From Sinorhizobium psoraleae (lineage in GTDB: Bacteria; Pseudomonadota; Alphaproteobacteria; Rhizobiales; Rhizobiaceae): a stretch of DNA of 64,000 nt. Numbering within the stretch: the stretch's first letter is position 1; every line of letters begins with the position of its first letter. Below, in pieces: positions 1 through 64,000 of the stretch. The notes below the pieces were generated by a model. It ran no database searches. It saw nothing but the letters and a program-made list of their open reading frames with translations, and had not been told where the DNA came from. The position numbers and the translations under genes are program-made. The stretch spans positions 1,108,577 to 1,172,576 of the forward strand of contig NZ_JABEKV010000001.1 of the NCBI RefSeq assembly GCF_013283645.1, read 5' to 3'.

Positions 1-50
1 ATGTGCTGTTTGACGACATGGGCGAATTGATACAGTTTGTCCGGCAGTAA
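1..50 (+). CDS. C-terminal end of an unidentified upstream gene
   Basis: The third frame is open from the window edge to a TAA at 48-50 and gives the 15-residue tail VLFDDMGELIQFVRQ. It lies 89 bases before the pentulose kinase on the same strand, so it may be the end of the preceding gene of that operon. Too little is visible to name a product, and a chance open frame of this length is possible. Confidence 0.4.
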   Translation, partial: VLFDDMGELIQFVRQ

Positions 51-139
51 TTCAGAACAGGATCGCGGATCGTGCAGCGGTTTTCCGTCCGTATCCCGCT
101 CTGAGCTCTCTAAAATCATCGGGACGGGGACTTCCATTG

Positions 140-1723
140 ATGCGCGAATTGGTCGTTGCGGTCGATATCGGAACCGGTAGCGCCCGTGCCGGCTTTTTCG
201 ACCGGAAAGGCAAGCTTCTTGCGCGGGCCGACAGGCCGATTGCCATGAACCGGCCGGAAGAAAACCACGCCGAGCATGACTCTGAGGATATCTGGGCGGC
301 CGTATGCGGGGCGGTCAAGGTGGCACGAGACAACGCCGGGGTCCGGCCCGAAAGCGTGGCGGCCATCGGTTTCGACGCGACCTGCTCGCTTGTCGTGCGC
401 GACCGCGATGGCGCACCGCTTTCGGTCAATCGCGCCGGTGAAGCGCGCTGGGACACGATCGTCTGGCTCGATCACCGGGCGCTGGCGGAGGCCGATTTCT
501 GTACGTCGACGGAGCATCCCGTTCTTCATCATTCCGGCCGCGTGATGTCGCCGGAGATGGAGATGCCGAAGCTGATGTGGCTGAAGCGGAACCTGCCGCG
601 GCAGTGGGAGAGGGCGGGCTATTTCTTCGATCTTGCGGATTACATGTCGTGGCGCGCGACAGGCAGCGCGGCTCGCTCGCGCTGCACCCTGACGGCAAAA
701 TGGAATTATCTCGCTCACAAGGAGAGTGGCTGGCAGCAGGACTATCTCGAACGGATCGGTCTCGGGGACCTTCTCGACCGGGGAAGATTGCCTGAGGAAA
801 CCCTGCCCGTCGGAGGTGCCGTCGGGCGCTTGAGCGCGGCGGCGGCGGAGGAACTTGGGCTCGATACGGAATGCCGCGTTGCACCGGGGCTGATCGACGC
901 CTATGCCGGCGCGCTCGGCGTGCTCGGTGGATTTGCCGCCGAGCCCGCAAATCTCGAACGGCAGCTGGCCCTCATCGGCGGCACGTCAAGCTGCATCGTC
1001 GCCTTTTCGCGCGATATGAAGCCTGGCTTCGGCATGTGGGGGCCGTATTTCGAAGCGGTGTTTCCGGGCTGCTGGTTGGTCGAGGGCGGGCAATCGGCGA
1101 CGGGCGCGCTCCTCGACCATATCGTCCGCGTGCATGGTGCCGGGTGCGAGCCGACCGCGGAGACGCATGGGAAGATCATCGAGCGCGTCCAAGAATTGCG
1201 TGCGCTGCACGGCCCGAGCTTCGCCGATCGACTGCACGTCCTACCTGATTTTCACGGCAACCGGTCGCCGCTGGCCGATCCGCATGCGCTCGGCGTCATC
1301 AGCGGCCTCGCGCTCGATTCATCCTTTGACGCGCTTTGCCGTCTCTACTGGCGCACCTGTGTTGCGATTGCGCTCGGAATTCGGCACATCCTCGAGATGA
1401 TGAAAGAGGCGGGATACAACCTCGATACGCTGCACGTGACCGGCGGCCATGTGCGCAATCCGTTGCTGATGGAGCTCTATTGCGACGCTACCGGTTGCCG
1501 CGTCGTTGCGCCCGAGACGCCCGATGCAGTGCTGCTCGGCACCGCGATGGCGGCGGCTGTGGCCGGCGGTCTTTATTCCGGTCTCGCACAGGCCGGATCT
1601 GGGATGGCGTCCGGCGGCGAGGTCCGTCTTCCCGATGCTGCCTCGCGCGACCTCTACGACCGCGACTATCGGCGGTTTCTCACGCTTTACCGGCATCGCG
1701 CCGAGCTGGAGGCGATGCGATAA
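140..1723 (+). CDS. FGGY-family pentulose kinase (ribulokinase-like)
   Basis: A 527-residue carbohydrate kinase of the FGGY family, expected to phosphorylate a ketopentose (ribulose-type) with ATP in the cytoplasm. The N-terminal phosphate-binding motif DIGTGSARAG begins at residue 9, GFDATCS follows near 75, LIGGTSSC lies mid-protein, and the C-terminal FGGY domain shows the nucleotide motif TGGHVRNPLL. The length is normal for the family. An ATG at 140 directly follows a TTG and is the better start. In S. meliloti a ribitol/ribulose kinase gene lies beside the rpoE2 locus, which fits, but the exact substrate cannot be read from the sequence. The gene is followed by a 245-base intergenic region holding a candidate sRNA. 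Confidence 0.88.
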   Translation: MRELVVAVDIGTGSARAGFFDRKGKLLARADRPIAMNRPEENHAEHDSEDIWAAVCGAVKVARDNAGVRPESVAAIGFDATCSLVVRDRDGAPLSVNRAGEARWDTIVWLDHRALAEADFCTSTEHPVLHHSGRVMSPEMEMPKLMWLKRNLPRQWERAGYFFDLADYMSWRATGSAARSRCTLTAKWNYLAHKESGWQQDYLERIGLGDLLDRGRLPEETLPVGGAVGRLSAAAAEELGLDTECRVAPGLIDAYAGALGVLGGFAAEPANLERQLALIGGTSSCIVAFSRDMKPGFGMWGPYFEAVFPGCWLVEGGQSATGALLDHIVRVHGAGCEPTAETHGKIIERVQELRALHGPSFADRLHVLPDFHGNRSPLADPHALGVISGLALDSSFDALCRLYWRTCVAIALGIRHILEMMKEAGYNLDTLHVTGGHVRNPLLMELYCDATGCRVVAPETPDAVLLGTAMAAAVAGGLYSGLAQAGSGMASGGEVRLPDAASRDLYDRDYRRFLTLYRHRAELEAMR

Positions 1724-1751
1724 CGGTGCCGCGTCGATGTCATTTTTTATT

Positions 1752-1776
1752 GGAACCTTTTTTTCCTTCGCGCGTT
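1752..1776 (+). promoter_or_regulatory. EcfG/RpoE2-type promoter for a candidate sRNA
   Basis: GGAAC at 1752-1756 and CGTT at 1773-1776 are separated by 16 bases, the pattern of rhizobial RpoE2 (EcfG) promoters and the same pattern as the two promoters between phyR and nepR. No protein gene lies downstream on this strand before the convergent end of phyR, so its only apparent target is the structured RNA at about 1783-1910. Confidence 0.7.
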
Positions 1777-1782
1777 TTTGCG

Positions 1783-1910
1783 TACAACCGGACGGTGGCG
1801 CACATCGCCCCCAATGTGACGCCGGAGGCATACCGCCGGTTGCCAACTCACATCCCCTCTGTGAGTTGATTCAGCTCAGCCAGTGCCCTTCCCTCGGCAC
1901 TGGCTGTTTT
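1783..1910 (+). ncRNA. Candidate general-stress small RNA beside phyR
   Basis: About 128 bases between an EcfG-type promoter and an intrinsic terminator contain no convincing reading frame but several stem-loops. A long 5' structure closes ACCGG near 1786 with CCGGT near 1840. A perfect 9-bp hairpin spans 1844-1868 with the loop TCCCCTC. A perfect 10-bp terminator stem spans 1878-1905 with the loop CTTCCCTC, followed by GTTTTGCG. C/U-rich hairpin loops are typical of anti-Shine-Dalgarno alphaproteobacterial sRNAs. The 5' end is inferred from the promoter position. Expression and targets are unknown. Confidence 0.6.
1878..1910 (+). terminator. Intrinsic terminator of the candidate sRNA
   Basis: Perfect 10-bp inverted repeat AGCCAGTGCC / GGCACTGGCT (1878-1887 and 1896-1905) with an 8-base C/U-rich loop, followed by GTTTT on the plus strand. 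It may also end readthrough from the kinase gene. Confidence 0.7.
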
Positions 1911-1968
1911 GCGTTTGGCACTGTAGGCTTTTCAGAAAGATCTCAGGAAGATCGCCGTTCTTCGCGGC

Positions 1969-2763
1969 TCAGGCGGCCGCTTTCGTCGACTCGTTGAAGA
2001 AGAGTGCCTGGCTGATAAGTGCCTTGACCATATCAGGGTTGAAGGGCTTCGTAACAAGGAATGTCGGTTCGGGCCGTTCGCCGGTAAGCAGCCTTTCGGG
2101 GAATGCGGTGATGAAAATCACCGGGATGGCACTGGTCTTCAGAATCTCGTTGACGGCATCTATGCCGGAACTGCCGTCGGCCAACTGGATGTCGGCGAGC
2201 ACCATGCCCGGCTTGGTTTCCTTGTAAAGAGCGATTGCCTCGTCCCGGGTGCGTGCAATGCCGGTGACGCGATGGCCAAGGCTCTTGACCATCTGTTCGA
2301 TGTCGATCGCGATCAGCGGTTCGTCCTCGATAATCATGATATCGGTGGCAACCTGGCGGGAGATTTCCTGCGAGGCCCGCTCGAGAAGATCGCTCAATCT
2401 GGTTGAATCGACGTTAAGCACTTCTGCAGCCTCGGATGGGCTGAAGCCCTCGACCGACACGAGCAGGAAGGCCTGGCGTGCAAGCGGTGATACCGCCGCC
2501 AGGTTGACCGACGCCCGCTGTTCCCAGGCAAAGGGCGAAACCGGTTCCGGGATCAGGACCGAGGAAGAACCAAACAATGAAGTGTAGAGGCGAAACAAGG
2601 CGACCCTGTCGTTGCTTGCTTCTGGAAAGATCGTGGTATCGGCGATAAGAGCTTCAAGAACCGCGGCTACATAAGCATCGCCCGACGTTTGCGAGCCGGT
2701 CAGCGCGCGAGAGTAACGGCGCAGATAAGGCAGCAGTGGAGCGATCCGGTTCGACAGTGTCAT
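1969..2763 (-). CDS. phyR: General stress response anti-anti-sigma regulator PhyR (RsiB1-like)
   Basis: A 264-residue PhyR protein. Residues 1 to about 135 form a sigma-factor-like domain that mimics EcfG, and residues 140-258 form a receiver domain with the acidic pair E146/D147, phospho-acceptor D191 (MVLADIQLADG), switch T219 and K239 (TKPF). When phosphorylated, PhyR binds NepR and frees the sigma factor RpoE2. It is divergent from nepR-rpoE2, and its own promoter region carries an EcfG-type site, implying positive feedback. In S. meliloti the equivalent gene is rsiB1. The order phyR, nepR, rpoE2, kinase is the canonical alphaproteobacterial arrangement. Confidence 0.96.
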   Translation of the reverse strand: MTLSNRIAPLLPYLRRYSRALTGSQTSGDAYVAAVLEALIADTTIFPEASNDRVALFRLYTSLFGSSSVLIPEPVSPFAWEQRASVNLAAVSPLARQAFLLVSVEGFSPSEAAEVLNVDSTRLSDLLERASQEISRQVATDIMIIEDEPLIAIDIEQMVKSLGHRVTGIARTRDEAIALYKETKPGMVLADIQLADGSSGIDAVNEILKTSAIPVIFITAFPERLLTGERPEPTFLVTKPFNPDMVKALISQALFFNESTKAAA

Positions 2764-2808
2764 GCAGGACTCCCTCGGTCATTCTTTGTATTTCTGTCAC
2801 CACGCGGA

Positions 2809-2833
2809 AACGCCCCGCCGAAAAAAAGGTTCC
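2809..2833 (-). promoter_or_regulatory. EcfG/RpoE2-type promoter of phyR
   Basis: On the minus strand GGAAC (plus 2829-2833) and CGTT (plus 2809-2812) are 16 bases apart, about 45 bases upstream of the phyR start. Its -35 element lies only 5 bases from the -35 element of the opposing nepR promoter. Confidence 0.8.
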
Positions 2834-2838
2834 GCGCC

Positions 2839-2864
2839 GGAACATTTCATTTTTCCTCTGCGTT
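2839..2864 (+). promoter_or_regulatory. EcfG/RpoE2-type promoter of nepR-rpoE2
   Basis: GGAAC at 2839-2843 and CGTT at 2861-2864 are separated by 17 bases, about 37 bases before the nepR start. This gives autoregulation of the sigma factor and its anti-sigma factor, as known for S. meliloti rpoE2. Confidence 0.82.
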
Positions 2865-2901
2865 ATGGTGCAGGCGAACTCTCGAAGGTGACGATTGTAA
2901 A

Positions 2902-3114
2902 ATGAGGTATAATTCAGGGGCAGGGCGGCCGATTGGCACAAGCTCGTCGACCGACGATCCGAATGCACAGATCGCGGCGAAGCTGAAAGCGCTCTATCAA
3001 TCAGTACAAGAGGAGGCGATTCCAACCCGCTTTCTCGATCTGCTGGAAAAGCTGGACGCAGCGGAACAGCACTCGACTCTGCAAGGCCGATCGGTTCTGC
3101 AAGGCAGGGAGTAA
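2902..3114 (+). CDS. nepR: Anti-sigma factor NepR (RsiA1-like)
   Basis: A 70-residue protein starting at ATG 2902, with a poorly structured N-terminus and the helical NepR core (IAAKLKALYQSVQEEAIPTR, then FLDLLEKLD). NepR holds EcfG-type sigma factors inactive and is titrated by phosphorylated PhyR. It lies 8 bases upstream of rpoE2 and downstream of an EcfG-type promoter. A longer open frame extends upstream through the promoter, but it has no support, and the short form matches the family. Confidence 0.92.
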   Translation: MRYNSGAGRPIGTSSSTDDPNAQIAAKLKALYQSVQEEAIPTRFLDLLEKLDAAEQHSTLQGRSVLQGRE

Positions 3115-3122
3115 CCGCCGGA

Positions 3123-3677
3123 ATGTCGTCCGAAAACCAAGAATTCAAGCGTGAGATGCTTGCTGCACTGCCAAGCCTGCGCGCATTTGCCATGTCGCTT
3201 ATCGGTCGCCACGACCGTGCGGACGATCTCGTGCAAGACACGATCATGAAAGCCTGGGCCAAGCAGGATCATTTCGAGATCGGTACCAACATGAAGGCCT
3301 GGCTTTTTACGATCCTGCGCAACGAGCTCTACAGCCAGATGCGCAAGCGCGGCCGGGAGATCCAGGACAGCGACGGCCATTTCACCGATACCCTTGCCCA
3401 CCACCCCGAGCAATATGGTTCGCTTGATCTTCAGGATTTCCGGCGCGCTCTGGATCAGCTGCCACCGGACCAGCGTGAAGCCATCATTCTGGTCGGCGCA
3501 TCCGGCTTTTCCTACGAAGAAGCCGCCACGATCTGCGGCTGCGCACTGGGCACCATCAAGAGCCGTGTCAATCGCGCCCGCCAGCGCCTGCAGGAAATTC
3601 TCCAGGTGCAGGGCGAGAACGATTACGGCCCTGATGAGACCTCGGCGCCCATCACCTCGCGCGCCTTCGTTTCATGA
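3123..3677 (+). CDS. rpoE2: ECF sigma factor RpoE2 (EcfG family, general stress response)
   Basis: A 184-residue ECF sigma factor. Region 2 (residues about 10-80) contains the DRADDLVQDTIMKAW signature, and region 4 (about 115-170) contains LPPDQREAIILV and a helix-turn-helix ending in GTIKSRVNRARQRLQ. It directs RNA polymerase to GGAAC-N16/17-CGTT promoters, three of which are visible within 1.2 kb upstream. It is cotranscribed with nepR. No anti-sigma other than NepR is needed in this family. Confidence 0.96.
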   Translation: MSSENQEFKREMLAALPSLRAFAMSLIGRHDRADDLVQDTIMKAWAKQDHFEIGTNMKAWLFTILRNELYSQMRKRGREIQDSDGHFTDTLAHHPEQYGSLDLQDFRRALDQLPPDQREAIILVGASGFSYEEAATICGCALGTIKSRVNRARQRLQEILQVQGENDYGPDETSAPITSRAFVS

Positions 3678-3798
3678 TATTCCCGCGCGCTCTTGACGTC
3701 AGACTGTTGCAAGTCGAAGGCGGTCCTGCTTTTTTGCTGCGAGCACCGGTCACCGCGGTGATGGCGGGAACTTCTAAACCCTGATTGGTTCTGCTGCG

Positions 3799-5325
3799 GT
3801 GCGCGAGTTGGAGTTGGACCGGATGCGCGAGAAGACCGAGGCGATGCTTCCAGCGGTAGCGCAGGTGCTCGACACCCCCGAAAGACTTGGCGTGCTGCAT
3901 GCGGTCGTACCCGACATGGCGGTGCCGGACGGCGACTTCGATGGTCTTGCGAAGCTCGCGGCAAGCCTGTTCGGCGCGCCGATCGCGCTCGTCAGTCTTG
4001 TTGACAGTGAATGGCAATGGTTCAAGGCGGCCGTTGGAACAACGGAAACGCGACAGCGTTGCGACGAATCCTTCTGCCTCCACACAATTGCGGACCCCGG
4101 CAGCGTCCTCGTGGTGCTCGATGCTTCCCGGCATCCGTTATTTCGTCATCGGCCAAGGGTAACTGATGCGCCGTTCCTGCGGTTCTACGCAGGCGCCTGC
4201 ATTCTTTTGGACGGCCAGGCAGTCGGTACCGTCTGCGTCTTCGATGTGGCACCGCGCCAGGAGATCGCCCCGAAACTGGTCGATGACCTTCGCCGGGTCG
4301 CCGATATTGCGGCCTCGCTGCTCAAGCTGAAGGACGAGGCGCGCCGACGTGCACTCAAGGAAGCGGCACTTTCGCGCGAGGAGCAGCGCCTCGCCATGGC
4401 GCTTGACGCGGCAAATGTCGGCAGTTGGCTCTGGGACATCCGTGCCGGCGTGGTTGCGGGCAACAGCGCGATGATGCGCATGTTCGGGCTTCGGGCCGAG
4501 CGTTCCGTCGGTGCCAAGACGATTTTCGCCGCCATTCATCCCGACGATCGCGTCGCGACATTTTCCAAGCTCAGGGAGGCCATGGCGGCGAACGAGGAAT
4601 ATGACGGCATGTTTCGCATCCGCGACAGCGGGCGCTGGCTGCTTGGCCGCGGCAGGGTGCTCGACCGCGACGGCAAGGGTGCTCCACTGACCTTCCTCGG
4701 CATGACCATCGACGTCACAGATCAGCAGGAGTCGGTGCAGCGGACGCGACTTCTGCTCAAGGAACTGAATCACCGGGTCAAGAATACCTTGGCAATGCTG
4801 CAGTCGCTGGCCCGTCAGACGCTTCGACAGACGAGCGATCCGGTGGAATTCATGGCGGCATTTGCGGGCCGGCTCCAGGCCATCTCGGACGCACACGGGT
4901 TGTTGTCCGACTACGAATGGGGCACGATCCACCTTTCCGAGCTGATATCGAAGCAGTTGCGCCCCTATGTCAGCGACTACGCTGAACAGGTCGAGATCCA
5001 CAAGGACGAGATCCTGCTGGGGCCGGACCAGGCGGTTGGCCTTGGGCTGGTGCTGCACGAGTTGGCGACGAACGCCGTGAAGTACGGCTCGCTTTCGGTG
5101 CCGAAGGGCAAGGTCGTCCTGACGGCGCGCGGCGTCGTCGAAGACGGCGGTGCCGTCTTGCACCTGACCTGGACGGAGGTGGGCGGTCCCCCGGTTCGCG
5201 AACCGAGACGACGGGGCTTCGGCTCGATCCTGATCGAACGCAGCCTCGACAAGGTCATCGGCAGTTCCGTCAAGGTGGAATACCTGCCGGCCGGCGTGAC
5301 CGCGCTGATCCGGCTGCCACTATAG
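3799..5325 (+). CDS. HWE-family sensor histidine kinase with GAF and PAS domains
   Basis: A soluble sensor kinase of 508 residues from GTG 3799; an in-frame ATG at 3823 is an alternative. A GAF domain spans about 35-175 (CDESFCLHTI, LRFYAGACI) and a PAS domain about 190-310 (MALDAANVGSWLWDI, HPDDR). The HWE/HisKA_2 transmitter carries the phospho-acceptor H325 in LNHRVKN and the N-box HELATNAVKYG at 420-430. No membrane segments are visible. Its position after rpoE2 suggests that it feeds phosphate to PhyR. A GGAAC at 3767 could belong to a weak EcfG promoter, but the -10 match is poor. Confidence 0.9.
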   Translation: MRELELDRMREKTEAMLPAVAQVLDTPERLGVLHAVVPDMAVPDGDFDGLAKLAASLFGAPIALVSLVDSEWQWFKAAVGTTETRQRCDESFCLHTIADPGSVLVVLDASRHPLFRHRPRVTDAPFLRFYAGACILLDGQAVGTVCVFDVAPRQEIAPKLVDDLRRVADIAASLLKLKDEARRRALKEAALSREEQRLAMALDAANVGSWLWDIRAGVVAGNSAMMRMFGLRAERSVGAKTIFAAIHPDDRVATFSKLREAMAANEEYDGMFRIRDSGRWLLGRGRVLDRDGKGAPLTFLGMTIDVTDQQESVQRTRLLLKELNHRVKNTLAMLQSLARQTLRQTSDPVEFMAAFAGRLQAISDAHGLLSDYEWGTIHLSELISKQLRPYVSDYAEQVEIHKDEILLGPDQAVGLGLVLHELATNAVKYGSLSVPKGKVVLTARGVVEDGGAVLHLTWTEVGGPPVREPRRRGFGSILIERSLDKVIGSSVKVEYLPAGVTALIRLPL

Positions 5326-5458
5326 GCATGATTGCCGTAACGTTCCCGTAGTAGGCGAGAGTGGGGAATTGAGAGACTGTGGTTTGCCGGGAGAAGGTGG
5401 CCGGCAGGCCGATTGAGGTGGCGTTTACCGCGCGAGATCATACCGCCTCGGCGCGAAA

Positions 5459-5890
5459 TCAGCGCTCTTCGCTGCGACGGCGGCCCCTGCCGACACCAAG
5501 CAGGGCTCCCACCGCGATGGCTGTCGCGGCAGCGAGCAGCGGCTGCTTTCGCACGATGCTTCCGGCGGCAACAAGTGCCAGATTCGCCTGGAGCGCCGCG
5601 CGACGCTTGCGCGCTTCGGCGATCCGTCTATCGCGGGCACGAAGCCCTGCCATGACGCCGATAAGGATCAACGCCGTCACGAACAGAACGACGGCTATCG
5701 TCGTAGCGGCTGCCACGGGCGAATAGCGTGCCGCGAGAAACAACGCGACCGCTGCCAGCGCGAAGACGTAAGCGGTGCCGAGCAAGATCGCGATGATCGC
5801 CCATAAAAAAACGTTGCGCCTGTAGCGTGAGGCGGTGGCGGTCACGTCGACTGCGAGCAAGGCGGACAAGGCGGCCCCGAGGGTTCCCAT
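5459..5890 (-). CDS. Small membrane protein, holin-X/DUF1469 family
   Basis: A 143-residue protein. ATG 5890 is preferred over a GTG 18 bases upstream because GGAG lies 8 bases before it. Two strong adjacent membrane helices occupy about residues 25-55 and 58-82. A basic stretch with RARDRRIAEARKRR follows, then a short hydrophobic C-terminal segment with a G-R-rich tail. The pattern fits the PF07332 phage-holin-like family, whose chromosomal members are of unknown function and are often stress-linked and paired with DUF883 proteins, as here. I found no EcfG promoter upstream. Confidence 0.7.
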   Translation of the reverse strand: MGTLGAALSALLAVDVTATASRYRRNVFLWAIIAILLGTAYVFALAAVALFLAARYSPVAAATTIAVVLFVTALILIGVMAGLRARDRRIAEARKRRAALQANLALVAAGSIVRKQPLLAAATAIAVGALLGVGRGRRRSEER

Positions 5891-5963
5891 GCAAGCTACT
5901 CCGATCACCCGTCAAGCGGTGCAGGAAACGCGGGCTTCCTGGCTGTTCACCCCTATGGAAATG

Positions 5964-6326
5964 TTATCGGCGTAGAAGCGCAGCCGCGATAAGACCTATC
6001 GCCGCCGCAGCGCCGAGCGTTGCGATCGGATGCTCGCGCACCGCCCTGCGGATCTCCCGTTCCGTTCCGGAATAGCGGTCGCGCAAATCCGAGAGCAGTT
6101 GCTCGCCGCTGGCCAGAAGATTTTCAAGATCGGCTTCGGCCCGATCGCGCGCGCCCATCGCCTTGGCTTTCGCGTCGTGGGAAACGGCCGCCCCGCGCTC
6201 GCTGAGAAGTCCGACGAGCGCCGCTATGTCCTCGCGAATTTCGTGGAGTTGATCTTCGATGGGGGATTCGCCATGTCCGCCGTTGCGTTTCCTGGTGCTC
6301 GAACTCGAGAAGAGGCCCGTTGCCAT
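5964..6326 (-). CDS. DUF883 (ElaB/YqjD-like) membrane-anchored protein
   Basis: A 120-residue protein with a long amphipathic coiled-coil region (about 22-95, rich in E, R, A and D) and one C-terminal membrane helix in HPIATLGAAAAIGLIAAALL. This is the architecture of the ElaB/YqjD family, which in E. coli binds stationary-phase ribosomes to the inner membrane. It lies 73 bases upstream of the holin-X-like gene on the same strand, and the two are probably cotranscribed. The role in rhizobia is not established. Confidence 0.75.
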   Translation of the reverse strand: MATGLFSSSSTRKRNGGHGESPIEDQLHEIREDIAALVGLLSERGAAVSHDAKAKAMGARDRAEADLENLLASGEQLLSDLRDRYSGTEREIRRAVREHPIATLGAAAAIGLIAAALLRR

Positions 6327-6518
6327 GATATGAAGCTCCCTTTCGCTGCAACGCCGGCCAAGACAGCCGGCGCGTGTTCAACCCCCATCGGCGAGGCACG
6401 CCTCGGCCGACATTCAGCGGAACAACGCACGAAGACGAGTTTTGTTTCGATAAATCCTGCCCTTGTCGCAAACAGCTGCCGGCAGCAGTAAAAACGGCGC
6501 GCAGGCGGCCGATCGGGA

Positions 6519-7310
6519 TCAGATCGCCACCGATTGCGGCAGTACAAAGGGAATGTCTCTTGCCGGGGTCACATTGACCTGCATCCGGCATCCGAACACG
6601 GCCTCCATGGTTTCGTCGGTCAAGACGCTTTTTGGCGGCCCGCTTGCGCGGACACGGCCGGCCCTCATCATGACCATCTGATCCGCGAACATGGCGGTCA
6701 GATTGAGATCGTGCATGACCGCGACCACGCCGCCTCCGCGTTCACAGAATTGGCGTGCCAGCTGCATGATCGTCAGCTGGTGGCGGATGTCGAGGCTCGA
6801 TACGGGCTCGTCGAGCAGGAGATAACGGGGCTCGCCATCGCTGACCGGCGCCGAGATCTGGCAAAGGACACGCGCAAGCTGGACGCGCTGCTGCTCGCCA
6901 CCCGAGAGCTCCTGATAGAAGCGTCCGGCAAAGCCCGCCAGGTCCACGGCTTCGAGCGCATCATCGGCGACGCGGTCGTTGGCGGCATGGCTGCCCGTGC
7001 CGCCGGCAGAGAGGCCGAGACGGACGATTTCGCGTACCGTGAAGGGGAAGGAAATAACCGTCGATTGCGGCAGGACGCCGCGTTTCAGCGCAAGCTCCCA
7101 TGGCCTGAGGCCGGCGAGATCATGCCCGTTGATGGTGACCCTGCCGGAGACGGGCGACAGTTCGCCCGAAACCGCCTTCAAGGTGGTTGTCTTGCCCGAT
7201 CCGTTCGGTCCGACGATCGCGGTCATCGTACCGGCAGCGGCGGCGAACGAGACGCCGTGGAGGACCTGCCTGCCCCCAAGGCGGACGGAGATATCGGAAA
7301 CGGTGATCAT
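6519..7310 (-). CDS. hmuV: Haem ABC transporter ATP-binding protein HmuV
   Basis: A 263-residue ABC ATPase with Walker A GPNGSGKT (34-41), the signature LSGGEQQR (135-142), Walker B YLLLDEP (163-169) and the switch histidine in VAVMHDL. It powers import of haem from the periplasm through HmuU. It is the last gene of hmuPSTUV, 9 bases after hmuU. In the family, expression is iron-controlled through RirA/Irr; no specific operator could be resolved here. Confidence 0.95.
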   Translation of the reverse strand: MITVSDISVRLGGRQVLHGVSFAAAAGTMTAIVGPNGSGKTTTLKAVSGELSPVSGRVTINGHDLAGLRPWELALKRGVLPQSTVISFPFTVREIVRLGLSAGGTGSHAANDRVADDALEAVDLAGFAGRFYQELSGGEQQRVQLARVLCQISAPVSDGEPRYLLLDEPVSSLDIRHQLTIMQLARQFCERGGGVVAVMHDLNLTAMFADQMVMMRAGRVRASGPPKSVLTDETMEAVFGCRMQVNVTPARDIPFVLPQSVAI

Positions 7311-7319
7311 GACGCGCTC

Positions 7320-8444
7320 TCAAATTCCCATGTTCGATCGCCCGCGCAGCAGGATCCAGAGAAAGAAGGGCGCGCCAACGAAGGCGGTGATGATGCCGAT
7401 CGGCAGTTCGGCGGGGGCGACGATCGTCCGGGCCAGCATGTCGGCAAAGATCAGCATCGTCCCGCCGAGGAGGGCCGAGGCGGGCAGCAGGTAGCGGTGG
7501 TCCGGACCGATGACGAGGCGCAGAAGATGCGGCACGACGATGCCGACGAAACCGATGCCGCCGCTGACCGCAACGGACGCACCGGTCGCGGCCGCAACGC
7601 TCAGGATCGCGACGTTCTTCAGGCGCTGCACGGGAACGCCCATGTGGAATGCCGCCGCTTCGCCGAGCGTGATCGCGTTCAAGCCGCGTGCCAGAAAGGG
7701 GACCACGGCAAGCGACGTGAGGATGATTGGGGCGGCGGCGAGAATTTTCGTCCAGTTGGCGCCGGCAAGCGAACCGAGCCCCCAGAAGGTCAGGTCTCGC
7801 AGTTGCTTGTCATCGGCAATAAAGACGAGGACGCCCGTGACCGCACCGGTGAGCGCGCCGAGCGCAATGCCCGCAAGCAGCATTGTCGCCACCGACGTCT
7901 GGCCGCCGCGCGTCGCAATGCGGTAGAGGAGGAGGGTCGTGACGAGGCCGCCGAAGAAAGCAGCGATCGGAAGCGCGTAGAAACCGACGAGTGCAAAGAG
8001 CGGGCCGAACAGGCTGGCGCCGAGCACGATCAGCAGAACGGCGCCAAGACTCGCGCCGGACGAAACGCCGACGAGACCGGGATCGGCGAGCGGATTGCGG
8101 AACAGGCCCTGCATGACCACGCCGGAGACGGCGAGGGACGCGCCGACCAGCAGGCCAAGCACGGCCCGCGGCAGGCGGATATCGAGGATGATGATGCGGT
8201 CGCGCGCACTCAGCGCCTGGTCGGCGCCCTCTGCACCGGAAAGCCAATCGAAGACATTGGAGAGCGAGGCGTCGGCGGCGCCGGTCATGATCGACGTGAC
8301 GAATGTTGCCGCCGCAAGGACCGCGAGCACAACAATCAGCAGGCGCGCAAGCCCCGAACGGTTCCCCGCGCGCCATTCGCTGACGATATTGGCGGCGAAG
8401 GCAGGCGCGCGCATGCTGCCTTCCATCGCCTCACTGCGGGGCAT
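7320..8444 (-). CDS. hmuU: Haem ABC transporter permease HmuU
   Basis: A FecCD-type permease of 374 residues with about nine to ten hydrophobic segments and the family motif RLPRAVLGLLVGASLAVSG followed by QGLFRNPLADPGLVG. ATG 8444 is chosen because GGAAAGAAG precedes it at ribosome-binding distance; a start 27 bases upstream is possible. It overlaps the 3' end of hmuT by 14 bases, consistent with translational coupling. It forms the membrane channel of the haem importer. Confidence 0.94.
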   Translation of the reverse strand: MPRSEAMEGSMRAPAFAANIVSEWRAGNRSGLARLLIVVLAVLAAATFVTSIMTGAADASLSNVFDWLSGAEGADQALSARDRIIILDIRLPRAVLGLLVGASLAVSGVVMQGLFRNPLADPGLVGVSSGASLGAVLLIVLGASLFGPLFALVGFYALPIAAFFGGLVTTLLLYRIATRGGQTSVATMLLAGIALGALTGAVTGVLVFIADDKQLRDLTFWGLGSLAGANWTKILAAAPIILTSLAVVPFLARGLNAITLGEAAAFHMGVPVQRLKNVAILSVAAATGASVAVSGGIGFVGIVVPHLLRLVIGPDHRYLLPASALLGGTMLIFADMLARTIVAPAELPIGIITAFVGAPFFLWILLRGRSNMGI

Positions 8445-9381
8445 TGGTCTTCTTTCCGTAAATTGCGGCATTCAGTTCACGGATCGCGCCCGCGGTGCGG
8501 GGGCCGAAGCCAAGCAAGTGCAGCCCGTCCATGCGGATCAGCGCCTTGTTTTTCGCAGCCGGCGTCAAGCTTAGGGCCGGCATGGCGAACAGCTCGTCGA
8601 CGCCGGTCGAATGATCGCCGCCCCGGGTCATCATCAGGATCACATCCGGCTTGGCCTCGATGATCGCCTCGTCGGTCAGTGCCTTGTAGCCCGGAAATGC
8701 GCCAGCGGCATTGACCGCGCCAGAAAGCTCGATAATCCCGTTTGCGGCCGTGCCTGTGCCGGAAGCCAGGATCTTGCCGCCCTGGGTGCTGAGAATGAAG
8801 AGGACGCGTTTGCGGTCGCTCTCGGGGCGCTTTGACGCCTCCGCGAGCGCGGCATCGAGGTCCCGCTCCACGGATTTTGCAAGCGCCTCCGCCTTTTCCT
8901 CAACTCCGAGAAAGGCCCCTACCGCGCGGATCTTCGCGACGATACCGTTCCTGTCGAATGTCTCGGGAACGCTGGTGAAGGGAATGTTTGCCTCCTTCAG
9001 CACCGCAAGCGCCTCCGGCGGTCCGCTGCCGTCGACTGCCACGATCGCCGTCGGGTTGACGGCGATGATGCCTTCCGGCGCCAATTGCCGCATATAGCCG
9101 ACATCGGGGAGCTTCGTTGCCGGTTCCGGGTAGGTGCTGGTGGAATCGCGACCGACGAGGCGGTTTTCCTCGCCGAGCGCGTAGATGATCTCGGTAACCG
9201 CACCACCGACCGACACGACGCGGGAAACGTCCGGTCGCTGCATGTCCTCGGCCATTGCCGGGGGCAGGAAGGAGGGGCCTCCGGGGGCCAGCGTCGGCAG
9301 CAGCAGCGGCGCGGAAAGCGCGAAGGCGGCAAGCGCCAGCTCCCAACGGCGAAGGCGGCGGAAATCGAGACCGGTGATCAT
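8431..9381 (-). CDS. hmuT: Periplasmic haem-binding protein HmuT
   Basis: A 316-residue solute-binding protein with an N-terminal signal region (a hydrophobic stretch at about 15-35 after RRLRRWE). The mature fold is of the BtuF/FhuD type with VSVGGAVTEIIYALG and VGRDSTSTYP, the region that carries the haem-ligand tyrosine in this family. GAGGAACG precedes the start. It delivers haem to HmuUV, is 9 bases downstream of hmuS, and overlaps hmuU. Confidence 0.94.
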   Translation of the reverse strand: MITGLDFRRLRRWELALAAFALSAPLLLPTLAPGGPSFLPPAMAEDMQRPDVSRVVSVGGAVTEIIYALGEENRLVGRDSTSTYPEPATKLPDVGYMRQLAPEGIIAVNPTAIVAVDGSGPPEALAVLKEANIPFTSVPETFDRNGIVAKIRAVGAFLGVEEKAEALAKSVERDLDAALAEASKRPESDRKRVLFILSTQGGKILASGTGTAANGIIELSGAVNAAGAFPGYKALTDEAIIEAKPDVILMMTRGGDHSTGVDELFAMPALSLTPAAKNKALIRMDGLHLLGFGPRTAGAIRELNAAIYGKKTNAPQ

Positions 9382-9390
9382 GATCGTTCC

Positions 9391-10452
9391 TCAGGCTGCG
9401 GCAGTCGTGTTCAGCCGGGGCAGGCCTTCTACGAGGCTGCGCCACTCGGGCCGTTCGGCCAGACCTTCCTTGCGCTTGCCGAAGAACTGAATGACCATCT
9501 CGCCCTTGGCGTCGAGCGCCTCAAGCGAGGTCACATGCCCGTCCGTCGTCGGTTTGCGCACGGCCCACAATTCGGCGATATGATCCGTGCGCAGATGAAG
9601 ATGAAACGTCGGATCCATGACGTTGAGCCACGGACCCATCACCCCGATGCGGGCAACCGGACCGGAATGGATCTGGATGACGCCGCGGTTGCCAACGAAG
9701 CACATGATCGGCAGTTCGATTTCGGCGCCGCCGCGCATCATCGTCTCGACGCCGGTCGGATCGAGGCGCCACGCCAGGTCTTCGCCGACGGTATGCAAGG
9801 CTTGGCGCCGGCCGATCTTCAGGTTGCGCAACATTCCGTGGAACTGATGAGTGTCGGTCAGCTTCGTCCAGCGCTCCCTGAGTTCCGTGGCATCGACCGC
9901 GACATCGTGCCCGTCGTCGCTCGTCGGTGCGCTCGAGTCGGCAACGAAATCCTGCGACTGGTCAGGGAGACGGAAGTCCTCGACGATCCTTTCGTAGGCG
10001 GCGAGGTTCGAGGCGGGGCGCAGGTGAACCTTGTGGACGGCATTGCCCCACTTGTCGAAGAATTGCAGGCTGCGGCGGATTTCACCGTTGGAGTCTGTCT
10101 TGCTGACGGCAAAGCCGTGAGCCCAAGCGCTGGGGAAGATGCGAAGGTCGATTTCGGACCCAAGCACCAGGGCAGCGGCCTTTCCTGCCTTGATGTTTTC
10201 GTAGACGCCGATCTTCTCGTGGACCGCACTTTCGTTTCGGGTGAGCGCCAGCACTTCGCCCAGTTCCTCGACGCGCGCGAGGAAGCGGTTGGCGTCGCTA
10301 TCGATGCGGACCGTGGTGAGGCCGCATTCTGCCGCAACGAGCGCGGCTTCCGAGACGCCGAGCTGCGCTGCGATATCGCGCTCGCGCAGCTTCGGGTTTG
10401 CTGCGCGATAGGCGCGGATTTCGGAAGGGGTTGGGCGAATGCTGTCGATCAT
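9391..10452 (-). CDS. hmuS: Haem-degrading/transfer factor HmuS
   Basis: A 353-residue HemS/HmuS-family protein with the usual internal duplication (about 10-170 and 190-345). RDIAAQLGVSEAALVAAECG near the N-terminus and WAVRKPTTDGHVTSLEAL near the C-terminus are typical. It receives cytoplasmic haem and is involved in haem trafficking or degradation. It sits 10 bases after hmuP in the hmuPSTUV operon. IsdG-type haem oxygenase activity is separately encoded at 13262. Confidence 0.94.
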   Translation of the reverse strand: MIDSIRPTPSEIRAYRAANPKLRERDIAAQLGVSEAALVAAECGLTTVRIDSDANRFLARVEELGEVLALTRNESAVHEKIGVYENIKAGKAAALVLGSEIDLRIFPSAWAHGFAVSKTDSNGEIRRSLQFFDKWGNAVHKVHLRPASNLAAYERIVEDFRLPDQSQDFVADSSAPTSDDGHDVAVDATELRERWTKLTDTHQFHGMLRNLKIGRRQALHTVGEDLAWRLDPTGVETMMRGGAEIELPIMCFVGNRGVIQIHSGPVARIGVMGPWLNVMDPTFHLHLRTDHIAELWAVRKPTTDGHVTSLEALDAKGEMVIQFFGKRKEGLAERPEWRSLVEGLPRLNTTAAA

Positions 10453-10462
10453 TGTCGTCTGC

Positions 10463-10729
10463 CTATTTATTCAGGATCAATTTGCCCTGACGGGTGATCT
10501 TCATCCGGTAGATCGTGCCGTCGTGCGAAATGAGGATCTCGCTTTCGCCGCGGAAAAGGTCGCGGCTTTCCACGACTCGCTCGGTTCGACCGGCAAGGGT
10601 CGGCTGCGAGGGGCGCGCGTTATCTGTATCGTTAGGTGTCACGGTCTCGGCCAGTTCGCGAGGGACGAACCGGCTGTTTCCCGAATTCCTCCCACGTATT
10701 CCTATTAGTATCTTGACTTCATTACTCAT
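10463..10729 (-). CDS. hmuP: Haemin uptake regulator HmuP (HemP family)
   Basis: The C-terminal 40 residues match the HemP/HmuP family (SRDLFRGESEIL and TRQGKLILNK). In S. meliloti HmuP is needed for expression of the haem receptor gene. ATG 10729 gives 88 residues, longer than usual for the family and with no clear Shine-Dalgarno sequence. A GTG at 10642 would give a 59-residue form closer to family size, so the true start is unsettled. First gene of the hmu operon, divergent from the tonB operon across about 100 bases. Confidence 0.88.
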   Translation of the reverse strand: MSNEVKILIGIRGRNSGNSRFVPRELAETVTPNDTDNARPSQPTLAGRTERVVESRDLFRGESEILISHDGTIYRMKITRQGKLILNK

Positions 10730-10826
10730 ATTTATTTAAGGACGCAATACCGGATTATTACAGTCAAGTTATGAGCGCGAAGCCTTCGGGAATGCCGGGC
10801 AAGACGCGCAGATGTCGAGTGGTGTT

Positions 10827-11267
10827 ATGATGACGCGTCTTTTCCGTTTCGCTTTTTCGGCCGCATTCTTGCTCCTTCCCGCTGCCGCGCCAGCCATCGC
10901 GCAGGAGGCTGCGGCTTCGGGTGGGCTCGCCATCGAGCTGAACGACGTCGCTCCATCGGAGAAGGGCTGCAAACTGACGTTCGTTGCAGGCAACGCGCTG
11001 CCGCAGTCGCTCTCGAAAGTCTCCTTTGAATTCGTCCTCTTCGATCAGCAGGGACTGGTGGAGCGCATGGCCGTGCTCGACTTCCGTGATCTGCCTGCCG
11101 GCAAGACGAAGGTGCGCCAATTCGATCTGCCGGGCACGAAATGCGAGTCGGTGAAAAGTCTCCTGATCAATGATGCACCGGCATGTGTCGGCGATGGCGT
11201 CGACAAGAACGCCTGCATGACGGGTCTCAAGACCGGTTCCAAGTCGGCGGTCGAGCTCAAGGGCTGA
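10827..11267 (+). CDS. Exported protein of unknown function preceding tonB
   Basis: A 146-residue protein from ATG 10827, preceded by GAGTGG at a good distance; ATG 10812 is in frame upstream. It has a clear Sec signal peptide (MTRLFRF, a hydrophobic core, cleavage after AIAQ). The mature part is about 120 residues with four cysteines (GCKL, TKCE, PACVGD and NACM) that could form disulfides. I do not recognise a family with a known function. It is 37 bases upstream of tonB and divergent from the haem-uptake operon, so a periplasmic role in TonB-linked haem or iron uptake is plausible but unproven. Confidence 0.75.
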   Translation: MMTRLFRFAFSAAFLLLPAAAPAIAQEAAASGGLAIELNDVAPSEKGCKLTFVAGNALPQSLSKVSFEFVLFDQQGLVERMAVLDFRDLPAGKTKVRQFDLPGTKCESVKSLLINDAPACVGDGVDKNACMTGLKTGSKSAVELKG

Positions 11268-11304
11268 GGCGATGCCGGCCGGTCGGCGATGAAGGTACGC
11301 ATTG

Positions 11305-12228
11305 ATGAAGCAGACGGTGAAATGGACGGGGGCGATCGCACTGTCACTTCTTGCGCACGCAAGCGGCGCGATGCTGTTCAGCCCAGATAAGGAGGTCGTC
11401 CAAACTGCAGGCGGCGCTGCTACGGAAGTGACGCTGCTTGGCGACGCTTTCGAGCAGACGCTCCAGGCGGGTGATCCCTCTGACATCGTCGAGCCGACCG
11501 AAGACATGCCGGAAGAACTGAAACCGGACGAGATTCAGCCGACTGAGGAGCTCAGCGAGGAAGTTCCGCCGAGCACGCCGGAGGTGGCTTCGCAGCAGCC
11601 GTCCGACATCACGCCGACGGAGGCGGACGTCATTCTGCCGGCGGAGGAGATCCCCACCCTTCAGCAGGCGGAGGCCGCGGTAACAGCCAGCGTGGCGCCC
11701 GTCGAGACCGTCGTTCCGGAAGAAAAGCCGGAGCCGGAAAACGTCGAGAAGCCAAAGGCGGAAAAACCGGAGCCGAAGAAGGAACTGGTGAAGAAAAAGA
11801 AAGTCACGCGGAAAAAAGCCGGTGACGGCGGCGAGCAAGCGAAATCGCAGATCCGGGGCAAGGCCGACGGCGTCGAAAATGCCGCGGCAAGCGCCGCCGC
11901 GGGCAACAAGGGGAGCATTGCTCAGCAATCGGGCAATGCCGCAGCGTCGAACTATCCCGGCAAGGTGCGCAGCAAGCTCAATCGCGCCTTCCGCTATCCC
12001 TCCGAGGCAAAGCGCCAGCGGTTGCGCGGCGTCGCCCACGTTCGCTTCACCGTAACCTCCGGTGGTGGCGTGGCGGGCGTCAGCCTGGCAAAGAGCGCAG
12101 GTTCACCGATCCTCGATGAAGCGGCACTCGACACTGTACGCCGCGCGGCTCCCTTCCCGGCGATTCCTGCCGGTGCAGGTCGCGACAGCTGGGTTTTCAC
12201 CATCCCGCTGACGTTTACCACCCGTTAA
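11305..12228 (+). CDS. tonB: Energy transducer TonB
   Basis: A 307-residue TonB protein. It has an N-terminal membrane anchor (WTGAIALSLLAHASGAMLF), then about 150 residues rich in Pro, Glu and Lys that span the periplasm. A basic stretch KKKKVTRKKAGDG follows, and a C-terminal TonB domain covers about 215-305 (YPSEAKRQRLRGVAHVRFTV, LDEAALDTVRRAAPFPAIP). It couples the proton-motive force to outer-membrane haem and siderophore receptors. ATG 11305 is preceded by an in-frame TTG. In rhizobia tonB is commonly divergent from hmuP, as seen here. Confidence 0.92.
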   Translation: MKQTVKWTGAIALSLLAHASGAMLFSPDKEVVQTAGGAATEVTLLGDAFEQTLQAGDPSDIVEPTEDMPEELKPDEIQPTEELSEEVPPSTPEVASQQPSDITPTEADVILPAEEIPTLQQAEAAVTASVAPVETVVPEEKPEPENVEKPKAEKPEPKKELVKKKKVTRKKAGDGGEQAKSQIRGKADGVENAAASAAAGNKGSIAQQSGNAAASNYPGKVRSKLNRAFRYPSEAKRQRLRGVAHVRFTVTSGGGVAGVSLAKSAGSPILDEAALDTVRRAAPFPAIPAGAGRDSWVFTIPLTFTTR

Positions 12229-12508
12229 ATGCCGTTCGCACGCCTGCGGAAGAGGCGAATCCCACCGTTTTTTACTTTCGCCATGCGCCCGTAATTGGCC
12301 GGCGAACGGCGGGTGTGTGGTGGCAGCGGAGGCCCGACAATGGTCTAAAAAAATATGAACTTGAAACTCATGTTTATACTTTACTCTGATTATCAAGTTT
12401 AATAGGTTGCCGCCATCACGCAACCGTTCGGTGTGTGCTCTGAATCAATCCCGGGGGTGATCGACGGCGAAGTGCCGCGTGCCACGGAAGCAAGATGGAG
12501 AGGAATGC

Positions 12509-12919
12509 ATGCGCGGCAAGCGGCAGAACGCAGGCAAGGGCAGCAAGGGCAAAGCGGCGAACGCAGCGCCCGAACCGAGGCCTGATGCCGGCAAGGCGAC
12601 GCTCGAGGGTCGCAGCTTTCTCTATGTCGGTGGCCGGGACTGCCAGGTTGCCCATCTGCGTGAGATCGCCAGTTCCTTTGGTGCAGAGTTGATCCATCAC
12701 GACGGGGGCCTGCGCGAAGCGGTGTCGCGCATCGACCGCGTCCTTCCTTCAGTCGACTGCGTCTTCTGCCCCATAGATTGCATCAGCCACGACGCGTGTC
12801 TTCGCGTGAAGACCGGCTGTAAGAAGTGGGGCAAGGCCTTCGTGCCGCTGCGCAATGGCTCGAAATCCAGCCTTGAGCGGGCGCTGCAGGATCTCACCAC
12901 CAGCAGCCGAGACGGCTGA
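12509..12919 (+). CDS. DUF2325 protein
   Basis: A 136-residue protein starting at ATG 12509, with GAGAGGA just upstream. A basic, low-complexity N-terminus precedes a DUF2325 domain (FLYVGGRDCQVAHLREIA, then HHDGGLREAVSRI). A cysteine/histidine cluster follows (CVFCPIDCISHDACLRVKTGC) that looks suited to bind metal or haem. The family's function is unknown. It begins a three-gene operon ending in an IsdG-type haem oxygenase, so an iron or haem link is likely. The 280-base region upstream is AT-rich and contains AACTTGA/TCAAGTT half-sites near 12357 and 12392. Confidence 0.82.
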   Translation: MRGKRQNAGKGSKGKAANAAPEPRPDAGKATLEGRSFLYVGGRDCQVAHLREIASSFGAELIHHDGGLREAVSRIDRVLPSVDCVFCPIDCISHDACLRVKTGCKKWGKAFVPLRNGSKSSLERALQDLTTSSRDG

Positions 12920-12980
12920 CTTATCCGAAGAACATGCCACGCACGCGTGCGCATGGCGCGCCGTGCCCGGAGAATTGACG

Positions 12981-13250
12981 ATGAATGATGAGCGCCCGGA
13001 TCAGATGATGATGATCGGCCTTCACAAGTTGGCCTCGCAGTTCGGCGATGGACTGGTGCCCGAACTCTATGAACTCATGACCCGCCGTGCCCGCTTGCTG
13101 GAGGAAAATGCGAATGTTGCCGAGTTTCCCACTTGGCAGGCACGGCAGCCGGGCAGAGATCCTTTCGGGCTTGTGTCACCGCTTGAGGGGGTTATCCTGC
13201 CTTTCCCGAGTGCCGGGATCGATGCCACGTTGAAAAAAGATCGTGCATAG
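12981..13250 (+). CDS. Small conserved-looking protein in the haem-degradation operon
   Basis: An 89-residue protein from ATG 12981, preceded by GGAGAA at 8 bases. It is acidic-to-neutral with two likely N-terminal helices (LHKLASQFGDGLVPELYELM and RRARLLEENANVAEF) and a proline-rich tail (PFGLVSPLEGVILPFPSAG). No signal peptide and no family recognised. Spacing of 61 and 11 bases to its neighbours indicates cotranscription with DUF2325 and the haem oxygenase. Confidence 0.75.
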   Translation: MNDERPDQMMMIGLHKLASQFGDGLVPELYELMTRRARLLEENANVAEFPTWQARQPGRDPFGLVSPLEGVILPFPSAGIDATLKKDRA

Positions 13251-13261
13251 GGAGCGATGAG

Positions 13262-13576
13262 ATGTACTTCGCGATGAACCGTTTCCGTATTGCGATCGGC
13301 CAGGAAGAGGCTTTCGAAGCCGTCTGGAAAGGCCGGGACTCGAGCCTCGCCGAAATGCCCGGTTTCATCGCGTTCCATCTCCTTCGCGGAGAGAGCGTGC
13401 CGGAAGAGGGCTACACACCCTTCATTTCGAAATCGACCTGGGAAAGCAAGGACGCCTTCATCGCCTGGACGAAGTCGGAAAATTTCCGAGCGGCGCACAG
13501 CAGCGCCGGCGACAACAAGGCGATGTATCTCGGTCCGCCGAAATTCGAGGGTTACTCGGTGGTCGAGGGCGCCTAG
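13262..13576 (+). CDS. hmuQ: IsdG/HmuQ-type haem-degrading monooxygenase
   Basis: A 104-residue antibiotic-biosynthesis-monooxygenase-fold protein. By comparison with S. aureus IsdG, the catalytic Asn, Trp and His correspond to N6 (AMNRF), W69 (AWTKS) and H79 (RAAHSS), and a second conserved Trp is at W60. Such enzymes open haem and release iron in the cytoplasm; rhizobial members are named HmuQ/HmuD. It is the third gene of the DUF2325 operon, 3 kb from hmuPSTUV. The catalytic residues are read from the sequence; the exact product of the reaction is not known. Confidence 0.82.
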   Translation: MYFAMNRFRIAIGQEEAFEAVWKGRDSSLAEMPGFIAFHLLRGESVPEEGYTPFISKSTWESKDAFIAWTKSENFRAAHSSAGDNKAMYLGPPKFEGYSVVEGA

Positions 13577-13602
13577 ATCATTCATTGAACAATGAAATGA
13601 TC
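13576..13602 (+). terminator. Stem-loop at the end of the hmuQ operon
   Basis: GATCATTCATTG and CAATGAAATGATC pair with a single bulged base and a two-base loop, starting on the last base of the hmuQ stop codon. No T-run follows, so it may stabilise the 3' end rather than terminate by itself. Confidence 0.45.
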
Positions 13603-13690
13603 CGACTCTTCGAAACTACACAATTCCGGGGGGAAAGCCGTTACACACCTTCCCTGGAGTTGCTCTGAGAGGCGCCCATTCCGGCAGCCA

Positions 13691-14059
13691 TCAGCTTGCC
13701 TTCGACGGCAGAAATATCCCGAGCGCCACGGCGAGCCAGCCGGCCATCATCGCCAGTCCGCCAAGCGGCGCCGACATCGGGAAAAGACCGTGGCCGAGAG
13801 CATGGCGGGCGGTGAGATCACCCGCGAAGAGCGCGGTGCCCGCGGCCAGCAACAATGCCGCGATCGCAGCCGTACGGAAATGCGTCCACCCCGCATGGAG
13901 CGCGACAAGCGCCGGCGCGTGGGCGAGGCACATGGCGGAAGCGCCGCCGAGAAGCCGCGGATCGGCGCCATGCGACGCCGCTGCTGCGGCGGCGACACCG
14001 GCAACCCCCATCAGCCCGGCGACGAAAAGCACCGTCCCCCGCGTTCCGCTGTTCGGCAT
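13691..14059 (-). CDS. DUF423 membrane protein
   Basis: A 122-residue, four-helix inner-membrane protein of the DUF423 (YgdD-like) family: hydrophobic segments at about 8-26, 40-58, 64-82 and 98-116, with the motif ASHGA after the first helix and PLGG in the last third. Function unknown. It lies 6 bases downstream of the truncated haemoglobin gene on the same strand, so both are likely cotranscribed. Confidence 0.85.
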   Translation of the reverse strand: MPNSGTRGTVLFVAGLMGVAGVAAAAAASHGADPRLLGGASAMCLAHAPALVALHAGWTHFRTAAIAALLLAAGTALFAGDLTARHALGHGLFPMSAPLGGLAMMAGWLAVALGIFLPSKAS

Positions 14060-14065
14060 CGAAGA

Positions 14066-14458
14066 CTATTCCTTGTTCTGCATGTGATGGGCGAGCCGCG
14101 TGATCGGTTCGAGAATGATTGCCTGCAACTTCGGATGGGCAACCGTCTCCTCGAGCGCGCGCGTGAAGCAAAGAAGCCATTCGTCGCGCTCAGCCGGACC
14201 GATTTGCGCGATGAAATGCCGACGGCGCAGCATCGGATGACCGCGCTTTTCTATGTAGATTGGCGGTCCGCCGAGCCAGCCGGTCAGATATTCGTAAAAC
14301 TTTTCCTCGCTGCCTGAGAGGTCTGGCGGATGGACGGCCCGGCACCGGGCAGCCTCCGGGAGGCTGTCCATGAGCGCATAGAAGCGTCGTGTGAGCGCGC
14401 GAACCGTGGCGTCGCCGCCGATCGCTTCATAGAGTGTCGTCGTCTTGGTTTCCGGCAT
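14066..14458 (-). CDS. Group II truncated haemoglobin
   Basis: A 130-residue TrHbII protein. ATG 14458 has AAGGA 7 bases upstream; in-frame starts further up are weaker. Visible family features are LYEAIGGDATVRALTRRFY, HPPDLSGSEEKFYEYLTGWLGGPP, the proximal haem ligand H81 in HPMLRRRHF, and W94 (position G8). Group II members bind O2 tightly and are linked to oxygen or NO handling. The neighbourhood of iron/haem genes fits, but no shared promoter is seen. Confidence 0.9.
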   Translation of the reverse strand: MPETKTTTLYEAIGGDATVRALTRRFYALMDSLPEAARCRAVHPPDLSGSEEKFYEYLTGWLGGPPIYIEKRGHPMLRRRHFIAQIGPAERDEWLLCFTRALEETVAHPKLQAIILEPITRLAHHMQNKE

Positions 14459-14565
14459 ATCGTCGTCCTTCATCGATCTGTTATAACGCGATCCGTCTTC
14501 CGACAATCTCTTTCACCATTTCCGTTTGCGGCCTTTCATCGCGCCGCGCACCATGACATGGGCAC

Positions 14566-14594
14566 TTGACAAACCGTCCAGACGGTATCTTTAT
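14566..14594 (+). promoter_or_regulatory. TetR-gene promoter with palindromic operator
   Basis: TTGACA at 14566-14571 is followed by the perfect palindrome ACCGTC-CA-GACGGT (14573-14586), lying in the spacer before a weak -10 (CTTTAT, 14589-14594). A repressor bound here would block RNA polymerase, so autorepression by the adjacent TetR protein is likely. The promoter places the transcript start almost on the ATG at 14600, suggesting a leaderless or very short-leader mRNA. Confidence 0.65.
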
Positions 14595-14599
14595 GAGGC

Positions 14600-15160
14600 A
14601 TGTCAAACGCCTATCACAGAAAGAAACAGCCCGAGCGGGTTCGTCAGCAACTGCTGGATGTCGCCGCGCGCCTCTCGCTGGAGCAGGGGATCGGTGCCGT
14701 GACGCTGGACGCCGTGTCGCAGGCGGCAGGCGTCAGCAAAGGCGGGCTCCTGCACCATTTTCCGAACAAGCTCGCCCTGCTCGACGGCCTGTTCGACGAG
14801 CTCGTCGCGCGCTTCGATCGGGCGATCGAGGAGGCGATGGCGGGCGACGATGTCGAGCGGGGGCGGTTCACGCGCGCCTATCTGACCATCTGCCTTGCAC
14901 TGGAGGCGGAAGCGGACGGGAAGGGATGGCAGGTGCTGACGATTGCATTGCTCGCCGAACCGCATCTCAAGGCGCGTTGGCGCGATTGGGTGGCACAGCG
15001 CGCGGCCGAGTTCGCCGAGACCGATTCCTCGCCGAACTGCCTCCTCGCCCGTTTTGCCGCCGACGGCATTTGGCTTGCGGACCTGCTTGGGAGCCATGAA
15101 CTCGATGCACAGACGCGGTCATTTCTGCTCCAGAGGCTCAAGGCGCTCTCACTGCAATAG
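14600..15160 (+). CDS. TetR-family repressor, probable regulator of the SMR pump
   Basis: A 186-residue TetR regulator with an N-terminal helix-turn-helix (about 15-60: RQQLLDVAARLSLEQGIGAV, then SQAAGVSKGGLLHHFPNK) and a ligand domain with DGIWLADLLG near the C-terminus, typical of the TetR_C_37-like group. It is followed 52 bases later by an SMR efflux gene on the same strand. The operator inside its own promoter indicates control of both genes. The inducer is unknown. Confidence 0.88.
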   Translation: MSNAYHRKKQPERVRQQLLDVAARLSLEQGIGAVTLDAVSQAAGVSKGGLLHHFPNKLALLDGLFDELVARFDRAIEEAMAGDDVERGRFTRAYLTICLALEAEADGKGWQVLTIALLAEPHLKARWRDWVAQRAAEFAETDSSPNCLLARFAADGIWLADLLGSHELDAQTRSFLLQRLKALSLQ

Positions 15161-15212
15161 TACAGCAAAGAAGTCGGAGCAGATCGCTCTCACCTATCAC
15201 CGGAGACATCCC

Positions 15213-15554
15213 ATGAACCCCGCCATGCTCTATACGGTCCTGGTGATCGCAATCGTCTTCGAGGTTCTTGGCACCTCCGCGATGCAGGCGGCGCAGCATT
15301 TCTCGCGGCTGGCGCCCACGGTGGTCATGGTGCTGTGCTATGCCGTCGCGTTCTTTTTCCTGTCCTATACGCTGCGCTATATTCCGGTCGGCATCGCCTA
15401 TGCGCTGTGGAGCGGTCTCGGCATCGTGCTGATCTCGCTCGCCGGCTACCTCGTCTTCGGCCAGAAGCTCGACTTGCCGGCGATCCTAGGGCTAACGCTC
15501 ATCATCGCCGGCGTGCTGGTCCTCAATCTCTTTTCCAAGTCGACGTTTCACTGA
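15213..15554 (+). CDS. SMR-family multidrug efflux transporter
   Basis: A 113-residue, four-helix inner-membrane protein of the EmrE/QacE type. The essential membrane-embedded glutamate is E17 (VFEVLGTSAM, equivalent to E14 of EmrE), and GIAYALWSGLGIVLI is the conserved third helix. CGGAGAC precedes ATG 15213. It works as a dimer that exchanges protons for lipophilic cations; the real substrate is not evident. It is cotranscribed with the upstream TetR gene. Confidence 0.88.
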   Translation: MNPAMLYTVLVIAIVFEVLGTSAMQAAQHFSRLAPTVVMVLCYAVAFFFLSYTLRYIPVGIAYALWSGLGIVLISLAGYLVFGQKLDLPAILGLTLIIAGVLVLNLFSKSTFH

Positions 15555-15607
15555 GCGCTTGAAGGGCCGCGCAAAGGGCCGTGCTCAAGACAGTGTTCGC
15601 GCTGCCC

Positions 15608-16849
15608 TCAGGGCGTAACGGCTGAGCCGACCGTATTTTCCATGGATTGGCCGAAGCGGCGAACCTGGTCATCGTAGTTCTCGCGTGTGCGCGGATCGAA
15701 GATCATGATCGGCGTCGAGACCGCGATACTGGCAGCGCTGCCGACGGTCTGCGCGGTGCCGAGCGCAACGGCTCCAACACGTTCGCCGAGCCCGACATCG
15801 GAATCCGTTACCGTCTGGCCGGCAATGAGCCGATTGCCGAGGAGCTGCACGACCTCCGGGCTCTCGGCGAACTTGCCATGGTTGAGCCTGTCCCCGCCTT
15901 TAAGCGCGGTCAGATCGAGCACCGTTATGCCTGCCTTCTCGAGCTGGCTCCTGTAGGGCTCGACCGACGGGTCGATCTGCCCGAGCCTGTCGATATTACC
16001 TGAGATCCGCCGGGAGATGGTAAGTGCGCGGTCATCGCGCGAAACGAAGAGCGTGAACTTGGGCCTCGATTTGCCCATGGCCTCCAACTGCTTGGCGAAG
16101 ACGTCGACGTCGAGATCGGGCGAGGCGAGGATGACATCGGTGATCTTGGGGGCGATGCGGCCGTCGCGGATCGCCATCTGCCGCAGGGCCTCGACCGTCA
16201 GCCAGGATCCCATCGAATGCGCCATCAGCGTAATTTGGCCGACCGACGGGTCCTTTGATGCGCGGTGCAGGAGCTCCTCGAGGGCGTCGCGGGAATAGTT
16301 GGTGCTTTCCTTGTCGTAGTTGTAGTCGAAGATGCTGGCCCGCGACGGCCAGGTAAAGATGATCGGAGCGACATCGGCGCCCGAATCGTGGACGATCTGG
16401 ACATAACGGTAGACCGCATCCTCGAACCGGTTGTTGAAGCCGTGAACGAAGATCAGGACGCGGCGGTTCTCCGGCATTTGCGCCTTGAGCCAGCCTTGCG
16501 CTTCCGGGCCGGGCTTCAGCGGCTTGACACTGACCGTCGAGAATTCACGCGTCGGATCGGCCGGCAGCTTCTTTGGCCACTGGACCTGACCGACCTTCCG
16601 GTTGCTGGCCGGAGGAATCGAGACGACGATTTCGGTCAGCGACAGTTGAGGCGCGCGCTCGCCGGTGTAGAGAATGCCGGGATCGGCCGACGGAGCGCGC
16701 GTCGTTGCCACCAGCAGGTCGACTTCCGATGCGCCGGCCGCCGTACCCGAGGGAACCAGAACCCCGACGGGGCGACCGCCGCAGCCGGCGACCGACAGCA
16801 TCAATCCCAGGCAAAGCAGCGTGCGGCGCGACCGCGTTCTCAGACTCAT
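15608..16849 (-). CDS. Lipoprotein alpha/beta hydrolase (DUF900 family)
   Basis: A 413-residue protein from ATG 16849. The longer upstream open frame is not needed because this start gives a perfect lipoprotein signal (basic RTRSRR, hydrophobic core, lipobox VAGC). The DUF900 alpha/beta-hydrolase domain carries VLIFVHGFNNRFEDAVYRY (oxyanion region) and the nucleophile elbow AHSMGSW (G-x-S-x-G variant with AHSMG). The C-terminal third is an extra region of unknown role. Probably an envelope-anchored esterase or lipase of unknown substrate. Confidence 0.82.
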   Translation of the reverse strand: MSLRTRSRRTLLCLGLMLSVAGCGGRPVGVLVPSGTAAGASEVDLLVATTRAPSADPGILYTGERAPQLSLTEIVVSIPPASNRKVGQVQWPKKLPADPTREFSTVSVKPLKPGPEAQGWLKAQMPENRRVLIFVHGFNNRFEDAVYRYVQIVHDSGADVAPIIFTWPSRASIFDYNYDKESTNYSRDALEELLHRASKDPSVGQITLMAHSMGSWLTVEALRQMAIRDGRIAPKITDVILASPDLDVDVFAKQLEAMGKSRPKFTLFVSRDDRALTISRRISGNIDRLGQIDPSVEPYRSQLEKAGITVLDLTALKGGDRLNHGKFAESPEVVQLLGNRLIAGQTVTDSDVGLGERVGAVALGTAQTVGSAASIAVSTPIMIFDPRTRENYDDQVRRFGQSMENTVGSAVTP

Positions 16850-17184
16850 AAACCGGATTGACGGCAACCTCGACACTCCCCGCACAGCTTTCGACGGTCG
16901 TCGTAACCGAAGATGATCGTACGCAAGCTCGCGTTCAGCGAAAGCCATGGCAGATTTTCTGCCTGTGGACACCTTTCGAATGGCGTTTTTCTATGGCGCT
17001 CCGGTCTCGTCGGCCTTTCCGCGGTGCATTCATGCAACATTTCGCTACATGCCGCGCTGGGAAAAACCCCTGAAATTCATTGAAATGGTCGATGGGTTTC
17101 AATAGCATCGCCGCGTCCCTTCTTTGGATGAGGCATGGAAGCACTCCATCCGATCTCCCTGATAATGCGAAGGAATTCTAAGGA
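16850..17184. other. Intergenic region between divergent genes
   Basis: 335 bases between the lipoprotein hydrolase and the dipeptidase. It must hold the two divergent promoters. I see no convincing small gene, repeat or hairpin in it. Confidence 0.5.
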
Positions 17185-18240
17185 ATGCAGGCGGTTTTCG
17201 ACGGCCATAACGACGTGCTTCTGCGCCTTTGGCAGCACAGCCGCAGCGGAGGCGATCCGATAGCCGAATTCGTCGAGGGAACCGACAAGGGCCACATCGA
17301 TGCGCCGCGTGCCCGCATTGGCGGCCTCGCGGGTGGTCTCTCTGCGATTTATATTCCGTCGGGCGATCTGGTGCTGAAGACGCCGGATGAAAGCGGCCAC
17401 TATGCTACCCCTTTGTCCGCGCCGCTTGATCGTCTGCCTTCGCTTGCTACGGCTATGGAGCTTGCAGACATCGCGATCAGGCTCGATAGCGCCGGAGCCT
17501 GGAGGCTCTGTCGTTCGACTGCGGAAATCCGCTCGGCGATCTCCGACGGTGTCTTCGCCTCCGTCCTGCATATGGAGGGGTGCGAGGCGATCGGCCCCGA
17601 TCTCTCGGCGCTTGAAACCTTCTACGCCGCCGGGCTTCGGTCGCTGGGGCCGGTTTGGAGCCGGCATAACGTCTTCGGCCACGGCGTGCCGTTCGCCTAC
17701 CCGATGTCGCCGGATACAGGCCCTGGCCTCACGGAGGCCGGGTTCGAGCTGGTGCGAGCCTGCAACCGGCTCGGCATCCTGATCGATCTGGCGCACAGCA
17801 CCGAGCAGGGCTTCTGGGATGTGGCCAAGACCACCGACCAGCCGCTTGTCGCCAGCCATTCCAATGCCCATGCGCTGACGCCGGTCGCGCGCAATCTCAC
17901 CGACAGGCAGCTCGATGCCGTGCGCGAAGGCCGTGGGCTCGTCGGCCTCAATTATGCGACGACGATGCTGCGCCCCGACGGGCAGGAGAACGCGACAACG
18001 CCTCTTTCCGATATGGTGCGCCACGTCGACTACATGGTCGAACGCATGGGAATCGATTGCGTCGCGCTCGGATCGGATTTCGACGGTGCGACAATACCGG
18101 AGGAAATAGGCGACGCGGCGGGTAACCAGAAGCTCGTTGCCGCACTGAAAGACGCCGGATATGGTGATGCCGAACTGGCAAAGATATGCCGGGAGAACTG
18201 GCTGAGAGTTCTGGGACAGGCATGGCACGAAGCTGCCTGA
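17185..18240 (+). CDS. Membrane dipeptidase (renal dipeptidase family)
   Basis: A 351-residue zinc dipeptidase of peptidase family M19. Metal-site motifs are visible: DGHNDVLLRLW at the N-terminus (H8, D10), HMEGCEAIGPD mid-protein, DLAHSTEQGF with ASHSNAHAL following, and GSDFDGATIP near the C-terminus. No signal peptide, so it is cytoplasmic. It is directly upstream (47 bases) of a dipeptide-type ABC operon, suggesting that imported dipeptides (possibly with D-residues) are hydrolysed here. Confidence 0.9.
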   Translation: MQAVFDGHNDVLLRLWQHSRSGGDPIAEFVEGTDKGHIDAPRARIGGLAGGLSAIYIPSGDLVLKTPDESGHYATPLSAPLDRLPSLATAMELADIAIRLDSAGAWRLCRSTAEIRSAISDGVFASVLHMEGCEAIGPDLSALETFYAAGLRSLGPVWSRHNVFGHGVPFAYPMSPDTGPGLTEAGFELVRACNRLGILIDLAHSTEQGFWDVAKTTDQPLVASHSNAHALTPVARNLTDRQLDAVREGRGLVGLNYATTMLRPDGQENATTPLSDMVRHVDYMVERMGIDCVALGSDFDGATIPEEIGDAAGNQKLVAALKDAGYGDAELAKICRENWLRVLGQAWHEAA

Positions 18241-18287
18241 CCTATGAAGAAAGCCCGGAAAGGGCATAAAACGAGGGAACTGCAAAA

Positions 18288-19928
18288 ATGATGCACAAGC
18301 TCAATGGACGTTTTCGACTGCTTGCCGCTTCGGCAGCACTTGCAATGGTAATGGGAGCCGCGCAGCCTGCATTCGCAGAGACGCCGAAGGACACGCTGGT
18401 CGAAGCCTTCGCTATCGACGACATCATCACCATGGATCCGGGCGAAGCCTTCGAGCTTTCGACCGCCGAGATGACCAGCAACACCTACAGCCTGCTTGTC
18501 CGCCTCGACCTCAACGACACGACCAAGGTCGTTGGCGACCTCGCGGAGAGCTGGACGGTCTCCGATGACGGCCTGACCTATACGTTCAAGCTGAAGTCCG
18601 GCCTGAAATTCGCTTCCGGCAATCCGATCACGGCAGAGGACGTCGCCTATTCGTTCGAGCGCGCTGTGAAGCTCGACAAGAGCCCGGCCTTCATCCTTAC
18701 CCAGTTCGGCCTCAACGGCGACAACGTCACCGAAAAGGCGAAGGCAGCCGACGAAACGACCTTCGTCTTCACCGTCGACCAGCCCTATGCGCCGAGCTTC
18801 GTCCTGAACTGCCTGACCGCGACGGTTGCTTCGGTCGTCGACAAGAAGCTAGTGCTCGAGCACGTCAAGCCGGTGACGCCAACCGAGGATTACAAGTACG
18901 ACAATGACTTCGGCAACGAATGGCTGAAGACCGGTTACGCCGGTTCCGGCGCGTTCAAGCTGCGCGAATGGCGGGCGAACGAAGTCGTCGTGCTGGAGCG
19001 CAACGACAACTATTACGGCGAACCGGCGAAGCTCGCCCGCGTCATCTACCGGCACATGAAGGAAAGCTCCGGCCAGCGGCTGGCACTCGAAGCCGGAGAC
19101 ATCGACGTCGCCCGCAACCTGGAACCGGGCGACTACGAGGCCGTGGCGAAGAACAGCGATCTGGCGACGACCAGTGCAGCGAAGGGTACCGTCTATTACA
19201 TCAGCCTCAACCAGAAGAACGAAAAGCTCGCCAAGCCCGAGGTGCGCGAAGCCTTCAAGTATCTCGTCGACTACGACGCGATCGGCTCGACGCTGATCAA
19301 GGGCATCGGCGAAATTCACCAGAGCTTCCTGCCGAAGGGCGTTCTCGGCGCGCTTGACGAGAATCCCTACAGGTTCGACGTTGCCAAGGCCAAGGAATTG
19401 CTGACGAAAGCCGGTTATCCGGACGGCTTCTCCGTCACCATGGATGTTCGCAACGGTCAGCCGGTCACAGGCATTGCCGAATCCTTCCAGCAGACGCTGG
19501 GACAGGCGGGCGTGAAGCTCGAGATCATCCCCGGCGATGGCAAGCAGACGCTGACGAAATACCGCGCCCGCAACCACGACATGTATATCGGCCAGTGGGG
19601 CATGGACTATTTCGACCCGAACTCGAACGCCGAAACCTTCACCAGCAACCCGGACAATTCCGACGAAGGCAAGAACAAGACGCTTGCCTGGCGTAATGCC
19701 TGGGACGTTCCGGAGCTGACGAAGAAGACCAAGGAAGCGCTCCTCGAGCGTGATAGCGCCAAGCGCGCCGAGACCTACAAGGAACTCCAGAAGACCGTTC
19801 TCGCGGAGAGCCCGTTCGTCATCATCTTCCAGCAGACGGAAGTTGCGGGCCTTCGCGGCAACCTGAAGGGTCTCAAGCTCGGTCCGAGCTTCGACACCAA
19901 CTACGTTTGGAACGTCTCCAAGGAATAG
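18288..19928 (+). CDS. dppA: Dipeptide/oligopeptide ABC transporter substrate-binding protein
   Basis: A 546-residue family-5 solute-binding protein with a signal peptide (LLAASAALAMVMGAAQPAFA, cleavage about residue 31). The SBP_bac_5 domain has VGDLAESWTVSDDGLTYTFKL and a typical late region FQQTEVAGLRGNLKG. It captures peptides in the periplasm for the DppBCDF proteins encoded next. The first of five closely packed transporter genes after the dipeptidase. The exact peptide range is unknown; some family members carry opines or glutathione instead. Confidence 0.88.
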   Translation: MMHKLNGRFRLLAASAALAMVMGAAQPAFAETPKDTLVEAFAIDDIITMDPGEAFELSTAEMTSNTYSLLVRLDLNDTTKVVGDLAESWTVSDDGLTYTFKLKSGLKFASGNPITAEDVAYSFERAVKLDKSPAFILTQFGLNGDNVTEKAKAADETTFVFTVDQPYAPSFVLNCLTATVASVVDKKLVLEHVKPVTPTEDYKYDNDFGNEWLKTGYAGSGAFKLREWRANEVVVLERNDNYYGEPAKLARVIYRHMKESSGQRLALEAGDIDVARNLEPGDYEAVAKNSDLATTSAAKGTVYYISLNQKNEKLAKPEVREAFKYLVDYDAIGSTLIKGIGEIHQSFLPKGVLGALDENPYRFDVAKAKELLTKAGYPDGFSVTMDVRNGQPVTGIAESFQQTLGQAGVKLEIIPGDGKQTLTKYRARNHDMYIGQWGMDYFDPNSNAETFTSNPDNSDEGKNKTLAWRNAWDVPELTKKTKEALLERDSAKRAETYKELQKTVLAESPFVIIFQQTEVAGLRGNLKGLKLGPSFDTNYVWNVSKE

Positions 19929-19946
19929 GCCGAAAGGAACGTTCCC

Positions 19947-21014
19947 TTGAGCATGAGCGGAATAGAACGACCGAGCGGGCGCAGACGCGCCCGTTCCCGA
20001 AAGGCTGTGGCCTCGGCGCTGCAATTCCTTGTCGTCGTGGCAACCACCTATCTCGGCCTTCTCGCCGTCACCTTCTTCATCGGCCGGGTGATTCCGATCG
20101 ATCCGGTGCTCGCCGTCCTTGGCGACCGGGCGCCTTCGCATGTGGTCGAGAGAACCCGTGAGGCGATGGGGCTCAACCTGCCTCTCTACCAGCAATTCTT
20201 CATCTATGTCCGACAGGCGCTTTCCGGCGATTTCGGCGTTTCGGTGCTCACGACCAACCCGGTCATGACGGACATCCGCCGCGTTTTCCCGGCGACGATC
20301 GAGCTTGCGACCCTCGGGACGCTGATCGGCGCCTTCATCGGCGTGCCGCTTGGAGTGCTTGCAGCGGTCAAGCGCGGCAGCATCGCCGACCAGATCGTTC
20401 GTGTCATCGGCCTTGTCGGCTACTCGGTTCCGATCTTCTGGCTCGCCTTGCTGGCCCTGCTCGTCTTTTACGCGCGGCTGCAATGGGTCGCCTATCCCGG
20501 CCGTATCGATGTCGTCTACGAATATACGTTTTCGCCGATCACCGGCTTTTATCTCGTCGACGCGCTCTGGCAGGGGCAGTGGGATGTTTTCCGCGATGTC
20601 TTCCGCCACATCATTCTGCCGGCCTCGCTGCTCGGCTATTTCTCGCTCGCCTATATCAGCCGCATGACCCGCAGCTTCATGCTGAACGAGCTGCAGCAGG
20701 AATATATCGTCGCCGCGCGCGCCAAAGGCCTTTCGGAAGCGCGGATCATCTGGGGCCACGCGCTCCGCAATGCAGCCGTGCCACTCGTGACGGTGATCGC
20801 GCTTTCCTATGCGGGCCTGCTTGAAGGCTCGGTGCTCACCGAGACCGTGTTCGCCTGGCCGGGCCTCGGCCTCTACATCACCAATTCGCTGCAGAATGCC
20901 GACATGAACGCCGTGCTTGGCGGAACGATCGTTATCGGGTCGGTCTTCATCGGCATCAATCTCCTGTCCGATCTCCTCTACCGGACGCTCGATCCGAGGA
21001 CGCGCGCACGATGA
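19947..21014 (+). CDS. dppB: Peptide ABC transporter permease (DppB-like)
   Basis: A 355-residue permease with six membrane segments, a DppB-type long first periplasmic loop and the EAA motif EYIVAARAKGLSEARIIWGHALRNA. The TTG at 19947 is 8 bases after AAAGGA and fits ribosome-binding spacing better than the in-frame ATG at 19953. Its 3' end overlaps the next permease gene by four bases. Confidence 0.88.
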   Translation: MSMSGIERPSGRRRARSRKAVASALQFLVVVATTYLGLLAVTFFIGRVIPIDPVLAVLGDRAPSHVVERTREAMGLNLPLYQQFFIYVRQALSGDFGVSVLTTNPVMTDIRRVFPATIELATLGTLIGAFIGVPLGVLAAVKRGSIADQIVRVIGLVGYSVPIFWLALLALLVFYARLQWVAYPGRIDVVYEYTFSPITGFYLVDALWQGQWDVFRDVFRHIILPASLLGYFSLAYISRMTRSFMLNELQQEYIVAARAKGLSEARIIWGHALRNAAVPLVTVIALSYAGLLEGSVLTETVFAWPGLGLYITNSLQNADMNAVLGGTIVIGSVFIGINLLSDLLYRTLDPRTRAR

Positions 21015-21943
21015 GCCTTGCCACCGAAACACGACCGATGACGCGCCGCGAATGGCTGCTGTCCGACCGGCCACAGTCGCGCACCCAGGCGCGTCTCGGC
21101 CGCGCCTACATGACCTGGCGCCGTTTTTCGGCCAATCGTCTTGCGGTTCTCGGCCTGATCATTCTGCTCGGGCTGGTCTTTGTGGCAGCCTTTGCCGATG
21201 TGCTGGCGCCGCATTCGCCAGTGGTCGGCAATCTTGCGGGAGCGCGGCTGTTGCCGCCCGGCAGCGAGGGATATCTGCTTGGCACGGACGACCAGGGCCG
21301 CGATATCCTGTCGCGACTGATCCACGGGTCGCGGCTGACGCTTGCGGTGGTCGTGCTCGTCGCGGTCATCGCCGCGCCGGTCGGCCTCATCGTCGGTGCT
21401 GTCGCCGGCTACTCCGGAGGCTGGATCGACGCCGTGCTGATGCGCATTACCGACATTTTTCTCGCTTTTCCAAAGCTCGTGCTGGCGCTCGCCTTCGTTG
21501 CGGCTCTTGGACCCGGCATCGAGAATGCCGTTATCGCCATCGCGATCACCTCCTGGCCGCCCTATGCGCGCATCGCCCGGGCCGAGACGCTGACGGTGCG
21601 GAACTCGGACTATATCGCCGCCGTGCAGCTTATGGGGGCATCGCCAGCGCGCATCATCTTCCGCCATGTCATGCCGATGTGCCTGTCGTCGCTCATCGTG
21701 CGCGTCACGCTCGACATGGCCGGCATCATCCTGACGGCGGCGGGTCTCGGGTTTCTCGGCCTGGGGGCGCAGCCGCCGCTGCCGGAATGGGGCGCGATGA
21801 TCGCCTCCGGCCGCCGCTTCATTCTCGATCAATGGTGGGTCGCCACGATGCCCGGCATCGCCATCCTGATCGTCAGCCTCGGCTTCAACCTGCTCGGCGA
21901 CGGCCTGCGTGACGCGCTTGATCCACGGGAGAGCGGCCAATGA
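21011..21943 (+). CDS. dppC: Peptide ABC transporter permease (DppC-like)
   Basis: A 310-residue DppC-type permease. An N-terminal OppC_N segment (RRFSANRLAVLGLIILLGL) precedes YLLGTDDQGRDILSRLIHGSR and the EAA loop DYIAAVQLMGASPARIIFRH. It pairs with the upstream DppB-like protein. ATGA overlaps at both ends point to tight translational coupling in the operon. Confidence 0.9.
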   Translation: MSLATETRPMTRREWLLSDRPQSRTQARLGRAYMTWRRFSANRLAVLGLIILLGLVFVAAFADVLAPHSPVVGNLAGARLLPPGSEGYLLGTDDQGRDILSRLIHGSRLTLAVVVLVAVIAAPVGLIVGAVAGYSGGWIDAVLMRITDIFLAFPKLVLALAFVAALGPGIENAVIAIAITSWPPYARIARAETLTVRNSDYIAAVQLMGASPARIIFRHVMPMCLSSLIVRVTLDMAGIILTAAGLGFLGLGAQPPLPEWGAMIASGRRFILDQWWVATMPGIAILIVSLGFNLLGDGLRDALDPRESGQ

Positions 21944-22766
21944 CAGCGCTCTTGACCGTTGACGACCTCAGGGTTCGCTTCCCGACGCGCACCGGTGTCA
22001 TCGAGGCGGTCCGCGGCGTCTCCTTCACGCTCGGGCGCGAACGCCTCGGCATCGTCGGCGAGAGCGGGTCCGGCAAATCGCAGACGGGGAGGGCGATCAT
22101 GGGGCTCACGCCCTCGCATGCCGAGGTTACTGGGACACTTTCGTTCGGCGGTATCGATTTGCTTTCCGCGCCGCCAAAAATCCGCAGGGATCTCCGCGGC
22201 AAGCGCATCGCAATGATCCTGCAGGATCCGAAATATTCGCTGAATCCGGTGATGAGTATCGGCCGGCAGATCGTCGAGACGCTGAGGCGTCACGAGAAGA
22301 TCGGCCGCGCGGAGGCCCGGGAGAGGGCGCTGGATATGCTCGCGGCCGTGCAGATTCGCGACCCGGCCCGCGTCTTCGACTTGTACCCGCACGAGGTCTC
22401 GGGTGGCATGGGTCAGCGGGCGATGATCGCCATGATGCTCGTCGCCGGGCCGGAGCTTCTGATCGCCGACGAGCCGACGTCCGCTCTTGATGTCACGGTG
22501 CAGCTGGAAGTGCTGTCGATCCTCGACAAGCTGGTTGCGGATCGCGGCATGGGACTGATCTTCGTCTCGCATGATCTCAGGCTCGTCTCGTCCTTCTGCG
22601 ATCGGGTGCTGGTCATGTATGCCGGCAGGATCGTCGAGGAAATCGCCGCATCGGATCTTGGCAACGCCAAGCATCCCTATACGCAGGGCCTCCTGAACTG
22701 CATGCCAGTCATCGGGGCGGATCGCCATCCCTTGCCCGTACTCGACCGCAAACCGGAGTGGGCGCT

Positions 22767-22770
<4 letters not shown>
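21940..22770 (+). CDS. dppD: Peptide ABC transporter ATPase (DppD-like)
   Basis: A 276-residue ABC ATPase with Walker A GESGSGKSQ, the signature VSGGMGQRAMIAMML, Walker B LLIADEPTSALD and H-loop FVSHDL. The C-terminal oligopeptide-type extension (KHPYTQGLLNCMPVIG) is present but short. Overlaps dppC and the next ATPase gene by four bases each. It forms a heterodimer with the DppF-like subunit. Confidence 0.9.
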
Positions 22771-23516
<746 letters not shown>

Positions 23517-23572
23517 ATATCGATCCGGGGTTCTGGTCGCTCCTCACCCTGACTGCTTCTGAAACAACAAAA

Positions 23573-23600
23573 AACGCCCCGAAAAGAGCTTCGGGGCGTT
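23573..23600 (-). terminator. Hairpin terminator between convergent operons
   Basis: Perfect 11-bp stem AACGCCCCGAA / TTCGGGGCGTT with a six-base loop. On the minus strand the stem runs into TTTTTTGTTG, a good intrinsic terminator for the sugar cluster; on the plus strand it lies just after the dpp operon and may serve both. Confidence 0.85.
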
Positions 23601-23618
23601 GTTCTGGGTCCTTGCGGA

Positions 23619-24386
23619 TCATTTGCGCCGCAGGAAGCCGTCGGGGGCAACGGTAATCATCAGCTTCCGATCGATGGAGCGGTCAATCTCGAATTCGCGA
23701 TGCGATTCGAGATATTTCCACACGGCCGTCTTGGGGTTGTTTCCCTTGCCCCAGGGACGATCGGGATAGGCTTCTTCCGGTAGATCTTCGATGACGGTAT
23801 CGAACACGACGCAATAGCTGTCCTTCGTGATCAACGGCGCGTAGGCCTCCAGTTCCGCCAATACGTGATCATGGGTGTGATTGCTGTCGAGGCAGACGAG
23901 AACGCGCGAAAACGGCTTTGCAAAGTCGTAAACCCGCTCGACGACGTTCCGCTCGATGCTCGACCCCTGGATCATGTGGATCCTGGACGACATCGGGTGA
24001 GCCTCGATGGCCTCGCGGTTGTGGGCACGGATGTCGATGTCGACGCCCAGAACCTTCCTGCGCGGAGCGCGGGGATCGAATGTCGTGCCGGCCTCGATCG
24101 CATCGCTCATGTCGAGAAGCGCCAGGATCGATGCGCTCATGATGAGCGAACCACCGTGAGCGATGCCGGTTTCGATGATGAGATCCGGCCGGGTCTGCCA
24201 GATGATCTCCTGCATCGCGACGATGTCTTGCGGATACTGGATGATGGGCCGGCCCATCCAGAAGTAGTTGTAGGAGTATTTCGGACCGATCGACTGACGC
24301 AGGAAATCGGCGGCACTCTTCCGGAATTCGCTGTTTGCCTCGATTTCGGAGATGCGCGCAGCAACCTCCTCTCGGAAATCAGTCAT
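23619..24386 (-). CDS. CmcI-type methyltransferase/hydroxylase family protein
   Basis: A 255-residue protein of the CmcI family (cephalosporin hydroxylase / rhamnosyl O-methyltransferase, PF04989). Typical stretches are YNYFWMGRPIIQYPQDIVAMQ, LIIETGIAHGGSL (nucleotide/SAM loop) and VLVCLDSNHTHDHVLAEL, where the acidic and His residues bind metal. Members in polysaccharide clusters O-methylate sugars. Start at 24386 is supported by GAGG six bases upstream. It overlaps the preceding methyltransferase gene by 8 bases and is the last gene of the minus-strand sugar operon. Confidence 0.8.
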   Translation of the reverse strand: MTDFREEVAARISEIEANSEFRKSAADFLRQSIGPKYSYNYFWMGRPIIQYPQDIVAMQEIIWQTRPDLIIETGIAHGGSLIMSASILALLDMSDAIEAGTTFDPRAPRRKVLGVDIDIRAHNREAIEAHPMSSRIHMIQGSSIERNVVERVYDFAKPFSRVLVCLDSNHTHDHVLAELEAYAPLITKDSYCVVFDTVIEDLPEEAYPDRPWGKGNNPKTAVWKYLESHREFEIDRSIDRKLMITVAPDGFLRRK

Positions 24387-25446
24387 GATCGACCTCAATA
24401 TAGGTGTATGCGTTGTTGGACATTCGCTTGATCTCTTCGAGATAGTTGCGGTTCATCACGTAGATGCTTGAACCAGGGGGCAAATCCGCCAGGACATCCT
24501 CAGGCGCGCGGACCGGTAGTCCGGTAATCGGCAGGTATTTGCCCTGCTTGGCCGGGTTGATGTCGATGACCGCCTTTACCGGCAATCCCGCACGCGTGCG
24601 GAGCAGCGAGAAGATTACGCCCTTCGACGCTCCGCCCCAGATCACAGCCGGCTCCTGGTCCGCCGTATCCAGCGCCTCGATCTTGCGGGTGAAATCCGTG
24701 GGAAGGCCCGCCCGGTCGTTCTCATCGATGGCGGGTCTGCGCAACGAATTCAGTTCCGCGACGACGAACAGATACTGGCCGCCGAAGACCCGGCCGCTCG
24801 AGATGACGTTGCCGAAGATCCGGTGAAAGTCGGAAAGTCTGAAATAATTGACGTGCTCGTAGAAGATATCGAACCAGGCCCGGCGCTCGCAGATCCAGTC
24901 GAAGCAGGGAACTTCGATATAGATCTTTCCTTGGCCGCCATTCGCCTGTTTCAATTGCTCGAGAAAGGCGACGGGATCCGGAATATGCTCGAGCACATGG
25001 CGCAGGATGAGGCCCTTGGCCTCGATGCCGGACCCGGGCTGGAAATATTCCCTGCGGACGCGCGGGTTGTCGCCCTCATAGGCCGGATCGAAACCGGTGA
25101 TATCGACGCCCTGGCCGAGAAGTTTCTCAAGGAAGAAAGCCTTCCCGCATCCAACTTCAACGAGCTCCTGGCGGCCCATCGTATCGAGAATGATCCTGGT
25201 GACATCATCCAGATGACGCTGGAACGAAGGGCTGACGGCCTGCTCGTTCTGATAGCTCGTATCGTAGATCATCAGTTCCGGCCTGAAGGCCGCATTGCGC
25301 ACCAGGCCCGTGCCAAGATCCTCCACCAGGCGCATCTCGCCGCGCGGAGAGGATATTGCCTCGTCGGCGCTGTCGTACATCTTGTTCTGAAAAATCGGCA
25401 ACTCGCGTTGCTCGTAAAGCACCCGCGTGGCGTTTCCTGATGCCAT
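24379..25446 (-). CDS. SAM-dependent methyltransferase with C-terminal Methyltransf_14-like domain
   Basis: A 355-residue class I methyltransferase. The SAM site is ELVEVGCGKAFFLEKLL with GFDPAYEGD, and LILRHVLEHIPDP marks motif IV. The C-terminal third (AVIWGGASKGVIFSLLRTR, VIDINPAKQGKYLPITG) resembles the domain found in sugar C-methyltransferases. ATG 25446 is preceded by GAGGAA. It sits 23 bases after the reductase gene and overlaps the CmcI-family gene. It probably methylates a nucleotide sugar or glycan; which position is unknown. Confidence 0.78.
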   Translation of the reverse strand: MASGNATRVLYEQRELPIFQNKMYDSADEAISSPRGEMRLVEDLGTGLVRNAAFRPELMIYDTSYQNEQAVSPSFQRHLDDVTRIILDTMGRQELVEVGCGKAFFLEKLLGQGVDITGFDPAYEGDNPRVRREYFQPGSGIEAKGLILRHVLEHIPDPVAFLEQLKQANGGQGKIYIEVPCFDWICERRAWFDIFYEHVNYFRLSDFHRIFGNVISSGRVFGGQYLFVVAELNSLRRPAIDENDRAGLPTDFTRKIEALDTADQEPAVIWGGASKGVIFSLLRTRAGLPVKAVIDINPAKQGKYLPITGLPVRAPEDVLADLPPGSSIYVMNRNYLEEIKRMSNNAYTYIEVDHD

Positions 25447-25469
25447 AAGTGGTTCCTCAGCCTGTCGGT

Positions 25470-26333
25470 TCACCTGACGCCCACGACATGAGGTGGGTCG
25501 ACGAGGTTTTCAGCTCGACCTCCGAAATTGAGCAGGTCCCGCCTACCATGTTCGTCGGCGATTCTCTCAGCAAATTCTCGGATCGTTACCGGTACGCCTG
25601 AACAGATATTGACCGCTCCTTGCGCGGTGCTGACCGAAGCGGCCACGATCATCCTGGCTGCCTCGCGAACGTCAAGAAAATCGCGGACCTGGTGACCTTG
25701 GGTCAAATCCGCCCTCTGCCCGGAGGCAAGGGATTTTCTGAGATAGGGAACGAAGCGCCGCTCGTCTTCTCCTTCGCCATAGAGATAGAACAGCCGGCAC
25801 CAGGCAAATTCGACGCCTGCCTGCGGCAGCCATTGCGAAAGCGTCATGAAGGCCGCCGCCTTGGCGCCCGCATAGGGCGTCAGGGGCTTGAGCGGCGTAT
25901 CGGTCGTCAGGGGGCGGCCGGTGAGTTCGTATTCGAAGCATGTGCCTATACCGACAAAGCGCCTGACGCCCGCGGCGGCAGCGCCCTTGGCGATCGCCAG
26001 AGTGCCGGTGAGACAATCGAGATTGATGGGTGACGTGAGGTATTTGCCGGGTTCGGCGTACCAGGCCAGATGGATGATCGTATCGATGCCGGCGAGTGCT
26101 TGCGCCCACCACTCCGCCGATTCGGAAAAAAGCGCGTCGGTTGAAAGAATGCGCCCGATTCCGGCCATGCCGAGGAATCTGTCCTCGCTTGCCGGGCGGA
26201 CCACAGGGCACGCGACAATGCCGCGTTCGGTCAATTCGCGTAAAACATGGCGGCCGACAAAACCGGTGGCGCCGGTGAGAAGGACTTGTTTGGTCAAGCG
26301 TTTTCCAGTCGCGGGCGAGGGCGATTTTTGCAA
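25470..26333 (-). CDS. NAD(P)-dependent epimerase/dehydratase, probable nucleotide-sugar 4-ketoreductase
   Basis: A 287-residue extended SDR protein with the Rossmann motif LLTGATGFVGRHVL, a GIGTCFEYE segment carrying the active-site threonine region, and the catalytic Y-x-x-x-K in YAGAKAA. In a CDP-4-keto-6-deoxyhexose cluster this is the natural candidate for the final 4-keto reduction. It starts the minus-strand three-gene group and is divergent from the epimerase gene at 26462. Substrate is inferred from context only. Confidence 0.8.
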   Translation of the reverse strand: MQKSPSPATGKRLTKQVLLTGATGFVGRHVLRELTERGIVACPVVRPASEDRFLGMAGIGRILSTDALFSESAEWWAQALAGIDTIIHLAWYAEPGKYLTSPINLDCLTGTLAIAKGAAAAGVRRFVGIGTCFEYELTGRPLTTDTPLKPLTPYAGAKAAAFMTLSQWLPQAGVEFAWCRLFYLYGEGEDERRFVPYLRKSLASGQRADLTQGHQVRDFLDVREAARMIVAASVSTAQGAVNICSGVPVTIREFAERIADEHGRRDLLNFGGRAENLVDPPHVVGVR

Positions 26334-26461
26334 GGCATGGCGTTCATGGGCCTGATATCAGGTTTCCGCGCAACAACGGCTTTCGATCGCACGGAAATGA
26401 TGGTACCGCCCTCCAAGGTCGTCGCCCTGATGAACCCTTCGGCCAATTGAGAGGACATGCC

Positions 26462-26995
26462 ATGCAGCGCTTCAGGCGCATCCATACGGAACTTCCCGGC
26501 CTGACGGTGGTCGAGCGCATGCAGTTCGGTGACGAGCGTGGTTTCTTCTCGCGTTTCTTCTGCCAGGAGGAGCTTTTCGGGTTCGGTTCGACCGGCGCGA
26601 TTGCGCAGATCAATCACACGATGACCCGCACCAAGGGCGCTGTTCGCGGGCTGCATTTCCAACGGTCTCCCCATGAAGAGGCGAAGTTCGTGTCGTGCCT
26701 GGCCGGCGCGATTTTCGATGTCGCCGTCGACATGCGTCCGGACTCGCCGACCTATTTGCGTTGGCACGGTGAGGTTTTGAGCGCCGAGAACGCGCGGTCG
26801 ATGATGATTCCGGGCGGCTTTGCCCATGGGTTCCAGACCCTCATCGAGAACTGCGAGCTGATCTATCTCCACGACAAACCCTTTGCGCCGGAGGCGGAAG
26901 GCGGATTGAACGCGCTCGATCCGCGCATGAATATCGCATGGCCCATTGAAATCACCCAGATGTCCGAGCGCGACCGAAGCTTCGCCTTCATCTGA
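26462..26995 (+). CDS. RmlC-like nucleotide-sugar 3,5-epimerase
   Basis: A 177-residue cupin epimerase of the RfbC/RmlC family, starting at ATG 26462 with AGGA upstream. The catalytic base H65 is in VRGLHFQ, and PGGFAHGFQTL is the family signature. Y135 (LIYLHDK) is kept, but F141 stands where many family members have a second active-site tyrosine before the APE motif, so epimerisation may be partial. It should act on the 4-keto-6-deoxy sugar made by RfbG. It is the only plus-strand gene of the cluster, convergent with the C-methyltransferase. Confidence 0.85.
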   Translation: MQRFRRIHTELPGLTVVERMQFGDERGFFSRFFCQEELFGFGSTGAIAQINHTMTRTKGAVRGLHFQRSPHEEAKFVSCLAGAIFDVAVDMRPDSPTYLRWHGEVLSAENARSMMIPGGFAHGFQTLIENCELIYLHDKPFAPEAEGGLNALDPRMNIAWPIEITQMSERDRSFAFI

Positions 26996-27025
26996 CCGCC
27001 GGCGTGAGGCGGGGGAGCGCCCGCC

Positions 27026-28264
27026 TCAGATCACCCGCACTTCCGGAATGGCAACCACGAAACGGCCGCCCCAGGAGCGAACATGATCGTTCGCGGCAAC
27101 GATTTCGTCCGTTAGATTCCAGGGAAGGATCGCGACATAGTCCGGCTTGGCGGCCGCCAGTTCGTCTGGCGCGTGGATCGGGATATGGCTGCCGGGCGAC
27201 AGCTTGCCCTGTTTCAGGTCGTTACGGTCGACAATAAAGGCTATGTCATCCGAGGTAAGGCCGCAAACATTCAGGAACGTGTTGCCCTTGGCCGCCGCAC
27301 CATAAGCCGCCACGGTCTTGCCCTCAGCCTTTGCGTCCGCAAGGAAGGCCCGGAACTCTTCGCAGACTGCTGCGATCCGCTTCCCGAACGCCAGGTAGGT
27401 CTCCATGCGCATCAGTCCGGCCGCCGCTTCGTCGGAGCGCACCTTCGCGAGACCGGCGGTCTCCGGCCTTTTGCCGCCCGCCAGTTGCGCATAGACGCGA
27501 AGCGAGCCGCCATGGGTCGGCAGTTCCTCCACGTCGAAGACGTGCAAGCCGCAGGTCTTGAAAATACGCTCGACGGCGACGAGCGAGAGATAAGAATAGT
27601 GCTCGTGGTAGATCGTGTCGAACTGGATGCCTTCGATCGTGTGCAGCAGATGCGGGAATTCGAAGGTCGCCACGCCGTCCGGCTTGAGCAGGATCGGAAA
27701 GCCGCTGACGAAGTCGGCGATATCCGGCACGTGCGCCAGAACATTGTTTGCGGCCGTCAGGTCGGCGCGGATGCCGCGGGCGACCAGTTCACTCGCGGTG
27801 ATCTGCCCGAAGAAGGCGACGTGGGTCGGAACGTTGCGTTCCTCGGCGATCTTGGCAGCGTTGGCTGCCGGTTCGACACCAAGCACGGGAATATTCTTCT
27901 CGGCGAAATATTGCAGCAGATAGCCATCGTTGGAGGCAACCTCCACCACCTGTGACGTGCCGTCGAGATTGAAACGACCGATCATCTTTTCGGCATAGCG
28001 GCGGGAATGGTCCAGCCAACTCGTCGAGAAAGAAGACAGGTAGTGATATTCGGCGTTGAAGATCTCGTCGGCGGGTACCGTTTCGGTGGTCTGGACGAGC
28101 AGGCATTCCGAGCAGACCATCACCTGCAAGGGAAAAGCCTGCTCCCGCGCGATCGCTTCTTCGGTCGGCTCGAGAAACGAGTTGGACCAGGGCGTCGCAC
28201 CCAGGTCGGCAACCAGGGTCGCAAGCGGGGTAGAGCAGAAGCGGCAGTGATGAGGCATTATCAT
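27026..28264 (-). CDS. Nucleotide-sugar C-methyltransferase (TylCIII-like)
   Basis: A 412-residue, three-domain C-methyltransferase. An N-terminal zinc site has C7, C10 and C51, C54. A SAM-binding core contains QVVEVASNDGYLLQYF and FEFPHLLHTIEGIQFDTIYHEHYSYLS with the conserved HEH. The C-terminal Methyltransf_14 domain has AAYGAAAKGNTFLN. Enzymes of this build add a methyl group at C3 of a 4-keto-6-deoxy nucleotide sugar. It overlaps rfbG by four bases (ATGA), so translation is coupled to formation of its expected substrate. Confidence 0.88.
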   Translation of the reverse strand: MIMPHHCRFCSTPLATLVADLGATPWSNSFLEPTEEAIAREQAFPLQVMVCSECLLVQTTETVPADEIFNAEYHYLSSFSTSWLDHSRRYAEKMIGRFNLDGTSQVVEVASNDGYLLQYFAEKNIPVLGVEPAANAAKIAEERNVPTHVAFFGQITASELVARGIRADLTAANNVLAHVPDIADFVSGFPILLKPDGVATFEFPHLLHTIEGIQFDTIYHEHYSYLSLVAVERIFKTCGLHVFDVEELPTHGGSLRVYAQLAGGKRPETAGLAKVRSDEAAAGLMRMETYLAFGKRIAAVCEEFRAFLADAKAEGKTVAAYGAAAKGNTFLNVCGLTSDDIAFIVDRNDLKQGKLSPGSHIPIHAPDELAAAKPDYVAILPWNLTDEIVAANDHVRSWGGRFVVAIPEVRVI

Positions 28265-29334
28265 GGGCGACCTTTCGTAAATGCGGCGATCTGGCCGAGC
28301 GTGAGCTGGCGAGCGGTCTCGCCCCGGCGCCAGCCGTTGTACCAGTGTGCGGTCCACTCGATGGCCTGTCGCTGCGTCAGTCGCGCGCGCCAGGCGAGGG
28401 TCTCGGCTGCGAGTGCCGGATCAAGACCGAGTGTTTGCATTTCGCGCGGTTGCGCGAGCGAGGAAACATCGTCCCATTGCGGGGAGAGGCCCATTGCAGC
28501 CTGAATGGCGTTCGCCACGTCGCGCACGGCAATGGGCTGCTCGGTGGGCGAAGGGCCGAAGTTCAGTGCATCGACGCTGGCTTCGCCCTTGTAGAGCGAT
28601 TCGGCGAACAGGAAATAGCCGTTGAGACAGTCAAGCACATGCTGCCACGGGCGCGTCGCCAGCGGACTGCGGATATGGAGTCTTTCACCTGAAAGCGCTG
28701 CCCGCACGATATCGGGCACCAGCCGGTCGGCAGAAAAGTCGCCGCCGCCGATGACGTTACCGCCGCGCGCCGTGGCAATGCGGATGCCGCGCCCGTTGAA
28801 ATAGGAACTGCGCCAAGTCGCGACCGCAATCTCGCACGCGGCCTTCGAGCCTGAATAGGGATCATGGCCGCCGAGGGTGTCGGTTTCCCGAAAGTGGCGG
28901 CCGCTCTCGTCGTTGCGGTAGACCTTGTCCGTCGTCACCACGAGAATGGCCTTGACCGACGGAGCGGCGCGGGCGGCCTCCAGGAGCCGTACCGTGCCCA
29001 TGACGTTCACGTCGAAGGTCTCAGCCGGCGCTGCATAGCTCTCACGCACGAGCGGCTGTGCCGCCATGTGCAGAACGATTTCCGGCTCGCTCGTCCGCAG
29101 GGTCTCGGCAAGTGCTTCGCGATCGCGAATGTCTCCGAATTTCCCCTCCGGCAATTCGTCCTCATGCAGCAGGGCGTAGAGCGATGGCTGCGAGGCCGGC
29201 GCCAGGGCGTAGCCGGTCACATGCGCCCCCATCTCTCGCAGCCACAGTCCGGCCCAACTGCCCTTGAAGCCCGTATGGCCCGTGAGAAGGACGCGTTTTC
29301 CCGCCCAGAACTCTGGATCAGGCAGACCGGTCAT
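28261..29334 (-). CDS. rfbG: CDP-glucose 4,6-dehydratase
   Basis: A 357-residue SDR enzyme with the NAD motif LLTGHTGFKGSWAGLWL, the catalytic YSGSKAACE (Y-x-x-x-K), VTTDKVYRN and the C-terminal ARLTQRQAIEWTAHWY typical of RfbG. It converts CDP-glucose to CDP-4-keto-6-deoxyglucose. ATGA overlaps with rfbF upstream and the C-methyltransferase downstream. Confidence 0.94.
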   Translation of the reverse strand: MTGLPDPEFWAGKRVLLTGHTGFKGSWAGLWLREMGAHVTGYALAPASQPSLYALLHEDELPEGKFGDIRDREALAETLRTSEPEIVLHMAAQPLVRESYAAPAETFDVNVMGTVRLLEAARAAPSVKAILVVTTDKVYRNDESGRHFRETDTLGGHDPYSGSKAACEIAVATWRSSYFNGRGIRIATARGGNVIGGGDFSADRLVPDIVRAALSGERLHIRSPLATRPWQHVLDCLNGYFLFAESLYKGEASVDALNFGPSPTEQPIAVRDVANAIQAAMGLSPQWDDVSSLAQPREMQTLGLDPALAAETLAWRARLTQRQAIEWTAHWYNGWRRGETARQLTLGQIAAFTKGRP

Positions 29335-30098
29335 GACCAGACCTTCCAGGGTGCGCGATCCTGCTGCCAGAGTTCTTCGAGCTGGTTCTTGTCGCGCAGC
29401 GTGTCCATCGGACGCCAGAAACCGTCATGCTGGAAAGCCATCAACTGGCCGTCGCGCGCCAGGCCTTCGAGCGGCCCGTCTTCAAACGGGGTGTGGTCGC
29501 CTTCGATCCGGTCGAGCACCGAGCGGTTGAGCACGAAGAAGCCGCCATTGATGCGGCCGTTATCTCCCGCAGGCTTTTCCGTAAAGCTGTAGACTTGGCC
29601 GGAGTCGATTGCGAGCGCACCGTATCGTCCCGGCGGCACGACGCTCGTGACAGTCGCGTCCCGTCCATGTCGGCGATGGAAATCGGTCAGTGCGCGGATG
29701 TCGATGTCGGCGACGCCATCGCCGTAGGTGAGGCAGAAGCTATCGCCGAGATAATCGGCGACGCGCTTCAGGCGCCCGCCGGTCATCGACTCCGCGCCGG
29801 TTTCCACGAGGGTTACCCGCCAAGGTTCTGCTTTGCTTGTGTGAAAAATGGTCTCGCCCGTCGCCATGTTGAAGCTGACGTCCGAGGAGTGCAGGATGTA
29901 GTTGGAGAAATACTCCTTGATCATGTAGCCGCGATAGCCAAGGCAGATCACGAAATCGGAAAAGCCGAAATGGCTGTAGATCTTCATGATGTGCCAGAGG
30001 ATCGGACGGCCGCCGATCTCGATCATGGGCTTGGGGCGCAGGTGGCTCTCTTCGGAGATGCGTGTGCCGTATCCACCGGCGAGAATGACGACTTTCAT
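29331..30098 (-). CDS. rfbF: Glucose-1-phosphate cytidylyltransferase
   Basis: A 255-residue nucleotidyltransferase with LAGGYGTRISEESHLRPKPM, GGRPILWHIMKIYSHFG and CLGYRGYMIKEYFSNY, diagnostic of RfbF. It makes CDP-glucose from CTP and glucose-1-phosphate. ATG 30098 matches the family N-terminus; the open frame further upstream is unrelated. First gene of the rfbF-rfbG-methyltransferase operon. Confidence 0.95.
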   Translation of the reverse strand: MKVVILAGGYGTRISEESHLRPKPMIEIGGRPILWHIMKIYSHFGFSDFVICLGYRGYMIKEYFSNYILHSSDVSFNMATGETIFHTSKAEPWRVTLVETGAESMTGGRLKRVADYLGDSFCLTYGDGVADIDIRALTDFHRRHGRDATVTSVVPPGRYGALAIDSGQVYSFTEKPAGDNGRINGGFFVLNRSVLDRIEGDHTPFEDGPLEGLARDGQLMAFQHDGFWRPMDTLRDKNQLEELWQQDRAPWKVWS

Positions 30099-30371
30099 GC
30101 CCGATCTGCCTCCCACGTGCGCGTTGCGCTCCGTTTTTTCGTATTCCAGCCTTGCCCGGGGCTTGATTGGCGACGTTCTCCCTGGGGAATCGGCACAACC
30201 CGTGGATGAGCCCGCGCGTCGCCGGCGCTCCTTGGAGTATTTTCGGGGCAATTGCAACCATGAGGCGTCCTGAGGCTGGCCAATGCAGCCGGGCCGGCTG
30301 CTTGCGCGGGTTTGGGGAAAGGCGCAAGATGCCGCTCGCTGGGGCATGGTTCACCGCGGGAGGAGCGAATC

Positions 30372-31811
30372 ATGGATGAAATGAGCCTCACTAATCTGCA
30401 AGCGGGAAAGACGACGATTAAGGCCGAGGCGGTCGAGGCGCTGGCGGGGCAATTGCGGGGCCGCGTGCTCACTGAGAACGACGCGGCCTACGACGAGGTG
30501 CGCGCGATCTGGAATGGGATGATCGACCGCAAGCCCGCGCTGATCGTGCAATGCGCCGGCGCCGCAGACGTCATCAACGCGGTTCGTTTCGTGGCCGAAA
30601 ACGGCCTGCTCGTCGCCGTGCGTGGCGGTGGACATAACATTGCAGGCAACGCTGTCTGCGACGGCGGCCTGATGATCGATCTGTCACCGATGAAATCGGT
30701 GCGGGTGGACGCCACGGCGAAGAAGGCTTGGGTCGAGCCGGGTGCGACGCTCGCCGACGTCGACAAGGAGACCCAGGCTTTCCGACTGGTGCTGCCGACC
30801 GGGATCAATTCGACGACCGGTATTGCCGGATTGACGCTTGGCGGCGGTTTCGGATGGACCACGCGCAAGTTCGGTTTGACGCTGGACAGCCTGCTTTCGG
30901 TCGATGTCGTGACGGCGAATGGCGAGCTGGTCCGCGCAAGCCCGACTGAGCATCGCGATCTGTTCTGGGCGCTGCGCGGCGGCGGCGGGAATTTCGGCGT
31001 CGTCACAGCTTTCGAATTCCAGCTTCACGACCTTGAACCGCAGGTCCTGGCGGGGCTCGTCGTTCACCCCTTTGCGGACGCGCAAGCCGTCCTTCAGCAA
31101 TACCGCCAGGCGCTCGAGACGGCGCCCGACGAACTCACCTGCTGGGCGGTAATGCGGCAGGCGCCGCCGCTGCCATTCCTTCCGGAAGAGTGGCACGGCA
31201 AGGAAATTCTCGTTCTGGCCATGTGCTACTCAGGCGATATCGCGGCCGGGGGGCAGGCGACCGCTGCCCTGCGCTCGATCGGCAATCCGATCGCCGATGT
31301 CGTCGGTCCCAGTCCCTTTGTCGGCTGGCAGCAGGCGTTCGATCCCTTGCTCACGCCCGGCGCTCGCAACTACTGGAAGAGCCACGATTTCATGGAACTG
31401 TCCGATACGACGATCGGCATCCTGCTGGAAGCCATTCGTCAATTGCCGGGACCGGAATGCGAGATCTTCATCGGCCACGTCGGCGGTGCCGCCGGTCGTA
31501 TTGCAGCCGAAGAAACGGCTTTCCCGCAGCGCAGCTCGCATTTCGTCATGAATGTTCATGCCCGGTGGCGCGAACCGGAAATGGACCAGGTCTGCATCGA
31601 CTGGGCGCGCCGTCTTTTCGAGGCGGCAAAGCCTTATGCGGCCGGAACAGCCTATATCAATTTCATGCCGGCCGACGAGGTCGACCGCGTCGAGAGCGCC
31701 TATGGCAGCAATTACGGACGGCTTGTCGAGGTCAAGCGGCGATACGATCCGCAAAACCTGTTCCGCATGAACCAGAACGTAAGGCCGATAGAGGAACGGG
31801 GGGCGGCATAA
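30372..31811 (+). CDS. FAD-linked oxidoreductase, berberine-bridge (BBE) family
   Basis: A 479-residue oxidase starting at ATG 30372, with GGGAGGAG upstream. The FAD_binding_4 domain has VRGGGHNIAGNAVCDGG, where H88 is the probable covalent flavin ligand. PTGINSTTGIAGLTLGGGFGW and ALRGGGGNFGVVTAFEF follow, and the C-terminal BBE motif is SNYGRLVEVKRRYDPQNLFRMNQN. Such enzymes oxidise sugars, alcohols or secondary metabolites with O2. No signal peptide. Substrate unknown. Confidence 0.88.
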   Translation: MDEMSLTNLQAGKTTIKAEAVEALAGQLRGRVLTENDAAYDEVRAIWNGMIDRKPALIVQCAGAADVINAVRFVAENGLLVAVRGGGHNIAGNAVCDGGLMIDLSPMKSVRVDATAKKAWVEPGATLADVDKETQAFRLVLPTGINSTTGIAGLTLGGGFGWTTRKFGLTLDSLLSVDVVTANGELVRASPTEHRDLFWALRGGGGNFGVVTAFEFQLHDLEPQVLAGLVVHPFADAQAVLQQYRQALETAPDELTCWAVMRQAPPLPFLPEEWHGKEILVLAMCYSGDIAAGGQATAALRSIGNPIADVVGPSPFVGWQQAFDPLLTPGARNYWKSHDFMELSDTTIGILLEAIRQLPGPECEIFIGHVGGAAGRIAAEETAFPQRSSHFVMNVHARWREPEMDQVCIDWARRLFEAAKPYAAGTAYINFMPADEVDRVESAYGSNYGRLVEVKRRYDPQNLFRMNQNVRPIEERGAA

Positions 31812-31956
31812 TCTCCGCCTTGGTAGAAGGCAGGCTCCGGCCATGCGCGAACAAGCACGTGGCCGGTCGAATGCTGCAAACGGCAGAACGGGTGACCAGA
31901 GAGTTGCCATTGCGAATGGCCGAGGGCGATGTGGCGCCTTGGCAGGGAGGGGTTAC

Positions 31957-33387
31957 ATGGGGGAACGGTCGGTCGATGGCCTGTTTCGGCGCGCGGCAGA
32001 ACATGCCATGCGTTTCCGGGACGGAATATCCGAGATTCCGCAAAAGCCGCAGGTTTCCTATCTCGCATCGCTCAAGGGATTTCGCGAGCCGCTGCCGATC
32101 GAGGGGTGCGCCGGTCCTGGTGTGATCGACGAGCTTGTGGCGAAGGCGGAGCCGGGACTTCACACGATGACGGGCCCGCGCTTTTTCGGCTGGGTCATTG
32201 GCGGGTCGCATCCGGTGGGCGTCGCCGCTGACTGGCTGACGAGCGCCTGGGGCCAGAACACGGGCAACCATCATGCAACGCCGGCAGCGGCCGCCGCAGA
32301 GGCGGTTGCCGGCGGCTGGCTGCTCGATCTTCTCGATCTGCCGAGAGAAAGTTCCATCGGTTTCGTTACCGGCGCGACGGTCGCCAATTTCGTCTGCCTC
32401 GCTGCAGCACGCGGCGCCGTCCTGCGAAGGGTCGGCTGGGACGTCGAAGGGCAGGGCCTGTTTGGTGCCCCGCCGATTGCGGTCCTGATTGGCGATGACG
32501 CGCACGCGACGGTCTTCTCTGCGCTGCAGTTTCTAGGCCTCGGGCATGACCGGGTCGTTCGCGTGAAGACCGATGGTGCGGGACGAATTCTCACCTCCGA
32601 TTTCGCCGAGGCGGCCGGCAAGGTCTCCGGGCCGTGCATTGCCATCCTTCAGGCGGGGCAGATCAATACCGGCGCCTTCGACGATTTCGAAGGCATCATC
32701 CCCATCGCCAGAGATATCGGCGCCTGGGTTCATGTCGACGGCGCGTTCGGCCTTTGGGCGCGCGCCTGCCCGCAGAGGAGCGGACTTGCCAAGGGTGTCC
32801 ACGGGGCCGATTCCTGGGCGACCGACGGACACAAATGGCTGCAAACACCCTATGACTGCGGCTATGCCATCGTTCGCAACGAAGAGGCGCATCGCCGTGC
32901 GATGACGACTGCGGCAAGCTACCTGCCGCCGAGCTTTGAGGGCGAGCGCGATCCAAGCCATTTCGTTCCGGAACTGTCGCGTCGTGCCCGTGGCTTTGCC
33001 ACCTGGGGGATGATCAAGCATCTGGGGCGTGACGGGATCGCCGCCATGGTCGAGCGTCACTGCCGGGTCGCTCATGCAATGGCCGAAAGGCTGAGATCGG
33101 AAGAGGGAATAGAGGTCCTGAACGACGTCGTGCTCAATCAGTTCCTCGTGCGGTTCGGTGCGAAACACGCGGGCGATGAGGCCGACCGGCTCACGCAACG
33201 GACGATCGAGCGAATACAGACCGATGGCGTCTGCTTCTGCGGCGGCGCAACCTGGCGCGGTCGCAAGGTCATGCGCGTATCGGTGATTTCATGGCTGACC
33301 GATGATCTCGCCGGCGATGTTGCGGCAGACGCGATCATCGCGGCCTGGCGGGCGGTCCGGGCGAATGAGGCATCAGTCTCGGCTTAG
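31957..33387 (+). CDS. PLP-dependent group II decarboxylase-like protein
   Basis: A 476-residue PLP enzyme of the aromatic-amino-acid/glutamate decarboxylase family. The PLP lysine is K293 in ATDGHKWLQTPYD; HVDGAFGLWAR provides the cofactor-binding Asp, and GNHHATPAAAAAEAVAGGWL is the typical N-terminal substrate region. ATG 31957 gives a family-like N-terminus. It follows the BBE gene by 145 bases on the same strand. Whether it decarboxylates or deaminates an amino acid cannot be told. Confidence 0.85.
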   Translation: MGERSVDGLFRRAAEHAMRFRDGISEIPQKPQVSYLASLKGFREPLPIEGCAGPGVIDELVAKAEPGLHTMTGPRFFGWVIGGSHPVGVAADWLTSAWGQNTGNHHATPAAAAAEAVAGGWLLDLLDLPRESSIGFVTGATVANFVCLAAARGAVLRRVGWDVEGQGLFGAPPIAVLIGDDAHATVFSALQFLGLGHDRVVRVKTDGAGRILTSDFAEAAGKVSGPCIAILQAGQINTGAFDDFEGIIPIARDIGAWVHVDGAFGLWARACPQRSGLAKGVHGADSWATDGHKWLQTPYDCGYAIVRNEEAHRRAMTTAASYLPPSFEGERDPSHFVPELSRRARGFATWGMIKHLGRDGIAAMVERHCRVAHAMAERLRSEEGIEVLNDVVLNQFLVRFGAKHAGDEADRLTQRTIERIQTDGVCFCGGATWRGRKVMRVSVISWLTDDLAGDVAADAIIAAWRAVRANEASVSA

Positions 33388-33439
33388 GGAACGACATTCC
33401 GAGCGTTTGCGGGGCATAGCTAGGCAGGTGGAAAGTCTT

Positions 33440-33799
33440 ATGAGTTCGCTGACACTGAAGCGTGTCTATGAGGCGCCGGAGGCAAGCGACGGCGCGCGCA
33501 TCCTCGTCGACAGGCTGTGGCCACGCGGGATCGCCAAGGACAAGGCGCGGATTGATCTCTGGCTGAAAGACATCGCGCCGAGCGATGCCTTGCGCAAGCG
33601 CTTCCATGGAAACCCGGATGCATGGGACGAGTTCTGCACGGCCTATGCGGGGGAGCTGGAGGACGCGACGGCCCAGGCGGCGGTCCACGAGCTCCGCGAG
33701 CATCTCGCAAAGGGTCCCGTGACGTTGCTTTATGCGGCGCGCAACGAGGAGAGGAACAATGCCGTCGCATTGAAGGCATGGCTGGGGCGCCGTGTCTGA
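33440..33799 (+). CDS. DUF488 family protein
   Basis: A 119-residue protein with the DUF488 hallmarks ILVDRLWPRGIAKDKA, LWLKDIAPSDALRKRFHG and VTLLYAARNEERNNAVAL. The family is widespread and of unknown biochemical function. ATG 33440 follows GGTGGAAAG and lies 52 bases after the PLP enzyme on the same strand. Confidence 0.9.
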   Translation: MSSLTLKRVYEAPEASDGARILVDRLWPRGIAKDKARIDLWLKDIAPSDALRKRFHGNPDAWDEFCTAYAGELEDATAQAAVHELREHLAKGPVTLLYAARNEERNNAVALKAWLGRRV

Positions 33800-33870
33800 G
33801 GCGTCCTTAAGGCAGTAAGCGCCGTGACGACCATGCGGTTCGGGCGCGGAGGGCCTGTTTGCCGGCCCAG

Positions 33871-34755
33871 TTACACCCGCATCGCTTCGATCACGGCCCG
33901 CAGCCCCGCGGATATGTTCCGGCGGCTCGGGTAGTAGAGGTAGAACCAGTCCTCCGGCGGGCACCATTCGTCAAGGCAGCGGATCAGCCTGCCGTCGATG
34001 ATCTCGCGTTGTGCGCGATTTTCCCAGACATAGGCGAGCGCCACGCCGGAGAGCGCCACCTGGACCATGAGGTCTTGGTCGTCGAGCGCGATCGGTCCGC
34101 TCGGGTGGAAGGCGACAGCTTCGCCGCTGTGTTCGAATTCCCAGGGGTAGCGCACGCCGCTCGGATACGTGTTCTGGACGCAGACATGGTCCTTCAACTC
34201 ATGCGGCGTCTGCGGGATGCTCCGTTCGCGGAAGTAGTCCGGTGCGCCCACGACCGCGAAGCGAAGCCGAGGCCCGATCTTCACCGCCACCATGCCTTCC
34301 CGAAGGCTCTCGCCGAGGCGGATGCCGGCGTCGAAACCTTCCTCGACGATATCCACCAGCCGGTCGGTCGCCGAGATCTCGAGTTGCAGATTGGGATTGT
34401 CCCGAATGAGCGGCCCCATCACCCGCCCCAGAATGAATGGGGCAACCGAATTCGGGACATTGATGCGCACCTTGCCGAACGGCGTATCGCGAAACCTGTT
34501 GAGCGCCTCGAGCGCCGAGCCGATGTCGCCGAAGGCGGGAGTAAGATGCGCTTGAAGCATGGTGCCGGCATCAGTCAGCGAGACGCTGCGGGTCGTGCGA
34601 TTGAGCAGCCGAAGTCCGATCCGCTCCTCCAGATTGCTGACGGCATGGCTGATCGCCGAGGCCGTGACCCCGCGTTCCTCGGCCGCTTTCCGGAAGCTCC
34701 GGTGTCGGGCGACGGCGTCGAAGGCCGCGAGCTCTGATAGGTCGGTTGCGCGCAT
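33871..34755 (-). CDS. LysR-family transcriptional regulator
   Basis: A 294-residue LysR protein with an N-terminal winged helix ([45 protein letters not shown]) and a periplasmic-binding-like effector domain. It resembles the AaeR/DsdC-like CrgA group that usually controls neighbouring SDR or oxidoreductase genes. It is divergent from two tandem SDR genes across 143 bases, the standard layout for a LysR regulator and its target. The effector is unknown. Confidence 0.9.
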
Positions 34756-34898
34756 AGATGAATCTTGCTCAGCATTATTGAGAGAATTTCCATTCTAATC
34801 ACGCAAATCGAATTGCGCCATTCTCCCCTTGTCGTCACGGGCAAGGCAGCCCCGGCCTCGAGGATCTGATCCTCATCCGATCAAGGAAGGAGTTCGCA

Positions 34899-35744
34899 AT
34901 GGCACAGACATGGTTCATCACAGGCTGCTCGACCGGCTTCGGCCGCGCGCTCGCACAGCACGTCATCGCGCTCGGCCATAACGTCGTCGTCACCGCTCGT
35001 GATGCGACGCAGGTTGCCGATCTATCGGCCATCGCGCCGGACCGCACGCTCGCTCTCGCGCTCGATGTGACGAAGGCAGATGACATTGCCGAGGCGACAC
35101 GCGCCGCCGAGCAGCGCTTCGGCCACATCGACGTTCTCGTCAATAATGCCGGTGTCGGTTACTTCGGCGCCTTCGAGGAGAGCGACATGGATGCGGTCCG
35201 CGCCATGTTCGAGGTCAACGTCTGGGGCCTCGCCAACATGACGCGCGCGGTCCTCCCCGGCATGCGTCGACGCCGCTCGGGCACAATCGTCAACATCTCT
35301 TCGATCGGCGGCCTGCGGTCGGTACCGTCGCTCAGCTTCTACGCGGCCTCGAAATTCGCAGTCGAGGCATTGTCGGAAGGGCTGTCGAAGGAGGTCGAGC
35401 CGCTCGGCATCAAGATACTCATTGTCGAGCCCGGTCCTTTCCGCACCGATTGGGCGGGACGTTCCGCCGGCGAGGCCACCGTCTCGATCAACGACTATGA
35501 GGACACGGCAGGGGCGGTGTGGCGGAGGATCAGGGGCTACAGCGGCGAGCAGCCGGGCGATCCGGAACGGGCCGCGCGTGCGATCGTGATGGCGGTCAAT
35601 GCCGCCGAACCGCCGCTGCGGCTGCTGCTCGGCCGCGAGGCTCTCGCCGGCGCCCGGGCGAAGCTCGATGCCTTGCGCAAGGATTTCGACGCCTGGGCCG
35701 AAGTGACCGAAGGGGCAGATTTTCCGGCTGCCAGTTCGACCTGA
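34899..35744 (+). CDS. Short-chain dehydrogenase/reductase
   Basis: A 281-residue classical SDR with the cofactor motif TGCSTGFGRALA, NNAGVG, active-site S in NISSIGG and Y-x-x-x-K in FYAASKFA. Start preceded by AAGGAGTT. It is one of two adjacent paralogues of identical length (281 residues) that share NISSIGG, EVEPLGIK/ELAPLGIK and EPGPFRTD/EPGFFRTD blocks. Probably regulated by the divergent LysR protein. Substrate unknown. Confidence 0.9.
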   Translation: MAQTWFITGCSTGFGRALAQHVIALGHNVVVTARDATQVADLSAIAPDRTLALALDVTKADDIAEATRAAEQRFGHIDVLVNNAGVGYFGAFEESDMDAVRAMFEVNVWGLANMTRAVLPGMRRRRSGTIVNISSIGGLRSVPSLSFYAASKFAVEALSEGLSKEVEPLGIKILIVEPGPFRTDWAGRSAGEATVSINDYEDTAGAVWRRIRGYSGEQPGDPERAARAIVMAVNAAEPPLRLLLGREALAGARAKLDALRKDFDAWAEVTEGADFPAASST

Positions 35745-35801
35745 TCGAACTCGAAAAGAACTTTCAACTCAACTCAACTTGACTCAAGAAAGGATACTGC
35801 C

Positions 35802-36647
35802 ATGCGCATCTGGTTCATCACGGGCGCTTCCCGCGGTTTTGGCGCGCTCATCACGAAGGAGGCACTCAGCGCCGGAGACGCGGTGGTTGCCACAGCGCGC
35901 CGCCTCGAATCCCTCGATGTCCTCGGCCGGCACGAAAATCTCCTGACGCTGGCGCTCGACGTCACCAACGAAGAACAGGCCAGGGCGGCAGCCGCGGCAG
36001 CGGTGGAACGCTTCGGCCGGATCGACGTCCTGCTCAACAATGCCGGCTACGGCCTGCTTGGAGCCGTCGAGGAAGCAACGACAGAAGAAATCGAGAAGAT
36101 CTATCGCACCAACGTGTTCGGCCTTCTTGCGGTGACCCGGGCCGTCTTGCCGCAAATGCGGCGCCAGCGGTCGGGCCATATCATCAATATCTCCTCGATC
36201 GGCGGCTATTCGGCCTTTACCGGGTGGGGCGTCTACGGGTCGACCAAATTCGCGATCGAGGGACTGACCGAGGCACTTGCCAAAGAACTTGCGCCGCTCG
36301 GCATCAAGGCGACGGTGGTCGAGCCGGGCTTCTTCCGCACCGACTTCCTCGACGAGCAATCGCTGGCGGTCAGCCCGTTGTCGATCTCGGACTATGGCGA
36401 GACCGTCGGCGCCATGCGCGAATTCGCCAAGACGGCAAATCATGCCCAGCCGGGTGATCCGGCACGGCTCGCAAAGGCCATGGTGCAACTCGCCCATGCC
36501 GACAACCCGCCGCTGCGCATGCCGTTCGGAAGCGATACGGTCGCGGCGATCGAAGCCAAGAACGCCCATGTCGCCGGTGAACTCGCCGCCTGGCGCGAAC
36601 TCGCGGTCTCGACGGACTTCCCGAAGGAAAGTGCGTCCGCCCATTGA
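35802..36647 (+). CDS. Short-chain dehydrogenase/reductase (paralogue of the upstream gene)
   Basis: A 281-residue SDR with TGASRGFGALIT, NNAGYG, NISSIGG and Y-x-x-x-K as YGSTKFA. It follows the first SDR by 57 bases, a gap that contains a short CAACT-rich direct repeat. The pair likely arose by tandem duplication and has diverged considerably, which suggests different substrates rather than dosage. Confidence 0.9.
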   Translation: MRIWFITGASRGFGALITKEALSAGDAVVATARRLESLDVLGRHENLLTLALDVTNEEQARAAAAAAVERFGRIDVLLNNAGYGLLGAVEEATTEEIEKIYRTNVFGLLAVTRAVLPQMRRQRSGHIINISSIGGYSAFTGWGVYGSTKFAIEGLTEALAKELAPLGIKATVVEPGFFRTDFLDEQSLAVSPLSISDYGETVGAMREFAKTANHAQPGDPARLAKAMVQLAHADNPPLRMPFGSDTVAAIEAKNAHVAGELAAWRELAVSTDFPKESASAH

Positions 36648-36836
36648 CAAGGGCTCAATTGCAGAAGGCCGGTGGCTGCGCAAAGGCGGCCGCCGGCCCT
36701 CTCTTGCGACCCGAGCAAGGCACCCGAGCGCCGCCACGGGCGCCGTTCGCATCTGCCATTCGTCGTTGACTTCGCAGGTGATGAGAGGAAAATGTCTCTC
36801 CTGATACGTCACTACGCAACATCAAGGGTGCCTACG

Positions 36837-37307
36837 ATGACGATCGCAAGAAAACTTCAAGACTATATTGAAGGCGAGGGTGTCGCCTACGACACCGTCG
36901 CTCATCACCGCACGGCAACCACCAGCCAGTCAGCGCAGGCGGCCCATGTTCCGGGCAGCAGGTTGGCCAAATCCGTGGTCGTGCATCACGAAATGGGATA
37001 CGTTCTCGCCGTTGTTCCGAGTACGCATCGGATCGAACTTTCCACATTGCAGGAAGTGATGAACAGGCGCCTTGGCCTCGCCTCGGAGGAGGAGGTCAGC
37101 ACGCTTTTCGCCGATTGCGACACCGGTGCGGTGCCGCCGATCGGATCGGCCTATAATGTGCCGGTGATCCTCGACGAAAGCCTCGGCAACGTCAGCGACG
37201 TCTATTTCGAAGGCGGTGACCACCGGACATTGGTGCATGTCAGCGGCCCCAACTTCCGCAACCTGATGAAGGATGCGAAGGTCGCTCGCTTCAGCCATCC
37301 GTCGTAA
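36837..37307 (+). CDS. YbaK/EbsC-type aminoacyl-tRNA deacylase family protein
   Basis: A 156-residue protein of the YbaK/ProX superfamily, starting at ATG 36837 with AAGGG upstream; an in-frame start exists 45 bases earlier. Recognisable stretches are YDTVAHHRTATTSQSAQAAHVPGSRLAKSVV and GAVPPIGSAYNVPVILDESL (the GxxPPfG-like substrate loop). Family members hydrolyse mischarged tRNAs in trans. The precise tRNA is unknown. Confidence 0.82.
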   Translation: MTIARKLQDYIEGEGVAYDTVAHHRTATTSQSAQAAHVPGSRLAKSVVVHHEMGYVLAVVPSTHRIELSTLQEVMNRRLGLASEEEVSTLFADCDTGAVPPIGSAYNVPVILDESLGNVSDVYFEGGDHRTLVHVSGPNFRNLMKDAKVARFSHPS

Positions 37308-37472
37308 AAGGTCACCGTCCCCGGTGAGCCCTCGCAACCGGACGCCGAGGTGGCGTTTTCGGAAGATTGTCTGTGCGCCCCGGCATCAAAGTCGCGTCAT
37401 CAGTCGATCATGACGTCCGGAAATCAAATGGGCATTTTTGAGCGCCGCCTTTCGAGGGCAGCGCCATTTCCG

Positions 37473-38408
37473 TCACAGCAGCAGTTCCCAGTTCTGCCCG
37501 ACCAGGTCGTGCCCGAAGCTGTGGTGCTTCTCCTCCTGCACGAGATGAAAGCCTGTCGTTTGATAGATGTGCCGCGCCGCGGTCAGGATGTCGTTGGTCC
37601 AAAGAGTGATCTTGGAATATCCAGCCTGCCGCGCAAAACGGATGCATTCCTCGACGAGCCGGCGACCGATCCCGAGACCTCGAGCGCTCGGCTCCGTGTA
37701 GAGGAGACGGAGCTTGCCGACGCTCGCTGACTCTTCAACCAGGAAGATAGAACCGACGATCCCACCTTCGCGCTCCGCAATCCAGCAGCGCTCGCGGTTC
37801 GGTTTGAAGTTTTGAATGAAATCTGCCGTGATCTGGGCAACGAGAGCCTCAAAAGTCTCGTCCCATCCATACTCCTCGGAATAGAGCACGCCATGACGAT
37901 GGACAATCCAACCCATGTCTCCGGGCTGATGTGTGCGCAGGATATAGGGGACGCGAGCAGGCTCGGAGGGTACACCCCCGAGCAGACGCTCGGCCTCGGC
38001 AAGCGCCACGGCGAGCTTGCGCCGTTCAGGCAGGGAGAGGCGATCGAGCATGGCGCCCACTTCTTCGCGCGAACGAGCGTCAATGACGGCGAAGCTGTCG
38101 CGGCCCGCCGGGGTCAGCGAGAGCAATACCTGCCGCCCGTCCTCGGGCGACGGACTTTTCAAGACGAGGCCGCGCTCTTCCAGGCTCCGTAGGAGACGGC
38201 TGAGATAGCCGGAATCGAGTTCGAGCTCTGCCCCGAGTTCCTTGGCCGTGGATGTTCCCCGCTGCGCGAGCTCGTAGACGAGGCGGCCTTCGGCGAGAGA
38301 AAGCGGACCTCCAAGCAAGCCTTCGTGTAGCAGACCGATCCGGCGTGTGTAGAAGCGGCTGAAACGCCGCACAGCGGCAACATGATCGTCCTGATCGACC
38401 TGCGGCAT
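37473..38408 (-). CDS. MarR-GNAT fusion (bifunctional regulator/acetyltransferase)
   Basis: A 311-residue protein with an N-terminal MarR winged helix (about 1-145: LSLAEGRLVYELAQRGTSTAKELGAELELDSGYLSRLLRSLEERGLV) and a C-terminal GNAT acetyltransferase (about 165-305: LLYTEPSARGLGIGRRLVEECIRFAR as acetyl-CoA loop). The fusion is found repeatedly in proteobacteria. The target of acetylation and the operator are unknown. It is the last host gene before the integrated element. Confidence 0.88.
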   Translation of the reverse strand: MPQVDQDDHVAAVRRFSRFYTRRIGLLHEGLLGGPLSLAEGRLVYELAQRGTSTAKELGAELELDSGYLSRLLRSLEERGLVLKSPSPEDGRQVLLSLTPAGRDSFAVIDARSREEVGAMLDRLSLPERRKLAVALAEAERLLGGVPSEPARVPYILRTHQPGDMGWIVHRHGVLYSEEYGWDETFEALVAQITADFIQNFKPNRERCWIAEREGGIVGSIFLVEESASVGKLRLLYTEPSARGLGIGRRLVEECIRFARQAGYSKITLWTNDILTAARHIYQTTGFHLVQEEKHHSFGHDLVGQNWELLL

Positions 38409-38640
38409 CGGTTCATTCCTTGGCCCTGCTAGATGTTGTCTGATTTTGTCATATAAATATCTGACGATGTCAACTATCTATGCGGAGACCGAGTCGGCTG
38501 GTCAGCTTCATCGATTATGAATTGGGAAGTTCCGACTTGGAACAGAGGACCTTGCAAAGCATCGACAACCGTACGGCAAGGGATTGTCACCCTTGTCTTA
38601 GGGACAAGCTGTTACCTATGTCTCCGGTATGGACATCAGT
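38409..38640. other. Intergenic region left of the integrated element
   Basis: 232 bases between the MarR-GNAT gene start and attL. It must contain the MarR-GNAT promoter. A 63-codon open frame at 38480 has no ribosome-binding site and an unlikely composition, so I see no gene here. Confidence 0.5.
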
Positions 38641-38658
38641 AAAATGGCGCACCCGACA
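38641..38658. repeat. attL of the integrated element
   Basis: AAAATGGCGCACCCGACA, identical over 18 bp to the sequence at 51802-51819 that ends the tRNA-Arg gene. The sequence continues differently on both sides, so the repeat is exactly bounded. Confidence 0.9.
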
Positions 38659-38721
38659 TCCGCCACGTTGATCGTGTAGCTTTTTATTTTCAAATAGTTA
38701 GCTTGCGTGAGTGCTGCATTT

Positions 38722-38745
38722 TGTGCAGCAAAATGTGCAGCAAAT
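38722..38745 (+). repeat. Tandem 12-bp repeats near attL, probable integrase arm sites
   Basis: Two head-to-tail copies of TGTGCAGCAAAA/T (38722-38733 and 38734-38745), with an inverted GTGCTGCA just before. The same 12-bp pair occurs near the other end at 51694-51717. Repeats shared by both ends and lying within 120 bp of the att cores are what arm-type integrase sites look like. Confidence 0.65.
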
Positions 38746-38880
38746 TTTCTGCGCCCTTCCACAATTCCGAAACGAGACGCGCCGCCCCGGAGGACGACCG
38801 GAGCGGCGCTGAAACGCAGCCGTGCGTAGGACTATTTGCCCGGGAATCCCGGATTCAGCAACTTCAGAAAGGAACCAAAG

Positions 38881-40986
38881 GTGCGGTACTCTGATACCAC
38901 GCATTTCTTTGATGAGCAAGACGATTTGGTCGGTTCGCCGACCTTGGACCGGCCGATCCGCATGACACATTTCCCGACCATGGCCGCGACGAAGAAGAAG
39001 GATATGCGCTTGTCGCTCCGCCAGCTTGCCGCGCTGATCGAACGGACGGAAGCCGACGACAAGTCGAAGCTGCCGTGGTTCAAGATGGCCGTCTTCGGCA
39101 ACGATCGCGCCGCCTCGCCGTCGGGCCATTCCTTCCGCAGCAACGGCAATGTCGTCGCCGTGAGCGGTATTGAAGCGGATTATGACGGCGAAGAGATCAT
39201 GCCCGAAGACGCCCGCGACATGCTGGCCGAAGCAGGCATTGTGGCGGCCGTCTACACGACGCCTTCGCATTCGCCCGACGCGCCGCGTTGGCGCGTGTTC
39301 GCTCCCTTCAGCGAAGAGCTTCCGCCGGACGAGCGCGAACGTCACATGGCACGCCTCAACGGTATCTTCGGCGGGGCGCTCGACGACGCGTCCTTCACCT
39401 TGTCGCAGAGCTACTACGGCGGCAACGTGACCGGCCGTCCGAAGGTGCGGACCTATCTCGTGGATGGGCGGCATGTGGATACCGCTTCCGATTTAGACGC
39501 GACGGCGAAGTGGAAGCGCGGCCGCGAGAAGGGGGCGGCCAATGACAACGGCTTCGACGAGGCCGCCTATCTCGATGCCATCGCGACCGGCGAGTCCTAT
39601 CATCCGGCGGCCATCGCCTTGGCTGGAAAATGGGCCACCGCTGGCGTGTCCTATATCGAGGCCATGAAGCGGCTCAGGGCGGCTTTCGACCGCGTGCCCG
39701 AAGAGGGCCGGGACTCGCGCTGGAAAGAGCGCGTTGCGTCCCTGCCGTCGATCCTCAACCATGTCTACGGCAAACAGGTCGAAGAGGACATCGCGGAAGA
39801 GAAGCGCCGCGAAGAAGCTTTTGACGAAATCCCGACTGCCGAAGAACAGGCGGAAATCGACGCCGACATTGAAGAGCTTGTCGGCGGCAATGCGAAGACC
39901 GAAACCGACGGGCTGACCTTCCTGAAGCCGTCCGAATGCGAGGCCAGCGACGCCCGCCGCTATGTGATCAAGGGCCTTGTCGCCGAAGGCGACGTGGCGT
40001 GCATCGTTGGCGCTCCGGGCGTCGGCAAGTCGCTTCTCGCGCCGCGCCTCGCCTATGCCGTTGCGCAAGGGCAAGACATCTTCGGGATGCGCGTTCGGCA
40101 AGGTGGCGTGCTCTATGTCGCGGCGGAAGACCAGCATGGAATGCGCGCCCGCGTGGCGGCGCTCCGGCGCGAACACGGCGAAGCCGACGACTTCGCTCTT
40201 GTTGCTGGCGTGTCCGATCTATTGAGCAAGGGCAGCGAGCACCTGAAGCGGCTGAAGGCGGCCGTAAAGGATCGGCGGCCGTCGCTGGTCATAATCGACA
40301 CGCTCGCCATGGCGTTCCCCTGCCTTGAAGAGAACAGCGCCGAAGGCATGGGCCGCGTTGTCGCCGTCGCCCGTTCCCTGACCCAATGGGGCGCGGCCGT
40401 GATCCTGATTCACCACGACACTAAGGACGGGCAGCAAGGACTCCCGCGCGGCCACTCGCTCTTGAATGGCGCGCTCGACGTGTCGCTGCACCTGTCGCGT
40501 GGCGAGGACGGCATTGTCCGGGCAAAGCTGACCAAGAACCGCAACGGTTCGACCGAACGGGATATTGCCTTCACCATCGGCACGCAAGCGCTGGGGCTCG
40601 ACGACGACGGCGACCCGATCACGGCGGCCGTTTGCCGTGAACTCGATCCCGGCAGCGCACCGGAGCGCAAGGACCACCTGTCGCCTAGCGAGAAATCCGC
40701 GTTCCGCATCCTCGCCGATCTGATCGAAGCCGAAGGCGTCGAGATCAACCGACGGCGGGGCATTCAGAAGGATAGGTGGCGAGACGTGTGTATCGCAAGC
40801 GGCGAATTGTCGGCGGCGGATGATCGCGACGGTCATAAACGCGCATTCAACCGTGCCCTGAAAAAGCTCCGGGACAAGCGCCGCATCGAGTTCATTGACG
40901 GCCACTACTGCATGGCCGTGATCGCTGGCGAGGATTCGTTCGCAACCGATAGTCACCACGGAGGCGATGATGATGACCTCGTGTAA
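38881..40986 (+). CDS. Primase/RepA-like replication ATPase of the element
   Basis: A 701-residue replication protein. GTG 38881 has AAAGGA 7 bases upstream and is preferred over a TTG 45 bases earlier. The N-terminal 250 residues look like a primase-type domain (VVAVSGIEADYDGEE, TTPSHSPDAPRWRVF, LSQSYYGG). A RepA/AAA_25 ATPase follows with Walker A GAPGVGKS (about 377-384), Walker B LVIIDTLA (about 470) and LIHHDTK; the C-terminus may hold a winged helix. It probably drives autonomous replication after excision, like the pri-rep genes of PICIs. It lies at the left end, transcribed inward. Confidence 0.82.
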   Translation: MRYSDTTHFFDEQDDLVGSPTLDRPIRMTHFPTMAATKKKDMRLSLRQLAALIERTEADDKSKLPWFKMAVFGNDRAASPSGHSFRSNGNVVAVSGIEADYDGEEIMPEDARDMLAEAGIVAAVYTTPSHSPDAPRWRVFAPFSEELPPDERERHMARLNGIFGGALDDASFTLSQSYYGGNVTGRPKVRTYLVDGRHVDTASDLDATAKWKRGREKGAANDNGFDEAAYLDAIATGESYHPAAIALAGKWATAGVSYIEAMKRLRAAFDRVPEEGRDSRWKERVASLPSILNHVYGKQVEEDIAEEKRREEAFDEIPTAEEQAEIDADIEELVGGNAKTETDGLTFLKPSECEASDARRYVIKGLVAEGDVACIVGAPGVGKSLLAPRLAYAVAQGQDIFGMRVRQGGVLYVAAEDQHGMRARVAALRREHGEADDFALVAGVSDLLSKGSEHLKRLKAAVKDRRPSLVIIDTLAMAFPCLEENSAEGMGRVVAVARSLTQWGAAVILIHHDTKDGQQGLPRGHSLLNGALDVSLHLSRGEDGIVRAKLTKNRNGSTERDIAFTIGTQALGLDDDGDPITAAVCRELDPGSAPERKDHLSPSEKSAFRILADLIEAEGVEINRRRGIQKDRWRDVCIASGELSAADDRDGHKRAFNRALKKLRDKRRIEFIDGHYCMAVIAGEDSFATDSHHGGDDDDLV

Positions 40987-40988
40987 CC

Positions 40989-41030
40989 GGGACAAAGCGG
41001 GACTGTCCCGGGACAGTCCCGCTTTGTCCC
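40989..41030. repeat. Perfect 42-bp palindrome after the replication gene
   Basis: Two perfect 21-bp arms (40989-41009 and 41010-41030) with no spacer, each made of GGGACA/GGGACT-type units. It begins two bases after the primase stop codon. It could be a terminator-like structure, an iteron-type origin or a packaging signal; it lacks a T-run. Confidence 0.85.
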
Positions 41031-41076
41031 ACCGGCATATCGCATCGGAATATCGCATCGGGCTACCGGGACGGAC

Positions 41077-41104
41077 CGGGACATATCCCTTTAGGGATGT
41101 CCCG
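41077..41104. repeat. Second GGGAC inverted repeat upstream of terS
   Basis: CGGGAC...GTCCCG outer arms and ATCCCT/AGGGAT inner arms, with a two-base bulge and two-base loop. It uses the same GGGAC unit as the 42-bp palindrome 47 bases to the left, and further GGGAC/GTCCC units lie between and beside them. Confidence 0.7.
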
Positions 41105-41263
41105 TTGTCCCGCCCTCCGATGCACTGGTTTGTCTTCATTCGAGGCGCGCACGCGCCCGCTAACAAAGGGGTCATGCCCGTTCGCAACCGGGTCCTTTGC
41201 GGCGGGCGGCCGTCGCGGGGGACGCGGAGCCCCGGCTTTTCGATCTGCGAGGAAAAATAGAAA

Positions 41264-41770
41264 ATGGACTCTACGATTTTATCGGACATCGAAGAGCTAG
41301 TCGGCGCTGTCAGTAAGCAACCTGCCGATAGGCTGGTCACGGCCGAAGAGCTTGCCGAATGGCTCGGCTTGACCCGCCGCCGAATCGACGAATTGACCGT
41401 GGCGGGCGTACTGACCCGCGCCGCCCGCGCCCGCTACGCGCTCCGGGCATCGATCCTCGCCTATTGCGCCGACCAGCGGTCCAAGACTTCCGGGCGTGGC
41501 CGTGGCGACCCCGCCTATACGGCGGCGAAGACCCGCGCGGCCGAAGCCCAAGCGGAGAAGCTGGAAACCGCGAATGCTGTCGCCCGCCGTGAACTTATCC
41601 CGGCCGCCGAAGTCGAGCGCGAATGGTCCACCATTCTCCGGGACGTGCGCGCCGCCATGCTCGCCCTGCCGTCGCGAATCCAGCAACGGCTTGGGCACCT
41701 GACGGCGCACGACGTGACGACCATCGATCGCGAAATCAGGGACACGCTTGAAGGAATCGGATCAGAATAG
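41264..41770 (+). CDS. Terminase small subunit (Nu1/gpNu1-like)
   Basis: A 168-residue protein with an N-terminal winged-helix DNA-binding region (RLVTAEELAEWLGLTRRRIDELTVAGVLTRAARARY) and a C-terminal helical part (AAEAQAEKLETANAVARRELIPAAEVEREW, then LPSRIQQRLG), as in lambda Nu1 and related TerS proteins. It recognises the packaging (cos) site and recruits TerL. AGGA lies about 11 bases upstream of the ATG. The nearby GGGAC palindromes are candidate recognition sites. Confidence 0.85.
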   Translation: MDSTILSDIEELVGAVSKQPADRLVTAEELAEWLGLTRRRIDELTVAGVLTRAARARYALRASILAYCADQRSKTSGRGRGDPAYTAAKTRAAEAQAEKLETANAVARRELIPAAEVEREWSTILRDVRAAMLALPSRIQQRLGHLTAHDVTTIDREIRDTLEGIGSE

Positions 41771-41803
41771 CAATCTGGGGCAGTCACTCGGAAGGGGGTA
41801 CAA

Positions 41804-42229
41804 ATGGCGGCAGGTAAGAAAACGGATAGCTCGCATAAGGATATCGATCCTCACATGCAGGAGATGCAGCATCTAATTACGCTGGGTTTAGCGGGTGGAA
41901 GCTTCGCTGGAATGTTGGCGGTGTGTTCCTTCGCGAATATTGATATGGCGAGGAAAATCGCATTAGCATTATTCTCTATATCGTTGCCAACGAGTATAAC
42001 TGTTTTCTTTTTGTCGCACAAATCTACCGAAGAGATTGTTCCAAAAAACAATCTTGTTGCAAACATATTAGGGTCAGCGTTTGCAATAAGTTTCTTGTCT
42101 ACGGTATTCGGTCTGGCGGCAATGTTGTTTTCTGTATCAGTGTATATCAGTGCGATTTCTGTTATTTCTAATTTAGGCATACCGATGCTTATATTGTTCA
42201 TGCTTTCTAAACTGGACTCAAAAGAATGA
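41804..42229 (+). CDS. Unknown four-helix membrane protein between terS and terL
   Basis: A 141-residue protein with four predicted membrane helices (about 23-46, 48-72, 85-112 and 116-137) and a hydrophilic N-terminus rich in K, D and H. I recognise no family. Its codons are markedly AT-rich (many ATA, TTA, AAT) unlike the flanking GC-rich packaging genes, indicating separate acquisition. AAGGGGG precedes the start. Its stop overlaps the terL start as ATGA, so it is translationally coupled to packaging. Its location suggests cargo (superinfection exclusion, defence or helper interference), but no function can be assigned. Confidence 0.75.
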   Translation: MAAGKKTDSSHKDIDPHMQEMQHLITLGLAGGSFAGMLAVCSFANIDMARKIALALFSISLPTSITVFFLSHKSTEEIVPKNNLVANILGSAFAISFLSTVFGLAAMLFSVSVYISAISVISNLGIPMLILFMLSKLDSKE

Positions 42230-43995
42230 ATTATTTTAGCACGGAACGGGTGCGTCGCCGTGCGCTCCGAGCGCTTATCCCACCGCCGCACCTTCGCCTG
42301 TCCGAATGGATCGAAACGCACATGCGCCTGCCGGAAGGCGTGTCGGCACTGCCCGGCCGCGTGAGCCTGTGGCCGTACCAGCGGGAAATCGCCGACGCCA
42401 TTTCCGACCCCGAGCTAGAGCGCGTGACGCTGGTCAAGCCCGTGCGTGTTGGCTTCACGACGCTGTTGACCGGGGCGCTCGCCTCCTACGTCGCCAATGA
42501 GCCGTCGCCGATCCTCGCTCTTCTGCCGACGGAAGCGGACTGCCGCGATTACGTCGTCAGCGACCTTGAACCGATCTTCGAGGCGACGCCCGCGCTCCGG
42601 GGCCTGTTATCGGCCGAAGCCGACGAAACCGGCCGCAACACGCTTCTGTCACGCCGCTTCGCGGGCGGGTCGCTGAAGATAGTCGCGGCGAAGTCGCCCC
42701 GCAATCTCCGGCGACACAACGTCCGCGTCCTGTTGATCGACGAAGCCGACGCCATGGAGCCGGGCGTTGAAGGTTCGCCAATCACGCTGGCGGAACGGCG
42801 CACGCTGTCTTTCGCAAATCGTAAGATCATCTTGGGCAGCACGCCGACAATCGAAGAGACCAGCAATGTGCTGCGGTCCTACGCCCGGTCGGATCGGCGT
42901 GTCTTTGAAGTCCCGTGCCCGGAATGCGGGCACTGGCACGAAATCACCTGGGCCGATATCCAGTGGCCGGAAGGCGCGCCGGAGCGGGCGCACTATGTTT
43001 GCCCGGAATGCGGTTCCATCGTCGAGGAACGGCACAAGGCGGCCATGGTTGAAAGCGGCCGCTGGCGGGCGACCGCGCCGCATGTGCGTGGCCATGCCGG
43101 ATTCCGACTCAACGCGCTTGTCTCGATGCTGGCGAACGCCTCTTGGGGCAAACTGGCGGCGGAGTTCGTCGAGGCGAGGAAGAGCCCGGACACGCTTCAG
43201 GTCTTCGTCAACACCATCCTCGCTCAAGGCTGGCGCGAAGCTGCCGAAGAGATTGACGAAGCCGCGCTTGCCGCCCGTGCAGAGCCGTTCGGGCTCGACG
43301 CCATTCCGCCGGACGTGCTGGTCATCACGGCGGGCGTGGACGTACAGCGCGATCGGTTGGAAATCGTCTTCCTTGGCTGGTCACGCGATGAAGTTTTCGT
43401 GCTGGGGCAAAGCGTCATCTATGGCGACCCGGCGAGCGATGACGTGTGGTCGGAACTCGACGACGCTTTGCGCACCGTTTGGAAGCATCCGAAGGGCGGA
43501 ATCCTGCGCGTGGACGCGGCGGGAGTGGACGCGGGCGATGGGGAGACCATGGACCGCGTGATCGCCTTCACACGGGCTCGTATGGCGAGGCGTACATACG
43601 CTTTGAAGGGTGCGACCGGGAACCGCCCGGCGATCCGGGCGAGCGACACGAAAGGGACGAAGCTTTTCATCGTCGGCGTGGACGGCCTGAAGGGGCAGCT
43701 TGCCAGCCGGTTGACGCGCGGCCGCACCGTCCGCTTCAGCGACCGTTTGGAAGCCCGGTTCTATGAGGAACTGGCGTCGGAACGCCTGATCATGCGCTAT
43801 GTGCGGGGCGCGCCTGTCCGCCTATGGGAACGAATTCCCGGCCGTCGGGCCGAGTCGCTCGACTGCACCATCTACGCGATGGCCGTGCGCGGACTGGTCA
43901 CGGCCAATCTGGATCGGCGGGAAGAGGAAGTCGCCAGCGCGACCATGCTCAAGAAAGCTCCGACCGTGATAAAGTCCGCGTGGCTGAATCGGTAG
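42226..43995 (+). CDS. Terminase large subunit (GpA family)
   Basis: A 589-residue lambda-type TerL. The ATPase part has a Walker A-like loop VKPVRVGFTT (70-79) and Walker B VLLIDEADAM (168-177). A zinc-ribbon-like insert has C230, C233, C258 and C261. The nuclease half begins at GVDVQRDRLEIVFLGW. It cleaves concatemers and pumps DNA into the head. The first codons are AT-rich because the start sits inside the preceding cargo gene. The last 23 codons are duplicated at 44220-44291. Confidence 0.93.
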   Translation: MNYFSTERVRRRALRALIPPPHLRLSEWIETHMRLPEGVSALPGRVSLWPYQREIADAISDPELERVTLVKPVRVGFTTLLTGALASYVANEPSPILALLPTEADCRDYVVSDLEPIFEATPALRGLLSAEADETGRNTLLSRRFAGGSLKIVAAKSPRNLRRHNVRVLLIDEADAMEPGVEGSPITLAERRTLSFANRKIILGSTPTIEETSNVLRSYARSDRRVFEVPCPECGHWHEITWADIQWPEGAPERAHYVCPECGSIVEERHKAAMVESGRWRATAPHVRGHAGFRLNALVSMLANASWGKLAAEFVEARKSPDTLQVFVNTILAQGWREAAEEIDEAALAARAEPFGLDAIPPDVLVITAGVDVQRDRLEIVFLGWSRDEVFVLGQSVIYGDPASDDVWSELDDALRTVWKHPKGGILRVDAAGVDAGDGETMDRVIAFTRARMARRTYALKGATGNRPAIRASDTKGTKLFIVGVDGLKGQLASRLTRGRTVRFSDRLEARFYEELASERLIMRYVRGAPVRLWERIPGRRAESLDCTIYAMAVRGLVTANLDRREEEVASATMLKKAPTVIKSAWLNR

Positions 43996-44002
43996 GGGCG
44001 GA

Positions 44003-44185
44003 ATGATGTTCAAGGTCGGGAATCAAGTGGTCCACAAGGACAACCCCAACAAGGGGCTTATCGTTGAGGCGGATGAAAAGGACGGGACCGTGCTTTGCCG
44101 CATTCCGGGCACCGGAAAAATTGTGATGCATAAGGCGGCCGATCTTCGGAAGGTCGATTCGGGGCCTATGCGCGTTGGGTTCTAA
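44003..44185 (+). CDS. Small 60-residue protein after terL
   Basis: Short, basic-acidic mixed protein (FKVGNQVVHKDNPNKGLIVE, then GTVLCRIPGTGKIVMHKAADL), starting 7 bases after terL with an in-frame second ATG at 44006. The pattern of short beta strands resembles small KOW/SH3-like folds, but I cannot assign a family. It lies between the real end of terL and a second copy of that end, so it may have arrived with the duplication. Confidence 0.6.
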   Translation: MMFKVGNQVVHKDNPNKGLIVEADEKDGTVLCRIPGTGKIVMHKAADLRKVDSGPMRVGF

Positions 44186-44219
44186 GCAGGGACGAGCTGC
44201 GCTACACCTTGAAGGGGGC

Positions 44220-44291
44220 GAGGAAGTCGCCAGCGCCACCATGCCCAAGAAAGCGCCTTCTGTCATAAGGTCCGCTTGGCTGAATCGTTGA
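44220..44291 (+). pseudogene. Duplicated terL 3'-end remnant
   Basis: The in-frame translation from 44220 to the TGA at 44289 reproduces the last 23 residues of TerL with three substitutions (L to P, T to S, K to R). By my count 60 of 72 bases match 43924-43995. No start or upstream terL sequence accompanies it. Its stop codon is directly followed by the 3' end of the minus-strand DUF3800 gene. Confidence 0.85.
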
Positions 44292-45290
44292 TCAGCCTTC
44301 GCCGTATTTCGGCGGCAGCATGTTTCTCCCGCCGGTCGAAAAATCAGATAGCACTTTGCCGTAGCTGACCTTCGGTGGCTTGCGATCTTCTGCGGCTAGG
44401 GAGATCAGCCGGATGTAGTGTTGACCCCAATGCACCATCAATTGCCGGACAGGTAGCCACCCCTGACGCCGGAAATTGCCCGCCAGCGAACGCCGCACGG
44501 CATTGACCAATATATCAGCCGCTTCAAGCCCATATTCAGCGTCCCAAGAAAAGCGAAAGTCTTCCTTCAAAAGCAGCTTTAGGTCGAATGCGTCCCCTTT
44601 TTCAGGGTCCTTCATAAATTGCTTTTTGTACTCGCCGGGCTCGGTTCGGAACCGTTCATGAGCCCTGTAATCGCCTCCTTCGGCGGCAGCGAAGGGTTCC
44701 CTGAATGACCTCGACTCGATCATCGGCAATATGACCGTTGACCACCAGTCTTCCCAAGCCGTCACCTTATCGCGATTCTTAGCATCGATTACCCAATGGT
44801 ACTCCCCAAGCTCTTTAGGACGCCGAAACGAGTAATATAGGTTCGCATGATAGATGGAATTGTATACAAGATCTGCCATCGCGCATGACTGTACATAAAG
44901 TTGTAGTGAAGTAGCTTCGAGTTGTTTTCTCAACCCCCAAACCGCATTGACGAGCGTCTCATGGTGTTCGTCCGTTAAATGCATTGTAATGTGTTCTTCT
45001 TGACCGGTCTTATGCCTTTTCACTTCATCTTCGGTGTGACAGGCGGAGTCGACCGCTACCACTTCAAATAGGCAATTTAGCTTGCGGAGGATAGCGACAA
45101 CCTCGCCAATATGCTCTTCACAGAGCAGACGCCCTTTCACTTCGCCTTTTTCTTGGGGAAGCTTGCGGCGCAAGCGACCATATAGCTTTTCGAAGCCCTT
45201 GAAGTTTTGATCTGGGATGATCAGCGCCCCGACGGCAGAAATATTGTTTTGTCCGCTGAATGTGCCGGACTCATCAATGAAGATTCGCAT
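44292..45290 (-). CDS. DUF3800 family protein (cargo)
   Basis: A 332-residue protein from ATG 45290, with GGGA upstream. The N-terminus MRIFIDESGTFSG and later DAEYGLEAADILVNAVRR carry the acidic residues typical of DUF3800, a family with a probable RNase H-like or nuclease-like fold that recurs in phage and defence islands. It reads against the packaging genes and is less GC-rich than they are. With the 76-residue gene upstream it forms a small leftward cassette. A defence or helper-interference role is likely but inferred from context. Confidence 0.82.
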   Translation of the reverse strand: MRIFIDESGTFSGQNNISAVGALIIPDQNFKGFEKLYGRLRRKLPQEKGEVKGRLLCEEHIGEVVAILRKLNCLFEVVAVDSACHTEDEVKRHKTGQEEHITMHLTDEHHETLVNAVWGLRKQLEATSLQLYVQSCAMADLVYNSIYHANLYYSFRRPKELGEYHWVIDAKNRDKVTAWEDWWSTVILPMIESRSFREPFAAAEGGDYRAHERFRTEPGEYKKQFMKDPEKGDAFDLKLLLKEDFRFSWDAEYGLEAADILVNAVRRSLAGNFRRQGWLPVRQLMVHWGQHYIRLISLAAEDRKPPKVSYGKVLSDFSTGGRNMLPPKYGEG

Positions 45291-45325
45291 ACTATCCCGC
45301 CCCGATTCGATCGGCTGGCAGTATA

Positions 45326-45556
45326 TCATTCCCGGAAGTTCCACTCCGCCCCTAGCGTGAGTTTACTTGCACTGTACCACGCCAGATCGGCGGGCATGTC
45401 GTATTGGATACGAAAGTCCCTGTAGCGCCGTTCCCATTGCCGTCGCACTTGCCGTGAAAGCCCTTCAGGCGGCTTCGTAAAGTCCGGCAGGTCTTCCGGC
45501 GCGACCGGGACAACCCGGCCGTCTGGCATCACGTCAAGCGCGAAAACTCTGTGCAT
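45326..45556 (-). CDS. Small protein upstream of the DUF3800 gene
   Basis: A 76-residue protein with AAGGA six bases before its ATG. Basic middle (LSRQVRRQWERRYRDFRIQYD) and no membrane segment or known motif. It ends 35 bases before the DUF3800 start, so the two are probably cotranscribed from the AT-rich region at 45557-45813, whose start carries an 8-bp stem (45576-45601). Function unknown. Confidence 0.65.
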   Translation of the reverse strand: MHRVFALDVMPDGRVVPVAPEDLPDFTKPPEGLSRQVRRQWERRYRDFRIQYDMPADLAWYSASKLTLGAEWNFRE

Positions 45557-45813
45557 TGCTCGTCCTTAGCAAAGAGGCCGGGGCAGTCGCCCACCCCGGC
45601 CCAGTATAAGGGAGCCTGACAGGGGACAACTCCCGCCGGGCAGACTGGAAATAAACCGACACAAAGTCTCAAGTCAAGTATAATTTCTTTAGTTCTTATG
45701 TTGTTCTGCATTGCCAACTGTTAGTTGCTTATGGCTACTGGTAGTAGCTTATTTACAATACTTTAGATTTCAGCAACTCTCCGACTCGATACAAGCCATT
45801 GGGAGTTCCTGAC
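45557..45813. promoter_or_regulatory. AT-rich divergent promoter region inside the element
   Basis: 257 bases between the leftward DUF3800 cassette and the rightward structural operon. The central 45650-45780 is strikingly AT-rich for this replicon (TATAATTT, TTATTTACAATACTTT), and a GGCCGGGG/CCCCGGCC stem lies at 45576-45601. It probably holds the promoters of both units; I could not assign individual -35/-10 boxes with confidence. Confidence 0.5.
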
Positions 45814-46401
45814 ATGCTCGACGAAAACAATCATGCGTTCGTTTCCAAGCCGATTCCGCGCAACCCCGGTTACTTTCTCACCATCGCGGACGTGGCGGAA
45901 ACCATCGCGGAGCCGGGCGAGGACAAGGTGAAGATGATCGCGGCCCTTCGGCAATTCGCTTCGCAGGGCTATCTGTGGGCACCGTTCTACGAAACCGAAT
46001 CACGCGGCGCTTACCTCTACGCCCCGGCGACCTGCATCGTCTGCGCGGTCCTTCTGCGCATGATCGAAATGGGCATTCGCGACAAGAACGCCTGCCATAT
46101 GGCCGCTAAGGCGCTCTACCAGTGGAATCCGAAGGACTTCAACGGCGACGCGCCCGACTACTCGCCCGGCGCGCTGGTCATCAAGCATTACGTGGAGGAC
46201 GTGTCCAACTGGACCTTGGAATTGTGGTCCCTTCGGCACGATAGCGGCAAGATCGTTCACGACGCTCGTATCTATAACCCCGCCGCAGGCGGCGGCCCGT
46301 CGCTGACCTATGACCTTTCGAAATTCGCGCAACGGGCAGTTCTCGCAATCGATCTTGGCGACGTGCTCGACCGGATGCATTCGCGCGTCCGGGTGAACTG
46401 A
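45814..46401 (+). CDS. Unknown protein with a MerR-like N-terminal region
   Basis: A 195-residue protein from ATG 45814, preceded by GGGAG at 8 bases. Residues about 17-100 resemble a winged helix of MerR style: FLTIADVAETIA, a turn, RQFASQGYL and later ILLRMIEMGI-like helices (actual CAVLLRMIEMGIRDKNACHMA). No structural-protein motif is seen. It is 2 bases upstream of the portal gene, the place where a regulator or head-assembly accessory could sit. It is the only candidate regulator in the element, but the assignment is weak. Confidence 0.6.
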   Translation: MLDENNHAFVSKPIPRNPGYFLTIADVAETIAEPGEDKVKMIAALRQFASQGYLWAPFYETESRGAYLYAPATCIVCAVLLRMIEMGIRDKNACHMAAKALYQWNPKDFNGDAPDYSPGALVIKHYVEDVSNWTLELWSLRHDSGKIVHDARIYNPAAGGGPSLTYDLSKFAQRAVLAIDLGDVLDRMHSRVRVN

Positions 46402-46403
46402 CC

Positions 46404-47777
46404 ATGCCCGTTCGGTTGCCCAATCCCTTCAATTTCTTCCGCCGCACGACTCGGCCGCAGCACGTCCGCCGGTTCGACGGCGCGGCGGGCGGCCGTCGCG
46501 GCTGGGCCATGGGCACCTTCGGCCGGATCAACCCGGAAGTGGCGGCCGCCGGGGCGAGCCTTCGCGGCCGTGCGCGCTACCTCGCCAACAACAATCCGTG
46601 GATTGCGAACGCCGTCGGAAACTGGACCGGCGCGCTTGTCGGCTCCGGCATCATGCCGACTTCCCAGCATCCCGACGCCGCCGCCCGGAAGGCGCTGTCG
46701 ACGCTCTTCAATACCTGGGCGGAAGAGTCGGACACCGACGCTCGCACGACCTTTTGGGGCCTTCAGGCGGACATCGCGCGGGGGCTGGTCGTGGATGGCG
46801 AAGCCTTCGTCCAGTTCCTCGATTCCGACGGCCTCCGCGTCCGGCTGATCCCGCCGGAATTGATCGACGAGTCCATGACGCGCGAATTAGGTAATGGCGG
46901 CGTGATCGTGCAGGGCGTCGAGTTCGACGCCGACGGCCGCCGCGTCGCCTATCACGTCTTGTCGTCGCGCCCCCACGACCAGTTCGCCACCTATGCGCCA
47001 CCCGTGCGGATCGACGCTTCCGAAATCTTGCACGTCATGAAGCCACTGGCGGCCGGGCAGGTCCGGGGCGTCTCTTGGCTTGCGCCGGTCATCCTGCCCG
47101 CCAGTGAGCTAGACCAGCTTCTCGACGCTCTGCTTGTCGGTGTGAAGGTGGCGGCCATGCACGCGGGCTTTCTGATCGATCAGAACGGCACGTCGGGCGA
47201 ACCGTTCGACGGCACGGGCGAGGGCGGCGTGTTGGAAGCCGGACTCGAGCCCGGCACGTTGCGCCGCCTGCCGACGGGCATGGACATCAAGTTTTCGACG
47301 CCCCAGCAGACGGCGGAAGTGGCCGCCTTCCTTCGGCTCAACCTTCAGCAGCTTGCCGCCGGGCTGGGCCTGCCGACGCATTTCGTGGACGGCGACTTGA
47401 CCGGGGCGAACTATTCAAGCCTTCGCGCCGGGCTTCTGCCTTTTCGCCAGCGCGTTGAGCAAATCCAATACGGCACCTTCGTTCCGCAGTTCCTCGCTCC
47501 CGTGTGGCGGCGCGTGATCAGCTATGCAGTGCTATCCGCCGAACTCGACGCGGGCGACTTCGGCCGCGAATGGCTGGCGGTCGAATGGTTGCCGCCGAAG
47601 CCGCTTCAGGTCGATCCGCTGAAGGACACTCAAGCGACTGTCGCCGAAATCGAGGCTGGGCTTACCAGCCGCCGCAAGGCGGTGGCCGAACGCGGCTGGT
47701 CTATCGAACAGCTGGACGAAGAAATAGCCGCCGACACGCGGCCGATGCAGAAGGAGTCCACCAATGCCGAAAGCTAG
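46404..47777 (+). CDS. Phage portal protein (lambda gpB family)
   Basis: A 457-residue portal with the family blocks ARYLANNNPWIANAVGNWTGALVGSGI, VDGEAFVQF, LRVRLIPPELID, YHVLSSRP and QQLAAGLGLPTHFVDGDLTGANYSSLRAG. It forms the dodecameric vertex through which TerL packages DNA and to which the connector and tail attach. Overlaps the protease-capsid gene by 14 bases. Intact and of normal length. Confidence 0.93.
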   Translation: MPVRLPNPFNFFRRTTRPQHVRRFDGAAGGRRGWAMGTFGRINPEVAAAGASLRGRARYLANNNPWIANAVGNWTGALVGSGIMPTSQHPDAAARKALSTLFNTWAEESDTDARTTFWGLQADIARGLVVDGEAFVQFLDSDGLRVRLIPPELIDESMTRELGNGGVIVQGVEFDADGRRVAYHVLSSRPHDQFATYAPPVRIDASEILHVMKPLAAGQVRGVSWLAPVILPASELDQLLDALLVGVKVAAMHAGFLIDQNGTSGEPFDGTGEGGVLEAGLEPGTLRRLPTGMDIKFSTPQQTAEVAAFLRLNLQQLAAGLGLPTHFVDGDLTGANYSSLRAGLLPFRQRVEQIQYGTFVPQFLAPVWRRVISYAVLSAELDAGDFGREWLAVEWLPPKPLQVDPLKDTQATVAEIEAGLTSRRKAVAERGWSIEQLDEEIAADTRPMQKESTNAES

Positions 47778-49569
47778 GAAGCGGGAGGTATCGCCGGAAT
47801 CGCAAGACGCGATGACCCGCCGCGCGGTCATCTCGCCCGAGTCGTTCGACGAAGCCGCGTTGACCGTGGAAGCGACCATCTCGACGTTTTCCGATGTCCA
47901 GCGCCGCGACCCGCGCGGGGCCTATGTCGAACGGCTGGACCCGGCCGGGCTCGACACGTCGCGGCTGATCGGCGCGCCCGTTCTCGACGGCCATCGGCAG
48001 GCCAGCGCCCGCGACACCATTGGCGTCGTGACCGCCTTCCGCACTGAAGGCAACGCGCTGATTGCCACCATTCGTTTGCTTCAGTCCGATGACGTGAAGC
48101 CGATCGTCGAGCGCATCCGGCAGGGCGTCATTCGGGGCGTTTCTGTCGGCTACCGCGTCCAACGCTGGCTCGATTCTCTCGAAAACAAGGTCCGCGTCCG
48201 CACGGCGGCGGCGTGGTCGATCTTTGAAGTTTCCGCCGTGCCGGTCCCGGCCGATCCGGGCGCAACCTTTCGGAGCGAAACCATGGAAGACGAAGTGATC
48301 GAAACCCCGAACGAAGAAACCCCGGCCGCGACCCGTGCAGCCATCCGCACTATCGCCCGCGCGGCAGGCATGACGGCGGAACAAGCGGACGACATGATCG
48401 ACCGCGACCTGTCCGTCACGGAAGCCCGTGCGGAAGCATTCGAGGCGATGCAGGCACGGACTCGCAACACGCCGCGCATTCGCGTCGTGAGCCCGTTGAG
48501 CGAAGACCCGGCCATGATCCGTACGCGGCGCGAAGAGGCGCTTTACGCTCGCGTGAGCGGCACCCCGCCGACCGACGAAGCTCGCCCCTTCATAGGCGAC
48601 ACGCTTCGCGACCACGCCCGCGCGTTGGTCGAAGCGGCGGGCATCTCGACGCGCGGAATGGACCCGGACGCGCTCTTCCGGGCGGCGATGCACACGACCA
48701 GCGACTTCCCCCAGCTTCTGACGGGCGTCGGCCGCCGGACTTTGATGGCCGCCTATCACGTCGCAGGGTCGCCGCTGAAGACCGTGCTGGCGCGGCAGAC
48801 GACGCTTCCCGACTTCCGGGCAGCGTCCAAGCTGAAGCTGTCGGACATCGGCCTTCTGGAAAAGGTCTCGGAGTCGGGTGAAATCAAGAGCACGACCCGG
48901 GGCGAGGCGACCGAGTCCTACGCACTCGATACCTACGGAACCATTTTCGCACTGTCGCGCAAGGCGCTGATCAATGACGATCTTGGCGCATTCCGGGATT
49001 GGGGCGCGACCGCCGGCCGCATGGCGGCCGAAACAGAAAACAACCTGCTCTTCGCGCTTTTCCGCCAGTCGAGCGGGGCAGGGCCGGTCATGGGCGAGGA
49101 CAACAAGCGCCTCTTCCACGCGGATCACGGCAACCTTGCCGGTTCGGGCACGGCGCTGGACGAAACAAACCTGTCCGCTGCCCGCCTCGCCATGCGTGGC
49201 ATGAAGGCGCTGGACGGCAAGACGCCGATCAACGCCGCCCCGAAATATCTGGTCGTCGGGCCGCAGCTTGAGACCAGCGCCGAAAAGTTGCTGGCGGCGA
49301 TCTATGCGGCCACGGTTGCCACGGCGAATCCGTTCACGGGGAAGCTGGAGTTGCTGGTCGAACCGCGCATCACAGACAAGTCGTGGTACGTCTTCGCCGA
49401 TCCGGCCGTCCTGCCAGTGCTTGAATATGCTTACCTGTCCAGCGCCCAAGGTCCGCAGATGGCGAGCCGCGAAGGCTGGGATGTGCTGGGGCAGGAGTTC
49501 CGCGTCGTGCTGGACTTTGGTTGTGGCGCAACCGACTTCCGGGGCGCTTACCGCAATCCGGGTCTCTGA
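47764..49569 (+). CDS. Prohead protease/major capsid protein fusion
   Basis: A 601-residue fusion. The N-terminal about 180 residues form an HK97-type prohead protease (AVISPESFDEAALTVEATIS, VLDGHRQ with the active-site His, RGVSVGYRVQ with the nucleophile Ser). A helical linker (about 185-260, VIETPNEETPAATRAAIRTI) may be the scaffold/delta domain. The C-terminal about 330 residues match the Mu gpT-like major capsid family (TSDFPQLLTGVGRRTLMAAY, ALSRKALINDDLGAF, LFHADHGNLAGSG). The single-chain fusion is a known variant in small phages. Confidence 0.9.
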   Translation: MPKARKREVSPESQDAMTRRAVISPESFDEAALTVEATISTFSDVQRRDPRGAYVERLDPAGLDTSRLIGAPVLDGHRQASARDTIGVVTAFRTEGNALIATIRLLQSDDVKPIVERIRQGVIRGVSVGYRVQRWLDSLENKVRVRTAAAWSIFEVSAVPVPADPGATFRSETMEDEVIETPNEETPAATRAAIRTIARAAGMTAEQADDMIDRDLSVTEARAEAFEAMQARTRNTPRIRVVSPLSEDPAMIRTRREEALYARVSGTPPTDEARPFIGDTLRDHARALVEAAGISTRGMDPDALFRAAMHTTSDFPQLLTGVGRRTLMAAYHVAGSPLKTVLARQTTLPDFRAASKLKLSDIGLLEKVSESGEIKSTTRGEATESYALDTYGTIFALSRKALINDDLGAFRDWGATAGRMAAETENNLLFALFRQSSGAGPVMGEDNKRLFHADHGNLAGSGTALDETNLSAARLAMRGMKALDGKTPINAAPKYLVVGPQLETSAEKLLAAIYAATVATANPFTGKLELLVEPRITDKSWYVFADPAVLPVLEYAYLSSAQGPQMASREGWDVLGQEFRVVLDFGCGATDFRGAYRNPGL

Positions 49570-49574
49570 TCGTC

Positions 49575-49793
49575 ATGGCCGCATCGCTGCAACAGCTTCA
49601 GGCTTGGCGGGACGCCCTCTTTGCAGCCCGGCTTCAGGGCGTGCGGGAGTTCCGCGATCAGAACGGCGAAGCCGTGTCCTACAAGTCCGACGCCGAAATG
49701 GCGCGGGCGCTCGCGGCCGCCGACGCGGCGATTGCGGCGGCGCAGACCAAGCCCGTCAACACCATCCTCTTCAAGACTTCGAAAGGAATCTGA
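49575..49793 (+). CDS. Head-tail connector protein (gpW-like)
   Basis: A 72-residue protein, five bases after the capsid gene. QQLQAWRDALFAARLQGVREF, AVSYKSDAEMARALAAADAAI and the short basic tail match the gpW-type head completion family that closes the portal vertex and offers the tail docking site. Its presence in an element without tails is what a tail-stealing satellite would need. Confidence 0.82.
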   Translation: MAASLQQLQAWRDALFAARLQGVREFRDQNGEAVSYKSDAEMARALAAADAAIAAAQTKPVNTILFKTSKGI

Positions 49794-49795
49794 CC

Positions 49796-50125
49796 ATGAA
49801 GAACTTTGTGCAGAAGGGCGAGAATCTGACCCTTCCCGCGCCCTACGCCGTGTCGAGCGGCGACGGCGTATTGAAGGGCAGCATCTTCGGTGTGGCCGCT
49901 GGCGACGCCGAGTCGGGCGCTGAAGTCGATATCGTGACCGTCGGCGTCTTCACGCTGCCCAAGGTTTCAACGGACGTGATGGCCGTCGGCGATCCGATCT
50001 ATTGGGACAATACGGCGAAGCTGGTCACGACGACGGCGACCGGCAACACCAAGATTGGCGTGTCCCTCGCCACGGCCGTCAATCCTTCCGGCACGACCGA
50101 CGTGCGCCTCAACGGGGCGTTCTGA
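49796..50125 (+). CDS. DUF2190 capsid decoration/cement protein
   Basis: A 109-residue protein starting at ATG 49796 (TGACC ATG after the gpW stop). VQKGENLTLPAPYAVSSGDGVLKGSIFGVAAGDA and YWDNTAKLVTTTATGNTKIGVSLATAV are typical of DUF2190, a predicted head decoration or cement protein found beside Mu-gpT-like capsids. Beta-rich, no signal. Confidence 0.85.
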   Translation: MKNFVQKGENLTLPAPYAVSSGDGVLKGSIFGVAAGDAESGAEVDIVTVGVFTLPKVSTDVMAVGDPIYWDNTAKLVTTTATGNTKIGVSLATAVNPSGTTDVRLNGAF

Positions 50126-50205
50126 CCCATCCCGCAGGCGAGCGTGATCCTGACCGCTCCGCTCGCTCGCGTTCTTCAACGGGACCACGCCCTTGAGGGC
50201 GTTCC

Positions 50206-50379
50206 ATGGAAAAGGACGAATTGGTCCGCTTGCGGGCGGCCGTCGCTAAACTCGTCGTCGAAAATCCGATCTATGCGCCGATCTTCGAACGACTCGAAAT
50301 CGAAATTGCCAGCTTAGAAGCCTCCGACCCTATAGCACGGGCGCGGGCGATAGTAGCTGGTCAGAAGGCAATCGCCTGA
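50206..50379 (+). CDS. 57-residue helical protein at the end of the structural operon
   Basis: ATG 50206 is preceded by GAGGG and opens a frame to the TGA at 50377-50379. The product is helical and charged (MEKDELVRLRAAVAKLVVEN, IFERLEIEIASLEASD, IARARAIVAGQ), a coiled-coil-like profile. Its last 19 bases overlap the convergent integrase 3' end. No family recognised; it could be a last head or connector gene. Confidence 0.55.
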   Translation: MEKDELVRLRAAVAKLVVENPIYAPIFERLEIEIASLEASDPIARARAIVAGQKAIA

Positions 50380-51638
50380 AGGATGTCCCGCTTGTGTTCG
50401 AGAGTTGCGCCCGCCCCATACCGTTCCCGGTCAAGCCGATGGCCGAAGATGTCACGGCGGATTCGTTCGTCGACTCCGGCTGCAAGCATCCGGTCTTCAA
50501 ACGAATGGCGCAAGCTGTAGAGCACATGGTCGGGCGTTTCGAGAAGCCCGTTTTCCCGCATGAATTTGTTCACCGTGGCGCTAAGGCTGGCGCTGGTCTC
50601 CTGATAGCGCTGGAATCCCTTCGGGCACTGCCGGAAGGCTTCGAGGCTGACGCCAGTGAGCGGGATGACGCGCTTCGACTGGTCAGTCTTCAGTTGCCGC
50701 CCGACCGGCTCAATCGAGATATGCGGGATATCATGTTCGAGTCGAATGTGCTCTGGCAGGAGCCCGGCCGCCTCGCTTGGGCGATAGCCCGTGTTGACCA
50801 TGCCGAGCAGGATGCAGCGCGCTTCTGTATTGAGTCCATCGAGCGCGCCGGGCGCGAGCAACTTGGTCTTGATCCATTCCGTAGAGAAAGGGGGGCGCTC
50901 GCGCTTGTGCTTCTTTCCGTCCTTGAAGGACAGATTGCCGACGGGCAGCACCAGCCCGAGCCGCTTCATCTTGTTGACGGTCTTCAGCGTGTCGGCGACA
51001 TGGATCAGGTCTTTGTTCGCGCTATTCGGGGCCAGTCCTTCCGACGCCACCCGGTCAACCCACCAGTCGCGGAAGTCGAGCATGTCGTCGGCCGTGATCT
51101 CGGCAATGTTCTTGTTGCCGACGACCTCAACGAAGTTGCGAATTGCCTTCATGCGTGGATTCTTCCATCGACGAAGTTGGTCTTCGCTTTTGCCGAGCGT
51201 CCGGTCCTTCGCCAGCGTCCAGAACAATTCAAGCGCCCGCTCGACCGTGATCGGCGGTTCCTTCGCCCCGCCAAGGACGGCCGCAGCTTCTATCCGATCC
51301 GGCTCACCGTCGGGCCGTACGGCGGCGCGAACCCGTTCAAGGAACTCTTCGCGCGGCAACTTGGCGACACGATCTGCCGTGAGGTAGCGGAAGCCCCGGA
51401 CTTGGGCGAGTTCCCGCGCCGCCTCGAAACGGCGTTCGGCGTCGTCGCTGTCGCCCGCAAGTCGGGCTTCCCACGCCTCAACCATGTTCTGCCATGCCGT
51501 CGGGGCCTTCTGCCGTGCAACGGACTCGGAATCAGTGTGCAGGCTGATCCACACGACTTTGCGGGACTCGATTGCCTCGTAGCGTTTCGGAACGCGCTTG
51601 ATCAGGTGGAAGGTCTTGTTGCGGCGCTTGATGTTCAT
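50361..51638 (-). CDS. int: Tyrosine-recombinase integrase
   Basis: A 425-residue integrase of the DUF6538-N-terminal type (NKTFHLIKRVPKRYEAIESRK at the start). A SAM-like core-binding domain spans about 130-240. The catalytic domain has R in NTGYRPSEAAGL, LYSLRHSFEDRM (box II, with Tyr at the usual first His position, a variant I know from related rhizobial integrases), GH in DIFGHRLDRE and the probable nucleophile in RERYGAG. It lies at the right end next to attR and the tRNA, transcribed inward; it should catalyse integration and excision at the tRNA 3' end. Confidence 0.92.
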   Translation of the reverse strand: MNIKRRNKTFHLIKRVPKRYEAIESRKVVWISLHTDSESVARQKAPTAWQNMVEAWEARLAGDSDDAERRFEAARELAQVRGFRYLTADRVAKLPREEFLERVRAAVRPDGEPDRIEAAAVLGGAKEPPITVERALELFWTLAKDRTLGKSEDQLRRWKNPRMKAIRNFVEVVGNKNIAEITADDMLDFRDWWVDRVASEGLAPNSANKDLIHVADTLKTVNKMKRLGLVLPVGNLSFKDGKKHKRERPPFSTEWIKTKLLAPGALDGLNTEARCILLGMVNTGYRPSEAAGLLPEHIRLEHDIPHISIEPVGRQLKTDQSKRVIPLTGVSLEAFRQCPKGFQRYQETSASLSATVNKFMRENGLLETPDHVLYSLRHSFEDRMLAAGVDERIRRDIFGHRLDRERYGAGATLEHKRDILQAIAF

Positions 51639-51693
51639 GGCGGAACTCCCTTCGGTTCCAAAACCATGCCTGACGCTTTGATGTATAGCAATA

Positions 51694-51717
51694 TGTGCAG
51701 CAAAAGGTGCAGCAGAA
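51694..51717 (+). repeat. Tandem 12-bp repeats near attR, probable integrase arm sites
   Basis: TGTGCAGCAAAA (51694-51705) followed by GGTGCAGCAGAA (51706-51717), matching the pair at 38722-38745 near the other end. They lie between the integrase start and the att core. Confidence 0.65.
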
Positions 51718-51801
51718 TCGCAACATGCGGCGTCGGATCCCGTGCAAAATCTCTGGAAAACGTAATTAAATCAAGCGCTTGCGGGACAATTATTGGGGAG
51801 G

Positions 51802-51819
51802 AAAATGGCGCACCCGACA
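51802..51819. repeat. attR of the integrated element
   Basis: 18-bp copy of the att core, overlapping the CCA end and T-stem of tRNA-Arg(CCG). It leaves the tRNA gene intact after integration. Confidence 0.9.
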
Positions 51820-51882
51820 GGATTCGAACCTGTGACCTTTGGAATCGGAATCCAACACTCTATCCAGCTGAGCTACGGGTGC
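51806..51882 (-). tRNA. tRNA-Arg (anticodon CCG)
   Basis: A 77-base tRNA including an encoded CCA. Acceptor stem GCACCCG/CGGGTGC, anticodon stem TTGGA/TCCAA around the loop TTCCGAT (anticodon CCG), and T-loop TTCGAAT with stem ACAGG/CCTGT. It reads CGG codons. In S. meliloti I recall this as an essential single-copy tRNA located on pSymB. It serves as the attachment site of the adjacent element. Confidence 0.95.
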
Positions 51883-52035
51883 ATCCGTTGGCGGCAGGGC
51901 CGCCGAAGCAGGCTGTGAGCGGTTCTTAGCCTAGCTTGCGCGTCGCTTCAATGGTCAATTGCAGGAGATTGTGGGGGAAATTCGTTTTCCTGGTCCGCGC
52001 TGAAGTCGCTTCGCATCGCCGATGGGCGATATGGA

Positions 52036-52071
52036 TCCAAAGAAAGACGCCGCATCTTGAGGGATGCGGCG
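52036..52071 (-). terminator. Intrinsic terminator of the xylFHG-type operon
   Basis: CGCCGCATC / GATGCGGCG (9-bp perfect stem, 52048-52056 and 52063-52071) followed on the minus strand by TCTTTCTTT, 43 bases after the ATPase stop codon. Confidence 0.85.
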
Positions 52072-52113
52072 CCGGATTGATCGGGGCGGATGCGGTCACA
52101 GGCCTTGGTGCCG

Positions 52114-52902
<789 letters not shown>

Positions 52903-52914
52903 TCGTACTCCTGA

Positions 52915-54228
52915 TTATTTTGCGCGGGCGCGATAGACGGTGTCGAGCCAGACGGCGGTCACCAGCACGACACCGACGACGATCCGTTGGAGCGGGCTGT
53001 CGATGCCGACGAGCACCATGCCGGACTGCAGCGACTGCATGACGAGTGCGCCGAGCATGGCGCCCGCGATCGTACCCATGCCGCCGGCAAGCGAGGTGCC
53101 GCCGATGACGGCCGCGGCGATCGTGTAGAGTTCATCGAGCTCCCCTTGCGCGTTGGTGGCGGCGTTGAGGCGCGCCGTGGAGATCGCGGCGGCAACGGCA
53201 CAGAGCATGCCCATCAGCGCGAAAATCCTTACCGTCACCCAGCGCGTCTTGATGCCGGCAAGCTCGGCGGCTTCCGGATTGCCGCCGATTGCGAAGACGT
53301 AGCGGCCGAAGCGCAGACGCGTGGCGATGAAGGTCATGACGATGCCGATCAGGATGGCGATCAGCACCGGAATGGCGATGCCATGGGCGATGAAGAGGCC
53401 GCCTTCCGGCCAGGCGATGCCGTTGGCTTCGGCGTATTTACGGGCGATGTTGGCCGGCCAGGGATAGCTATTCGCGACCGCCACTGCGCCGAGGACGAGG
53501 GCGCAGCCAATTCCCGACAGGAAATACTCGGCCCAGACCGGGCGGCGCGGAAAGCCGAAGCGTTTGCGCTGCTTGCGCGAGTGGACAATGCTGGCGACGA
53601 TTGCGACGCAGGCGAGAAGGCCGACGATCCAGCTGGCTGTCGCGCCGATCGACCCTTCGGTGCCGCCGCCCATCAGGCGGAAGGTGGCGTCCATCGGCGC
53701 GACGGTTCGGCCGCTCGTGACGAACCAGGTGGCACCGCGCCAGACGAGCAGCCCGCCGAGCGTGACGATGAAGGACGGGACGTTGAGGAAGGCGATGATC
53801 ATGCCGTGGAGCGCACCGATTGCCGCGCCGAGCGAAAGGCCTGCAAGGAGCGTGATGATCCAGGTAGCCGGATGATTGAAGCCGAGGAGCTGTGGGAGAA
53901 GCTCCGCCTGCAACACGCCCATGATCATGCCGACGAAACCGAGGATCGAGCCGACCGACAGGTCGATGTTACGCGTGACGATGACCAGCACCATGCCCGT
54001 CGCCATGACGGCGACCGACGCGGTCTGCACCGACAGGTTCCAGAGGTTTCGCGGCGTGAGAAACAAGCCACCGGACAGGAAATTGAAGCCGATCCAGATG
54101 ATCAGCATCGCGCCGACCATGCCCAAGAGGCGGGTGTCGATTTCGGTGGCGCGGAAGAAGCGCTTCACCGGATTTTCCGCCGCGCTGCGCGCGCGATTAA
54201 AATGTGCGGTATTCGTCGTGTCGGCCAT
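52915..54228 (-). CDS. xylH: Sugar ABC transporter permease (XylH-like)
   Basis: A 437-residue permease of the CUT2 family with about ten or more hydrophobic segments. The blocks GMVLVIVTRNIDLSVGSILGF, LNVPSFIVTLGGLLVWRGATW, FAIGGNPEAAELAGI and IGGTSLAGGMGTIAGAMLGALVM are diagnostic. The extra central segments giving the long form are typical of XylH. It lies 12 bases upstream of xylG and 258 bases after xylF, the gap being filled by a repeat and a strong hairpin. Confidence 0.9.
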   Translation of the reverse strand: MADTTNTAHFNRARSAAENPVKRFFRATEIDTRLLGMVGAMLIIWIGFNFLSGGLFLTPRNLWNLSVQTASVAVMATGMVLVIVTRNIDLSVGSILGFVGMIMGVLQAELLPQLLGFNHPATWIITLLAGLSLGAAIGALHGMIIAFLNVPSFIVTLGGLLVWRGATWFVTSGRTVAPMDATFRLMGGGTEGSIGATASWIVGLLACVAIVASIVHSRKQRKRFGFPRRPVWAEYFLSGIGCALVLGAVAVANSYPWPANIARKYAEANGIAWPEGGLFIAHGIAIPVLIAILIGIVMTFIATRLRFGRYVFAIGGNPEAAELAGIKTRWVTVRIFALMGMLCAVAAAISTARLNAATNAQGELDELYTIAAAVIGGTSLAGGMGTIAGAMLGALVMQSLQSGMVLVGIDSPLQRIVVGVVLVTAVWLDTVYRARAK

Positions 54229-54306
54229 GGCCGCCGTCCCCCACTGTTTCCATTTGCCTATGCGGTCGTTCTACGCGCCGCGCGTCGTACCAGACGCGCA
54301 AAGGAT

Positions 54307-54377
54307 GCTGTAGCACGTTGAATTGCTGCATGTTTTTGTCCTTGGATCGGCTACGATTCAAGGAAACATGCAGTAGC
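54307..54377. repeat. Palindromic intergenic repeat, copy A
   Basis: About 71 bases with nested inverted repeats: TGCATGTTT/AAACATGCA outside and CCTTGGATCG/CGATTCAAGG inside. A second copy, roughly 80% identical by eye, lies at 55728-55797. Such elements are common in rhizobial intergenic regions; I cannot name the family. Confidence 0.75.
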
Positions 54378-54432
54378 GTCGCGTTGCCGCGATCTTATCA
54401 CCCGCACGCAAGACCGTCCCGACCTCGAGCAA

Positions 54433-54459
54433 ACGCCGCAACGGGTCACGTTGCGGCGT
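54433..54459 (-). promoter_or_regulatory. Strong stem-loop between xylF and xylH
   Basis: Perfect 11-bp stem ACGCCGCAACG / CGTTGCGGCGT with a five-base loop, 28 bases after the xylF stop on the minus strand. It has only a weak T-run, as expected for a partial terminator or mRNA-stabilising hairpin that leaves xylF more abundant than xylHG. Confidence 0.7.
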
Positions 54460-54486
54460 CTGGAGGTCAATTCAATTGCCGAGCCG

Positions 54487-55527
54487 TCAGTTACACGCGC
54501 CGATGGTGCCGGCAGCAACGCCCTGGCAGGCCGCGTCCTTGGAAATCCAGCCGGCGTCGATGACGACGTTCAGATTGTCCTTGGTGATGGCGAGCGGCGC
54601 CAGGAAGACCGACTTCATGGCAACACCCTTCGGTCCGCCGTTGAAGGTTTGAACGCCCTCGATCTCGTCCATCGTCTTGCCGCTGGCGAGAGCCGAAGCG
54701 ATTTCAGCGGCCTTCTTGCCGAGTTCACGCGCGTCCTTCCAGACGGAGACCGTCTGGGTGCCGAGCGCGACGCGGTTGAGTGCCGCAAAGTCTCCGTCCT
54801 GACCGGAAACCGGTACGGAGCCTGCGAGACCCTGTGCCGAAAGCGCGGCGATCGCGCCACCGGCCGTGCCGTCGTTCGAAGCCACGACCGCGTCGACCTT
54901 GTTGTCGTTGGCGGTCAGGAACTGCTCCATGTTCTTCTGCGCATTTTCCGGCTTCCAGCCATCGGTGTAGGCCTCGCCGACGTTCTTGACCTTGCCGCCG
55001 TCGACCGCTTCCTTCAGCACTTCCATCTGGCCGGCAAAGAGAAAGTCGGCATTCGGGTCGGACGAGGAGCCCTTGATGAAGACGAAGTTGCCCTCAGGCT
55101 TTACCTTGAAGACTTCGCGAGCCTGCATGCGGCCCACTTCCTTGTTATCGAAGGTGATGTAGAAGGCGTCCGGGTTCTCGATCAGGCGGTCATAGCCGAC
55201 GACCGGAATGCCCTCGGCGGTGGCCTTTTCGATCGCAGGGGCGATCGCATCGGAATCCTGGGCGAGCACGATCAAGGCGTTTGCGCCCTGCGCGATCAGC
55301 GACTCGATGTCGGTCAGCTGCTTGGCGGCGGAAGACTGGGCATCGGCGGAGATATATTTGTCGCCGGAAGCTTCAAGCGCGGCCTTGATGGCGGCTTCGT
55401 CGGTCTTCCAACGCTCTTCCTGAAAGTTCGACCAGGAAACGCCGACGACAAGGTCTTTGGCGATCGCGGCCGAATGCATTGACGCGATGATGGCAACCCC
55501 CGCCATCAGCTTCAAAACGGATTTCAT
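54487..55527 (-). CDS. xylF: Sugar ABC transporter substrate-binding protein (XylF-like)
   Basis: A 346-residue periplasmic protein with a signal peptide (cleavage after SAAIA), starting at ATG 55527 with GGGAGGA upstream. It follows E. coli XylF closely: [58 protein letters not shown] and [24 protein letters not shown]. The likely ligand is xylose or a similar pentose. First gene of the operon, controlled by the divergent ROK repressor. Confidence 0.9.
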
Positions 55528-55629
55528 TTCATCCTCCCAATTGGTTGCGCCGTGCGCACGAACCTCCCGCACGCCTCCTCGGCCAACCCTGAAGTGCTGT
55601 CGTAAACGGGCCGCAACCAGTGCGGACTT

Positions 55630-55650
55630 TTTTCTCGACAGTCGAGAAAA
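55630..55650. promoter_or_regulatory. Probable ROK-repressor operator
   Basis: TTTTCTCGAC-A-GTCGAGAAAA, a perfect 21-base palindrome about 100 bases upstream of xylF and 220 bases upstream of the ROK gene. ROK sugar repressors bind AT-flanked CTCGA-like palindromes of this kind. Confidence 0.75.
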
Positions 55651-55727
55651 TAAATGTCAGAGTTTTAGCAGGCTGTCAACAAGGCTCCCGGCAGCGCCGC
55701 GCGTCTTTTCCGAGGTGCTCGAAAATC

Positions 55728-55797
55728 GCTGTAGCACTTTGAAATGCCGCCTGTTTTCATCCTTGAATCGGCTTCGATCCAGGGAAACAAGCAGGGC
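55728..55797. repeat. Palindromic intergenic repeat, copy B
   Basis: Second copy of the 70-base element described at 54307, with the same internal stem (CCTTGAATCG/CGATCCAGGG) but more mismatches in the outer stem. The two copies bracket xylF. Confidence 0.7.
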
Positions 55798-55872
55798 GCC
55801 TTGTCTTGCCGCTCAACAGATGCTTTGGAGGAGGCATGTGGTTGAAGGATCCGCCATCGACAGGGATGTGTA

Positions 55873-57081
55873 ATGCTGACCAAGTCCAGTACTGAACTTG
55901 TACGTCAGCAGAACAGCATGCTTGTCCTTGCGGCGCTCCGCCGGAGAGGCTCCTTGTCCCACACGGAAATCGCGTCGGAAACCGCTCTCGCCTCCGCCAC
56001 CGTCTCCGCCATCACCGCTGAGCTGGAACGCGCCGGGATCATCGCCAGGAGCGAACAGCATGTCCAGGGTGGCCGTGGCCGGCCGCGCGTGCTGCTCATG
56101 CCGAGACGCGACTACGGCTATGTGATCGTCGTGCGTATCTCGTCCGATATCGTGCAGTATTCGCTCGCCGACTATGGCGGCACGCTGCTCGACCGGTTCG
56201 AAGAAGCCAGAAACCACGACCTGAAGGGTACCGCGGCCTTCGGACAGATATTTGCCGCCGCGCTTGAACGGCTGCTCCAGCGCTCGCGCATCACGAAAGA
56301 AGAGGTGCTCGCCATCTCGATCAGCAGCAAGGGTCTCGTCGCCGGCGACGGGGCGCGGCTGATCTGGTCGCCGGTCTTCGGCAGCGAGGAACTCGATTTC
56401 CAAAGTCTGCTCCGGCCGGAGTGGCGGGCCAAGATCATGCTGAGCAACGAAACGCTGCTGGTCGCCCAGGCGCTGGCAGTCCGGGCCGAGGAGGGGAGGG
56501 ACGACTTCAAGGCGCTTGCGGCCATATCGCTCGGCCACAGCATTGGTCTCGGCCTGGCGCGGAAAGGGCATTTCGGCGAACTCGACGTTTCGGCGCCGAA
56601 TTTCGGGCACATGCTGCACACGAGTTCCGCCGGGCTCTGCCGGTGCGGTAGCCGTGGCTGTATCGAGGCAGCCGCCGGCTTCTATGGAATCCTGCGCACG
56701 GCCTTCGAGGTGCCTTCCGACACGATCCCCGCGAAATTCGTGCCGCTTTCGGAAATGGACAAGATCGCGGCCAGTGCGCGCCAGGGCCATCGGATGGCTG
56801 GATATGCCTTCCGCCAGGCCGGGATCGCTCTCGGCAACGGCATTTCCCGCCTGCTGAGCCTTTATGAGCCGATGCCGATCCTCGTCACCGGACCGGGGAC
56901 GCGCTACTTCGACCTCCTGCAGAAGGGGGTGGAGGAGGGGCTTGCCCAGTCCTTGCAGGTGCGCCTGATGGGTCCGCCGGAGATCACGGTCGTGGCCGAC
57001 GAGCAGCGGCTGGTTTTCGATGGTCATCTCAATCGGGCACTGAGCACGATCGATGGCGGCCTTGCCGCCGGGCACGACTAG
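55873..57081 (+). CDS. ROK-family transcriptional repressor (XylR-type)
   Basis: A 402-residue ROK regulator. The N-terminal winged helix is at about 18-75 (GSLSHTEIASETALASATVSAITAELERAGII), and the ROK kinase-fold domain carries the zinc motif CRCGSRGCIEAAAG. Divergent from xylFHG with a palindromic operator between. Sugar binding is expected to release the operator. Confidence 0.9.
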   Translation: MLTKSSTELVRQQNSMLVLAALRRRGSLSHTEIASETALASATVSAITAELERAGIIARSEQHVQGGRGRPRVLLMPRRDYGYVIVVRISSDIVQYSLADYGGTLLDRFEEARNHDLKGTAAFGQIFAAALERLLQRSRITKEEVLAISISSKGLVAGDGARLIWSPVFGSEELDFQSLLRPEWRAKIMLSNETLLVAQALAVRAEEGRDDFKALAAISLGHSIGLGLARKGHFGELDVSAPNFGHMLHTSSAGLCRCGSRGCIEAAAGFYGILRTAFEVPSDTIPAKFVPLSEMDKIAASARQGHRMAGYAFRQAGIALGNGISRLLSLYEPMPILVTGPGTRYFDLLQKGVEEGLAQSLQVRLMGPPEITVVADEQRLVFDGHLNRALSTIDGGLAAGHD

Positions 57082-57159
57082 AGGCGAGTCCCGGTACTTT
57101 TGCAATTTACAGTTATTTAGCGACTCCTTGCCAAGCTGTCCCAGGAGGCGGGGGCAGCC

Positions 57160-59514
57160 ATGTTTTCAGTGATTGCATGCATACGCAATGATCATGACTG
57201 GCGTCTGATCGCCGTAGCGGCGATCGTTTGTCTTGCCGGCAGCATCGCCACGATGCTGCTGTTGCTGCGTGCGCAGCGCAGCGAAGGCACCCAGCGGCGC
57301 CTTTGGACCGCGGCCTGCGCCTTTGCATCCGGTGTCGGCATCTGGTCGACGCACTTCATAGCGATGCTCGCCTATGACGGGGGTATACCGATCGCCTATG
57401 AGATCCGGGGAACGACACTCTCCGTGCTGGTGGCGATCGCGGCGTCCTGGATCGCACTTGCCGTCGCACTGACCGGGACCTCCCGTTACGCTTTCGCCGT
57501 CGGCGGTTTGCTGCTTGGCCTTGGCATCGCAGCGATGCATTTCACCGGCATGCGCGCGGTCGAAACGCAAGGCCAGGTCACCTTCGATTTTACATCGACC
57601 GTTACCGCCGTCATATTCGGCACGCTCATCGCCGGCGGTGCGCTTCATGCGTTTTGGACAATGTCCGGTGTCGGGAGGCTGGTCGTGTCGACGCTCCTGC
57701 TGGTTCTGGCGATATGCGCGATGCATTTCAAGTCGATGAGCGGTGTCAGCCTGGTGCCGGATCCGAGCATTGCGGCCGCGGATGTATTCGATCCCGCCTG
57801 GCTTGCCGGGGGCGTGATCGCCGCATCGACGACACTCATCCTCATGGCTTTCGGCGCGCTTTTTCTCGACAGGCACCTCACGGATCTTCGCGGGCTCGTC
57901 AACGCGTCGCTCGACGGCATGATGATCGTGCGCGATGACGAAATCATCGATGTGAACGAGCGCTTTGCCGATCTTTGCGGCCGGAGTGCAAGCGAATTGG
58001 CAAGAACAAGCCCAGCGGAGCTGTTCGTGCAGGATTGCGAGCGGCCGGTGGATCGCCCGGCGTTCGGCGGATCATGCGAACTCGAGCTGCTTCACGCGGA
58101 TGGGAGGCGAATCCCCGTCGAATATATCTGCCGCACGATCGAATACCGGGGCCGGGAGTGCGACGTGATTTTCGTGCGCGATCTCAGTCAACGCAAGGAG
58201 GCGGAACGCACGATCGAGCACCTTGCGCATCATGATGCGCTAACGGACCTTTCGAACCGCAGTTCGTTCGACCGCCGCATGGCGCAGGCAATCGCCGTGG
58301 CGAGTGCGAGGAACGAACCACTGGCCGTTCTCTGTCTCGATCTCGATCGCTTCAAGGCCGTCAACGACATTTTCGGTCACGGAGAAGGCGATCGCATTCT
58401 GCGCAAAGTGGCCGACATCCTGCGTGCAGCATGCGGGGAAGGCGATACGATCGCGCGGCTCGGCGGCGACGAATTCGCGATCATACAGCCTTCCGTCGCG
58501 CAGCCGGAGGCCTCGCGGCAATTGTCGGACCGCATTCTCGGCCTTTTCTCCGAGGAAATGGATACCAACCGCGATCCGATGGCCGTCGGCGTCAGCATCG
58601 GTGTGGCGATCTATCCGGCCGATGGGGTCACGGCGGACCGGCTTTGCAACAATGCCGATACGGCGCTTTACCGGGCGAAGCAGACCGGCAAGGGTATAGC
58701 CTGCTTCTTCGACGCCGAGATGGACGCAGCCGTGCGCACACGCCGGCAGATTGAAAACGATCTCCGGCACGCGGTCGTCAGGCGGCAGCTTTTCCTCGAG
58801 TACCAACCGCTCGTCGACGTGCGTGACGACAGGGTTGTCGGCTACGAGGCGTTGTTGCGCTGGAGGCATCCCGATCGCGGCCTCGTCAGTCCCAGCGTTT
58901 TCATTCCGATCGCCGAGGAAAGCGGCTCGATCATCCAGATCGGTGAGTGGGTGCTCGAGCAGGCCTGTTTTGAAGCAGTCCGGTGGAACGAACCGCTGCC
59001 GATTTCAGTCAACATATCGCCGGTCCAGTTTCTGCTTCCCAACCTCTTTGATCAGATCGAAGGGATTCTGAGGCGAACCGGTCTTGAGCCGCGCCGGCTG
59101 GAGCTGGAGATCACCGAAGCAGCCTTGATGCACAACAGAGATGACGTGCTGACGACCCTCGTCCGGCTGCGGTTGCTCGGTGTGCGCATCGTCATGGACG
59201 ATTTCGGAACGGGGCATTCCTCGCTCAGCAATCTGCAGACCTTCCCCTTCGACAAGCTGAAGATCGATTGTAGCTTCACCGCCGCCCTCGACAAGGATCC
59301 GGCGGCGCATGCCATCATCCGCGCGATCATCGCTCTCGGCCAGAGCCTCAACCTGCCGGTGGTGACCGAAGGCGTCGAAACCGAGCGACAGAGGCAGATC
59401 ATCGTCGAAGAGGGATGTCAGCAGATACAGGGCTTCCTCTCCGGTCGCCCGGGGCGCGCGCCGAGTTCCAGCCAACAGCCCGCGCGCCACCGGTTGAAAT
59501 CGGCCGAAGCGTGA
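57160..59514 (+). CDS. MHYT-PAS-GGDEF-EAL c-di-GMP signalling protein
   Basis: A 784-residue membrane protein. Seven N-terminal helices (about 15-235) carry the repeated MHYT-type motifs STHFIAML, AMHFTGM and AMHFKSM, thought to sense a diatomic gas through copper. A PAS domain (about 245-345) leads to a GGDEF domain with intact RLGGDEFAI (about 433) and an EAL domain with intact YEALLRW (563-565). Both active sites look functional, so it could make or hydrolyse c-di-GMP. The start ATG 57160 is 78 bases after the ROK gene. Confidence 0.92.
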   Translation: MFSVIACIRNDHDWRLIAVAAIVCLAGSIATMLLLLRAQRSEGTQRRLWTAACAFASGVGIWSTHFIAMLAYDGGIPIAYEIRGTTLSVLVAIAASWIALAVALTGTSRYAFAVGGLLLGLGIAAMHFTGMRAVETQGQVTFDFTSTVTAVIFGTLIAGGALHAFWTMSGVGRLVVSTLLLVLAICAMHFKSMSGVSLVPDPSIAAADVFDPAWLAGGVIAASTTLILMAFGALFLDRHLTDLRGLVNASLDGMMIVRDDEIIDVNERFADLCGRSASELARTSPAELFVQDCERPVDRPAFGGSCELELLHADGRRIPVEYICRTIEYRGRECDVIFVRDLSQRKEAERTIEHLAHHDALTDLSNRSSFDRRMAQAIAVASARNEPLAVLCLDLDRFKAVNDIFGHGEGDRILRKVADILRAACGEGDTIARLGGDEFAIIQPSVAQPEASRQLSDRILGLFSEEMDTNRDPMAVGVSIGVAIYPADGVTADRLCNNADTALYRAKQTGKGIACFFDAEMDAAVRTRRQIENDLRHAVVRRQLFLEYQPLVDVRDDRVVGYEALLRWRHPDRGLVSPSVFIPIAEESGSIIQIGEWVLEQACFEAVRWNEPLPISVNISPVQFLLPNLFDQIEGILRRTGLEPRRLELEITEAALMHNRDDVLTTLVRLRLLGVRIVMDDFGTGHSSLSNLQTFPFDKLKIDCSFTAALDKDPAAHAIIRAIIALGQSLNLPVVTEGVETERQRQIIVEEGCQQIQGFLSGRPGRAPSSSQQPARHRLKSAEA

Positions 59515-59529
59515 TTTTTCGTTGCGTGA

Positions 59530-59556
59530 AAACAAAGCCGGGCGTTGAGCCCGGCT
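59530..59556 (-). terminator. Intrinsic terminator of the idhA-like gene
   Basis: AGCCGGGC / GCCCGGCT perfect 8-bp stem with a five-base loop, followed on the minus strand by TTTGTTTTC; between the convergent c-di-GMP gene and the dehydrogenase gene. Confidence 0.8.
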
Positions 59557-59580
59557 GCACGTATTGTCGACGTGTCGGCC

Positions 59581-60573
59581 TCAGGCGATGCTGATCTGAC
59601 GCTTTTCAGCAACCGACTTCACGGCCGCGTCTGCCAGCGCCAGCGCGGCGAGGCCGTCCTTGCCGGAGGGGGTGATTTCCGCACCTTTTTCGACTGCGGC
59701 GATGAAGCTCTCGATCTCGTTTGCGTAGGCTTCGGTATAGCGCGTCATGAAGAAGTCATGCAGCGGCGGGCGCGTATAGCCTTCGCCGGTAGCGATTTCG
59801 ATTGAAACCGGGCGCTGGTTTTCCGCCGAGACGACACCCTTCGATCCGTGAACCTCGATGCGCTGATCGTAGCCATAGGTGGCGCGGCGCGAATTCGAGA
59901 TGATCGCCTGCCTGCCTGAGGCCGTCTGCAGGATGACCGAAACGCTGTCGTAGTCGCCGGCCTCGGCGATGGCCTTGTCCACGAGCACGGCGGCGGTGGC
60001 GGTGACCGTGACGGGCTCCTCCCCGAGCAGGAAGCGCGCCATGTCGAAATCGTGGATCGTCATGTCGCGGAAGATGCCGCCGGAGCGCTTGATGTAGTCG
60101 ACCGGCGGCGCACCCGGATCGCGCGAGGTGATCGTCACCATCTCGACATCGCCGATGCGGCCGTCGTCGATCGCCTTGCGCACCGCCATGAAATGCGGGT
60201 CGAAGCGGCGGTTGAAGCCGACCATCAGCTTTGCCTTGGTTTTCGACACGACCTTGAGGCAATCCTTAACCCGCTCGACATCAAGATCGATCGGCTTCTC
60301 GCAGAAGATCGCCTTGCCGGCGCGGGCGAAGCGCTCGATCAGGTCGGCATGCGTATCGGTCGGCGTGCAGATGACGACTGCATCGATATCGGCGGCGCTC
60401 TCGATCGCCTCGATCGTGCGCACCTCGCAACCATAAGTCTTGGCAATGGCGTCCGCCGCAGCCGGGAAAGCGTCGGCAACCGCCACGAGGACGGCGTCGG
60501 GATTGCCGCTGACGGCTTTCGCGTGAACCTTGCCGATACGCCCGGCGCCCAGAAGACCAAATCTCACAGTCAT
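59581..60573 (-). CDS. idhA: Inositol 2-dehydrogenase family oxidoreductase
   Basis: A 330-residue GFO/IDH/MocA protein with the NAD motif GLLGAGRIGKVHA and the catalytic EKPIDLD (Lys of EKP). GGIFRDMTIHDFDMARFLLGEEP follows, with the D/H pair used in IolG. It oxidises myo-inositol (possibly other polyols) to the 2-keto form. In S. meliloti idhA lies in the same neighbourhood as a sugar ABC operon and chvE on pSymB. Confidence 0.9.
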   Translation of the reverse strand: MTVRFGLLGAGRIGKVHAKAVSGNPDAVLVAVADAFPAAADAIAKTYGCEVRTIEAIESAADIDAVVICTPTDTHADLIERFARAGKAIFCEKPIDLDVERVKDCLKVVSKTKAKLMVGFNRRFDPHFMAVRKAIDDGRIGDVEMVTITSRDPGAPPVDYIKRSGGIFRDMTIHDFDMARFLLGEEPVTVTATAAVLVDKAIAEAGDYDSVSVILQTASGRQAIISNSRRATYGYDQRIEVHGSKGVVSAENQRPVSIEIATGEGYTRPPLHDFFMTRYTEAYANEIESFIAAVEKGAEITPSGKDGLAALALADAAVKSVAEKRQISIA

Positions 60574-60644
60574 TTTCGTCTCTCTCGAAATCCGGTCGCA
60601 ACCGGAAGGGGGCGCGATGATTGACGCTCATTGCGCAAAGGCGT

Positions 60645-60664
60645 CGCGGGCCGTGTGGCCCGCG
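60645..60664. repeat. Perfect GC-rich stem-loop
   Basis: CGCGGGCC / GGCCCGCG, 8-bp perfect stem with loop GTGT, 21 bases upstream of the 19-codon ORF and upstream of idhA on the other strand. Confidence 0.6.
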
Positions 60665-60685
60665 TATGTGTCAAGGAGTGTAACG

Positions 60686-60745
60686 ATGATTGAAGTCGCC
60701 GCAGACCGCGGCGAGGTGCGCCTCTCTCCCTTGCCTCCGCCCTGA
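60686..60745 (+). CDS. Possible 19-residue leader-type ORF
   Basis: ATG preceded by AAGGAG at seven bases, encoding MIEVAADRGEVRLSPLPPP and ending in a run of Pro codons before TGA. The strong ribosome-binding site and the hairpin just upstream hint at a real micro-ORF or leader peptide, but chance is possible. Confidence 0.35.
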   Translation: MIEVAADRGEVRLSPLPPP

Positions 60746-60924
60746 TTCTCCCGCTTGCGCCAATTTCGCGCGTAAAGCGGAATGAAAAGGCCAAATTCTT
60801 TAGTTACGGAATTTTTATTCTATTTCTGCTGCGGCCGTCAAGAGCTGGTTTGTGGCGGACACTTGCGGGCGCGGCCAATTTGCCCCTACAAGGGAGGCCA
60901 ATTGCACGTCGGCTGAGAGACAGG

Positions 60925-61155
60925 ATGCTCAAATTCATCGATCCGGACCACCCTTTTTATCGGCCCTTGTGGATCCGTCTGTTGATCGTCGCCTTCTGCG
61001 CCGCGTGGACGGCGGTCGAGTTCAGCAACGGACAGACGGTGTGGGGCATGATCTTCCTGGCCGTAACCGCCTATGCCGGCTGCGCCTTGCTCGTCTTCTA
61101 CAAGCCGAAGCAACCAGCCGATGACAAGACCGACACGGGTGACGCCCCTAAATGA
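60925..61155 (+). CDS. DUF3329-like small membrane protein
   Basis: A 76-residue protein with the N-terminal FIDPDHPFYRPLWIRLLIV block I know from rhizobial DUF3329 proteins and two membrane helices (about 16-32 and 41-58). Short charged tail (KPKQPADDKTDTGDA). GAGACAG precedes ATG 60925. Function unknown; it is convergent with the J-domain-like gene. Confidence 0.75.
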   Translation: MLKFIDPDHPFYRPLWIRLLIVAFCAAWTAVEFSNGQTVWGMIFLAVTAYAGCALLVFYKPKQPADDKTDTGDAPK

Positions 61156-61158
61156 AGG

Positions 61159-61614
61159 TCATGTCGACCTGTTGTCGCGCGGCAATCTTCGCGACGCTTC
61201 GTCGATCAGCATGTTGGCGAGCTTCATCCGGGCGGTGGCGTTGGCCCTGAACTCCGCCGGCAACCGGTCCGGATGGTTTGCGGCGGCGAAACGCCGTCGT
61301 TTGGCAGCAAGCGTCGTCGCGGTTTCCTGCTCCTCAAACGCAAGTTCGGCCGCGACCTCGGCAAGGCTGGTGCGTTCCAGGTACTCGGGCATCACCGGTG
61401 GCTGCGTCATCTCGGCCGGTGCAATCTCACTGTAGGCATGCGCCACGGCGTCGAATGCGGCTACGGACGGCGAGGTGTCGATGACGAAACCTTGCGGGAA
61501 GCCCGCTATTCCGTGCCGGAATGCCTGTTCGCCGACGTCCTCGTCGGAGGTTCCGGCCTGCTGCTCCGCCTTCAGTCTCTCGAGCACCGACTGGAACACC
61601 GACATGCCGAACAT
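61159..61614 (-). CDS. J-domain-like protein with a C-terminal HPD motif
   Basis: A 151-residue soluble protein, start at 61614 with AAGG upstream. The last 50 residues (AAKRRRFAAANHPDRLPAEF, then RMKLANMLIDEA) look like helices II and III of a J-domain with HPD at 114-116. The N-terminal 90 residues are acidic and unrelated to DnaJ. Position of the J-domain at the C-terminus is like DjlA/TerB-type cochaperones. Probably a DnaK partner of unknown client. Confidence 0.7.
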   Translation of the reverse strand: MFGMSVFQSVLERLKAEQQAGTSDEDVGEQAFRHGIAGFPQGFVIDTSPSVAAFDAVAHAYSEIAPAEMTQPPVMPEYLERTSLAEVAAELAFEEQETATTLAAKRRRFAAANHPDRLPAEFRANATARMKLANMLIDEASRRLPRDNRST

Positions 61615-61722
61615 GACGTCGCCTTCTCAAAAACACATTCATTCAAGGCGAACCGCTTTGCGGGCGCCCGGACGAAGCACCGGTTTTGGCGATCCTGCCC
61701 GATGAGGGTTATGCGGGCCTGA

Positions 61723-62706
61723 TCACGCTCTGCTTTGTTTCAGGATGAGGTCGTAAAGCAGCTTTGCGCTCGGGGGCAGGGCGCGGCCTTCTGCGGTGAT
61801 GAGCCCGTAGGGCTTGATGCGGATGGGGAATTGCGTCTGCAGCACGCGAATATCGCCGGCGGGCGTCCCGTTACCGGCCACGAGGTTCGCGACGTCGAGG
61901 GCGACAGGGGCGATCGCGTTGGTGTTTCGGACGATCGACAGCGTCAGGATGATCGACGACGTGTTGATGACGGTCGCCGGCAGCCGGACGCCGGCGGAGA
62001 CGAAGCTGTCCTCCACGGCACGGCGCAACAACGTGCCCGGCGGCTGGAAAACCCAGTCGTAGCCCGGCAAGTCGTCGGCATTGGCGGATGGCTTGTCGAG
62101 CAGGGGATGGCCCTCGCGAACGATAAGGCAGACTTCCTCGAAGCCGATCTCAACCAGATTGAAGAGACGCGGATTGAGATCGTCCGGGATGCGGCCGACG
62201 ACGAAGTCGTGGCGTGCCGCCAGGAGCTCGCGTGTCAGCACATTGCTGTTATCGATCTGCACATTGATCTCGATGCCGGGATAGGCGGTCGAGACCTGGC
62301 GGATGGCTGGTACGGCTAGATTGAGGGCGGGGCCGGTCACCGAGCCCAGCGATACCGAACCGCCGCTGCCGGTCTTCAATTCATTGATCTCGCGGGCGGC
62401 CTCGCGCAGTTCGAGAAAGATCGTGCGTGCCCGCCGTGCAAGCGCCTCGCCATAACGGGTCAGTTCGACGCCGCGCGCGACGCGTTCGCAGATCGGCGCC
62501 TTCATGATTGCTTCGATCTCGGCCAGCATGCGCGATGCCGCCGGTTGCGAAATGCCGAGCGAATCCGCTGCCGTGCTGATGCGACGGTGATCTTCGATCG
62601 CCAGGATGAGTCTCAGATGATTGATCTTCAGCCCGGACCGCAACAGGCCGGTATCGAGGAGCTCGTCCGCCATGCCGATGGCGTTCGCCCTGCTGTCCAC
62701 TGTCAC
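61723..62706 (-). CDS. gbpR: LysR-family regulator GbpR
   Basis: A 327-residue LysR protein with the helix-turn-helix RISTAADSLGISQPAASRMLAEIEA and an effector domain with VSLGSVTGPALNLAVPAIRQV. Divergent from chvE, as gbpR is in Agrobacterium and rhizobia, where it activates chvE in response to arabinose and galactose. The identity rests on family and this conserved pair. Confidence 0.87.
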   Translation of the reverse strand: MTVDSRANAIGMADELLDTGLLRSGLKINHLRLILAIEDHRRISTAADSLGISQPAASRMLAEIEAIMKAPICERVARGVELTRYGEALARRARTIFLELREAAREINELKTGSGGSVSLGSVTGPALNLAVPAIRQVSTAYPGIEINVQIDNSNVLTRELLAARHDFVVGRIPDDLNPRLFNLVEIGFEEVCLIVREGHPLLDKPSANADDLPGYDWVFQPPGTLLRRAVEDSFVSAGVRLPATVINTSSIILTLSIVRNTNAIAPVALDVANLVAGNGTPAGDIRVLQTQFPIRIKPYGLITAEGRALPPSAKLLYDLILKQSRA

Positions 62707-62973
62707 GACACGGTTCCGTTTTCATAAAGTTTCAATAATCACACTCTTTTTGCGTGGTATACCAATTATGATATGCATGCAAATCGATATTGTATTTGAC
62801 AGTTATGTCGATTGATTCCAGTTTCCCTTCGATGCGCCAGTGCATGCGGGAGTATGTGGGGCCGGGAGGGCTTTCCTTCACCTTGAACCACCGCCGGGGA
62901 CCAGCTCTCCGCGCCGGTGGATCGCTGCGCATAAGACGGGGCCTGCCGGCTTCAACACTTAGGGAGAGATCTG
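62707..62973. promoter_or_regulatory. gbpR-chvE divergent control region
   Basis: 267 bases with an AT-rich centre. A perfect palindrome TGGTATACCA lies at 62755-62764, followed by ATATGCATGC, and TTGACA occurs at 62796-62801. These are plausible LysR and -35 elements, but the -10 of chvE is not clear. AGGGAGAG (62961-62968) is the chvE ribosome-binding site. Confidence 0.5.
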
Positions 62974-64000
62974 ATGAAATTGATTACTTCGCTTCTCGCA
63001 GCCGCGGCGATTTCCGTCGCGTCCTTCGCTGCGCCGGTTTTCGCGCAGGACAAGGGGACGGTCGGCATCTCCATGCCGACCAAGACGTCGACGCGCTGGA
63101 TCTCCGATGGCGAGACCATGGAGAAGCTTTTCAAGGAAGCCGGCTACACGCCGGACCTGCAGTTCGCCGATGACGATATTCCGAACCAGCTCGCCCAGAT
63201 CGAGAACATGGTCACCAAGGGCGCCAAGGTCCTCGTGATCGGCGCCATCGACGGCACGACGCTCTCCGACATCCTGCAGAAAGCAGCCGACGCCGGCGTC
63301 AAGGTCATCGCTTACGACCGTCTGATCCGCGACTCGGGCAATGTCGATTATTACGCGACCTTCGACAACTTCCAGGTCGGCGTGCTCCAGGCGACGTCGC
63401 TCGTTGAAGGCCTGAAGCTCGACGGCGCCACCGAGCCGAAGAACATCGAACTTTTCGGCGGTTCGCCGGACGACAACAACGCCTTCTTCTTCTATGACGG
63501 CGCGATGTCGGTTCTGCAGCCGCTGATCGACAGCGGCAAGATTGTCGTGAAGTCCGGACAGGTGGGTATGGATCAGGTCGGCACCCTGCGTTGGGACGGT
63601 GCCGTTGCTCAGGCCCGCATGGAAAACCTGCTGTCGTCCACCTACACCGATGCCAAGGTCGATGGCGTTCTCTCGCCCTATGATGGCCTCTCCATCGGCA
63701 TCATTTCGGCTCTGAAGGGCGTCGGCTATGGCTCCGGCGACATGCCGATGCCGATCGTCACCGGTCAGGATGCGGAACTGCCGTCGGTCAAGTCGATCCT
63801 TGCCGGTGAACAGTATTCGACCGTCTTCAAGGACACCCGCGAACTCGCCAAGGTCACGGTCAACATGGTCAACGCGATCATGGATGGCAAGGAGCCGGAA
63901 GTGAACGATACCAAGACCTATGAAAACGGTGTCAAGGTCGTTCCGTCCTACCTCTTGAAGCCTGTTTCGGTGAACAAGTCCAACGCCAAGGAAGTCCTTG
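62974..64000 (+). CDS. chvE: Multiple-sugar-binding periplasmic protein ChvE (partial)
   Basis: 342 codons are visible; the gene runs off the window near its end. Signal peptide cleaved after FAQ, then [63 protein letters not shown] and [12 protein letters not shown], matching ChvE. It binds aldoses for the GguAB transporter and in Agrobacterium also presents sugars to VirA. gguA and gguB should follow beyond the window. Confidence 0.94.

Follow-up and report, generated by a model that had tools for sequence, protein, structure and literature searches.

A tailless, head-building satellite-like element at a Sinorhizobium tRNA gene and related loci across Alphaproteobacteria

We analysed a 64,000-nucleotide stretch of Sinorhizobium psoraleae DNA (the window) that carries a 13.2 kb integrated element. 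Judged from its genes, and with a probability of roughly 0.8, this is a phage satellite, still functional or functional until recently, that makes a small head of its own and packages its DNA there. The gene set falls short of a complete particle and includes replication and integration genes, which would place it within the functional definition of a satellite. Tails are probably borrowed from true phages. The earlier note read the element as a cf-PICI. A tailless, head-building, satellite-like element integrated at a tRNA gene stands; membership of the published group does not, given a PF25209/PF10124 capsid, a gpA-type TerL, a lambda-type portal and no HNH match. We suggest a separate variant, convergent with cf-PICI and forming its own satellite lineage in Alphaproteobacteria. 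It is filed apart because its head genes belong to different families, though the strategy is alike.

The ends of the element are marked by repeats.

38641–38658, unstranded: attL, 18 bp, exact match with 51802–51819; site empty in L146–L148
38722–38742, + strand: candidate integrase arm sites, two copies of TGTGCAGCA, overrepresented in the window
51694–51714, + strand: right-end candidate arm sites for the integrase, an exact and a variant copy
51802–51819, unstranded: attR, 18 bp, in the 3′ end of tRNA-Arg(CCG) 51806–51882

Perfect 18-bp att repeats had been claimed. An exact search of the window bears this out, with exactly two copies of AAAATGGCGCACCCGACA giving an att-to-att length of 13,161 bp. 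The minus-strand tRNA-Arg(CCG), the sole tRNA that ARAGORN finds in the window, overlaps the right copy with its 3′ end. The site is unoccupied in three same-genus genomes (G300, G138 and G316; loci L146, L147 and L148). There, the left-flank match ends at 38658, the tRNA-side match begins at 51801–51806, and one repeat copy remains with 1, 2 and 1 mismatches, respectively. Five copies of TGTGCAGCA occur in the window against 0.27 expected, and two of these five lie well away from the element. A stretch related to the candidate arm sites is common to both ends of L161 and of L085. A search of a plasmid collection gave no close DNA match. GTAs are common in Alphaproteobacteria, and a domesticated GTA-like head cluster might be considered. 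However, the element carries an integrase, a replication gene and att sites of its own, and is sporadic; only 1 of 33 same-genus genomes carries its TerL at >36% identity. We consider a GTA-like origin very improbable.

Packaging and head genes account for much of the element.

41190–41240, + strand: candidate cos site, GGGTCCTTTGCGG plus a G+C-rich block conserved upstream of terS
41264–41770, + strand: terS (phrog_57, 1.9e-24)
42226–43995, + strand: terL, gpA type (PF05876, GpA ATPase, 7.9e-90; PF20454, nuclease, 2.4e-79)
46404–47777, + strand: portal, lambda type (PF05136, Phage_portal_2, 6.8e-84)
47764–49569, + strand: fused prohead protease and major capsid protein (PF25209, PF04586; phrog_4523, 3.3e-169)
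49575–49793, + strand: gpW-like head-completion adaptor, Ad1 (phrog_2545, 3e-10)
49796–50125, + strand: capsid cement/decoration protein, DUF2190 type (PF09956, a cement match of 3.8e-27 within the longer ORF 49268–50122; phrog_122)

The fusion protein matches Phage_capsid_4 (4.2e-50) and Peptidase_S78 (9.5e-8). Its capsid part also matches PF10124, with no PF05065 match at E up to 0.01. Consistent with the earlier gene list, the integrase, primase/helicase, terS, terL, portal, capsid, gpW and cement genes all have family matches and frames without internal stops. We looked for disabling mutations in terL, portal and capsid and found none; these genes are open and conserved. The head genes are under purifying selection, with dN/dS of 0.11–0.12 for terL, 0.11–0.15 for the portal and 0.09–0.26 for the capsid (integrase, 0.07–0.19). 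The gpW gene lies 3′ of the capsid gene, and no further connector gene was recognised in the element. No scanned ORF of the window matched an HNH family.

The block before terS resembles GGGTCCTTTCCGG, carried at the lambda right end. This we take to be the sequence named cosQ. By this likeness the block is likely to be a cos site. It occurs in the window and 10 relatives; of 52 satellite loci, 12 carry it, counting one doubtful case. Scanning IMG/VR with a degenerate cos-like pattern returned 12 contigs, all of 10.5–14.0 kb save a 30.8 kb one from which L080 comes. Ten were already gathered as satellite loci; the others are L196 and L199. A cos site shared with a helper was also considered, and none of these 12 contigs identified one.

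The earlier note saw no tail or lysis gene, and none of the element's scanned ORFs matches such a family. We extended the search to relatives. Beforehand, 26 loci were set aside as phage-like by our own judgement. The 53 that remain, window counted, have TerL, portal, capsid and either gpW or cement. The terL-portal-capsid order is kept on one strand in 46 (39 after removing known duplicates); besides the window, 38 non-duplicate loci share it with no tail match. A phmmer comparison with the tail proteins of five annotated phages was negative for 52 of the 53. This screen is weak alone, since among the 26 phage-like loci it found tail matches in just 14 (with L055 matching a gpW alone). Non-core ORFs were also searched by family: 161 were gathered, of which 17 were left out for lying beyond the element or overlapping the integrase. 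For the remaining 144, from 30 satellite loci, there was no tail family among the matches listed (25 of 60 PHROGs; 25 of 26 Pfam). In a control of 13 phage-like loci, 86 of 89 ORFs 3′ of the capsid yielded 178 families, and 22 of the best 25 are for tail or neck.

The element is not a lone Sinorhizobium case but one of many loci, with named hosts in several alphaproteobacterial orders. Such head-building tailless elements apparently form a widespread, undescribed family; our literature search found no description of them in Alphaproteobacteria, a weak negative. They are easily overlooked because tailless loci resemble broken prophages. A sister type, B, combines the capsid fusion with a tape measure of its own, and some members add a TerS-like gene; the element is of type A.

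In the fused capsid protein, the linker that joins protease to capsid has about 60 fewer residues than that of phage-like relatives. Its length is 130 (113–143) in 62 type-A rows, 149 (135–164) in 11 type-B rows and 136 (120–164) in 7 unassigned rows, against 191 (168–262) in 29 phage-like rows. Rhodobacter phage RcKemmy and Paracoccus phage Pben1 have the same head gene families as the element, including the fused protease-capsid, at 33–35% capsid identity. Unlike the element, they have full tails, a small gene in the gpW position between terL and portal, and a longer linker.

A quick tree of 109 rows recovered a 79-row satellite group (62 A, 11 B, 5 unassigned and 1 with a tape measure; SH-aLRT 95). 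A careful capsid-domain tree used 61 of the rows in the quick tree, with L050, L053, L055, L132, L135 and L139 counted as phage by hand where the automatic rule gave A. The element falls in a 22-row type-A clade (100/100) without any tailed phage, and a 28-row group includes six type-B rows (97/94). The single satellite clade of the quick tree is not recovered by the careful tree, which splits the satellites. Hence, we claim only the 22-row clade and the 28-row group.

These results bear on whether the element is a defective prophage whose tail and lysis genes were deleted. The head genes do derive from tailed-phage genes, and some relatives are visibly decayed (L034, L102 and L106). L034 is reduced to 7.4 kb without a terL match, and the portal or capsid is split into two ORFs in L102, L106, L108, L110 and L130. 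L038 has a truncated portal, rearranged gene order and a weak tape-measure match (45 bits). However, tail or lysis genes in close relatives were looked for, and the close relatives examined gave no tail match. The 38 loci of like order, the 100/100 clade and the selection on head genes all argue against deletion. In addition, gpW has moved in 45 of 46 loci, and seven intact copies are of similar size (11,678–13,161 bp att to att). We therefore think a defective prophage improbable and favour a satellite.

Genes for replication, regulation and integration flank or interrupt the head module.

38836–40986, + strand: primase/helicase (AAA_25), replication protein, start codon uncertain (PF13481, 2.4e-34; phrog_906, 3e-42)
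40989–41030, unstranded: inverted repeat of about 42 bp, 3′ of the primase gene (self-complementary match)
45799–46401, + strand: MerR-like winged-helix regulator, 200 aa, from predicted structure; alternative ATG at 45814
50206–50379, + strand: 57-aa ORF, dN/dS 0.06–0.23 against four relatives
50361–51638, − strand: tyrosine integrase (PF00589, 2.7e-8; phrog_1, 1.2e-29)

The inverted repeat is a candidate terminator or origin. The earlier note saw no repressor. This is probably mistaken, as the protein encoded directly upstream of the portal gene is probably a MerR-type regulator. An alignment of its family has 23 rows, with the low rows picked by gene position. The protein's model (pLDDT 86.3) aligns in Foldseek with CvkR (7xn2) at a modest E of 4.6e-3, probability 1.00 and TM 0.46. 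A profile search of the family against the PDB gave no match, and a viral fold library no convincing one. No scanned ORF of the element matches AlpA or Stl families; the only excisionase-type match is a weak one in TerS (phrog_66, 3.1e-4).

Further genes lie beside terL and in the gap between terL and portal.

41804–42229, + strand: 141-aa protein, cargo; no family match, membrane-bound by eye
44003–44185, + strand: 60-aa ORF, cargo; homologues in L085 and L088 directly 3′ of terL
44215–44287, + strand: incomplete second copy of the 3′ end of terL (43919–43991, 85% identity); matches relatives' terL ends
44292–45344, − strand: DUF3800 protein, cargo (PF12686, 7.2e-4, just under cut-off); homologue in L066
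45326–45556, − strand: 76-aa ORF divergent from the regulator gene; homologues in L161, L081 and, more weakly, L076

DUF3800 and the other cargo add to the earlier gene list. The gap between terL and portal serves as a cargo slot, with defence-type genes there in several relatives. These include a Pycsar pair (L064), a PIN/PDC-S34 protein (L062), an McrB-like domain (L033), an AbiJ domain (L083) and, on a Paracoccus plasmid, restriction-modification-type genes. The duplicated terL end is likely a scar of cargo exchange. We scanned 20 slot proteins (19 from relatives, plus the window's DUF3800) with PADLOC; 15 had no match and 2 of the 5 matches were weak. DUF3800 was considered as a known defence gene and had no PADLOC match. 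Among mapped loci, the 141-aa protein occurs only in the window and L061.

The ORFs without a family (57, 60, 76 and 141 aa) could in principle hide divergent tail proteins of a complete small virus. However, none is long enough to encode a tape measure or hub, the one conserved sizeable protein of no known family models as a winged helix, and head genes and cargo leave little space in 13 kb. There is very little chance that this explains the element, and we retain the satellite reading.

The closest strategy is that of cf-PICI, described as integrated, tailless islands with their own terminases, portal, protease, capsid and connectors, using a helper's tails (PMC10803314, PMC10690885, PMC11389934, PMC13230959). 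Like cf-PICI such as EcCIEDL933, the element has its own capsid, protease, portal, both terminases, integrase and att sites, with no tail match; the size class also agrees (cf-PICI mean, 14 kb; PMC10803314). An ordinary member of that group would, however, be unexpected on several counts, and we judge it unlikely. The 900 published cf-PICI capsids used in PMC13230959 are PF05065, whereas the element has a fused PF25209 capsid, gpA-type TerL and PF05136 portal. Further differences are the packaging module without an HNH endonuclease match, the lambda-end-like block before terS, the MerR-like regulator, the cargo slot, a head-tail joining set in which only the gpW-like adaptor is recognised, and a family sited in Alphaproteobacteria.

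Other satellites are alike in part, as far as their cited descriptions go. The Vibrio crassostreae cf-PISP TG54 and PISP TG93 are likewise tailless with their own capsid genes, and TG93 has a MerR-like regulator; unlike the element, both are episomal without integrase (TG54 has another tyrosine recombinase), and their capsids are PF05065 and PF03864 (PMC13230959). By description, the Streptomyces satellites MulchRoom and MiniFlayer have their own packaging and capsid genes and depend on helpers, but these are virulent, and the satellites have direct terminal repeats and no obvious replicase (PMC10690885). E. coli satellites with capsid, decoration and tape measure but no terminase resemble type B in gene choice, again by description; they differ in hosts and in a predicted baseplate component (PMC10448857).

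We propose the following mechanism. When a helper grows or is induced, the MerR-like regulator would release the element, the integrase would excise it and the primase/helicase would copy its DNA. TerS and TerL would cut at the cos-like site and fill small heads. The protease-capsid linker may serve as a built-in scaffold, and we propose that heads are small because it is about 60 residues shorter. The gpW-like protein would close the portal, and the helper would provide everything from the head-tail joining protein onwards: neck, tail and lysis. Exchangeable slot genes, some anti-phage, may pay the host. More broadly, we lean somewhat towards an independent alphaproteobacterial radiation of capsid-forming satellites whose ancestors were phages with a gpA-type terminase and a fused capsid. 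In this radiation, a shorter scaffold linker would have fixed a small shell, perhaps T=3. Helper dependence would be graded: type A would make the whole head and take the tail, whereas type B would make the capsid fusion and tape measure (some with a TerS-like gene), take the portal, TerL and the rest, and may set head and tail size.

New here are the shortened linker, gpW 3′ of the capsid, the likely cos block, the MerR-type model and the terL-portal cargo slot. If our reading is true, the strategy of making a head and borrowing a tail evolved a separate time, in a large bacterial class and with head genes other than those of cf-PICI. It would offer a second system for how a head finds a foreign tail, with the break right after gpW, and one for capsid-size setting, through a natural linker shortening common to the group. 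It would also be a system for defence-gene travel among rhizobia, rhodobacters and caulobacters.

Searching the element's own genome revealed one other head-tail cluster, L186, of HK97 type. It was considered as a GTA source of tails and set aside. The gene order is prophage-like and capsid relatives occur in just 4 of 33 same-genus genomes (own genome included; one at 49% identity), so L186 is more likely a prophage than a GTA. It is a candidate tail donor or helper.

The element in the window would work like a capsid-forming PICI (cf-PICI), yet its gene families place it outside that group. The cf-PICI identity proposed in the earlier note is supported in part. Matches in Pfam and PHROGs give the gene order, left to right, as primase/helicase, TerS, TerL, portal, protease-capsid, gpW-like adaptor, cement and integrase. 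The integrase lies on the strand opposite to the other named genes. TerL is of the gpA type, the portal is of the lambda type, and an S78 protease and the capsid are fused in one gene. With matches for each gene and open reading frames throughout, the gene set that the note listed as apparently intact is confirmed. So are the perfect 18 bp att repeats, of which exact copies bound the element:

38641–38658, left 18 bp repeat
40989–41030, almost perfect inverted repeat directly 3′ of the primase stop; L062, a relative, has a similar one
45799–46401, + strand, gene for a 200-residue protein (a candidate regulator) upstream of portal
51802–51819, right 18 bp repeat, inside the 3′ end of tRNA-Arg(CCG), the sole tRNA gene detected in the window

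Three same-genus genomes have an uninterrupted site, with a single repeat copy that differs at one or two bases. Against an expectation of 0.27, the window holds five copies of TGTGCAGCA; three lie at the ends of the element, adjoining both, and are probably integrase arm sites. TerL above 36% identity was found in 1 of 33 same-genus genomes, the window's own. Hence, the element is a sporadic insert. On contig C1 of the same genome (1588000–1607900) lies a compact HK97-type head-tail cluster, L186, with an 881-residue ORF that is likely a tape measure. Relatives of its capsid are patchy in the genus (4 of 33 genomes). L186 is a possible helper, or tail donor, for the element.

In the protease part, residues H77, S127 and E155, which we take to be the S78 catalytic triad, are invariant across 24 satellite capsids, as would fit an active protease. 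Most of the Walker-type and nuclease motifs are retained among 73 aligned TerL rows; nuclease motif D and Q are present in all 73. We compared dN/dS with up to five relatives (L062, L063, L161, L064 and L065). Values were 0.11–0.12 for terL, 0.11–0.15 for portal, 0.09–0.26 for capsid and 0.07–0.19 for integrase. They reached 0.61 for cement, in one pair, and 0.47 for the regulator. The primase is only 24–25% identical in three of the four relatives compared. Hence, replication genes have been swapped.

Capsid-based scans supplied 28 related loci from named genomes and, out of 123 in IMG/VR, the best 80; another 15 stretches, some of them identical to earlier loci, came from same-family genomes. 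Mapping used profiles built in this analysis. Many share the order primase, terS, terL, variable genes, regulator, portal, capsid, gpW, cement, integrase; some have a second integrase kind in the opposite direction. Among the named hosts are Lutimaribacter, Asticcacaulis, Thioclava, Cypionkella and Methylobacterium. Judged from incomplete gene tables, these head genes also occur, with their order unchanged, on plasmids of Paracoccus and Azospirillum lipoferum, the latter without the cargo gap. Repeats at a tRNA flank 8 of 11 satellite-type loci tested, window included; none was found for L039, L040 and L162. Seven repeat-to-repeat sizes are 11,678, 12,269, 12,471, 12,506, 12,607, 12,865 and 13,161 bp, and L034 is reduced to 7,438 bp. 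This shortened copy from Salipiger mucosus (L034/L082), 7.4 kb between tRNA-Ser repeats, has no terL match. A 27 kb IMG/VR locus, L109, has two capsid-fusion genes, the first in a type-A-like order and the second preceded by an 803-residue ORF. A further IMG/VR group (L118–L125, L128, L131) has in several members the order portal, capsid, cement, terS, terL, and in some a 575–690-residue ORF upstream of portal.

By layout, tail matches or tree position, 26 loci were classed as phage-like. Outside this class, 53 loci carry TerL, portal and capsid together with gpW or cement. In 46 of these, terL is followed by portal and then capsid, all on one strand (39 after dropping known duplicates, window included); seven have a different order. 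Tail proteins of five annotated phages, used as queries, had no match in 52 of the 53, the exception being a weak tape-measure match in L038. This screen is insensitive alone, with tail matches in 14 of the 26 phage-like loci. Non-core ORFs of 30 satellite-type loci, 144 in all, were scanned with PHROGs; integrases, primases and regulators predominate, and no tail family is among the 25 of 60 matched families listed. Pfam likewise gave no tail family among 25 of 26 families listed for satellite-type loci. The same PHROG scan of 86 ORFs behind the capsid in 13 phage-like loci gave 22 tail or neck families among 25 of 178 listed.

Two features mark the lineage: a shortened protease-capsid linker and gpW behind the capsid gene. 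Median linker length is 130 residues in type A (satellite loci with the whole head gene set), 149 in type B (sister loci) and 191 in phage-like rows, with zero overlap between satellite and phage-like ranges. Capsid-domain length is kept and the protease part differs little. Since the stretch between protease and capsid serves as scaffold in HK97-type heads, one may fairly infer a smaller shell from the short linker. Scaling a lambda-sized head down to T=3 would, by our own simple estimate, leave room for 13 kb. As classed for the gpW count, 45 of 46 loci outside the phage-like class have gpW downstream of capsid; the exception, L127, groups among phages in a quick tree. Conversely, gpW lies between terL and portal in all three phage-like loci where it was found, and annotated phages RcKemmy and 1.055.O have a labelled gpW-type gene there.

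Against 50,697 phage records, identity was at most 35.1% for capsid (best 30 of 111 matched records), 35.7% for TerL (best 25 of 764) and 42.7% for portal (best 10 of 194). By identity bands, all matched records fall below 60%. The best-listed phages are thus distant for all three proteins. In a careful capsid-domain tree (61 rows picked from 109), the window falls within a 22-row type-A clade (support 100/100), nested in a 28-row satellite group (97/94). Seven other satellite rows fall outside this group and two label changes are needed, which speaks against a simple story. In the quick tree of all 109 rows, 79 formed a group (SH-aLRT 95) that contains no annotated tailed phage.

The 11 type B loci (L041, L057, L113, L165–L168, L170, L172–L174) come from Agrobacterium cavarae, Notoacmeibacter marinus, same-family genomes (eight loci) and one IMG/VR contig. 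All have the capsid fusion of type A without a portal or TerL match. Four have a weak TerS-like match and seven an integrase-cluster ORF. All 11 encode a protein of 605–933 residues, and these proteins form a single family; the one in L174 matches tape-measure families (phrog_28, 3.4e-34). Repeats at a tRNA, 10.7–12.0 kb apart, enclose all five tested. One report (PMC10448857) describes E. coli satellites that have capsid and tape-measure genes without terminase. Hence, the type B idea is not unheard of.

Content of the terL-portal gap varies between loci. Cargo of this slot was placed by single-protein scans, except on the Paracoccus plasmid:

L064, Pycsar cyclase and its membrane effector
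L062, PIN-domain protein, candidate defence family match
L033, McrB-like N-terminal domain
L083, AbiJ domain
Paracoccus plasmid, cytosine methyltransferase, HNH endonuclease and second methyltransferase

PADLOC matched 5 of 20 slot proteins, two of the five weakly. The window's slot holds a DUF3800 gene, with no PADLOC match, and a duplicated terL end, likely a scar of cargo exchange. Plasmid pNSM5TCa of Paracoccus sp. SMMA_5_TC (L204) has the family head genes with restriction-modification-type genes in the slot.

The window and 10 close relatives share a conserved non-coding block 5′ of terS, also where the primase gene beside it is unrelated. It begins GGGTCCTTTGCGG; at the corresponding place the lambda right end has GGGTCCTTTCCGG, and cosQ of lambda lies there. 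The motif was found in 12 of 52 satellite loci (the L038 copy is doubtful) versus 1 of 19 phage-like loci. Hence, the block is a mark of the window's subgroup. Finally, the regulator is a predicted winged-helix protein (pLDDT 86). None of the structural matches of its model in the PDB reached E 0.001; the top one was CvkR, a regulator of the MerR type (probability 1.00, E 4.6e-3, TM 0.46).
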